Shown: positions 1 through 37,220, counted from the first letter of the stretch. The stretch: DNA of 37,220 nt from Myxococcales bacterium (GCA_029861865.1 JAOTYL010000003.1:298695-335914), one strand, 5' to 3'. A program made the numbers and translations. Notes: generated by a model not told the origin, from the letters alone.

Positions 1-1762
1 TGCGGAGCTGCATGACTTTGTCTCCAGGTCGGAACGCCGTCGGTGTCACCTTGTCCCGCGTTTCGGGGTTGAATGCTTCCTGCAGCACCTCGTTGAGCTT
101 GTAGGTGCCGAGCGGGCCGCGGCGCATCGGCGTCACGACCTGGACGTCGGCAAGTGGGTCAAAGCCATAAACTACCGACATGCGTTTGAGGGCCTGCACC
201 AAACGGTCGACGATCGTGTCCGGGTCGGTGGCGGGAATCAGGAAAAGATCACCATTGCCCCGTGTTCCCGTGGGTGTCGGCTCCGGCATGCTGCCCTGCA
301 ACACCGCGTGCGCGCCGCGGACGATCGCGCTTTGCTGAGCCTGCCGAAAGACCTCATGCAATCGAATCGTCGTGCATATTTTCGATGCGATCAGGTCGCG
401 AAGCGGTTGACCCGGACCGACAGGCGGCAGTTGATCGACATCGCCTACGAGCACCAGGGTGGCTGAGACGGGGATCGCGGCTAGGAGCTGCGAAGCGAGT
501 CGGATGTCGAGCATCGATGCCTCGTCGACCAAGATCAGCTCTGCGTCGAGCGGCATTCTTTGATCGCGATTAAAGCGTCCCGTCGCGGGGTTCCATTCGA
601 GGAGGCGGTGGATCGTCTTGGCTTCCACGCCGGCGGCATCGGACAGGCGTTTTGCCGCGCGACCGGTCGGTGCACACAACGCTACCCGACGCTCCAGCGC
701 TTCGTGTGCCTGCACGATGGCACGTACTGTGGTCGTCTTACCGGTGCCAGGGCCGCCTGTCAGAACGAGGAGGTGGGTTCCGAGCGAAGCTTCGACCGCG
801 CTTCGTTGCGTGTCGCTGAGGCTCGCGTCGTGGGTCTTGAGCGGCTGTTTGATTTTGGGACGGTTTGCGAGCTTGGCCAAAGCCTCGGAGACCAGGCGCT
901 CGGCGCGATAGAGAAGAGGCGGGTACACCGCGTCATCCTCGACGACGATCAAATCGCGTGCGCGGAGCTGAAGCAGGGCTTCATCCAAGGCGTCTCTTGG
1001 AACGTCGAGTTGCTCGAGTCCGTCGTGGAGCTGTTGGCGCGTCGCAAACACATGCCCTTCGTCGACAGCCTTGCCAACGAGGTGAAGGACGCCGCCTTGC
1101 ACCCTGCGGATGTCGTCGCCCGCGATTCCGAGCGCCTCGGCGATTCGATCGGCGGTGCGAAAACCGATGCCTCGAATCTGCTCGGCGACGATGTAGGGGT
1201 CGTCGCGGACGATGCGCGGCGCGTCGGCACCGTACTTTCGCACGATGTCGCGTGCGGTGGCGGGGCCCATTCCAAGCGCATGGAGAAAGCTCATCGTCTC
1301 GGCCTCGACCCGCCGCTGCCGCACCGCGTCGGCGATCGACTGGGCGCGCTGGCTCCCGATCCCCGGGACTTCGCGGAGCCGCACCGATTGGGTTGCGATG
1401 ACGTCGAGGGTGTCCTGCCCAAAGCGCTCGACGAGACGGGCCGCCAATGCTGGCCCGATGCCTGGGATCAGCCCCGAGCCAAGGTAACGCACCATGCCCT
1501 GCTCGGTGGACGGGATGGTTGGCGTGAAGGAGGTCACCCGAAACCGACGCCCGTAGACCGCGTGTTGGGTCCAGCGACCCACCAGGCGTACGTTCTCCCC
1601 TGGGGCGATCTGCCCTAAGTCACCCACGGCGGTCGGCCGGTCAGCGCTCGGATCCCCGTCGCCCAGCAGGAGCCGAATTACTGCGAAGCGTCCGTCATCA
1701 CTCCGAAAAAGGACATCTTCGACCACGCCTTCAACGACTTCTTCTCGACTGTCTGACCCCAC
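1..1762 (-). CDS. recD2: RecD2-type ATP-dependent DNA helicase (5' part of gene, C-terminus cut by window edge)
   Basis: Superfamily 1B 5'-3' DNA helicase of the RecD2 (RecD-like, no RecBC partner) family, acting in DNA repair. About 587 codons lie in the window. The order is an N-terminal OB-like segment, tandem helix-hairpin-helix motifs around residues 95-200 (LIPGIGPALAARLVERFG, REVPGIGSQRAQSIADAV), then the helicase core. Walker A reads LTGGPGTGKTTT (positions 727-763), followed by LCAPTGRAAKRL, the DEAS box LILVDEASMLD, and GDVDQLPPVGPG. The reading frame is still open at base 1 at ...DKVMQLR, so roughly the last 130-200 residues are missing. The start is GTG at 1762, the first ATG or GTG after an in-frame stop at 1814-1816; no good ribosome site is visible. 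The HHH-containing N-terminus separates it from RecD of RecBCD. Confidence 0.93.
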   Translation of the reverse strand, partial: MGSDSREEVVEGVVEDVLFRSDDGRFAVIRLLLGDGDPSADRPTAVGDLGQIAPGENVRLVGRWTQHAVYGRRFRVTSFTPTIPSTEQGMVRYLGSGLIPGIGPALAARLVERFGQDTLDVIATQSVRLREVPGIGSQRAQSIADAVRQRRVEAETMSFLHALGMGPATARDIVRKYGADAPRIVRDDPYIVAEQIRGIGFRTADRIAEALGIAGDDIRRVQGGVLHLVGKAVDEGHVFATRQQLHDGLEQLDVPRDALDEALLQLRARDLIVVEDDAVYPPLLYRAERLVSEALAKLANRPKIKQPLKTHDASLSDTQRSAVEASLGTHLLVLTGGPGTGKTTTVRAIVQAHEALERRVALCAPTGRAAKRLSDAAGVEAKTIHRLLEWNPATGRFNRDQRMPLDAELILVDEASMLDIRLASQLLAAIPVSATLVLVGDVDQLPPVGPGQPLRDLIASKICTTIRLHEVFRQAQQSAIVRGAHAVLQGSMPEPTPTGTRGNGDLFLIPATDPDTIVDRLVQALKRMSVVYGFDPLADVQVVTPMRRGPLGTYKLNEVLQEAFNPETRDKVTPTAFRPGDKVMQLR

Positions 1763-1843
1763 GACGCGTGACGAATCTAACAGTAGTCTCCGAGAATTGC
1801 CCCCGAGTTGTGCCTACCCGAGAAACATCCGTTAGTGTTAAAT

Positions 1844-1860
1844 TTGGCTGAACGAGCCAA
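1844..1860. repeat. 17-bp inverted repeat TTGGCTgaacgAGCCAA
   Basis: Perfect 6-bp arms around a 5-base loop lie between the divergently oriented recD2 and the MinD-like gene, just before a possible small ORF. No T-run follows on either strand, so an operator or an RNA hairpin is more likely than an intrinsic terminator. Function unknown. Confidence 0.4.
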
Positions 1861-1867
1861 GAGATTC

Positions 1868-2071
1868 ATGGCGACTCTACCCAAGATGAGCGCCCCGATT
1901 GGACGGGTGCGTATCAAGACAGGCAAGAAGTCAGCGAGTGGAGACCGTTGGCGGTCGGCTGACCATGCCGTCGAGAGCGAGGCGACCGACCTCGAAGAAA
2001 TGAACGGCGACGAGCGACGTCCGCGATTCTACCCGTTCCCACTCCCGGCCGCTGTAGACGCCGAAGACTGA
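1868..2071 (+). CDS. possible small hypothetical protein (67 aa)
   Basis: ORF of 67 codons from ATG 1868 in the 363-bp gap between recD2 and the MinD-like gene. The product begins MATLPKMSAPIGRVRIKTG and is charged: basic in the first third, acidic and Pro-rich at the end (FYPFPLPAAVDAED). No family is recognised, there is no signal peptide or membrane segment, and the ribosome site is weak (AAGAG). A longer version from TTG 1808 is possible. It may be a real short gene or a chance ORF; nothing else is visible in this gap except the hairpin at 1844-1860. Confidence 0.3.
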   Translation: MATLPKMSAPIGRVRIKTGKKSASGDRWRSADHAVESEATDLEEMNGDERRPRFYPFPLPAAVDAED

Positions 2072-2125
2072 GCGCGATAGCGGCTTTCATTGCGTGATGA
2101 TCGGGCGGTTGGTAAGAGCGCTTCG

Positions 2126-3670
2126 ATGCGCCCGACCACGATCGCCATCCTCGGGGCCAAAGGCGGCGTCGGCACGACCTCGTTTACTGCCAACTTGGCG
2201 ATCTACCTCGCGACCATCGGAAAACGGGTCTTGGCCGTCGATGCAGACCCCGCCGGCTCCGACCTTCATGCCGCGCTCGGGGTCGGGCCGCGGGTTGCGC
2301 CCTACGTCGCGCCCGCTCCTGCGTTTGGCGACGAAACCGAAAGCTTGTTCGCAGGCGCAGAGTTGGATGCGGAAATGGTCAACACGTTGCCGTCGCGCGA
2401 TCCGGTCGAGGGGCCGGTCCCAGGGCTTCATCTCATGGATGGCGGCCTCAGCGAGCCGCACCGTGGTAGTGCCCGCCGGAGCTCGCTCCGTGAGCTGCAG
2501 AGTCGACTCGCCAAGCAGGACGCGGACTTCGCCGTAGTGGACCTGGGATCGACCGCGACCGATGCGGCGTTGCGCTTTTGGTGCAACGCCGGGCATCGAC
2601 TTGCGGTCACGATGCCCGAGCCCAATGCCGTCACTGGCCTCTACCGACTCGTTCGAAAGGCGTTTGCCCATCTCGCGCTCGACGATGTCGAGGACGAGGA
2701 TGACCGTAAAGTGCTTCACGACGCCTTCGTCAAGACCGGCCACACCCCGATCCCTGCCGATATCGCAGCGTTGGTGCAACGAGACTCCCCCGCGCTTGGT
2801 CACGCACTTCGGCATTGGATGAGTGCCCTCCATTTTCCCTTCATCGTGAATCAAGCGCGCCTTCGCGCCGATCTCGACCTCGGAGATCACATCAGCGTTG
2901 CGGTACGTCGTCGCTTCGGGGTGCACCTGAAGTATCTGGGTTACGTCGAACACGACGATGCCTTGCGAACGACGTCTCTCAAGCGTCGGCCCCTGTTACT
3001 CGAAAGCCCCGGAAGCCGTGCGAGCCGGAACATCGAGAAGGTCGCACGTCGGCTCTTTGCCGCGCAGGACACCCGGCGAGACCGGACCCCTTGGCGCGAC
3101 GTGCCCGGCAATTCCCACTACGACGTGCTCGAAGTCGAACGGGGCGCCACCGACGAGGAGATTCGCCGCGCGCACAAGCGGATGTGCGCGGTGTTCGATT
3201 CAGCCAACATCGTCACCTTCGGCCTGTTCGACCAGGAGGGGCTCGAGGCGGTGCGGGCGCGGATCGACGAGGCCTACGACGTCCTCTTGGATCCGGCGCG
3301 CCGACGACCGTACGAGATTTCGGTTTTTCCCGAGGCCCCAGAGGCCCAGACCAAGGCCAAAGACAAGACCATTCCCCCTGGCGAGCTTCCGCCGGCACCG
3401 ACCATCACGCCGGATACCGAGTTTTCGGGCGCCTTGCTTCGTGCGGTGCGGGAGTCGCAAGGGACTGGCCTCGAACAGATCAGCGAACGCACCAAGGTCG
3501 GCACCAACTACCTCAGATGCATCGAGGACGACGAGTTCGACGAGCTCCCGGCCGCGGTGTACGTGCGCGGCTTCGTGACCGAGTTTGCGAAATGCTTGAA
3601 GCTCGATCCCGAGCAGGTGAGCCAGAGCTACTTGCGTCGTTACCGAGAACACCGCGAGGCCAAGGCGTGA
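2126..3670 (+). CDS. MinD/ParA-like ATPase fused to a J-like domain and a RodZ-type helix-turn-helix
   Basis: 514-aa three-part protein. Residues 1 to about 310 form a MinD/ParA/FlhG-like ATPase: deviant Walker A GAKGGVGTTS (10-19), switch VDADPAGSDLH, and Walker B-like FAVVDLGSTATDA. Residues about 328-400 resemble a DnaJ J-domain (SHYDVLEVERGATDEEIRRA ... RIDEAYDVLLDPARRRPYE), but the HPD tripeptide needed to stimulate DnaK is absent. Residues about 431-514 match the RodZ cytoplasmic HTH (LRAVRESQGTGLEQISERTK ... LPAAVYVRGFVTEFAKCLKL). There is no membrane helix, unlike RodZ. The start is ATG 2126, 10 residues before Walker A; a TTG at 2090 is possible. The stop overlaps the maf start, so it probably leads an operon. 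A role in positioning or shape/motility control is inference; the domain calls are firm. Confidence 0.85.
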   Translation: MRPTTIAILGAKGGVGTTSFTANLAIYLATIGKRVLAVDADPAGSDLHAALGVGPRVAPYVAPAPAFGDETESLFAGAELDAEMVNTLPSRDPVEGPVPGLHLMDGGLSEPHRGSARRSSLRELQSRLAKQDADFAVVDLGSTATDAALRFWCNAGHRLAVTMPEPNAVTGLYRLVRKAFAHLALDDVEDEDDRKVLHDAFVKTGHTPIPADIAALVQRDSPALGHALRHWMSALHFPFIVNQARLRADLDLGDHISVAVRRRFGVHLKYLGYVEHDDALRTTSLKRRPLLLESPGSRASRNIEKVARRLFAAQDTRRDRTPWRDVPGNSHYDVLEVERGATDEEIRRAHKRMCAVFDSANIVTFGLFDQEGLEAVRARIDEAYDVLLDPARRRPYEISVFPEAPEAQTKAKDKTIPPGELPPAPTITPDTEFSGALLRAVRESQGTGLEQISERTKVGTNYLRCIEDDEFDELPAAVYVRGFVTEFAKCLKLDPEQVSQSYLRRYREHREAKA

Positions 3671-4260
3671 GCGCGCATCGGCTCGTCTTGGCATCCGCCT
3701 CTCCTCGTCGCGCTGAAATTCTGGAAACCTTGGGCCTCGAGTTCGAGGTGCGTCCGAGTGGGGTAGACGAGAGCTCCCTGGTCGCCGAGGATGACGCCGC
3801 ATTCGTGCGCGCGGTCGCTGTTGCGAAGCTCACCGACGTGCTCGAATCGCTCGACGATCCAGGAGCTTTCGTTCTGGCGGCCGACACGGTGGTGTGCATC
3901 GACGGAAAACGCCTCGGTCAACCGGCCGACGACGACGATGCGCTTCGCATGCTCGGGCTACTGGCCGGCCGTGATCACGTCGTCTGGACGGCGATCGCCC
4001 TCGGTCAGGTCGGCCGAGGCTTCCTCGAATGCCGTGACGTCGAAACGCGCGTGTGGTTCCGCGACGCCGATCTCCAAGAGCTTTGCCGTTATGTCGCAAC
4101 AGGCGAGAGCCGCGACAAGGCCGGTGCTTACGGGGTCCAAGGGGTGGCGAGCGGCTTTGTCAAGCGCCTCGAGGGATCGTACACCAACGTCGTCGGGTTG
4201 CCGGCCGCCGAGGTGGTTGGCTTGCTACTCGAGCACGGTGCATTGGACCAATGGCCTTGA
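3667..4260 (+). CDS. maf: Maf-type nucleoside triphosphate pyrophosphatase
   Basis: 197-aa member of the Maf/HAM1-like family, which hydrolyses dTTP/UTP or modified nucleotides to the monophosphate and PPi (house-cleaning) and has been linked to septum control. Visible motifs are the N-terminal LVLASASPRR phosphate loop (residues 6-15), the AADTVV motif with its catalytic Asp, and GAYGVQG near the C-terminus; length is normal. The start is GTG 3667, overlapping the stop of the upstream ATPase gene by 3 bases; an upstream extension of the same frame back to 2815 merely shadows that gene. The 3' end overlaps yggS by 10 bases, so the three genes are probably translated as one unit. Confidence 0.93.
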   Translation: MSAHRLVLASASPRRAEILETLGLEFEVRPSGVDESSLVAEDDAAFVRAVAVAKLTDVLESLDDPGAFVLAADTVVCIDGKRLGQPADDDDALRMLGLLAGRDHVVWTAIALGQVGRGFLECRDVETRVWFRDADLQELCRYVATGESRDKAGAYGVQGVASGFVKRLEGSYTNVVGLPAAEVVGLLLEHGALDQWP

Positions 4261-4937
4261 GTCTCGACATCGCGGGAAACCTCGATCGCGTTCGGGAGCG
4301 GATCGAGCGCGCGTGTGATCGTGCGGGCCGCGATCCAAGCTCAGTCGAGCTCGTCGCCGTGTCAAAGGCACACACCGAGGAACGCATTCGCGCCGCTTAC
4401 GATGTCGGCCTTCGCGTCTTCGGGGAAAATTACGCACAGGAGCTCGCCGAAAAAGCAAACGTACTCAGCGATCTCGAGGGGCTCCGTTGGCGCTTTATCG
4501 GCCATCTTCAACGCAACAAGATCAAGCTCGTCGAGCGTGCCCGAGCGACCGTCGACACGGTCGATTCGATTCGTCTCGCCGAAGCCCTCTCGGCCCGTGC
4601 GGAGGCAGGCGAGTACACGACCGAAGTCTTGATTCAGGTCAACGTGGGCGCAGAAGCTCAAAAATCGGGGTGCAGGCCCGAAGAGGTGCCTTCGCTGGTA
4701 GAGGAGACCCGACAACTAGCCGGCCTCGTGCTTCGGGGTTTGATGACGGTCGCTCCGCACTTCGACGACCCGGAGGACGCTAGGCCGTGTTTCGCGTCAT
4801 TGCGACGCTTGGCCGAGCACCATGGTCTCGAGACCCTGTCGATGGGCATGACACATGACCTAGAGCCGGCTGTTGCCGAGGGTGCGACGATGGTGCGGAT
4901 CGGGACCGCGCTCTTCGGCGAGCGTGAGCCTGGCTGA
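4251..4937 (+). CDS. yggS: YggS/PLPBP family pyridoxal-phosphate homeostasis protein
   Basis: 228-aa single-domain PLP-binding barrel protein that buffers free pyridoxal 5'-phosphate and affects amino/keto-acid balance. The cofactor lysine is K39 in VELVAVSKAHT. Other family marks are GENYAQEL, RWRFIGHLQRNK, VLIQVNVG, GLMTV and the C-terminal phosphate-binding SMGMTHDLEPAVAEGATMVR, then RIGTALFGERE. The start ATG 4251 lies inside the end of maf (10-base overlap). The next gene, proC, converges from the other strand 5 bases downstream; yggS and proC are commonly neighbours in bacteria, although usually co-directional. Confidence 0.95.
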   Translation: MALSLDIAGNLDRVRERIERACDRAGRDPSSVELVAVSKAHTEERIRAAYDVGLRVFGENYAQELAEKANVLSDLEGLRWRFIGHLQRNKIKLVERARATVDTVDSIRLAEALSARAEAGEYTTEVLIQVNVGAEAQKSGCRPEEVPSLVEETRQLAGLVLRGLMTVAPHFDDPEDARPCFASLRRLAEHHGLETLSMGMTHDLEPAVAEGATMVRIGTALFGEREPG

Positions 4938-4942
4938 CGCGG

Positions 4943-5776
4943 CTAGTCGTTCGCGTCTTCGGCGATCTTGCCGAGCTCGGTCGAGCGCCGCGTCGCCGCG
5001 CGGACGGCACCGAGCACCGCATCGCGAAAGCCTTTGGTGTCGAGGGCTTGAAGCCCAGCGACCGTGGTGCCACCCGGGCTCGTCACCTCTTGTCGAAGCG
5101 CTTCGGGCGTCCCGCCACGTTCGAGGAGGAGCCGCGCCGCGCCGAGGACTGTCTGCGAAGCGAGCTCGAGTGCCGTCGCTTCGGGAAGGCCCTCCCTGGC
5201 GCCCGCATCCCGCAGGGCCTCGATCATCGAGAACACATATGCGGGGCCCGAGCCGCTCACTCCGGTCACAGCGTCGATCTGCGATTCGGGCACCCGCACG
5301 ACGATACCGACGCTTTCGAAAAGCCTCTGGGTCAGTGCGAGGTCCTCGTCGGTGGCATGTGTCCCGGCGGCGACCGCCGTTGCCCCAGAGCCGACCAAGG
5401 CGGGCGTATTGGGCATCGTGCGGACGACGCGTGTGCCGTCCGGAAGCATGCGTTCGATGATCCGCGTCGAAATCCCCGCGGCGATCGAAATGACCAGCGT
5501 TCCTGGTTTGAGCGATGCGGCGAGGCTCGGGAGGACCTGACCGAACACTTGGGGCTTGGTCGCGAGCACGACGACGTTCGCCTCGCCGACCGCTCTATCG
5601 TTGCTCTTGGTAACGCGAATCCCGAGGTCGGACTCGAGCAGATCCAGGCGGGCCTGGTCCGGGTCGGCCGCGATGATGAGGGTCGAGGGGATCGTCTTCG
5701 TGCCGATCAAGCCTCGGATCAATGCACCCGCCATGTTGCCGGCGCCCACGAACGCAATGGTGAGGTCCTCTGCCAT
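4943..5776 (-). CDS. proC: pyrroline-5-carboxylate reductase
   Basis: 277-aa enzyme for the last step of proline synthesis (P5C + NAD(P)H to proline). The N-terminal Rossmann fold has IAFVGAGNMAGALI (residues 7-20). The segment VVLATKPQ and the RTMPNTPALVGSGATAV stretch follow, and the C-terminal signature region VTSPGGTTVAGLQALD ends the catalytic part. ATG 5776 puts the Rossmann motif at the usual distance; ATG 5788 gives four more residues and is equally possible, as neither has a clear ribosome site. It lies about 50 bases downstream of pepP on the same strand and is probably co-transcribed with it. Confidence 0.94.
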   Translation of the reverse strand: MAEDLTIAFVGAGNMAGALIRGLIGTKTIPSTLIIAADPDQARLDLLESDLGIRVTKSNDRAVGEANVVVLATKPQVFGQVLPSLAASLKPGTLVISIAAGISTRIIERMLPDGTRVVRTMPNTPALVGSGATAVAAGTHATDEDLALTQRLFESVGIVVRVPESQIDAVTGVSGSGPAYVFSMIEALRDAGAREGLPEATALELASQTVLGAARLLLERGGTPEALRQEVTSPGGTTVAGLQALDTKGFRDAVLGAVRAATRRSTELGKIAEDAND

Positions 5777-5825
5777 GTCGAGCGACATACCACACCACAC
5801 CCACGGGGCACGGCGCGCCAATGGA

Positions 5826-7121
5826 TTACGCGCAGGCTGCTTCGACCTCGTCGACCTCTTTGGGAATGCCTTCGGTCAACACTTCGAAGCCCGATGCGGT
5901 GACTGCTACGTCGTCCTCGATGCGAACCCCGATGCCGCGCCACCGCTCCTCGACCTCTTCGTTGTCCGCAGCGATGTAGATGCCAGGCTCCACCGTGAGC
6001 ACGAACCCGGGCTCGAGCTTTCGCTGCTCCCCGCCGACGAAGTAGCGGCCAACATCGTGCACGTCCATTCCGAGCCAATGCGAAGTGCGGTGCATGTAGA
6101 ACGGCTCGTGCTTCTTTTCCTCCATGAGGGCATCGACGTCGCCTTCGAGGAGCCCAAGCGAGATCAATCCCTCAGTGATCGTTCGGATTGCGGTCGTGTG
6201 AATGTCCTGAAGAGAGTTGCCGGGCGCGACTTCGTGGATGGCGGCCTTTTGGGCGGCCAGCACGACTTCGTAGAGCGCGCGTTGCTCGCTCGAGAACTTC
6301 CCGTTCACGGGAAAGGTCCGCGTAACGTCGCTCGCATAATAGTCGTACTCGCACCCAGCGTCGATCAACACGAGCTCTCCGTCGTTCATCACTCGATTGC
6401 CAGCGCGATAATGCAAGATGGTCGCATTGGGCCCCGAGCCGACGATGCTGTCGTAAGCGGGGCGCTCGCTTCCGTGTTTGCGAAACACGTGAAGCAGCTC
6501 CGCGTCCACCTCGTACTCGTGAACACCGGGGGCCGCGATCTGCATGGCACGAAGGTGCGCCTCTTTCGTGATCGCCGCCGCGCTGCGCATCGTGTCGAGC
6601 TCTTGCGGGCTCTTTCGAAGGCGCATCTCGTGAAGGTCGGCCGACGAATCGATGATCGTCTCGGGCGCGGTCACGCCCCTGCGCGCACCGCGTCGAAGGA
6701 GGTTCAAGCAATCGAAGAGTTTGGCGTCGGCCCCGGCGTTTTGCGCAAGCCGGTAGTGCAGCCGCTCGACGTTTCCGAGGTAGTCGGGAAGCCGCTTCGA
6801 CAGCTCGTCGATCGGGAAAGCGACATCGGCCCCGAAGTCGCGTACCGCGCCCTCGACGCCGGCGCGTGGCCCATCCCAGATTTCTCGTTCGCGCTTGCGT
6901 GGGCGTACGAATAGCACCTGGCTATGCTCGTCGTGCTGGTTGGTCAGGAGCAGGGCGCTTTCCGGCTCGTCGAAACCGGTGAGGTAGAACAGGTCACTAT
7001 CCTGGCGGTAGCTGTGCTCGACGTCGTGATTTCGGATCGCGGCCGGTGCCGACGGAAACAACGCCACGCCGTCTCCGATGGCCTCGAGGAGCCTTTTTCG
7101 TCTCGCTGCAAACTCCGACAT
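5826..7121 (-). CDS. pepP: Xaa-Pro aminopeptidase (M24B metallopeptidase)
   Basis: 431-aa cytoplasmic aminopeptidase that removes an N-terminal residue preceding proline. It has the N-terminal creatinase-like domain (AMP_N, with DSDLFYLTGFDEPESALLL) and the pita-bread M24 domain. All five metal ligands of the family can be placed: two Asp in LVLIDAGCEYDYYASDVTRT, His in WLGMDVHDVG, Glu in LTVEPGIYI and Glu in GIGVRIEDDVAVT. Length is typical. It sits between agcS and proC on the same strand with a 16-base gap to agcS; together they suggest uptake and recycling of small amino acids and proline. Confidence 0.95.
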   Translation of the reverse strand: MSEFAARRKRLLEAIGDGVALFPSAPAAIRNHDVEHSYRQDSDLFYLTGFDEPESALLLTNQHDEHSQVLFVRPRKREREIWDGPRAGVEGAVRDFGADVAFPIDELSKRLPDYLGNVERLHYRLAQNAGADAKLFDCLNLLRRGARRGVTAPETIIDSSADLHEMRLRKSPQELDTMRSAAAITKEAHLRAMQIAAPGVHEYEVDAELLHVFRKHGSERPAYDSIVGSGPNATILHYRAGNRVMNDGELVLIDAGCEYDYYASDVTRTFPVNGKFSSEQRALYEVVLAAQKAAIHEVAPGNSLQDIHTTAIRTITEGLISLGLLEGDVDALMEEKKHEPFYMHRTSHWLGMDVHDVGRYFVGGEQRKLEPGFVLTVEPGIYIAADNEEVEERWRGIGVRIEDDVAVTASGFEVLTEGIPKEVDEVEAACA

Positions 7122-7137
7122 GGATCGAGCCTAGCAG

Positions 7138-8682
7138 TTAGCGTTCCGGCTGCATCTGGCCCGTGCGGTATCGGGTCCAATAGCTCTTGAGCTCGCGGCT
7201 CACCTTGCCGCTTAGAATGTAGACGCCGAGGATGTTTGGAAACGACATGCCCAGGATCATGAGGTCCGAGAAGTCGATGACGTTGCCAAGCTTGAGCACG
7301 GAACCGAGCACGACACACAGAAGGAAGACGAACTTGTAGATGATCGAAGTCTCGGCGCCAAAGAGATACGTCCAGCAGCGCTCACCATAGTAGCTCCACG
7401 AAATCATCGTCGAGAAGGCGAAGAGAAACACCGCCAGGCTCAAGACCTTGGGGAACCAGGGCAAGACCGTGGCAAACGCCTTGGAGGTCATCAGGACACC
7501 CTCTTCGGTGCCGCTTGCGTAGGCTTCGGTGATCACGACCACCAACCCGGTCATCGTGCAGACGAGGATGGCGTCGATGAAGGGCTCGAGGAGGGCGACG
7601 ATGCCCTCGCGAACCGGCTCGTCGGTGGCGGCCGCCGAGTGTGCGATCGAAGCCGAACCGACGCCCGCTTCGTTCGAGAATGCCGCGCGCCGAAAGCCGG
7701 TGACCAACACGCCCAAGACGCCCCCTAAACCGGCCTGCGGCTCGAGGGCCTCTCCGAAGATCTTCGTAAACGCGGGGCCGACCTGGTCCGCGTTGGTAAC
7801 GATGATGAACAGCCCTGCCGTCAAATAGATGGCAACCATCGAAGGGACGACCACCCCCGCCACGCGTCCGATCCGTCGAATGCCGCCGATGATCACCAAG
7901 CCCACGAGGGTCGCGAGGATCATCCCGAAGGCGAGCGACCCCCAGCCGCCACTGAAGAATGGCAGCACCAGCGCGACCTGTGCATAGCTTTGATTGGCCT
8001 GGAACATGTTGCCGCCGCCGAGGCTTCCGCCGATGCACATCACGGCGAACAGGACGGCGAGGAATCGACCGAGGCGCGGAAGGCCGACCTCCGAAAGGCC
8101 CCGCTGCAGATAGCGCATCGGGCCCCCGAGGATGTGCCCGTCGTCGCTGGTTTCGCGGTAGAGCTGACCGAGGGTGCACTCCGCAAACTTCGACGACATC
8201 CCGAGGAAACCCGCCACGATCATCCAAAAGACGGCGCCGGGGCCCCCAACTCCGACGGCCACGGCCACTCCCGCAATGTTGCCGAGGCCCACCGTCGCGG
8301 AGAGCGCCGAGGAGAGCGCCTGGAAATGGGTGACCTCGCCTGGGTCGCCGGGCTTGTCGTAGTGACCGGTTGTGACCACCCATGCATGCCGGAACGCCCG
8401 GAGGTTGATGAAGCCGAATCGGAGGGTGAAAAAAGTCGCTCCCGCGATGAGCCAGAAGACGATGAACGGAAGCTTCGCCTCGCCCTCGGTGCCGTTGTCC
8501 CAAAAGATGAGGTCGAAAAAGAGAACGTCGGCGATCGGGGCAACCACATTGGCGCCAAAGCTCCGATTCACCGAGCGAAGCACGCTCCCGATACCGGCCG
8601 AATGCTCGGCTTTTTGAGCGAGCGCTCCTGCGGGCCAAAGGGCGCCCAGCAGAGCGGCCATCGTTCTCATGCTCGTGCGCAT
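7138..8682 (-). CDS. AGCS-family alanine/glycine:cation symporter
   Basis: 514-aa sodium- or proton-coupled transporter of small neutral amino acids in the inner membrane. Many hydrophobic segments are present, with the conserved GLGNIAGVAVAVGVGGPGA motif in the first third and AFSNEAGVGSASIAHSAA after the middle, both diagnostic for AGCS. The N-terminus has a cleavable-looking segment (AALLGALWPAGALAQ), unusual but seen in some long AGCS members. The start is the first ATG (8682), directly preceded by GGGGG; ATG 8670 and GTG 8706 are alternatives. The LuxR-type regulator gene lies 60 bases upstream on the same strand. Confidence 0.92.
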   Translation of the reverse strand: MRTSMRTMAALLGALWPAGALAQKAEHSAGIGSVLRSVNRSFGANVVAPIADVLFFDLIFWDNGTEGEAKLPFIVFWLIAGATFFTLRFGFINLRAFRHAWVVTTGHYDKPGDPGEVTHFQALSSALSATVGLGNIAGVAVAVGVGGPGAVFWMIVAGFLGMSSKFAECTLGQLYRETSDDGHILGGPMRYLQRGLSEVGLPRLGRFLAVLFAVMCIGGSLGGGNMFQANQSYAQVALVLPFFSGGWGSLAFGMILATLVGLVIIGGIRRIGRVAGVVVPSMVAIYLTAGLFIIVTNADQVGPAFTKIFGEALEPQAGLGGVLGVLVTGFRRAAFSNEAGVGSASIAHSAAATDEPVREGIVALLEPFIDAILVCTMTGLVVVITEAYASGTEEGVLMTSKAFATVLPWFPKVLSLAVFLFAFSTMISWSYYGERCWTYLFGAETSIIYKFVFLLCVVLGSVLKLGNVIDFSDLMILGMSFPNILGVYILSGKVSRELKSYWTRYRTGQMQPER

Positions 8683-8742
8683 CCCCCGGCACAAACCATG
8701 GCACACCCATCGAGATCGCTCAATTTTTGCTGAGATGCCCCC

Positions 8743-9228
8743 CTAGTGATGCGTGAGATGCGGAACGGCGGGCCGCTCCGGCGTTTGCGCTCGGGCTTCC
8801 AGGGCGTGACTGAGCTCCACCCGGTTGCCGACCTGGAGCCGTCGGTACGCTTCCTTCAAGTGCTGGCGCACCGTGTGGACGCTGATCTCGAGGATCCTGG
8901 AGATCTCGCTTGCGGTCGCACCGGCGGCAGCGTACTCGGCGATTTCGTACTGACGCGGGCTGAGAAGCTGCTTGGCGTGCGAGTCGCCTTTCTGCATCTC
9001 GTAGACTGTGGCGACGCAGCCGCGTCGCGGGCCGTCGAGCGCCTGCAAGAGCACCCGCTTGCCCCCGAGCAGGAGCCACTGGCGCTCTCGACGCGCGGAT
9101 TGAAGGGTACGAACCGCCTCGACCAGACGCGGAATCACGGGCGGGGGCAACGCCAAAGGAAATGATTTCGTATGAGCGGTCAGCTCCCCGCTGACGTCAA
9201 ACATCGCCAAACCAGAATAGGGGGACAT
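8743..9228 (-). CDS. LuxR-type helix-turn-helix transcriptional regulator
   Basis: 161-aa DNA-binding protein. The C-terminal part is a LuxR/GerE HTH: LSPRQYEIAEYAAAGATASE then ILEISVHTVRQHLKEAYRRL, near residues 90-145. The N-terminal 85 residues have no receiver signature (no conserved Asp/Lys pattern) and no autoinducer domain that I recognise; they contain a small beta-rich stretch (RRERQWLLLGGKRVLLQALD). The start is ATG 9228, with ATG 9204 as an alternative. It precedes agcS on the same strand, so control of the symporter operon is a reasonable guess. Confidence 0.82.
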   Translation of the reverse strand: MSPYSGLAMFDVSGELTAHTKSFPLALPPPVIPRLVEAVRTLQSARRERQWLLLGGKRVLLQALDGPRRGCVATVYEMQKGDSHAKQLLSPRQYEIAEYAAAGATASEISRILEISVHTVRQHLKEAYRRLQVGNRVELSHALEARAQTPERPAVPHLTHH

Positions 9229-9300
9229 GGGTTCATGTGGGGGAATGCAAGTTGTGTGCCGCCAGAAGAAGTCGCTGAAAGAGCCCGTTCGTCTATCCCC

Positions 9301-9350
9301 CTGTCCACGAGAGAGGACAGTCGCACCGACAATCGTCCTTGCAGAGGACG
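9301..9350. other. two hairpins between the AAA+ regulator and luxR-type gene
   Basis: CTGTCC-N8-GGACAG (9301-9320) and CGTCCT-N5-AGGACG (9334-9350) lie just after the stop codon of the minus-strand AAA+ gene (ends at 9355) and upstream of the LuxR-type gene. They share the GTCC/GGAC core. No T-run follows on the minus strand, so they could be a rho-dependent end, an operator pair or an RNA structure. Confidence 0.4.
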
Positions 9351-9354
9351 CCTA

Positions 9355-10866
9355 TCAGCGCCGCATGCGAATGTTGTGCGCCTCAATCAGCTTGTAGAGG
9401 TGCGAGCGGGCGACATCGAGACGACGCGCGGCTTCGCTGATATTCCAATCGGATTCTTCGAGGGCGGCTGCGACGATCCGTGCCCGAACCAAGTGCAATT
9501 GGTTTTGCAGTGAGCGGTGCTCCTGCTCGTCGGAATCACTCGATCTATCCGTACCGAAGAGGTGCTCGGGCTCGATGAATTTAGATTCCGAAACCACGGC
9601 GCTTACCGCCCCTGCTTCGATCGTATGCGCGAGCTGTCGCACGTTGCCTGGCCACTCCGCAAGCTGAATGGCAGTCACCGACGCGGGGGAAAGCTCGATC
9701 CCATTAAATTTGTGTCGAACACATGCCTGCCTGAGGAAGTGCCTCGCAAGGGGCAACACATCTTCAGGCCGCTCCAACAGGGCCGGAACCCGGACTTCCA
9801 GCACCCGCAGCCGATACAAGAGATCTTCGCGGAACTTCCCATCACGAACGGCCTCGTCCAGGTCGGAGTTGGTCGCCGCGAGGATACGTACGTCGGCCTG
9901 CCGGGGTTTTGATTCGCCTAACCGAAAATAGGTCCGAGATTGCAAGAGCTGCAACAGCTTTGCCTGGGCGGCGGGGGCTAGCTCTCCGATGTCGTCGAGG
10001 AACAAGGTCCCCCCTTCTGCGGCGCCGACGCGGCCTTCGTGACCCGTTCGTGGTGCGGTCGAGTGGCCTCCCGGTCCGGACCCGAACAGCTCGTTCTCGA
10101 TCAGGTGCTCGGGGAGCGCGGCGCAATTCACCTCCGCGAAAGCTCTGGCCGCCCGTTGACTGTTCGCGTGTACCGCGCGCGCAAGCAGCGATTTTCCGGT
10201 TCCGGACCGGCCGACGAAGAGGATGTTGATGTCGAGCGGTGCGGCGAGGGCCAGCTTGGAGAGCACATCCTTCATGGCAAGGCTTCGTGCGATCAGCCCC
10301 TTGAACGGAAGAAGCTCCGACAGATCTTTCGATTGTTGAACCCGCGCCTCTGCTACGATGCGTTCGCAGACGGGCGTGAGGCAGCGCGCGAACATGTCGA
10401 TGATCCACTCCGCATGAGGGTCGAAGGGCCGCGCATCTCGAGCGCCTCCGAGATAGACGACACCCCGTATGCTATCGTGGCCGATCGGCGCGCAAAGCAC
10501 GGCTTGGATCCGCTGTGCACGGACGCTTTCGAACTCCGAGAACCTCGGATCCTGCAGGGCTGACGCGGTGTGGATCGTGCGTCCTGCTGCGAGCGCCTCC
10601 GCGATGATCCCGCGGGAAAAGAATCGACGCACACCTTCGAGCTCCTCCTCGTCGTAGCCCTCCGCTGCATGCCAATGGCTGTCGCTGTCGGAATCCTCAT
10701 CCTTACACTCAATGTATCCTTGTTGCGCTTCGACCACGTCGACCAGAAGGCGCAGCGCTTCAGGAAGAAGATCTTGAGGGGCGTCCGCCTGTTGGAGGCG
10801 AAGCAATCCAAGGAAGAACTCTCGCTCGCGTGAAAGTCTTTCGATATCCCGGGGCGTGTCGTGCAC
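9355..10866 (-). CDS. GAF–AAA+–Fis family regulator (NtrC-like) lacking the GAFTGA loop
   Basis: 503-aa protein built like a bacterial enhancer-binding protein. Residues about 20-190 look like a GAF sensor domain. An AAA+ domain follows (residues about 190-420) with Walker A VGRSGTGKSLLARA near 218, Walker B GGTLFLDDIG near 285, and LAATNSDLDEAV, FREDLLYRL, WPGNVRQL. A Fis-type HTH ends the chain (NISEAARRLDVARSHLYKLI). The loop between ELFG and EGR reads SGPGGHSTAPRTGH, so the sigma54-contacting GAFTGA is replaced by GGHSTA; classical sigma54 activation is therefore doubtful. The start is GTG 10866. It is divergent from the FAD oxidoreductase across 218 bp containing the CCCTCGAACGAGGG palindrome, which it may bind (inference). 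Confidence 0.9.
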   Translation of the reverse strand: MHDTPRDIERLSREREFFLGLLRLQQADAPQDLLPEALRLLVDVVEAQQGYIECKDEDSDSDSHWHAAEGYDEEELEGVRRFFSRGIIAEALAAGRTIHTASALQDPRFSEFESVRAQRIQAVLCAPIGHDSIRGVVYLGGARDARPFDPHAEWIIDMFARCLTPVCERIVAEARVQQSKDLSELLPFKGLIARSLAMKDVLSKLALAAPLDINILFVGRSGTGKSLLARAVHANSQRAARAFAEVNCAALPEHLIENELFGSGPGGHSTAPRTGHEGRVGAAEGGTLFLDDIGELAPAAQAKLLQLLQSRTYFRLGESKPRQADVRILAATNSDLDEAVRDGKFREDLLYRLRVLEVRVPALLERPEDVLPLARHFLRQACVRHKFNGIELSPASVTAIQLAEWPGNVRQLAHTIEAGAVSAVVSESKFIEPEHLFGTDRSSDSDEQEHRSLQNQLHLVRARIVAAALEESDWNISEAARRLDVARSHLYKLIEAHNIRMRR

Positions 10867-10976
10867 GAGCGGCCAGCCTAACTCAACGCCGGAGGTTGGG
10901 TCGATGGGGTTTGGCTCGTTTTTCGTGCGCTATCGTGGCGGCCGCCGCAAAACGCGAAACCCCAATCGAAGGCCAT

Positions 10977-10990
10977 CCCTCGAACGAGGG
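10977..10990. promoter_or_regulatory. operator-like palindrome CCCTCGAACGAGGG (copy 1)
   Basis: Two perfect 6-bp arms around AA, extendable to 8-bp arms (AT...AT). It lies in the 218-bp divergent region between the AAA+ regulator and the FAD oxidoreductase, 95 bases before the oxidoreductase start. An identical 14-mer lies between the kinase and the P450 at 16820-16833. The position and exact conservation fit the binding site of a shared regulator. Confidence 0.65.
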
Positions 10991-11018
10991 ATACTCGCTC
11001 ACCTGGTTCGGGGTCATC

Positions 11019-11048
11019 TTGTATTACATCTTGGATGCAATATTACAA
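11019..11048 (+). promoter_or_regulatory. possible promoter of the FAD oxidoreductase, within an imperfect inverted repeat
   Basis: TTGTAT (11019-11024), a 16-base spacer and TATTAC (11041-11046) make a modest sigma70-like pair in an unusually AT-rich patch. The same patch is flanked by TTGTA and TACAA, an inverted repeat. It begins 29 bases after the palindrome and ends about 37 bases before the start codon. Confidence 0.35.
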
Positions 11049-11084
11049 ACCTAACGCCAGGAATTGCATGATTGAGGGCAGGGG

Positions 11085-13070
11085 ATGAGGAAAAAACGAG
11101 TCGCGATCTACGGAGGTGGCGTGGGAGGGCTGAGCGCCGCCCATGAGCTTGCGAAGTTGGGGGACCGCTTTGAGGTTCATGTCTACGAGCCGTCGAATGG
11201 GGTTGGCGGCAAAGCGCGCAGTCAGTACCTGCCCCACGCGGGAAGCGACCGGGGCCTTCCGGGAGAGCACGGGTTCCGGTTCTTTCCCGCGTTCTACTTT
11301 CACCTCGACCAAACCATGGCGGAGATCCCGCTAGCCAATGGAAGGCGTGTGATCGACAACCTCGTGCCGAGCCAACAGTTCGCTATCGCGCGAAACGGTC
11401 GCAAGCTTGCACTGGCCAAGCGCCGTATCGGACGTGGGACCGACACTCTGACCGATGCGGTGCAGCTTCTTTCCACCTGGTTTTCACAAGACGCGCTCGG
11501 TCTCTCATCGCCGGACCTCGCCAACATGGTCTATGCCTTCACGAAGTTCATGATGTCCGCCGAGAGTCGTCGCGCGCAGCAGTTCGATCACATGAGTTGG
11601 TATGACTTCACCAACGGCGACTCGCAGCTGCTCTCCGACAACTACCGGGTCGTCGCGAATACGCTGCCCCGCACCATGGTGGCGATGGATGGACGGCGCG
11701 GAAGCGCATATACGTTGGGAAAGGTGTGCTTGCAGGTGCTCTTCCTAGACCCTTTGCGGTCCCATTCGAGCGCGGATCGGGTGCTCAATGCGCCGACCGA
11801 CGAAGCATGGCTTCTCCCTTGGTATGATCATCTACGCGCGCGTGGAGTGCAGTTTCATTTCGATGCCGCGTTGGAGCATCTCGAGCTCAAAGTCACCGAA
11901 ACCGGACACGAGGTCGAGGCTGGGCGGCTCAGCAATGGCCGTAGCGTTGATGCGGACTATCACGTATGTGCGATGCCCGTCGATCGAATGGCTTCGCTCG
12001 TAGACGACGCCCTTGCGCACGCCTCGCCAAGCTTAGACCGAGTACGAACGCGTCTTTCCCATCTGAATGCGTGGATGGTCGGAGCGCAATACTTCCTGCG
12101 CCAGGACATTCAGATAGCAAGTGGCCATGTGATCTATTCCGACTCGCCCTGGGCACTCACTTCGATCTCGCAAGCGCAATTCTGGGACGATAAAGACGCT
12201 TCGTTCGCCGAGAAGCACGGCGGCGATGGGATCCATGGCGTTCTTTCGGTCGATATCTCGGACTGGGACGCCGTTGCGCCCCGGCTGGGCCGCGCCGCCA
12301 AGGATTGTACTCGAGAGGAAGTTCTCGACGAGACCTTCCGGCAGATCATGGACGGGCTCAACCGAAGAGAAAACGATGTCCTCGGCTGGGATGACGTCGC
12401 CTATCGCCATTTGGACGACAACATCAAGTTCGGGGGCCCCGAGAACCGGGCCATGAGCAATGACACGCCGCTGTTCGTCCACGAGCCCGGGACTTATCAA
12501 TACAGACCAGCGGCGCAGACCGAGATCGAAAACTTGCTACTGGCCTCCGATTACGTCGCGACACATACGAATCTGGCGACCATGGAGGGTGCCAACGAAG
12601 CGGCGCGTCACGCGGTCAAGAGCATCCTGAGACGCGAGGGATGTGTCGCCAGGTTGCCGCGCATACGCGCGCTTTCCGAGCCGATGGTGTTCCGACCCTT
12701 TCGTCGCTTCGATGCGTGGTTGATGTCGCAGGACCTCGGTTTGGACCACATGTTCGATCTCGGAGAGGTAGAGCTCTCCGAGCTACTCGCTCAGGCTGAA
12801 CGGGTATCGCAAAAGGTGTCCCTGCCTCGCATGCGTGCCTTCGTGCGCCAAATGAGCTCGCGGTCTCGAGTGCGTGGGTCGGCCCCTCGATCCGTCGTGC
12901 GCGCGCAGTCTGCCTTCCGTCAGGTGGTAAGCTCGGTGTCGAGAGCCGAATTCCTTGCTAGCAGGCGGACCTTCACGATGCCTACCCGCCGTCGAAGCCC
13001 TCCGATCCCTGCCCGCGAAGGGGCACCACGCGCCGCCCCGTCGCCGTCGGAGCTACCGCCAGCGATCTGA
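11085..13070 (+). CDS. FAD-dependent oxidoreductase, phytoene desaturase/amine oxidase-like
   Basis: 661-aa protein with an N-terminal Rossmann FAD-binding motif IYGGGVGGLSAAHELAKLG (residues 8-26), the acidic end of strand 2 at E35, and the second FAD motif GVGGKARS. It has the HGFRFFPAFY stretch typical of the uncharacterised desaturase-like group related to carotenoid desaturases and hydroxysqualene dehydroxylases. Near residue 485 a C-terminal FAD-contact region reads NLLLASDYVATHTNLATMEG. The last 70 residues are basic and Pro/Ser-rich, probably disordered. Start ATG 11085 follows a good purine-rich site (GAGGGCAGGGG). The substrate cannot be told; a terpenoid, carotenoid or sterol-like lipid is a guess supported by the P450 in the same putative regulon. 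It converges on the kinase gene with a 19-base gap. Confidence 0.82.
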   Translation: MRKKRVAIYGGGVGGLSAAHELAKLGDRFEVHVYEPSNGVGGKARSQYLPHAGSDRGLPGEHGFRFFPAFYFHLDQTMAEIPLANGRRVIDNLVPSQQFAIARNGRKLALAKRRIGRGTDTLTDAVQLLSTWFSQDALGLSSPDLANMVYAFTKFMMSAESRRAQQFDHMSWYDFTNGDSQLLSDNYRVVANTLPRTMVAMDGRRGSAYTLGKVCLQVLFLDPLRSHSSADRVLNAPTDEAWLLPWYDHLRARGVQFHFDAALEHLELKVTETGHEVEAGRLSNGRSVDADYHVCAMPVDRMASLVDDALAHASPSLDRVRTRLSHLNAWMVGAQYFLRQDIQIASGHVIYSDSPWALTSISQAQFWDDKDASFAEKHGGDGIHGVLSVDISDWDAVAPRLGRAAKDCTREEVLDETFRQIMDGLNRRENDVLGWDDVAYRHLDDNIKFGGPENRAMSNDTPLFVHEPGTYQYRPAAQTEIENLLLASDYVATHTNLATMEGANEAARHAVKSILRREGCVARLPRIRALSEPMVFRPFRRFDAWLMSQDLGLDHMFDLGEVELSELLAQAERVSQKVSLPRMRAFVRQMSSRSRVRGSAPRSVVRAQSAFRQVVSSVSRAEFLASRRTFTMPTRRRSPPIPAREGAPRAAPSPSELPPAI

Positions 13071-13089
13071 AATCGTGTGCAGCCCCCTG

Positions 13090-16000
13090 CTACTCGCCGC
13101 GAGTCAGCGGTAGTAGACAACGCGCAAAGGCATTTGGGTCCGCGACTTCCGGGCCGAACGCTGGACGATAGGAACCCTCGAGCTGATTGCGGTAGTGAAT
13201 GATCGCTGCTCGGAACAGGGACATGTCGGCGCGGTCGAACGATCGCTCCGCGTCGATCAGTGCCTTTCGTGCGGCTCCGAGCTCGCGTTTCTCGAGACAG
13301 TATCCCGCGTGAAGCCCGCATCCCATCGCCCTGGCCCAAAGGAGGCTGTCGCGACCGAGGCGTCGACTGGCGTTTCGCACCGCTTTCAAAAGTAAAGCGC
13401 GGTCCCCGGGGTCAGTTGATTCCCTGCTGGCAGCGAGGGCAGTGCTTCCGTCGAGATAATGAAAAATGCCTCGCACCGGCCGGTTGTAGAGAACGAGGGA
13501 CGCTCGAATTCGCGGTAGCGCACGCTCGAAACGTCGACGTGCTTCGATCACGCGCGCTTCATACAGATCCGCCTGGATGTCTCCCAATAGCCCCCAGAAC
13601 TCGAGAAGCGAAAAGTCGAAACTCGAGGGCCACCGCAAGAGGGCCGCGTGTGAAGTGGTTCTTGCCGCCTCGGGCTCTCCGCGCGCGAGAAATGTGAAGT
13701 TCGTAAGACCGACGCTCACCCAAGTGGAAGCAAGTCGATCGTCGCGAATGCGAGCCTGCTCGAGCGCTCGAGCTTTCAACGATTCGACCTCGTCGATCTT
13801 GCCCTGCATCCCTAGACTCAGGGAGCTAACGATGTAGGCAGTGGAGAGCTCCCAACCTCCGACCGTGCACTTGCGCTCGATGAGCTCAGCGGCCTCTCGA
13901 CACATCTCGACTGCTTCGTTCCACTCTCCGGTGATGAACTTGGCGGTGGCTGATGTCGTGAGAGTGAGCGCCAGAAGATGAGGGTCACCGATGGCCTTAG
14001 CTTCGCGCAGGGCCTGTGTTGCCCGCCACTCGAAGATGGGACGAAAGAGCCTGGGCCCAATCGCCGCTAGATAGCAACTCTCGGTGGCGATCGCTCTTGC
14101 TCGGTGGAGCTGATCATCCGTCATGAATGCAAATCGAGTGTGAAACGCCTGATAATAGGCGGAGCGCGCGATGTCGGCCCACACCATCCCGACCGTCGCG
14201 GACCAGAGGATGTCCAACCGCTCCACGACGTCCTGATCGGCCGGGAGCGGCTTCAAGCGAACCAGCCATCGAAGGCCGGCCAGGAGCTTCTGTTTGAGAC
14301 AGAACCCGAGCAGGCGCGGGACGGAGTAAGGAAGCCGCAGCTCGGGAACGGGTAATAGAAGCGTCAGCTTGCGATAGCCTTCGTCGATAAAGCCGCTGCG
14401 CAGGAGCGCTTCTGCCGATCGGCGCCGCAACTCGCGCGCCCTGAGAGGCTCGCCGTCGGCGGTCTCCACGTGTCTAGCAGCGGTAGCGTATGCGTTTCCA
14501 GCCAATTGGCCTTGCCCTGACGCTTCGTAAGCGGCCCCGAGCCGCTCGTGGATCGGTGACTGGTCGCCCGAGCCATCCTGCAGCTCCAGACCCAACAGGT
14601 AGACTTGGATCGCTTGGTTGAACGCCATGGCAGCCATGAGGCGATCGCCGGCGCGCACGGCGTACTTTCTGGCCATGTCTTCGTCGCCCGCGCCGTGCCA
14701 GTGCCAAAACGTCGCGACGGGGTCTGCATTCGCGTCCGCGCTCAGAGTTTGGGCCAGAGCCAGATGCAGGTCACGCCGGGCTTGCGGATCAAGATTGGAC
14801 ACGAGAGCTTCGCGGATCCCATCGTGATACGGCACCAGGGGCATCATTGGACCAAGCGGAACCTGTTCGATGAGTCGACCAGCCTCGAGGAGCTCTTGTG
14901 CCGCTCGTGCAGGCGCTGTCACTCGCGTTGCAGCTGCAAGGGTCGCTAGCGTGACGGGCTTCGTCGCGATGCAACACACTTCGAGCATGCGACGTGCATC
15001 CTCGCCGATGTCTGCGAGCCTTTCGTGGAGCACGTTCGCCAATGACATCGACTGGTGCGGTACCCACTTGTGCGTTTGATCTTGCAGGTGCTGTGCGATC
15101 TGCAAAGCGAGGAATGGGTTGCCCCGGCTCTCCCTAGTGATCTTGGAAGTTTCCTCGGTGGAGGCCTCTTTCATGACGTCGCGAATCAATCGCGCCATGT
15201 CGGCGTCAGCGAGGGGTCCAAGGTGCAGGTCCAGTGCGGGAACCCGATTCGCATCGAGTAGCTCATGATACGATTCGTTTTCGCGTGCGGTCGTGACGAA
15301 AAGCAACGGCACCGGTTCATGAAGCAGGCTTCGCCAGAACTCGGCGCTGTCGGGATCGCACCATTGGAAGTCATCGATCCAAACTACGACTCTGCGAAAC
15401 CGCGAGAGCTCTATCAACACCGAGCTGAGAGCTTCTAAGCCGTGTCTCCTTCGTTCGCGAAGGTCGATCGCAGCGGATTCGAGGGAAGCTGCCGTTCTAA
15501 AGCCCTCCACCCGGGCGAAGACGGGAAAGAGTTGGAGCAGGTCGGCGGCTCTACGCGGTATGAGCCCTTTGACCTTCTCGCCGGAGAGCCGTCGAAGCTC
15601 TTGGGTTAGCGCATCGGCGATTCCGTCGATCCCGGGCAGGGGGAGGGTAGCGATCGGCGAACACCTGCCTTGTAGAACGATGGTGTCCGCCTGCTCATCA
15701 ATGCGCTCGAGCACGCTTCGTACGAAGTGCGTCTTGCCGATTCCAGAGGGACCCGACACTCGGACGACGGTGGGCTCCGACGGACTCTGAAGCCGAAACG
15801 TCCGCATCAACGCCTCCACGTTTCGTTCTCTGCCGACCATGGGCAAACCGATGCGCGATCGCGCGATCCGGGCGCTGGAGTGGGCTTTCAACTCCTGCGA
15901 TATCATGCCGGCAGTAGGGCGCGCTTTCGGGTCCGGGTCGGTCATGGAGCGAATCAGTTTTTCGAGCCAATCCGGTGTTCCCACTGGGAAAGTCGGCAAG

Positions 16001-16743
16001 CCTTGGCGCTTCAACCGATCGAGCTCAATCAAATCCGTGCCTGCGAACGGCCGGGAGCCCGTCATGCATTCGTACGCCAATACGCCGAGAGAGTAAACAT
16101 CTGCGGCGGCGGTGGTCTCCGTGGTCCAGACGGCCTCAGGGGGCATGTAGGCGAGGGTTCCCGCCGTTGCCTCTTCGCGATTGCGCTTGCCACGAATGAT
16201 CGCCATGAGACCAAAGTCGAGGAGCACGACCCGCCCACTCGGCGACAGACGGACGTTGCTCGGTTTGACGTCTCGATGGATCCAGCCGCGACCGTGCATG
16301 ACCTCCAGCAGCCCGGCCAACTGTGCAAGAGCCTGACAAACGCGATCGCAGATCGCGGGTTGCCACGCTCCTCGGGGAGCACCCTGTCGTACCCACTCCG
16401 CGAGATGCGGCCCGTCGACCAACTCCATCGTGAAGAAGCAATGCTCGCCCTCGATCACGAGCTCATACATGTGAGCGAGGTTTTTGTGATCGATCTCACA
16501 AAGCGCTCGAAACTCGCGCTTCAGATCGTAGAGGCCGTCCGGGTCGAATCCCCGCAATGTCTTGAGGGCCACCTCCATCTTCGTCGGGATGTGTAGCGCT
16601 CGGTATACGGTCCCTTCGCGGCCTCGGCCGAGCTCTTCGGAAACCTCGTAGTTGAGCCCTCGGAACACCTCGGACAGGTGCGCCTCTTGCGGTGGACTGA
16701 TCGGGGGATGTCTGTCGGTGGGGACTAACGGGCTTGCCGGCAT
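13090..16743 (-). CDS. giant Ser/Thr protein kinase with AAA ATPase and TPR-like C-terminus (PknK-like)
   Basis: 1217-aa signalling protein. A Hanks-type kinase occupies residues about 32-290: glycine loop ELGRGREGTVYRA, VALK lysine, catalytic loop IHRDVKPSNV near 155-165, DFG near 175, and TAGTLAYMPPEA. Then comes an AAA_16/MalT-like ATPase with MVGRERNVEALM and Walker A VSGPSGIGKTHFVRSV near 330, plus VVVWIDDFQWCD as Walker B. The remaining ~650 residues are Ala/Leu-rich helical repeats of TPR type, a likely signal- or partner-binding scaffold. No membrane helix or DNA-binding domain is visible. The start is ATG 16743; GTG 16761 adds six residues. It is divergent from the P450 across a region carrying the same palindrome as the AAA+ regulator's promoter, so it probably feeds a signal into that regulator (inference). 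Confidence 0.92.
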   Translation of the reverse strand: MPASPLVPTDRHPPISPPQEAHLSEVFRGLNYEVSEELGRGREGTVYRALHIPTKMEVALKTLRGFDPDGLYDLKREFRALCEIDHKNLAHMYELVIEGEHCFFTMELVDGPHLAEWVRQGAPRGAWQPAICDRVCQALAQLAGLLEVMHGRGWIHRDVKPSNVRLSPSGRVVLLDFGLMAIIRGKRNREEATAGTLAYMPPEAVWTTETTAAADVYSLGVLAYECMTGSRPFAGTDLIELDRLKRQGLPTFPVGTPDWLEKLIRSMTDPDPKARPTAGMISQELKAHSSARIARSRIGLPMVGRERNVEALMRTFRLQSPSEPTVVRVSGPSGIGKTHFVRSVLERIDEQADTIVLQGRCSPIATLPLPGIDGIADALTQELRRLSGEKVKGLIPRRAADLLQLFPVFARVEGFRTAASLESAAIDLRERRRHGLEALSSVLIELSRFRRVVVWIDDFQWCDPDSAEFWRSLLHEPVPLLFVTTARENESYHELLDANRVPALDLHLGPLADADMARLIRDVMKEASTEETSKITRESRGNPFLALQIAQHLQDQTHKWVPHQSMSLANVLHERLADIGEDARRMLEVCCIATKPVTLATLAAATRVTAPARAAQELLEAGRLIEQVPLGPMMPLVPYHDGIREALVSNLDPQARRDLHLALAQTLSADANADPVATFWHWHGAGDEDMARKYAVRAGDRLMAAMAFNQAIQVYLLGLELQDGSGDQSPIHERLGAAYEASGQGQLAGNAYATAARHVETADGEPLRARELRRRSAEALLRSGFIDEGYRKLTLLLPVPELRLPYSVPRLLGFCLKQKLLAGLRWLVRLKPLPADQDVVERLDILWSATVGMVWADIARSAYYQAFHTRFAFMTDDQLHRARAIATESCYLAAIGPRLFRPIFEWRATQALREAKAIGDPHLLALTLTTSATAKFITGEWNEAVEMCREAAELIERKCTVGGWELSTAYIVSSLSLGMQGKIDEVESLKARALEQARIRDDRLASTWVSVGLTNFTFLARGEPEAARTTSHAALLRWPSSFDFSLLEFWGLLGDIQADLYEARVIEARRRFERALPRIRASLVLYNRPVRGIFHYLDGSTALAASRESTDPGDRALLLKAVRNASRRLGRDSLLWARAMGCGLHAGYCLEKRELGAARKALIDAERSFDRADMSLFRAAIIHYRNQLEGSYRPAFGPEVADPNAFARCLLPLTRGE

Positions 16744-16819
16744 TACCTCTTGTCGGGCCACGTTACCACGAAGATCCCGGTTCTGAGCAGCTCGACGCGC
16801 TCTGGCGCTTTCACACCCT

Positions 16820-16833
16820 CCCTCGAACGAGGG
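16820..16833. promoter_or_regulatory. operator-like palindrome CCCTCGAACGAGGG (copy 2)
   Basis: Identical 14-mer to the one at 10977-10990, here with arms extendable to 8 bp (CT...AG). It sits in the divergent kinase/P450 intergenic region, 77 bases from the kinase start and 81 bases before the P450 start, central enough to control both. Confidence 0.65.
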
Positions 16834-16913
16834 AGTACCTAGCCGCCTTCCGCCTGGCTAAGGTGATCGGTGGAGAGGGCCAAGAAGGCCGGTTCCAGGG
16901 GGGAATGATAGTT

Positions 16914-18506
16914 ATGAGGGTCAAGCCACACCGGCCACCTGGGCCGGCGAAGCTCCCACTGCTCGGGGACTGCGTGGCGTTTGGGCGCGATCCTCACGGC
17001 TTCTTGCTCGAGGCTGCCTCGCATGGACCGCTTGCGACGTTGCGGCTCTTTTCCCGACCTTTCTACTTGGTGTCGTCGCCGGTGTTGGTCCAACAGGGCC
17101 TCGTTCATCGAAGCCGTAGCATGCGCAAGGACGATGGTTTGTTCGATCTCATACGTCGCGCTCTCGGCAATGGTCTCGTGACGAGCGAGGACCCTCTGTG
17201 GCGTCGTCAACGAAAGTTCATGGCGCATGCATTCACGCCAGCGCGAGTGGAGCAGTATGCCGACAAGATGGTCGATGCGGCGCTCGGAACGCTGAGCCAA
17301 TGGTCCGAGGGCCAGTCCGTCGAGCTTCACGAAGAGATGGCAGAGATCGCGCTAGAAGCGGTTTCGAATGCGCTGTTCGATCTATCGTTGCGCCGTCAGG
17401 CCCACAACGTGTTCCGTTCGATGCACGCGATCGGAGACTTTTTCGTCGAGGCGTTTGCAAGCCCGATTGCGCTCCCCCATTGGTGGCCGTCTCCGAGAAA
17501 TTTCCGGTTCATTCGTGCATGCCGGGAGATGGACTCCGTCGTCGAAGGGATCATCGAGGAACGGCGTAAAGACAACCACGACCGCGGAGACCTCTTGAGC
17601 GCACTGCTTCTCGGCGTGCACGAAAACGGCGAGCACATGTCCGAGAAGCAGGTTCGCGATGAATGCATGACCATGCTCATTGCCGGTCATGAAACGACGG
17701 GTCTGACCCTCATGTACGCGATCGACCTTCTCGCACGCCACCCAGAGATCGAGACGAGAGTGCGTGAGGAGATCGACCAGGTCCTCGGCGGACGGCGCGC
17801 GACCGCCTCCGATCTCGACTCACTTACTCTGACGATGCAGGTTATCAAGGAGGCTTTGCGGCTCTATCCACCTGCTTGGATGACAGCGCGCGTGCTCATC
17901 GAAGAGACCGAGATCGGCGGCTATTCGCTGCCCGAGGGCTCTGCGCTGATGTTCTCTCCATGGGTCACGCATCGCGATCCACATGTCTTTCCGAATCCCG
18001 AAACGTTCGACCCGGATCGGTGGTCGCCCGAACGCGCCGCGAACATACCGAAGTTTGCTTTTTTTCCGTTTGGAGCAGGCCCGCGGGCCTGTATTGGAAA
18101 CCACTTCGCGATGACGAAGCTTGGCTTGATCCTCGCGACGTTGCTTCAACGCTGCCGCTTCGAGCTTGTTTCCCAGGCACCGATTCGCCTCGGCGTGTCG
18201 GCGACCCTGCGCCCGGCGCACGAGGTGTACGCCCGTGTCCACATGCGGGCCACTCGTCGATCTGGAATGCGCAGACCCTTTCGCTCGTCGCCGCACGCCG
18301 CAGTTCGTGTCCCGGCCGTGCGGGCGCGATCCGGCTCATCCCGACCGGCGCCGATTTCGAGCATCCCCCGTGGTGCCCGTCGTTCCAGTGTAGCCCAGCC
18401 CCCGGGATGCCCTTTCAGCGGAGGCGAGGCGTCCGCCCGCACCGCCTCAGACCGCGAGCAAGGCGATCCGCGCGATGACTCTCGTCGCGGGTCTAAGGGT
18501 CAGTAG
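16914..18506 (+). CDS. cytochrome P450 with a C-terminal extension
   Basis: 530-aa heme monooxygenase. Diagnostic elements are the I-helix oxygen motif AGHETT (residues 257-262), the K-helix ExxR in KEALRLYPP, the PERF-like segment FDPDRWSPER, and the heme loop FGAGPRACIG with the axial ligand C393. The catalytic fold ends near residue 445; the last ~80 residues are Arg/Ser/Pro-rich and absent from normal soluble P450s (about 400-460 aa). No N-terminal membrane anchor is seen, so it is probably cytoplasmic and needs ferredoxin or other redox partners not encoded here. ATG 16914 is preceded by GGGGGGA at good spacing; the frame is open upstream to 16734. It most resembles the fatty-acid/terpene type with ETT; the substrate is unknown. 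Confidence 0.92.
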   Translation: MRVKPHRPPGPAKLPLLGDCVAFGRDPHGFLLEAASHGPLATLRLFSRPFYLVSSPVLVQQGLVHRSRSMRKDDGLFDLIRRALGNGLVTSEDPLWRRQRKFMAHAFTPARVEQYADKMVDAALGTLSQWSEGQSVELHEEMAEIALEAVSNALFDLSLRRQAHNVFRSMHAIGDFFVEAFASPIALPHWWPSPRNFRFIRACREMDSVVEGIIEERRKDNHDRGDLLSALLLGVHENGEHMSEKQVRDECMTMLIAGHETTGLTLMYAIDLLARHPEIETRVREEIDQVLGGRRATASDLDSLTLTMQVIKEALRLYPPAWMTARVLIEETEIGGYSLPEGSALMFSPWVTHRDPHVFPNPETFDPDRWSPERAANIPKFAFFPFGAGPRACIGNHFAMTKLGLILATLLQRCRFELVSQAPIRLGVSATLRPAHEVYARVHMRATRRSGMRRPFRSSPHAAVRVPAVRARSGSSRPAPISSIPRGARRSSVAQPPGCPFSGGEASARTASDREQGDPRDDSRRGSKGQ

Positions 18507-18542
18507 ACTCCGCCAAGCGCCTAGACCCGTCTGGATAGCGTG

Positions 18543-18564
18543 TCCGTAGGGGGCATCCGTAGGG
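18543..18564 (+). repeat. direct repeat TCCGTAGGG x2, 13-base period
   Basis: TCCGTAGGG occurs at 18543-18551 and 18556-18564, about 90-110 bases upstream of the RTX protease start and just before leader copy A. It could be an activator-binding pair; no other copy was noticed near leader copies B and C. Confidence 0.4.
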
Positions 18565-18582
18565 AAAGCAACGGTCCTTGTA

Positions 18583-18675
18583 TTTCCGTTAATCACGGAT
18601 TTGCGCACTGCTACTAGAATTGCGATGCTCTAGAGATGGGGGATCCCGTAAGTGAGGGATAGATCAATTGCCCTG
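18583..18675 (+). promoter_or_regulatory. conserved leader element, copy A (promoter, ribosome site and signal-peptide start)
   Basis: Bases 18596-18675 match 21943-22022 without gaps at 62 of 80 positions, including ACTAGAATTGCGAT, CTCTAGA and GGATCCCG. The TAGAATTG box lies exactly 37 bases before the start codon in both. TTTCCGTT lies 32 bases upstream of TAGAATTG here and in copy C (22107). GGGGGA serves as ribosome site for GTG 18652, and CCGTtaatcACGG is a local inverted repeat. A sigma54-like -24 element is degenerate here (TGCTAC instead of TGGCAC). Confidence 0.65.
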
Positions 18676-21600
18676 CTCTTTTGGGCACTTGCTCTGTCTT
18701 GGCACGGGGGGGCCTCGGCCCAATGCTCGACCGCGGACCTCGACATGAACGGAGTGCCCGATGTGTGTCCCGCGGGGGCGAACTACATCGAAGGGACCGC
18801 CGCTGGGGAGACCCTCCGCGGCACCAACGGTGCGGACTGTATCTTCGGGCTTGGGGGCGACGACGACATTACCGGTCGCAACGGCGACGACTACATTTGT
18901 GCCGGGACTGGCGCCGACATCGTCAGCGCCGGCGGCGGCAACGACACGATCTACGGTGAGGCTGGCAACGATGAGCTCGATGGCGGCCAGGCGGACGATT
19001 TCGTCGAGGGTGGAGACGGCGACGATATAGTTGACGGCTCGTCGGGCGCGGACAGCCTCAATGGCGGCGCCGGGAACGACACGATCGACGGCGGTGGTGG
19101 CTCGGATTCCCTGACTGGTGAAGACGGCGATGACGTTCTCATTGGAAGTGGCGGCAATGATTCACTGAGCGGCGGCGATGGCGCGGACACTTTGGACGGA
19201 GGTGGCGGCACCGATAGCTGCGTCGAGGAGGTCCCGGGGACATCCGAGCGGCTGACGAGCTGCGAGACCGTGACCTACGCGTCGGTCGGTCGGTTCGATG
19301 TTGTCGAAAGTGGTCGAGGGGCCATGGTCACCTGGGAGACCACGACCGAGGTCGGGGTGGTTGCGTTTCGGCTGTGGCGGATCGAAGCCGACGGAACGCC
19401 GCGGTTTATTGAGGAGCTCGCTGCAGCGCCCGGGGGCGACCTGCACGGCGGCACCTATTTCGTGCGCGATGAGTCAGCGCCGGACGCTGAGATCACGTAC
19501 CTGCTCGAGGAGCGCACCATGGCAGGAGGAAGCGTCCGTCACGGGCCGTTCGTCCGCTCGCTGGATCCAGCACCGGCGAGTCATCCGTCTCGACTTTGGG
19601 TGGGGCGCTCGGGCCGCATTGCCCGGACAGTCCCGCTCCGACGGCTTCGCCGCGAGTGGCCGGCCGAATCGAGGGCTGCATTCCAGACGAAGAGCGAAGA
19701 CTCCCCGGATGCCGTCGAGCTCGTCGTCGATGCTCCGGGCGTGATCGAGGTCAGCGCCGAGGAGATCTCGGAGGTGCTTGGGCTTTCAGTCACGGAGATC
19801 GAAGCGTTGATCGACGAGGGTGGCCTCGACCTTCGTCTCGCCGGCACGCCGGTGCCCTGGCGGTCGGTCGGGGAGGGCGCGGGCATCCGCTTCGTGGCCG
19901 ACGACTCCCGCTCGCCGTTCACGCTCCTCAAACGATATCTGTTGTCGGTCGGTCCTGGGGTGCGCATGGAGACGCGTGAGCTCGTGCCCGCCAGCCAGGA
20001 AGCGCCGCACTCGTTTGTCGAAACCGCGCGGTTCGAGGAGAACGCATTCCCGGGGCTCACCGGCAATCCCGACCCGCGCAAGGACTTTTACTTCTGGCAT
20101 GCGCTGACCCCAGCGGCCGAGGTCACGATTTCCGTCGCGCTTCCGTCGCTGGCGACCCCGTCTGCGGTGGCGCTTCGCGTATTCGTGCACGGCGCCACCG
20201 ACCATCCCGAGCAAGCCCATCAAGTCGAGCTTCGGTGGAACGGTCAAAGCCTCGGCACCTTCGACCTGCTCGGGCGCAGGTCCCATGTGTTGGAGTTGCC
20301 CTTCGACGGTGTGGCCGCGACGGCTGACAACGAGCTCGTGATCGCGCAGCACGTCCTCGGTGTGGCGCTTCCGGTGGTGTACGTCGACGCGGTCGAGGTC
20401 GACTACCTGCGAGAAGCACGAGCCGAAGGGCCTTCGTTTCGGTTTGGCGGGAGCGCCGACGGCATGCACACGATCAACGGGCTCACTGAGGGTTCCGTCG
20501 ATCTTTACGACGTCACCGATGCGGGCTCTCCAGTGGCCTATGGAGAGACCGCGCTCGTCGCCGACGGCGAGACGTATCGCTTGAGCTTTACCGAGGCCAA
20601 CGCGACAGCTCGGTTCTTGGCAGCCGGCCTTGAGGCCGTGGCCTCTCCGACCGAGATGCGCCCGCATTTCGCTTCGACGCTTCGAGAAGCCGATCACGAT
20701 GAAAACTACATCATCGTAGCGGCCTCCCACCTCGTCGACGAGGCGCGAGCGTTAGCTGACCTCCGCGAGGCCGACGGTTATCGCGTGTTGCTCGTCGACA
20801 TCGACGAGATCTACTGGGCGTTCGCAGGCGGAGTCCCAGACCCCGCCGCGATTCGGTCGTTCTTCGTTCATGCATGGGAGACGTGGTCGAGCCCGCCACG
20901 CTATGCCGCGTTGGTGGGCGTCGGCACGTTCGACTACCGGGACTTGGGCGGTCTCGGCGGCAACTGGGTGCCGCCCATGCTCGCCCAGGCCGACGGCGGT
21001 CTCGTTGGCTCGGATTCGATGCTGGGTGATGTCGTTGGTGACGACGGCGTGCCCGAGATCGCGATCGGACGACTGCCGGTTGCTGATGGCGACGAGCTTG
21101 CGCAAGTGCTCGAAGCCACGCGGCGGTTCGAAGCCGAGCACGCCGAGATGGATGTGCTCGTCGCGTCCGATGACTCGGAGATGCGCGAGTTTGCGCACGC
21201 GACTCGACTCCTCCGCACATGGCTGCCCTTCGAGCGGACCCACGAGGTCGACCTCAACAAAGAGGCGCTCGAAGACGCCCGCGCTCGGCTCTTCGCCTTG
21301 TGGGAGAACTCGCTCAGTTGGGTGAGCTTCGTCGGGCACGGAGGCCTCGATCGGCTAGGGAACGAGGGCCTGCTCATGACCACCGACTTGCCGAGCCTGA
21401 GCGCGAACAGCAATCCTGTCCTGCTCGGCTGGACGTGCAACATCGCTCGCTTCGACATCCCTGGATTCCTCGCATTAGGCCACGCCTTGCTCGTTCAGGG
21501 AATGAGCCCCGCGGTCTTCAGCGCCACCGGCTGGTCCAACCACCACGATACCGAGACGCTTCGAGCCGAGCTCACCAAGGCCGCCTTCGTCTCGGATGCC

Positions 21601-21912
21601 GAAACGATCGGCGAAGCGATCCTTCGCGCCCACCGCGCCGCCTCGGACGCCCCCGTTCAGTTGCATCGGGTGTATGCGCTACTCGGCGATCCAGCGCTCC
21701 GCCTCCGCGCACCCACAGCCGATCGGGACTTGAACGATCCGAGCGCGAGCGGTGAGCCGGTCGCGGGCCAAGGAGATGAGGCAAGTTGGGGGAGCTCCGG
21801 CTGCCAAATCGGGCCCGAACGAGGGGCCGACCCGTGGTTTGGGGTCCTCGTCTTGGTCGCCGGTCTGTGGGTCTCATCGCGCCGTCGTCAGCCCCGCGCT
21901 GCGCAAAGGTAG
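18652..21912 (+). CDS. secreted C25 (gingipain-family) protease with N-terminal RTX repeats and MYXO-CTERM-like tail
   Basis: 1086-aa surface or secreted protease. A signal peptide (LLFWALALSWHGGASAQ) is followed by about nine RTX calcium-binding nonapeptides (GGxGxDxL type, for example GGAGNDTIDGGGGSDSL) over residues about 45-190. A beta-rich linker with a WETTTEVGVVAFRLWR segment comes next. The C-terminal peptidase C25 domain starts near residue 684 (NYIIVAASHL). The catalytic dyad can be placed: His896 in FVGHGGLD and Cys929 in LGWTCNIARF. The tail (Cys, then VLVLVAGLWV, then SSRRR) fits a MYXO-CTERM sorting signal. Start GTG 18652 matches ATG of the vestigial copy at 21999. From the linker onward it is homologous to the next large gene. 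A predatory or nutrient-scavenging role is inference. Confidence 0.88.
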   Translation: MRDRSIALLFWALALSWHGGASAQCSTADLDMNGVPDVCPAGANYIEGTAAGETLRGTNGADCIFGLGGDDDITGRNGDDYICAGTGADIVSAGGGNDTIYGEAGNDELDGGQADDFVEGGDGDDIVDGSSGADSLNGGAGNDTIDGGGGSDSLTGEDGDDVLIGSGGNDSLSGGDGADTLDGGGGTDSCVEEVPGTSERLTSCETVTYASVGRFDVVESGRGAMVTWETTTEVGVVAFRLWRIEADGTPRFIEELAAAPGGDLHGGTYFVRDESAPDAEITYLLEERTMAGGSVRHGPFVRSLDPAPASHPSRLWVGRSGRIARTVPLRRLRREWPAESRAAFQTKSEDSPDAVELVVDAPGVIEVSAEEISEVLGLSVTEIEALIDEGGLDLRLAGTPVPWRSVGEGAGIRFVADDSRSPFTLLKRYLLSVGPGVRMETRELVPASQEAPHSFVETARFEENAFPGLTGNPDPRKDFYFWHALTPAAEVTISVALPSLATPSAVALRVFVHGATDHPEQAHQVELRWNGQSLGTFDLLGRRSHVLELPFDGVAATADNELVIAQHVLGVALPVVYVDAVEVDYLREARAEGPSFRFGGSADGMHTINGLTEGSVDLYDVTDAGSPVAYGETALVADGETYRLSFTEANATARFLAAGLEAVASPTEMRPHFASTLREADHDENYIIVAASHLVDEARALADLREADGYRVLLVDIDEIYWAFAGGVPDPAAIRSFFVHAWETWSSPPRYAALVGVGTFDYRDLGGLGGNWVPPMLAQADGGLVGSDSMLGDVVGDDGVPEIAIGRLPVADGDELAQVLEATRRFEAEHAEMDVLVASDDSEMREFAHATRLLRTWLPFERTHEVDLNKEALEDARARLFALWENSLSWVSFVGHGGLDRLGNEGLLMTTDLPSLSANSNPVLLGWTCNIARFDIPGFLALGHALLVQGMSPAVFSATGWSNHHDTETLRAELTKAAFVSDAETIGEAILRAHRAASDAPVQLHRVYALLGDPALRLRAPTADRDLNDPSASGEPVAGQGDEASWGSSGCQIGPERGADPWFGVLVLVAGLWVSSRRRQPRAAQR

Positions 21913-21933
21913 CCTCCTCGAGCGGCTTTTTTA
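21909..21933 (+). terminator. weak intrinsic terminator after the RTX protease
   Basis: AGCC-N9-GGCT followed by TTTTTT begins at the stop codon of the RTX protease gene. The stem is only 4 bp with a CTCGAG-containing loop, so termination may be partial. Confidence 0.4.
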
Positions 21934-21942
21934 CATCAACAA

Positions 21943-22022
21943 CGGATTTGCACCCTGGCACTAGAATTGCGATACTCTAGACACAGAGGATCCCGCGAAT
22001 GCGGGAGAGAGCGATTGTCCTA
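21943..22022 (+). repeat. conserved leader element, copy B
   Basis: Second copy of the leader block found before the RTX protease (62 of 80 bases identical to 18596-18675, no gaps). It retains AGAGGA as ribosome site and the hairpin CCCGC-GAAT-GCGGG spanning the ATG at 21999. It carries the best sigma54-like promoter match in the window (21956-21970). It is followed by only 10 codons and a stop. Confidence 0.65.
21956..21970 (+). promoter_or_regulatory. sigma54-type promoter match TGGCAC-N5-TTGC
   Basis: TGGCACTAGAATTGC has GG and GC exactly 10 bases apart, as in the -24/-12 consensus (TGGCAC-N5-TTGCA/T; here G follows TTGC). A transcript would start around 21982, about 17 bases before ATG 21999, and could run on into the lectin-type protease gene at 22190. 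No other GG-N10-GC element of this quality was noticed in the intergenic regions. Confidence 0.5.
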
Positions 22023-22031
22023 GGTTTCTAG
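21999..22031 (+). pseudogene. vestigial 5' end of a third C25-protease paralog, or an 10-residue leader peptide
   Basis: ATG 21999 opens MRERAIVLGF and then stops at TAG 22029-22031. The RTX protease begins MRDRSIALLF, so seven of ten residues are identical or conservative and the alignment is continuous with the duplicated leader DNA. Downstream of the stop the sequence no longer resembles either protease. The simplest reading is the remnant left when a tandem paralog was lost by recombination. A retained short upstream ORF that influences the gene at 22190 is the alternative. Confidence 0.5.
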
Positions 22032-22106
22032 GGAATCCGGCAGGCGAGAACCTTCGTGAAAGCCGACACCTACCGCTTGGCACCCCAGGCCATCCGGATA
22101 TCCATT

Positions 22107-22189
22107 TTTCCGTTTATATTTCATTTGCACAGTATAAGTAGAATTGTTTACACTCCATATATGAGGAGCCTCGCATATAAGGACCCGCG
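22107..22189 (+). promoter_or_regulatory. conserved leader element, copy C (diverged)
   Basis: TTTCCGTT (22107) and TAGAATTG (22139) are spaced 32 bases apart exactly as in copy A, with ATTTGC(A/G)CA in between. The distance to the start codon is 51 instead of 37 bases. The sigma54-like -24 is lost (TATAAG) and the region is AT-rich with TATATG/CATATAA, so a different promoter type may have evolved. AAGGA lies 8 bases before ATG 22190. Confidence 0.5.
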
Positions 22190-25100
22190 ATGAGGGCTGG
22201 ATGGGTTGCCAGCGCTTTGTGTGCATTTGCCGTGTCGTGGCATGCGGATGCGTCTGCCCAATGTAGCGGGGGCGGCACGCGCGGTGCGTTTGGCAGCTCA
22301 GAGTACATTTTCTGCCAGATCGGGACCGACTGGAACGCGGCCAAAGTCGACTGCGAAACCGGTGGGACCGACTGGAGTCTCACCCGGATCGATCACGCGT
22401 ACGAAAACAATTTCGCGCGAGGGCTTGGGGCCGGTAACGCCTGGATGGGCGCGAGCGACCAGGTCACCGAGGGGCAATGGGTGTGGCCGGATGGCGCGCA
22501 GTTCTGGCAAGGAGACGACGGGGGCTCAGCGGTGGGTGGGCTCTACAACAACTGGGACACCAATAACGAAGAGCCCGGCTCGGGCGACTGTGGCCGCATG
22601 GACACTGCCAGCACTTGGGATGCCCGCGGTTGCAGTAACCCGTACGCCTACATTTGCGAGGGGCCTCCGGTCTGCGGTAACGGCGTCCGAGGCGCCGGCG
22701 AAGAATGCGACGATGGCAATACCGCGGATGGCGATGGCTGCAGCGCCACGTGCACGCTTGAAGGGCCTCCCGTGTGCGGTGACGGATTCATTTGGGAGGG
22801 CGAAGCGTGCGATGACGATAACACCGCCAGCGGCGACGGATGCAGCAGCACCTGCGAAGTCGAGGTTGGCTTCACATGTACCGGTCAGCCCTCCCAGTGC
22901 ACCGCGATCTGCAGCGGGGGACTCACGTGGAAAAGAGGCCTGACGACGACCGAGTACCTCTATTGCAATCTCACCACCAACGGTGCGTCCGCGCGGGAGG
23001 CCTGCGACGGCATAGGTCCTGGCTGGTCGCTGACCCGCATCGACGATGTCGATGAAAACACCTATGTCACAGGCTTTTCGGGCTCGGCAAAGTGGATCGG
23101 CGCCAACGATGGCGCGGTTGAAGACACCTGGGTGTGGCCCGATGGCGAGCAGTTTTGGCAAGGCGACGAAAACGGCTCACCCGTCGGAGGCCTCTACAAC
23201 AACTGGAACAGCGGTCAGCCGAACAACATTAGCAATCAGGACTGCGCCGAGATGCAGAGCTCGGGTGGCTGGACCGACATCTCATGCACCAGTACCCGCC
23301 GGTACGTGTGTGAGGGCCCCCCCATCTGCGGAAATGGCGTGGTGGCCACGCCCGAGGAGTGCGACGACGGCAATACGGCCGATGGTGATGGTTGCAGCGC
23401 GACGTGCACGCTCGAGGCCCCCCCGCCGTGCGGGGACGGTCGGATTTGGCTCGGCGAGGAGTGCGACGACGGGGACGGCCTCGGTGGCGACGGATGCAGC
23501 TCCACCTGTCAGATCGAGCCCGGGTACACCTGCACCGGAGAGCCATCGACCTGCACGCCCGTCTGCAGCGGCAGCTTCGACTGGCGCAGCCAGATGGGCT
23601 CTACGACGACCGAGTATTTTCTGTGCGAAGAATCGATTACTGCAGTTGAGGCCGAGACGATTTGCGAGGGGCTTGGTTCGGGGTGGACGCTCACGCGGAT
23701 CGACGACGCGACCGAAAACACCTACATCGACGGACTCATCGGAGAACACCTTTGGATCGGTGGACAGGATGAGGCCGTCGAAAGCGCATGGCGCTGGCGC
23801 GATGGGGATCAGTTCTGGTCGGGTGACGAGAATGGCTCTCCGGTCGGTGGGCTCTACACCAACTGGGACCCGGGCCAGGAGCCCGACGGCGGCACCGACG
23901 AAAACTGCGCACGACAAGAGGACGGCGGTTTATGGCAAGACCGAGACTGCACCGATACCAACCGGTTCGTCTGTGAGGGTCCGCCGATCTGCGGAAACGG
24001 CGTGACAACGACCCCAGAAGAATGCGACGACGGCAATACGGCCGATGGTGATGGCTGTAGCGCGACCTGCACCCTCGAGGGCCCAGCACCGTGCGGGGAC
24101 GGTCGGATTTGGCTCGGAGAAGAGTGTGACGACGGGGACGCCCTCGGTGGCGACGGATGCAGCTCTACGTGTCAGGTCGAGCCAGGCTATACGTGCACCG
24201 GAGAGCCGTCGACCTGCACGCCTATTTGCACCGGCAACTTCGAGTGGCGCAGCCGGATGGGCTCGACGACGACCGAGTATTTCCTCTGCGAGCAATCGCA
24301 TACCGCGAGTGCTGCAGAGACGATTTGCGAGGGACTTGGCCCGGGCTGGTCGCTGACCCGCATCGACGATGTCGATGAAAATACCTACGTCGCGGGCTTT
24401 TCGGGCTCTGCGAAGTGGATCGGCGCCAACGACCAAGGTACCGAGGGAGTGTGGGTTTGGCCCGATGGTGCGCAGTTTTGGCAAGGCGACGAAAACGGTT
24501 CACCCGTCGGAGGCCTCTACAACAACTGGAATAGTGGTCAGCCGAACAACTGGAACGGCACCCAAGACTGCGCCGAAATGCAAAGCTCGGGCGGCTGGAC
24601 CGACATCTCATGCACCAGTACGCGCCAGTACGTGTGCGAGGGTCAGCCGATCTGCGGAAATGGCGCGGTGGCGATGCCAGAGCTCTGTGACGACGGCAAT
24701 ACCATGGATGGCGATGGCTGTAGCTCGAGCTGCACCGTCGAGTCGAGCTACGAATGCTTCTTGCCAGATGACCTGGGGACGCCGAGCGTCTGCCAGATCT
24801 CGGCCGATGTGGTGGTTGGGCGCGTCGAGCTCCTCGAGGTGCGCGGAAGGCCAGTGCTGCAATGGGAAACGACATCACAAAGTGGCACGCTCGGCTTTGT
24901 TGTGTCGCGGCAAGTCCGGCATGGATGGAAGCCGCTTCACGAGGGGATTCTCTTGGCGCTTCCCGGTGCACCTCAGGGAGGCGTCTACAGCCTGCAGGAC
25001 ACCGGTGCGTCCATCCGCCGACCTGTGAGCTATCGACTCGAAGAGATCGAAATCGACGGCGCACGAAAGCCGATCGGTGAGTGGCAGTTGGTCGCACGCC

Positions 25101-27424
25101 CCGCAAGCGCGCCTGTGCTCTGGGAAAGCGATTATGAGGCTGTGCCTCACGCGCTGGTGCCGCGGCGTGTCGACGCATCCGCGGGCTTTGCCCGGAAGAG
25201 CCATACTTCGGTGCCGGCCACTCGCGCGGTGCTCGACGTCGCGCAAGACGGCGCCGTCGAAGTGTCCGTCACGACCCTAGCCGAGCTCTTTGCGAAAAGC
25301 CCTGGGGAAGTCCGCGGCTGGGCGATCGCGGGAGACGTGCGGATCACCGACCAGGCTTACCAGGTGCCGTGGTGGTTCGACGAAGCGCGCGACAGTCTCG
25401 TCGTCGTCGGGCGGTCCCCGACGAGCGTCTATGATGCAGGGCGAAAGTACGTGCTGCGAAACGCCACGGGCCGCCAGATGCTCGTCGAGTCACGCGAAAC
25501 CCCGGCAACTCCGGTCGGTACGGGCACCACGCGACATGTCGTGGACTCCAACGTTTTTCCGGCGCTCGTCGTCTCCCCCGACCCCGAGTCGGATTACTGG
25601 TTTGCTGCGTCGTTGAGTGCGCGGGCCTCCGGCTTCGGGCAATACGAGACAGACATCAGTCTTCCCGATGCGGCCGTCGAAGCCGCCGTGCTACGAGTGC
25701 ACCTCTACGGCGGTTGGAACCTCAGCGACGAAACCGCACAACGCGTCGTGATCCATGTGAACGGCGTCCCGGTCGACACCGTCGAAGTCACGGCGATCGG
25801 ACCCCACGTCTTCGAGATGGCGATCGATCCGACCGTTTTGTACGCCGGCAACAATCGTCTGTTGCTGGTGGCTGAGTCCGAGGTGCCGGCGGCCGTGTCG
25901 GGCTTGTATGTCGATCGCTTCGAGCTCGAGGTCGACCGGGTGCTTGCAACGGCGCAAGCAGAGCTCGAGTTCACCGCCCTCGAGACCGGCCCGCTGACCG
26001 TCGAGGTCGCCGCTACCTCGGCGCATGTGCTCGACACCACCGGCCACAAGAAAGTCGAGGCCACAGTGGTAACTGACACCGAATTCGGCATCGCGTTGGT
26101 CAGCTTCGAAGCGGAGCAGGATCACAGTTACCTCGTTTTCGAAGAACCAAGGGCGCCGAGCGCGATGCGTGGAGCGGTCGATTTCAACGCGCCACCGAGC
26201 GGAGCCAGCTACGTGGTGATCACGCCCGCCGCGTGGACCGACGCCGCCGAGCGCTTTGCCGCGCTGCACGCAGCCGAAGGCCTATCGACCGCAGTGGTGT
26301 CGATCGAAAGCCTCTACGACGCCTATGGGAATTCCGTCGCGACGCCACATGCCATCCATGACTTCCTGGTCGACGCCGACGCGCAGTGGGCTGACAAGCC
26401 TCGCTTTGTGTTGCTGCTTGGTGACGGCACGCTCGACTATCGAAACCTCATGGGGATCGGCCCCGGCGCCATCGCCCCGCGGATGGTTCAGACCAAAGGG
26501 GGCCTCTACGCATCCGATGCCTTGCTCGGCGACCTCGATGATGATGGCCTCGCCGACGTGGCGGTCGGACGAATTCCCGCTCAGACCCTCGATGAAGCGG
26601 TGGCCGCCTTCGAAGCGGTGCAGACTTATCAAGAGCTCGAGTTTGACGACTTTGGTTTGGCGGCGTTGATGATTTCTGGGATGAATCGAGGCGCGAACTT
26701 CGCTGGCGCGATCGATGATCTGCAGCAGATGTTTCCACCTGCGCTCGAAACGCGATCGATCCGCGTCGATACCGTCGGCGTCGAGCAGGCCCGAGACGAC
26801 CTCGCGATCGACCTGCAGCGCGCGCCGTTCTGGATGCATTACACCGGCCACGGCGGGCTCGATCGCTTCGACGATCAAGGCGTGCTGAAGTCGGAAGACA
26901 TTCCGACGCTGCGACCCCTCTTGCCGCCCATCGTGACCGGCATGACCTGCGCGACTTCTCGCTTCGAGTTGCCGGGCACAGATTCGCTGGCTGAGCACAT
27001 GGTCGACCCGGCCAACGCGTTCGCGATCGCCTCGTGGGGCCCGTCCGGGCTCACGATGTCTCACGACGCAGCCATGCTCGGTGAAGCCTTCGCTACCAAG
27101 CTCTTCAGCGACGACGGTGCAACACCTCGTCTTGGCGATCTGGTCGTTGCGCTGCACCAGGAACCCGCGCCGGCGTATAATCCGGATGCACTGGCCGTTT
27201 ACGTCCTGCTCGGCGACCCGGCCCTTCGTTTGAAGTCACTGCCGGAGGGCAGCGTCGTGGCGCCGCCGGTCGATCCGGGGCTCCCGCCCGATGGTTCTGC
27301 ATTTACCTCGCTCGGATCGGCCGCTGGGTGCGCCGTTCGATTCAGCCGCAATCAACCCTCGCCGCTTTGGCTACTTCTTGCCGTCTCGTGCCTCGTTCAT
27401 CGACGGCGCTCTCGCTCGGCCTGA
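22190..27424 (+). CDS. secreted C25 (gingipain-family) protease with four C-type lectin/DUF4215 units and MYXO-CTERM-like tail
   Basis: 1744-aa surface protein. A signal peptide (ALCAFAVSWHADASAQ) is close to that of the RTX paralog. Residues 25 to about 870 hold four tandem units, each a C-type lectin fold (WSLTRID ... WIGANDG ... VWPDGEQFWQGD ... YVCEG) followed by one or two DUF4215 Cys-rich repeats (CGNGVVATPEECDDGNTADG type). Residues 875-1744 form the same chassis as the RTX paralog: a beta-rich linker (LQWETTSQSGTLGFVVSR), then peptidase C25 from about residue 1340 with His1554 in YTGHGGLD and Cys1587 in GMTCATSRF. The tail is Cys, WLLLAVSCLV, HRRRSR (MYXO-CTERM-like). The lectin units suggest glycan or prey-surface binding that delivers the protease (inference). 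Start ATG 22190 has AAGGA upstream. Confidence 0.9.
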   Translation: MRAGWVASALCAFAVSWHADASAQCSGGGTRGAFGSSEYIFCQIGTDWNAAKVDCETGGTDWSLTRIDHAYENNFARGLGAGNAWMGASDQVTEGQWVWPDGAQFWQGDDGGSAVGGLYNNWDTNNEEPGSGDCGRMDTASTWDARGCSNPYAYICEGPPVCGNGVRGAGEECDDGNTADGDGCSATCTLEGPPVCGDGFIWEGEACDDDNTASGDGCSSTCEVEVGFTCTGQPSQCTAICSGGLTWKRGLTTTEYLYCNLTTNGASAREACDGIGPGWSLTRIDDVDENTYVTGFSGSAKWIGANDGAVEDTWVWPDGEQFWQGDENGSPVGGLYNNWNSGQPNNISNQDCAEMQSSGGWTDISCTSTRRYVCEGPPICGNGVVATPEECDDGNTADGDGCSATCTLEAPPPCGDGRIWLGEECDDGDGLGGDGCSSTCQIEPGYTCTGEPSTCTPVCSGSFDWRSQMGSTTTEYFLCEESITAVEAETICEGLGSGWTLTRIDDATENTYIDGLIGEHLWIGGQDEAVESAWRWRDGDQFWSGDENGSPVGGLYTNWDPGQEPDGGTDENCARQEDGGLWQDRDCTDTNRFVCEGPPICGNGVTTTPEECDDGNTADGDGCSATCTLEGPAPCGDGRIWLGEECDDGDALGGDGCSSTCQVEPGYTCTGEPSTCTPICTGNFEWRSRMGSTTTEYFLCEQSHTASAAETICEGLGPGWSLTRIDDVDENTYVAGFSGSAKWIGANDQGTEGVWVWPDGAQFWQGDENGSPVGGLYNNWNSGQPNNWNGTQDCAEMQSSGGWTDISCTSTRQYVCEGQPICGNGAVAMPELCDDGNTMDGDGCSSSCTVESSYECFLPDDLGTPSVCQISADVVVGRVELLEVRGRPVLQWETTSQSGTLGFVVSRQVRHGWKPLHEGILLALPGAPQGGVYSLQDTGASIRRPVSYRLEEIEIDGARKPIGEWQLVARPASAPVLWESDYEAVPHALVPRRVDASAGFARKSHTSVPATRAVLDVAQDGAVEVSVTTLAELFAKSPGEVRGWAIAGDVRITDQAYQVPWWFDEARDSLVVVGRSPTSVYDAGRKYVLRNATGRQMLVESRETPATPVGTGTTRHVVDSNVFPALVVSPDPESDYWFAASLSARASGFGQYETDISLPDAAVEAAVLRVHLYGGWNLSDETAQRVVIHVNGVPVDTVEVTAIGPHVFEMAIDPTVLYAGNNRLLLVAESEVPAAVSGLYVDRFELEVDRVLATAQAELEFTALETGPLTVEVAATSAHVLDTTGHKKVEATVVTDTEFGIALVSFEAEQDHSYLVFEEPRAPSAMRGAVDFNAPPSGASYVVITPAAWTDAAERFAALHAAEGLSTAVVSIESLYDAYGNSVATPHAIHDFLVDADAQWADKPRFVLLLGDGTLDYRNLMGIGPGAIAPRMVQTKGGLYASDALLGDLDDDGLADVAVGRIPAQTLDEAVAAFEAVQTYQELEFDDFGLAALMISGMNRGANFAGAIDDLQQMFPPALETRSIRVDTVGVEQARDDLAIDLQRAPFWMHYTGHGGLDRFDDQGVLKSEDIPTLRPLLPPIVTGMTCATSRFELPGTDSLAEHMVDPANAFAIASWGPSGLTMSHDAAMLGEAFATKLFSDDGATPRLGDLVVALHQEPAPAYNPDALAVYVLLGDPALRLKSLPEGSVVAPPVDPGLPPDGSAFTSLGSAAGCAVRFSRNQPSPLWLLLAVSCLVHRRRSRSA
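22262..24800 (+). repeat. four tandem ~650-660-bp lectin/DUF4215 coding repeats
   Basis: Units start near 22262, 22907, 23565 and 24225 (periods about 645, 658 and 660). The lectin parts of units 2 and 4 are nearly identical in protein, while the DUF4215 parts of units 2 and 3 are nearly identical at DNA level (GACGGTCGGATTTGGCTCGG occurs in both). Unit 4 has a single DUF4215 repeat; the others have two. The mosaic similarity implies unequal crossing over or conversion within the gene. Confidence 0.85.
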
Positions 27425-27444
27425 TCCTTGCACCGCCGCATTCA

Positions 27445-27473
27445 TTGACACCCTGTGGGGCTGATACTAAGCA
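27445..27473 (+). promoter_or_regulatory. probable sigma70-type promoter of the nuo operon
   Basis: A perfect -35 TTGACA (27445-27450) is followed at 17 bases by TAAGCA (27468-27473), a weak -10. It lies in the 94-bp gap before nuoA, 45 bases upstream of the start codon. The lectin-protease gene ends just before it and no terminator was seen. Confidence 0.45.
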
Positions 27474-27518
27474 TCCAGGGACGCCGCGCTGACGGGCGTT
27501 TTCGGAGCTGATACCCGC

Positions 27519-27878
27519 ATGTTCTCCGCCTATTTACCGATGTTCCTGATGCTTGGCATCGCCGCTATGGTGGCACTTTCGGTTTTCGGTCTCACGACGG
27601 TCCTCGGCCCGAAGAACATGACCCCCGAAAAGGCCATTCCCTACGAGTCCGGCTCGGAGACGACGGGCGCGCGCCACCTCCGGTTAAGCGTCAAGTTTTA
27701 CCTCACGGCGATCCTGTTCGTGGTCTTCGACATCGAAGCGGTATTCCTGTACCCGTGGGCCAGCCTGTTCGAGGAGCTCGGCTGGTTCGGCTTCGTCGAG
27801 ATGACATTGTTCCTCATCGTTCTCGGCGTGACCCTGGTGTACGCCTGGAAAAAGGGTGCGCTCGAATGGGAGACCTGA
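27519..27878 (+). CDS. nuoA: NADH-quinone oxidoreductase subunit A
   Basis: 119-aa membrane subunit of complex I with three hydrophobic segments. Family signatures are the loop KNMTPEKAIPYESGSETTGA and the stretch LRLSVKFYLTAILFVVFDIEAVFLYPWA, in which the Asp and Glu of FDIEAVFLYPWA are the conserved acidic residues near the quinone site. Normal length. First gene of the nuo operon; GGAG lies upstream of ATG 27519. It overlaps nuoB by 13 bases. Confidence 0.97.
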   Translation: MFSAYLPMFLMLGIAAMVALSVFGLTTVLGPKNMTPEKAIPYESGSETTGARHLRLSVKFYLTAILFVVFDIEAVFLYPWASLFEELGWFGFVEMTLFLIVLGVTLVYAWKKGALEWET

Positions 27879-28411
27879 AGGTCATCGGTGGCGGCGGCGA
27901 GGTAGCGGTGACCACCCGCTTCAGCGACCTTTTGCAGTGGGCGCGCAAGTGGTCGCTCTTCCAGTATCCGTTCGTGACGGCGTGTTGCGGCATGGAGTTC
28001 ATGGCGACCGCGGCGCCGCGCTACGACATCGCACGCTTCGGCGCAGAGGCGCCCCGGTTTAGCCCGCGGCAGTCCGACGTGCTCTGGGTGGTCGGGACGA
28101 TCAGCCAGCGTCAGGGTCCGGTCGTCAAGCGGATCTGGAGCCAGATGGCCGACCCCAAGTGGGTCATCGCCTTTGGCACGTGCGCGGCATGTGGCGGCTT
28201 CTACGACAACTACACCACCATCCCCGGTGTCGATAAGGTGATCCCGGTCGACGTCTACATCCCGGGCTGCCCGCCGCGTCCGGAGGCCGTGCTCGACGCG
28301 CTCATGCTGCTCCAAGAGAAGATTCAAAAGAACGACCGCGAGCCGGTCATCGTTCCGCCGAGGCTGGTGCCAGAGCAGGCGCCGGGACGAACGGGAGAAG
28401 GTGGCTCATGA
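27866..28411 (+). CDS. nuoB: NADH-quinone oxidoreductase subunit B
   Basis: 181-aa peripheral subunit carrying cluster N2, the last electron donor to quinone. Ligand cysteines appear as the tandem pair in FVTACCGMEFM, then GTCAACGGFYDNY and YIPGCPPRPEA. The start is ATG 27866 (MGDLKVIGGGG); the open frame further upstream (to 27755) only shadows nuoA. The C-terminal tail is about 20 residues longer than the minimal family core. Its stop overlaps the nuoC start (ATGA). Confidence 0.97.
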   Translation: MGDLKVIGGGGEVAVTTRFSDLLQWARKWSLFQYPFVTACCGMEFMATAAPRYDIARFGAEAPRFSPRQSDVLWVVGTISQRQGPVVKRIWSQMADPKWVIAFGTCAACGGFYDNYTTIPGVDKVIPVDVYIPGCPPRPEAVLDALMLLQEKIQKNDREPVIVPPRLVPEQAPGRTGEGGS

Positions 28412-29139
28412 GCCAAGCGGTCGTCGACCGGCTCCGCACGCACTTTGGCGAACGGCTGCTCGAGACGAGCGATGCGTTCGGTGACCACGAAGTCGTCGTG
28501 GCCGATAAAGACTGGGTCGAGGTCGCGCAATTCCTTAAAGAGGACCGTGAGATCCAGATGGATCACTTCATCGACCTCACGGCGGTCGATCATCCCGAGC
28601 GGTCCTCGGCTCGCTTCGATGTGTTGCTGCTCCTGCGTTCGTCGGTGAGTGGCGCTCGCATCCGGGTTCACACGCGGGTCGACGAGGGCAAGGAGCTCGG
28701 CACGGTCAGCGGCGTGTGGCCCGGGGCCAACTGGGCGGAACGCGAGGTTTGGGACATGTTTGGGATCGGCTTCAGCGGCCACCCCGACCTTCGGCGCATC
28801 CTTCTCTACGAAGAGTTCATCGGGTACCCATTGCGCAAGGACTATCCGATCGATCGGGCGCAACCCCTAGTGCCGTACCGCGAGGTCGAAGAGATCGACA
28901 AGCTTCCTCCGTTCGGCATCGAAGAGGGTCAGCCGTTTGCCCGCATCGACTGGGAAGCCCGGCTTGCCGGAGGGGACAACCAGGTGTCGCCGGCCATCGG
29001 GTTGCAGCAGGGTCAGCGGCGAGCCTTGAGCGACTCCGAGGCAGCGCTTCAGATTCAGAAACGGCTCGCCGCCAAGGCGAAGGCTGCAGCAGCCGAGGCA
29101 ACCTCGACCGAGGCAACGAAAGAAGGCCAAGGAGACTGA
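28408..29139 (+). CDS. nuoC: NADH-quinone oxidoreductase subunit C
   Basis: 243-aa peripheral-arm subunit (30-kDa type, not fused to NuoD). Recognisable parts are DHFIDLTAVDHPERSSARFDV, WPGANWAEREVWDMFGIGFSGH and the signature RRILLYEEFIGYPLRKDYPI. After that, some 80 residues form a C-terminal tail ending in an Ala/Lys/Glu-rich helix (AAKAKAAAAEATSTEATKEG), longer than in the E. coli-type protein and probably flexible. It starts at ATG 28408 inside the end of nuoB and abuts nuoD with no gap. Confidence 0.96.
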   Translation: MSQAVVDRLRTHFGERLLETSDAFGDHEVVVADKDWVEVAQFLKEDREIQMDHFIDLTAVDHPERSSARFDVLLLLRSSVSGARIRVHTRVDEGKELGTVSGVWPGANWAEREVWDMFGIGFSGHPDLRRILLYEEFIGYPLRKDYPIDRAQPLVPYREVEEIDKLPPFGIEEGQPFARIDWEARLAGGDNQVSPAIGLQQGQRRALSDSEAALQIQKRLAAKAKAAAAEATSTEATKEGQGD

Positions 29140-30357
29140 ATGGAACCGGCCGACGAGCTACTCCAAGAAGAATCGGCGCTCGAGCTCCAGGCTGAACCCA
29201 TGCGTCTGAACATGGGCCCGTCGCATCCCGCGATGCACGGCACCGTTCGCATGGTCCTCGACCTCGACGGCGAAACGATTGTCAACCTCGATATTCAGCC
29301 TGGCTATCTGCACCGCGGGTTCGAAAAGTCGTGCGAGCGGGGCACGTGGGCGCAGGTCTTCCCGTACGCCGACCGACTCAACTACGTGTCCCCGATGCTC
29401 AATAACGTCGGCTGGTCATTGGCGGTCGAAAAGCTCCTCGACATCGAGGTTCCCGAGCGCTGTCAATACTACCGCGTGATTCTGGGCGAGCTCTCCCGCA
29501 TCGCTGATCACTTCACGTGCAATGGCGCTTCGGCGATGGAGCTCGGTGCATTCACGCCGTTCCTCTGGCTTCTCAAAGTGCGCGATTGGATCTGGGACAT
29601 CCTCGAAAAAGAGACCGGCGCGCGGATGACGCACAGCTTCGGGCGCATCGGCGGCATGGCCGCGCCCCCCACCGCAGATTTCAAGGATGACCTTCGCGCG
29701 CTGATCCCCGAGGTGCACAAAGTAGTGAAAGAGGCGGAGATCATGCTCATCCGCAACCGCATCTTCCTCGACCGCATGCAGGGTGTCGGCATCCTGACCA
29801 GAGAAAACGCGCTGGGCTATGGGTGCACCGGCCCGGTCGCTCGTGCGTCGGGCTTGCCTTACGACGTGCGCAAAGACTACCCCTATATGGTCTACGACCG
29901 TTTCGATTTCGACGTCCCGATCGGCGAAGACGGCGACAACTGGGATCGCTTCATGGTGCGCCTCGAAGAAATCCGGCAATCGGTTCGAATCATCGAGCAA
30001 GCGATCGACCAGATGCCCGACGACGGCCCCGTCAACGTGGACGACCCGCGCATCGTGCTTCCCGAAAAGACCGACGTCTATACGACCATCGAAGCCACCA
30101 TCGCCCACTTCAAGCTCGTCATGGAAGGCCTTCAAACGCCCAAGGGCGAGGTCTACAGCTTCACCGAGGGAGGCAACGGCGAGCTCGGCTTCTACATCGT
30201 TTCCGACGGGAGCGGGACACCCTACAGGGTTCGTGTTCGGCCCCCGTGTTGGTTCAACCTTGCCGCGTGTCGCGAGATGCTCATCGGCGAGATGATCGCG
30301 GACATCATCCCAACCTTTGGCTCGATCAATATGATCGGCGGCGAGTGTGACCGATAA
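29140..30357 (+). CDS. nuoD: NADH-quinone oxidoreductase subunit D
   Basis: 405-aa 49-kDa-type subunit, related to NiFe-hydrogenase large subunits, which forms the quinone pocket with NuoB. Signatures include MRLNMGPSHPAMHGTVRMVL with the quinone-site His, GYLHRGFEKSCE, the conserved Tyr in the segment DRLNYVSPM, FGRIGGMAAPP and the C-terminal GSINMIGGECDR. Standard length. Start ATG 29140 follows the nuoC stop directly; the stop shares one base with nuoG. In most operons nuoE and nuoF would follow here, but they do not. Confidence 0.97.
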   Translation: MEPADELLQEESALELQAEPMRLNMGPSHPAMHGTVRMVLDLDGETIVNLDIQPGYLHRGFEKSCERGTWAQVFPYADRLNYVSPMLNNVGWSLAVEKLLDIEVPERCQYYRVILGELSRIADHFTCNGASAMELGAFTPFLWLLKVRDWIWDILEKETGARMTHSFGRIGGMAAPPTADFKDDLRALIPEVHKVVKEAEIMLIRNRIFLDRMQGVGILTRENALGYGCTGPVARASGLPYDVRKDYPYMVYDRFDFDVPIGEDGDNWDRFMVRLEEIRQSVRIIEQAIDQMPDDGPVNVDDPRIVLPEKTDVYTTIEATIAHFKLVMEGLQTPKGEVYSFTEGGNGELGFYIVSDGSGTPYRVRVRPPCWFNLAACREMLIGEMIADIIPTFGSINMIGGECDR

Positions 30358-31931
30358 TGCCGACCTTCAAGCTAGACGGACGTGAGATTTCCTTCGAGCC
30401 CGGCGAGACCGTCATCCAAGCGGCGTGGCGGGTCGGGATCGAGATTCCGCATTACTGCTGGCACCCGGGATTGTCCGTGGCGGCCAACTGCCGGATGTGC
30501 CTGGTGCACATCACCAGCGGGCGTCAGATGGCGATGCCGCAGCTCGAGTGGGACGACGAGACCGGTGAATACGTCCCGACGACCAAGCCGAAGCTCCAGC
30601 CTGCGTGCCAACTGGCCGCTGAGGAAAACATGGAGGTGTCGTCGACCAGCGATGTGGTGAAAGAGGCGCAGGCCTCAGTGCAAGAGTTCTTGCTCCTGAA
30701 TCATCCGGTCGACTGCCCTATCTGCGACCAGGCCGGCGAGTGCAAGCTCCAGGACTACTACTACTCGCACCAGGCGACGCTCAAGCGCAAGCTCACCGAG
30801 CCGGTGCACAAGCCCAAAGGCGTTCGATTCGGGCCAACGATCGTGTACGACGCCGAGCGCTGCATCATGTGCACCCGCTGCATTCGCGTCTGCGACGAGG
30901 TCGCCAAAGACCACGTCCTCGACATGCGAGAGCGCGGCAACGAGAACGAAATCATCCTCGCCCCCGGCCGGGAACTCGATCACCGATACACCTTGATGAC
31001 CGAGCACGTGTGTCCCGTTGGTGCCCTGACGAGCTCGGACTTCAGGTTCAAGGCCAGGGTGTGGTTTTTGAAGTCCGCGCCGAGCGTGTGCACCGGCTGC
31101 GCGACGGGTTGCAACAGCCACGCCGACTACGACCCCCGGTATGGAAAGGTCTATCGGCTGCGGCCCCGCGACAATCCCGACGTCAACAAGTTCTGGATGT
31201 GCGACGACGGCATGATGACCTATACCCGCCACGACACCGATCGCTTGCTGATGCCGACCGCTGGCCGTGGCGACGAGCGCGAGCCAGTGCTCGACGATGA
31301 GGCGTTCTGGTTGGCGGCCGAGCAGCTCCGCAAGGTCGAAGGGTCGAAGCTTGCGGTCGTCTTGAGCGCTCAGAGCACTACTGAGGACAACCTCGCGTTG
31401 GTGACGCTCGCGCAGGCGCTCGGGACAGGGCACCTCTACCTCGCAGCGCTCGGCGGCTGGGAAGGCGACGACATCCTTCGAAGCGACGACAACAACCCAA
31501 ACCGTGCGGGCGCGATCCAAGCAGCGGGGGGCGGTCCGCTCAAAACGGTGGCCGACTTGCTCGACGAAGTACAGGCGGGCGTGATCCAGGGAGTGCTCGC
31601 GCTTGGGTGGGCAACGGCCGAACGGCTCGAAGAGCTGGCGCCTTTGGTTGCCTTGGACTCCGTGGTGTCGCTGACGAGTCATGTCGGAGCGCTTCCTGCA
31701 GTCGCGTCCGTCGCCATCCCCGTGGCGGACATCTACGAGATCGAAGGCAGCTTCGTGAACGACAAGGGAATGGCGCAGGCGTTCAAGCCCGTGCTCCCGG
31801 CGCCGGTCGGAGTCGAGCCCGGTTGGAAAGCGATTGCGGCGCTCGCGAGCCAGCTCGGTCACGACCTCGGCTTCCAGGACCTTCAGGCGCTCCGGCAAGG
31901 CCTCACGACCGACGTGGAGGCGGCGCAATGA
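30357..31931 (+). CDS. nuoG: NADH-quinone oxidoreductase subunit G, short form
   Basis: 524-aa 75-kDa-type subunit that carries the iron-sulfur wire. All expected N-terminal ligands are present: the 2Fe-2S site (HYCWHPG, ANCRMCLV, PACQ), the His/Cys cluster HPVDCPICDQAGEC, and the 4Fe-4S site CIMCTRCIRVC with HVCPVGAL. A further CTGCATGC with a Cys 30 positions later (KFWMC) fits the optional N7 cluster. The molybdopterin-oxidoreductase-like C-terminal domain is cut to about 230 residues (E. coli NuoG is about 900 aa). Nothing suggests a frameshift: the stop overlaps the nuoH start in ATGA fashion. NuoE/F partners must be encoded elsewhere. Confidence 0.92.
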   Translation: MPTFKLDGREISFEPGETVIQAAWRVGIEIPHYCWHPGLSVAANCRMCLVHITSGRQMAMPQLEWDDETGEYVPTTKPKLQPACQLAAEENMEVSSTSDVVKEAQASVQEFLLLNHPVDCPICDQAGECKLQDYYYSHQATLKRKLTEPVHKPKGVRFGPTIVYDAERCIMCTRCIRVCDEVAKDHVLDMRERGNENEIILAPGRELDHRYTLMTEHVCPVGALTSSDFRFKARVWFLKSAPSVCTGCATGCNSHADYDPRYGKVYRLRPRDNPDVNKFWMCDDGMMTYTRHDTDRLLMPTAGRGDEREPVLDDEAFWLAAEQLRKVEGSKLAVVLSAQSTTEDNLALVTLAQALGTGHLYLAALGGWEGDDILRSDDNNPNRAGAIQAAGGGPLKTVADLLDEVQAGVIQGVLALGWATAERLEELAPLVALDSVVSLTSHVGALPAVASVAIPVADIYEIEGSFVNDKGMAQAFKPVLPAPVGVEPGWKAIAALASQLGHDLGFQDLQALRQGLTTDVEAAQ

Positions 31932-33340
31932 CGACCGAGGTGCTGCTGCTCTCGTCGATCCTCAAGATCGTCTTCGTCTTGGTGGTCACTGTCGGCGCGT
32001 TCGCGCCCGTGTTGATCTGGGCTGAGCGACGGCAGAGCGCGATGATTCAAGACCGCCTGGGTCCGAGCCGAGCGGCGATCGTGCTTCCGCCGTCGGCGGT
32101 GGCATTCATCGACAAGGCGCGGCTTCCGATGTGGCGGGGGTTTGCGTTGACCGGCATCGTGGCGATCGTCGCGTTGGTGGCGGTCACCTGGGTCGCCGTT
32201 CGCGGAACGAACCCGTTGCCCATACCAACGGCGACGCTCACCAAGGCATTGATCGGCTTCGGAGCCGCGTCGGTGCTCCTTCGCATCGGGTACGGCGTGC
32301 ACGGCATGATCGTCCGCAACCAGGGGAAGGTCATGGTCCTTGGGCTCCTTCACCCACTCGCCGACGCGCTCAAGTTCATCTTCAAAGAAGACTTCGTTCC
32401 GCCGAAATCCGACAAGTTTCTTTTCGCCGCCGGCCCGATCATTGCGCTGATCCCCGCAATCGCGGCTTTTGCGGTCATTCCCTTCGCCAGCACCCTGCAT
32501 CTCGATCATTGGAACCAGGTCCTTCCGCGCACCGGGGAGGTGGCCGGCACCATCATCCCGATGCAAGTGGCGAGCCTCGACGTCGGTATTCTGTTCATCT
32601 TCGCCGTCGCCAGCACCGGGATCATCGGGGCGGCGATCTCAGGCTATGCCTCCGACAACAAGTTCTCGCTCCTCGGGGGCATCCGCGCCGCCAGCCAAAT
32701 GGTGAGCTACGAGGTCGTCCTCGGGTTGACGTTGGTCCCGGCGTTCATGGTGTATCGCTCGCTTCGCCTCGAAGATATGGCGATGTGGCAGCACGAGCAC
32801 AGCTGGGGGATCTTTAACCCGTTGTTGGCGCTCGGTTTCATCATGTTCTTCACCGCCGCCATCGCCGAAACCAAGCGCGTTCCGTTCGACCTTCCTGAAG
32901 GGGAGAGCGAGCTCGTTGGAGGCTATCTGACCGAGTACTCGGGGATGAAGTTCGGCATGTTCTTCATGGGCGAATTCGTCGAGGTCGTTGCGCTTGGGGC
33001 CATTGCGGCGATCTTGTTCTTCGGTGCCTGGGATGTGCCGTTTCTCTATCGCGATGGGTTTGATTTCAGGCTCCCCTTCATGGCTTCGGGCATCGTCGTG
33101 CCCCTCGCCCATTGGATTGTGATCGCGATCCAGGTCCTCTTCTTCCTTCTCAAGATCGTCGTCTTCATCTGGTTCCAGCTCATGATTCGCTGGTCGCTGC
33201 CGCGCTTTCGGTACGACCAATTGATGAAGCTCTGCTGGAAGGGGCTCTTGCCGCTTTCCCTGCTCAACATCTTGCTCATGGGAGTTTTCATTCTTTCGGG
33301 TGTGCTCGACAAATATGTCGGTCTGCTCGATAGGCTCTGA
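31928..33340 (+). CDS. nuoH: NADH-quinone oxidoreductase subunit H with an extra internal membrane segment
   Basis: 470-aa membrane subunit linking the quinone site to the proton pumps; typical NuoH is about 320-350 aa. The N-terminal motif WAERRQSAMIQDRLGPSRA is present, but the normally adjacent GLLHPLADALKFIFKED begins only some 85 residues later. The stretch between (about 32130-32330) contains two further hydrophobic helices (ALTGIVAIVALVAVTWVAV and LTKALIGFGAASVLLRIGYG). The rest is regular: AETKRVPFDLPEGESELVGG and GYLTEYSGMKFGMFFMGEF carry the conserved acidic residues. The start is ATG 31928; the open frame upstream to 31607 shadows nuoG. Confidence 0.94.
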   Translation: MTTEVLLLSSILKIVFVLVVTVGAFAPVLIWAERRQSAMIQDRLGPSRAAIVLPPSAVAFIDKARLPMWRGFALTGIVAIVALVAVTWVAVRGTNPLPIPTATLTKALIGFGAASVLLRIGYGVHGMIVRNQGKVMVLGLLHPLADALKFIFKEDFVPPKSDKFLFAAGPIIALIPAIAAFAVIPFASTLHLDHWNQVLPRTGEVAGTIIPMQVASLDVGILFIFAVASTGIIGAAISGYASDNKFSLLGGIRAASQMVSYEVVLGLTLVPAFMVYRSLRLEDMAMWQHEHSWGIFNPLLALGFIMFFTAAIAETKRVPFDLPEGESELVGGYLTEYSGMKFGMFFMGEFVEVVALGAIAAILFFGAWDVPFLYRDGFDFRLPFMASGIVVPLAHWIVIAIQVLFFLLKIVVFIWFQLMIRWSLPRFRYDQLMKLCWKGLLPLSLLNILLMGVFILSGVLDKYVGLLDRL

Positions 33341-33348
33341 GGTCACGC

Positions 33349-33942
33349 ATGCCAGCCACGGTCAAAGTCATCAAAAAGCCACGACGCACGATCGCGGAGC
33401 AGGCCTACGTGCCCGAGGTGGCCAAGGGGATCAGCTTCGCGGCTCGTCGGTTCTTCAAGAACACCTTCGGCCCGACCGCCAAAAAGGAAATCGACACGGT
33501 GAAGTACCCGGAGGAGAAGCGCGAGTACCCAGAGCGTTTCCGAGGCATCCACAGGCTGACCCAGCGTTTCGACGGCTCGCCCCGTTGCGTGGCCTGTTTG
33601 TGTTGCAGCACGGCGTGCCCGGCGCAGTGCATTTACATCGAGGCGGCCGAGTACGAGCCCGATGACCCCCGGTATGGCTACGAGCGTTATCCGGCGGTGT
33701 TCATGATCGACGAGCTTCGATGCATCTTCTGCGGCTACTGCGTCGAGGCCTGCCCCTGCGATGCCATTCGGATGGACACCGGCATGCACATGCCGCCCTC
33801 GACGAGCCGCGATCATTTCCTCTACGACAAAGAGACCCTCCTTTCGATTCCGGGCAAGGACGGGACGTACCTGACGGCGAACCCACGGCACGAGCCGGGT
33901 GACCCCTCGCATCCGGGTATCGACCGCGAGCGCGGGCACTAG
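33349..33942 (+). CDS. nuoI: NADH-quinone oxidoreductase subunit I
   Basis: 197-aa subunit with two ferredoxin-like 4Fe-4S sites, CVACLCCSTACPAQCI and CIFCGYCVEACPCDAI (clusters N6a and N6b), preceded by the amphipathic N-terminal part (FFKNTFGPTAKKEIDTVKYP). Normal length; ATG 33349 is 8 bases after nuoH. It is the last nuo gene in the window: the expected nuoJKLMN are not downstream. The following methyltransferase starts only 2 bases after its stop. Confidence 0.96.
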   Translation: MPATVKVIKKPRRTIAEQAYVPEVAKGISFAARRFFKNTFGPTAKKEIDTVKYPEEKREYPERFRGIHRLTQRFDGSPRCVACLCCSTACPAQCIYIEAAEYEPDDPRYGYERYPAVFMIDELRCIFCGYCVEACPCDAIRMDTGMHMPPSTSRDHFLYDKETLLSIPGKDGTYLTANPRHEPGDPSHPGIDRERGH

Positions 33943-33944
33943 GC

Positions 33945-34793
33945 GTGAGCCAAGCACGCGGAGCCAGCCAAACGGCGGTCCTGGTTGCGGCGTACCGCGC
34001 GCGAGCATCGGCCGCGACTAATCCGGTGTGCAACGACCCTTGGGCCCAAGGATTGGCGGGTGATGCAGGCGTTGCCCTCACGCATCGCTGGGACGAGCAT
34101 GCGCCGGACATGGAGCTTTGGGTGGGGCTTCGCACCCGTTACATCGATGACTGCGTCGTTCGCGCCATCGACGCTGGGATTCGGCAGGTCGTGATGCTTG
34201 GGGCAGGGCTGGACACCAGAGCCGCCAGGCTCGCGCGCCCTGGCGTCCGGTTTTTCGAAGTCGATCAGCCCGCCAGCCAGGCCGACAAGCGCGACAGGCT
34301 CTCGAAGCTCGACGGCTATCCTGTTGATGCCGCGACCTTCGTCCCGTGTGACTTCGAGCACGACGACTTTGTGGCGCTCTTGTGCGACGCGGGGCTCGAC
34401 CGTGCAGCGCCAGCTTGTTTGGTGTGGGAGGGCGTCGTGTACTACCTGGCCGAGGAAGCAGCCCGGTCGACCTTTCAACGCGTGGCAACCGAGCTCGACT
34501 CACGGTCGCTCTTGGTGTTTGACTACCTCAGCAGCAACATGGCCAAGTCGAGTGATCGCCTTCGAGACGAGGACCGCGCGATGAAAGGCATCATCGAGGA
34601 GCTCGGCGAGCCGATGCGCTACGGGATCGACGATCCGACTCCCTTGATGTTCGAGTCGGGCTATCGCTTGTTGCGAACGGTCTCCTTCGACGAGCTTGCC
34701 CTCCAGTACACCGGCACCTACGAGCGCAAACGTTTCTTCCGCTTTCAAGCGATCGGCCTTGCGAGCGCAAGCGACGAGGGGCTCGCATGGTAG
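33945..34793 (+). CDS. class I SAM-dependent methyltransferase, TIGR00027/leucine carboxyl methyltransferase-like
   Basis: 282-aa protein of the Ppm1/LCM-like family, common in actinobacteria and myxobacteria (putative O-methyltransferases). Family marks are SQTAVLVAAYRARASAATNP at the N-terminus, LRTRYIDDCV, the SAM loop VVMLGAGLDTRAARLARPG (residues about 82-100), FFEVDQPASQADKRDRL with the acidic ribose contact, and CLVWEGVVYYL. The start is GTG 33945, 2 bases after nuoI, and it overlaps the next gene by 7 bases. Transcription from the nuo promoter is likely. The substrate is unknown; many relatives act on polyketides or small acids. Confidence 0.88.
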   Translation: MSQARGASQTAVLVAAYRARASAATNPVCNDPWAQGLAGDAGVALTHRWDEHAPDMELWVGLRTRYIDDCVVRAIDAGIRQVVMLGAGLDTRAARLARPGVRFFEVDQPASQADKRDRLSKLDGYPVDAATFVPCDFEHDDFVALLCDAGLDRAAPACLVWEGVVYYLAEEAARSTFQRVATELDSRSLLVFDYLSSNMAKSSDRLRDEDRAMKGIIEELGEPMRYGIDDPTPLMFESGYRLLRTVSFDELALQYTGTYERKRFFRFQAIGLASASDEGLAW

Positions 34794-35551
34794 AGGGCAC
34801 CGAGATCGACGGGCGCAAGGTGAGCTTCCGACGCGAACCCGGGGATGCGCCGACCCTGGTGTGCATTCACGGGTCCGCCGACAATCATCATTTCTACGAC
34901 CGGTTGTTCTCGGAGCTGACCGGGGTCGCACGAATTGCGGTCGACTCACCGGGCCGACTGGGTAGCGACGGCCCGCCGATCGAAAGCGTGCCCACGTTTG
35001 CGGCGTTCGTCTCGAGGTTCATCGAAGCCGAAGTCGAAGGAGACTATGTCGTCGTCGGACACTCGGTTGGAGGCGCAGTCGCAATCGAGCACACGCTCAC
35101 TAATTCTTCAGCGCGCCTCAAGGGCCTCGTTCTTCTCGCCACCGGCGCACGGCTCCGCGTCCACCCGGCAATCTTGCAGTTGTTCGAAGAGCTCACCGCA
35201 TCGGGCACCCCGCCGGGCCCGACCCCCGGCCTCTTCCAACCCGATGCCGACCCTGCCCTGATCGCCGAAGCGACCGAGGTTCTCCACATGACCCCGCCCG
35301 CGACCGGCTTGGCCGACTGGACCGCCGCCAACGCCTTCGACCGCATGCAACAGGTCGCCGACATCACGGTACCCGCACTGATCATCACCGGCACCGCCGA
35401 CGCCCTCACTCCACCGAAATACGCCGAGTACCTGCACACGCACATTCCTCGGAGTGAGCTTTTGATCCTCGAAGGGGCGGGACACATGTTCCCGATGGAG
35501 CGGGCGGCCGAGGTTGGACAGGCGATCCTGGGGTTTCTTTCTGGGCTCTAG
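34787..35551 (+). CDS. alpha/beta hydrolase
   Basis: 254-aa alpha/beta-hydrolase fold enzyme. The oxyanion region VCIHGSADNHHFY is near residue 25, the nucleophile elbow VVGHSVGGAVAI has the catalytic Ser near residue 93, the acid is probably Asp in ITGTADALTPP, and the catalytic His lies in LEGAGHMFPME. No signal peptide. ATG 34787 is inside the methyltransferase gene (7-base overlap), so the two are translationally coupled and may act on one substrate. Which ester or other bond it cleaves cannot be told. Confidence 0.9.
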   Translation: MVEGTEIDGRKVSFRREPGDAPTLVCIHGSADNHHFYDRLFSELTGVARIAVDSPGRLGSDGPPIESVPTFAAFVSRFIEAEVEGDYVVVGHSVGGAVAIEHTLTNSSARLKGLVLLATGARLRVHPAILQLFEELTASGTPPGPTPGLFQPDADPALIAEATEVLHMTPPATGLADWTAANAFDRMQQVADITVPALIITGTADALTPPKYAEYLHTHIPRSELLILEGAGHMFPMERAAEVGQAILGFLSGL

Positions 35552-35754
35552 GTAACGACTTCGTGACAGTGCGTCGACATCAAGCACCCGGCGTGCACCA
35601 GCACCCCGTGGGCCTTGGCCGCGTGGCCGAGGCAGTACCAATAGGCCTGTTCCATCTGCCGGGCTTCATCCGGGTTGAGGAGGAAGTGGCGCCGCGTCGT
35701 GCGGCGCGACAGCGCCCAAATAGTTCCGGGCTCGATGATGCGTCGTCGTGTCAT
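35548..35754 (-). pseudogene. truncated RAYT/IS200-like (Y1) transposase fragment
   Basis: 68 codons from ATG 35754 encode the N-terminus of the REP-associated tyrosine transposase type (IIEPGTIWALSRRTTRRHFL, WYCLGHAAKAHGVLVHAGCL, MSTHCHEVVT). The HUH-like His-x-His of MSTHCHEVV is intact, but a stop follows at once and the region with the catalytic Tyr is gone. Its 3' end overlaps the last 4 bases of the hydrolase gene, so the deletion joined it to that gene. Direct and inverted repeats just upstream of its start (35759-35963) fit the REP elements that accompany such transposases. Confidence 0.75.
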
Positions 35755-35758
35755 GGTG

Positions 35759-35807
35759 CTCGAGACGAGCGAGAATCATGCCGACAACGGACCCATGTGG
35801 TCTCGAG
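35759..35807. repeat. inverted repeat CTCGAGAC-N33-GTCTCGAG
   Basis: Perfect 8-bp arms at 35759-35766 and 35800-35807, immediately upstream of the transposase fragment. It could be a transposon-end hairpin or an operator; no second copy was noticed. Confidence 0.4.
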
Positions 35808-35835
35808 GACTTGGCGTATACACTCGGGCGGTTTG

Positions 35836-35963
35836 CGAAGCTCCCCCCGGCGGCCGCCACCGCACGAAACCACCACCCGAAGCTCCCGCCGGCGGCCGCC
35901 ACCGCACGAAACCACAACGCAATCCGACCCCGCCCGCAGCGTATCGACGAACGTCGGTCGGAT
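35836..35963. repeat. REP-like repeat cluster, left copy
   Basis: Two tandem 42-base units (35836-35877 and 35878-35919), each containing GGCGGCCGCCACCGCACGAA, are followed by a 42-base hairpin element (35922-35963). The hairpin has arms ATCCGACC and GGTCGGAT and an inner GACGAACGTC palindrome. The last 86 bases recur at 36975-37060. Together with the 35759-35807 repeat this accounts for most of the 474-bp gap between the hydrolase and the oxygenase. Confidence 0.7.
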
Positions 35964-36025
35964 CTCTTTTTCGTCCTTGCCTACTGGGCGCCTGCTTCTT
36001 CCTGGGCTAGGTTGTCTCTGCCGAT

Positions 36026-36832
36026 ATGTCACCGCCCATGATCCGACCCTTCGATCGCGAAGCGCTTCGGCGTCAATTTCAGGAAGCGAAACCGTTTCCG
36101 TTTATGGCCATAGACGAGTTCCTCGACCCGGACTTCGCTCGGGAGGTGGCTGCTTCGTATCCGGCGTATGCAGAGGCCAGAGGCCGCGGGCGAGAGTTCA
36201 GCGCGGTCAACGAGAAGAAGAAGGTTCAAATCACCGACGCCGCAGCCTTTCCCGAGCCCGTGAAGAAGCTCAACGGGCTCCTCTCTGCTCCCAGCTTCAT
36301 CGAGGACCTCGAGTACATCACCGGCATCGACAACTTACTCTGGGATCCGCAGCTCGAAGGCGGCGGGATGCACCTCACTGGGCCGCGCGGGCGTCTCGAT
36401 GTGCACATCGATTTCAACTACGTAGAGGCTCGCAAGCTTCATCGGCGCCTCAACATCCTCATCTATCTCAATGAGGGCTGGAAGGATGAATGGGGTGGCG
36501 CCGTCGAGCTGTGGGACGAGGAAGTGCGCACCTGTGCACACTCGTTCAGGCCGCTGCTCAATCGGTGCGTCGTTTTCGCGACGAGTGACATCAGCTTCCA
36601 CGGCGTCGAGCCCGTCACCTGCCCCGAAGGGACGCAAAGGATTTCCTTCGCGGCGTATTACTACACCAGGGAGGCGCCGGCCGAGTGGGACGGGACCAAG
36701 CACTCGACTGTGTTCAAGGCTCGCCCCGAGGAACGTATTCGGGGTCACGTCTTGATGCCATTTGAAAAAGCCCGCAGAAAGCTCGTTCCCTCGGCGAAGC
36801 GGATCGTTAAGAAATTGATCGGGCGCACTTGA
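36026..36832 (+). CDS. 2-oxoglutarate/Fe(II)-dependent oxygenase (prolyl 4-hydroxylase-like)
   Basis: 268-aa cytoplasmic enzyme of the jelly-roll dioxygenase family. The iron triad can be placed as HxD in LDVHIDFNYVE (His and Asp near residue 134) and the distal His in SFHGVEPV (near residue 192). The 2OG-binding Arg is in GTQRISFAAYYYT, 14 residues after that His. The N-terminus FPFMAIDEFLDPDFAREVAASYP is typical of this group, whose members often hydroxylate or tailor cell-surface or secondary metabolites. ATG 36026 is used; ATG 36038 (MIRPFDREAL) is possible. It stands alone between two copies of a REP-like repeat, which suggests a mobile or exchanged cassette. Confidence 0.87.
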   Translation: MSPPMIRPFDREALRRQFQEAKPFPFMAIDEFLDPDFAREVAASYPAYAEARGRGREFSAVNEKKKVQITDAAAFPEPVKKLNGLLSAPSFIEDLEYITGIDNLLWDPQLEGGGMHLTGPRGRLDVHIDFNYVEARKLHRRLNILIYLNEGWKDEWGGAVELWDEEVRTCAHSFRPLLNRCVVFATSDISFHGVEPVTCPEGTQRISFAAYYYTREAPAEWDGTKHSTVFKARPEERIRGHVLMPFEKARRKLVPSAKRIVKKLIGRT

Positions 36833-36974
36833 CCCCTCTACTGATGAGCTAAGCTCTTCTGAAGCACCGCGCAGCCGCGATCGACCTGAGCCTCCGCGAG
36901 CCGCATTGCCGACGGCAGATTCAACCTGCGCGGGCTGAGATCGTAGGCGACTGCGTTGTGCTTCTTGCGCTTTG

Positions 36975-37060
36975 CTGAGCTCCCGCCGGCGGCCGCCACA
37001 GCGCGAAACCACGGCGCAATCCGACCCTGCCCGCATCGTATCGACGAACGTCGGTCGGAT
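36975..37060. repeat. REP-like repeat cluster, right copy
   Basis: 86 bases matching 35878-35963 at 78 positions without gaps, a constant offset of 1097. The terminal hairpin ATCCGACC...GGTCGGAT (37019-37060) is fully kept. No transposase fragment lies beside this copy. Between the oxygenase stop (36832) and this repeat I see no gene I can support; a 75-codon minus-strand ORF (36838-37065) runs through the repeat and is probably fortuitous. Confidence 0.7.
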
Positions 37061-37097
37061 CGCACGTCGACGTGGGAGGGTTCGCTGCGAACCCAGA

Positions 37098-37220
37098 TCA
37101 GGTCGTGGGGAGTGAGGGCGGCTCAACCGGCCCCTCGACCACCCGCGCTCCGTTGCCTTGGTTCACTTTCCAAGCCTCGAAGAGCGCGACACCGATGATG
37201 ATCAACCACATCAACGAAGC
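37098..37220 (-). CDS. C-terminal end of a membrane protein (5' part beyond the window)
   Basis: Open minus-strand frame entering from the right edge and ending at TGA 37098-37100. The visible 40 residues contain one hydrophobic helix followed by a polar tail: LMWLIIIGVALFEAWKVNQG then a Pro/Glu-rich end (EGPVEPPSLPTT). No family can be assigned from this piece; a C-terminal membrane anchor is what can be seen. It converges on the oxygenase gene. Confidence 0.55.
   Translation of the reverse strand, partial: ASLMWLIIIGVALFEAWKVNQGNGARVVEGPVEPPSLPTT

Follow-up and report, generated by a model that had tools for sequence, protein, structure and literature searches.

The window analysed here, a 37,220-nucleotide stretch of the genome of a Myxococcales bacterium, contains a gene cluster organised around two divergent intergenic regions, each of which carries one copy of the same palindrome (Table 1). 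The FAD oxidoreductase gene separates the AAA+ regulator gene from the kinase gene, which has a conserved alternative start at ATG 16743, and we found no receiver domain in the 161-residue LuxR-type protein. Two adjacent large proteins with C25 (gingipain-type) peptidase domains are also encoded in the window (18652-27424), one of them with RTX repeats and the other with C-type lectin domains, and a second FAD oxidoreductase paralogue, 39% identical, lies elsewhere on the same contig (L119, G000:C18:96598-98310), with kinase-like genes within several kilobases.

Table 1. Genes and candidate regulatory sites of the cluster, in window coordinates
Feature	Position	Strand	Remarks
LuxR-type regulator, small (161 aa), GerE HTH	8743..9228	-	Downstream of the AAA+ gene
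Dyad GTCC-N8-GGAC, member of a tandem pair	9303..9318	-	Upstream of luxR; candidate site for the AAA+ regulator
Dyad GTCC-N7-GGAC, second of the tandem pair	9335..9349	-	One mismatch in the sister genome
AAA+ regulator: GAF, sigma-54-activator AAA+, Fis-type HTH	9355..10866	-	Walker A and B intact; GGHSTA replaces GAFTGA
Palindrome copy 1, TCCCTCGAACGAGGGA	10976..10991	.	Divergent region, AAA+ regulator gene / FAD oxidoreductase gene
FAD amine-oxidase-type oxidoreductase	11085..13070	+	HpnE / phytoene-desaturase-like, under curated cut-offs
Ser/Thr protein kinase fused to a STAND-type AAA_16 ATPase, with a long C-terminal part	13090..16761	-	
Palindrome copy 2, TCCCTCGAACGAGGGA	16819..16834	.	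Divergent region, kinase gene / P450 gene
Cytochrome P450	16914..18506	+	Start codon supported by the sister's frame

A repeated palindrome in two divergent intergenic regions

The original prediction described an identical 14-bp palindrome in two divergent promoter regions, with arms extending to 8 bp and differing in their outer bases, and proposed that it defines a four-gene regulon. Both copies of the 14-mer are exact (10977-10990 and 16820-16833), and the unit that they share is a 16-mer, TCCCTCG-AA-CGAGGGA, which at both places reads as two heptamers in a 7-2-7 arrangement; the next pair outward is the one that differs, being A:T at site 1 and C:G at site 2. The 16-mer stands 93 bases before the start codon of the FAD gene (ATG 11085) and 79 bases before that of the P450 gene (ATG 16914). 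It is the sole 7-2-7 palindrome repeated within the window, none of 200 Markov windows contained any repeated 7-2-7 palindrome, and the statement that the window holds no other intact copy is borne out, the nearest other match being at least three mismatches away.

The genome-wide scan that had been suggested places the 12 fixed bases CCCTCG-N2-CGAGGG at exactly two positions in the whole genome (4,225,835 bases, 23 contigs), both of them intergenic and both in the cluster. Composition alone predicts 1.4 copies of this 12-base form per genome, so that a lone copy would be unremarkable, and 0.05 copies of the 14-base form; two identical copies 5.8 kb apart, each in a divergent intergenic region, are remarkable. 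Sites with one or two mismatches number 34 elsewhere in the genome, against 17 for a reversed control, and among the 11 that we inspected ten lie inside open frames of at least 275 codons and one is intergenic. Matches to TCCCTCGNNCGAGGGA in five distant genomes were set aside, as all overlap open reading frames of at least 120 codons and their count is near chance.

The sister genome, Myxococcales MAG 13_May_SF_Bin32 (L003, G018), which is about 89% identical to ours in nucleotide sequence across the cluster, carries both palindromes as TCCCTCGAACGAGGGA at an identical spacing of 5843 bases. Site 1 sits there within a 32-base identical run. At site 2 the 16-mer is intact in an intergenic region that is 80% identical overall and largely changed just to the left of the site, and the outermost pair is broken (A/G), so that the conserved unit is 16 bp and not 18. 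In the window the P450 frame stays open upstream through site 2; in the sister the frame changes at this place and is interrupted by stops, and the site is therefore non-coding. Further strongly conserved non-coding stretches lie between the AAA+ and FAD genes (10875-10914 and 11033-11067, including GGATGCAATATTACAAAC), and are possibly promoter or start-region elements.

The palindrome is absent from the 17 other genus members searched, as are strong FAD oxidoreductase matches and AAA+ relatives at E 1e-100 or better, and matches to the LuxR protein in these genomes are at most HTH-level; absent together there and present together in the sister, palindrome and cluster thus occur together. This conservation is that of two closely related species and is not deep. 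In the comparison of related loci envisaged in the original prediction, both sites are kept in the sister; upstream of AAA+ relatives, the palindrome was found in the two sister species alone, and the FAD/kinase gene pair of the distant genome G036 lacks it. Because the palindrome is genome-unique, intergenic, conserved in the sister and absent from relatives without the cluster, its interpretation as a shared operator defining a local four-gene regulon is well supported. We propose that a dimeric regulator encoded in the cluster would bind both copies, and would thereby control two divergent promoters that serve the AAA+ and FAD oxidoreductase genes on one side and the kinase and P450 genes on the other.

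The AAA+ regulator and its genetic company

The AAA+ regulator has a sigma-54-activator domain (PF00158, E 1.4e-55) with both Walker motifs, GRSGTGKS and GGTLFLDD, and it reads GGHSTA at the position where solved homologues align GAFTGA. This altered loop, which the original prediction missed along with the luxR gene, is a property of the group. A GAHST-like loop is present in 29 of 30 AAA+ relatives, a set that includes the window's own protein and the sister's; the remaining member reads GAYTGA, and Walker A is intact in all 30. Twenty enhancer-binding proteins (EBPs) of the same order served as controls; 18 have GAFTGA or GSFTGA at the loop, the pattern having matched outside it in the other two. 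Loss of the GAFTGA loop is taken as loss of sigma-54 action (PMC3162934), and GAFTGA-less proteins of this kind act at sigma-70 promoters (PMC10274813).

Since nearly all of its relatives have a replaced loop, the AAA+ regulator probably acts without sigma-54, and the changed loop argues against ordinary sigma-54 enhancer action. No -24/-12 promoter scored above shuffles in either divergent region of either species (best scores 18-20, shuffle mean 18.8, 95th percentile 21), and a strict consensus scan returned no sigma-70 promoter. From the replacement of GAFTGA in almost the whole subfamily and the absence of a recognisable sigma-54 promoter, we would expect the protein to act at ordinary sigma-70-type promoters, like VpsR or the NtrC proteins of Rhodobacter and Caulobacter.

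The relatives, represented by loci L035-L102, form a subfamily of sigma-54-activator-like AAA+ regulators with GAHST in place of GAFTGA, and across the order their genes show linkage to those of Ser/Thr kinases and of small LuxR-type proteins. A kinase like that of the window lies within 600 bp at 12 of 22 AAA+-relative loci, against one of 20 control EBP loci (one-sided Fisher p about 5e-4, relatedness ignored), and LuxR homologues stand beside the AAA+ gene at six of the 22 and at none of the 20 (p about 0.014). In G025, homologues of the LuxR, AAA+, kinase and FAD proteins are all encoded within about 7 kb, and the convergent FAD/kinase arrangement of the window recurs in G036. The idea of a regulon gains independent support from these loci, since the relatives link the AAA+ gene with a kinase gene and the identical palindrome precedes both genes here. 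We propose that the STAND Ser/Thr kinase is probably the signalling partner of the AAA+ regulator, and that luxR is probably a further target or a co-regulator.

Candidate readers of the palindrome

Very probably, one of the regulators that the cluster itself encodes binds at the palindromes. We slightly favour the AAA+ regulator, binding through its Fis-type HTH, over the LuxR protein, while giving this assignment a little less than an even chance. Among the observations against it, the dyads most like the sites of other AAA+ relatives precede luxR and are not at the palindromes, and the 7-2-7 layout fits a NarL/LuxR-type HTH equally well. Those dyads form a tandem pair with centres 31.5 bp apart, the only perfect tandem pair in the window. 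The sister keeps the pair, with a single mismatch, though the region has strongly diverged, and shuffles of the luxR upstream region gave even a loose tandem pair in only 2 of 3000 cases.

AAA+ relatives in G026 and G121 have comparable tandem pairs before them, at 33 bp and 32 bp respectively, making three loci of 46 where 0.22 were expected. The G026 pair lies between luxR and the AAA+ gene, and its form, TGTCCT-N6-AGGACA, has just two copies in that genome, 33 bp apart. In a census of dyads with 4-base half-sites upstream of 29 AAA+ genes, GTCC-N8-GGAC ranked first (4 loci against 0.29 expected), with a score just over the 95th percentile of shuffled top scores; follow-up at 17 further loci yielded one more case, beside a canonical GSFTGA regulator, and the motif is therefore only modestly supported. 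Alternatively, the palindrome may itself be a variant of the relatives' GTCC site. Read in the same register it is TCCC-N8-GGGA, so that in both forms the fifth and sixth bases from the axis are C, and GTCCTCT, a half-site of the window's dyads, resembles the palindrome's TCCCTCG.

Unbiased palindromic EM motif searches upstream of 29 and of about 50 AAA+ relatives found no common motif and converged on coding-sequence periodicity, and repeated palindromes within the relatives' loci proved equally common in controls. One control EBP locus, L151, contains two similar palindromes, GGTCAG-N6-CTGACC (at 2396 and 9846), which are perhaps that protein's own operator. In G043 and G058, repeated hairpin-like units of CAACCACGGTCGG occur upstream of luxR and of the AAA+ gene (L060 7100-7400, L059 10200-10450).

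The main competitor, which we consider only somewhat less probable, is that the 161-residue LuxR-type protein reads the palindrome and the AAA+ regulator reads the tandem GTCC-N7/8-GGAC dyads before luxR. Finding two kinds of dyad in the same cluster suggests that two proteins bind DNA there, and the rarity of the tandem pair, its retention in the sister, its counterparts in G026 and G121 and the LuxR homologues that accompany AAA+ relatives all fit such an arrangement. NarL-type regulators use heptamers in the same 7-2-7 layout as the palindrome, but we know of no LuxR-type site with the palindrome's sequence. TGCCTC half-sites at the LuxR-containing loci of G025, G043 and G058 point the same way, but the dyads of G043 and G058 overlap a Shine-Dalgarno GGAGG, which makes them weak evidence and led us to reject them as operators, while the G025 dyad has an 8-base spacer; the tandem dyad, moreover, could be transcript structure. 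Were the LuxR protein the reader, the cluster would form a cascade with feedback, in which the AAA+ regulator controls luxR and the LuxR protein in turn controls the AAA+/FAD and kinase/P450 promoters.

It is improbable that both palindromes serve a regulator whose gene lies elsewhere in the genome. A relaxed 6-4-6 form does have a third perfect match, TCCCTCACGTGAGGGA, which is intergenic and lies on another contig (L134, G000:C16:64000-80000; site C16:71519-71534), but this lone match was not found in the sister genome. That only two strict copies exist, both in the cluster and co-absent with it in the genus, indicates a cluster-situated regulator. Least likely is that the palindromes are leader RNA hairpins, terminators or mobile-element remnants: as RNA, the 16-mer could form a stem closed by a GAAC loop and its copies bracket a 5.8-kb segment, but no terminator-like site overlaps either copy, the two copies are the only ones in the genome and are flanked by unrelated sequence, and the sister does not keep the outer pair by covariation.

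A possible myxobacterial module and known regulators

Operators of the palindrome's type are ordinary in kind; what makes the locus interesting is the AAA+ subfamily with the GAHST loop, together with the kinases and LuxR proteins that accompany it. The shared palindrome offers a testable candidate operator for a group of AAA+ proteins that are automatically annotated as sigma-54 activators and whose contact loop is replaced group-wide. Both Ser/Thr kinases and AAA+ regulators are very numerous in myxobacteria, mostly without known targets; should signalling underlie the linkage to kinase genes, a one-component AAA+ regulator of these bacteria would be connected with eukaryotic-like Ser/Thr kinases. 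Binding, sigma-54 independence, a signal from kinase to regulator and the choice between activation and repression are matters that we infer from comparing sequences. More speculatively, and with considerable doubt, we suggest a widespread myxobacterial module in which former sigma-54 activators with a GAHST loop and an intact ATPase act at sigma-70-type promoters together with STAND Ser/Thr kinases and small LuxR-type proteins; in the window's version, two operator types would form a feedback cascade governing the FAD oxidoreductase and the P450.

The ambruticin-sensing kinase complex, considered as a comparison, is unrelated. The NarL/FixJ (GerE) regulators share the LuxR-type HTH with the 161-residue protein and resemble the system in the palindrome's two heptamers, set 2 bases apart, but the palindrome's heptamer is unlike the NarL heptamer TACYYMT, and the protein differs in having no detected receiver domain. 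GAF-containing EBPs of the NifA/NorR type have the same GAF-AAA+-HTH_8 order as the AAA+ regulator, whose best solved-structure match is a Nif-specific regulator; the window's protein nevertheless scores far under all equivalog cut-offs, and has neither a GAFTGA motif nor a -24/-12 promoter. The GAFTGA-less EBPs VpsR, TyrR, HupR and the NtrC proteins of Rhodobacter capsulatus and Caulobacter likewise combine a sigma-54-activator AAA+ domain and a Fis-type HTH with loss of the sigma-54 contact loop, and in the studied cases they regulate sigma-70 promoters (PMC3162934, PMC10274813). Unlike these proteins, the window's regulator carries an N-terminal GAF domain in place of a receiver domain, its subfamily keeps the length of the loop (GAHST-A) where theirs is deleted, and genes for Ser/Thr kinases and LuxR-type proteins are linked to those of the subfamily.
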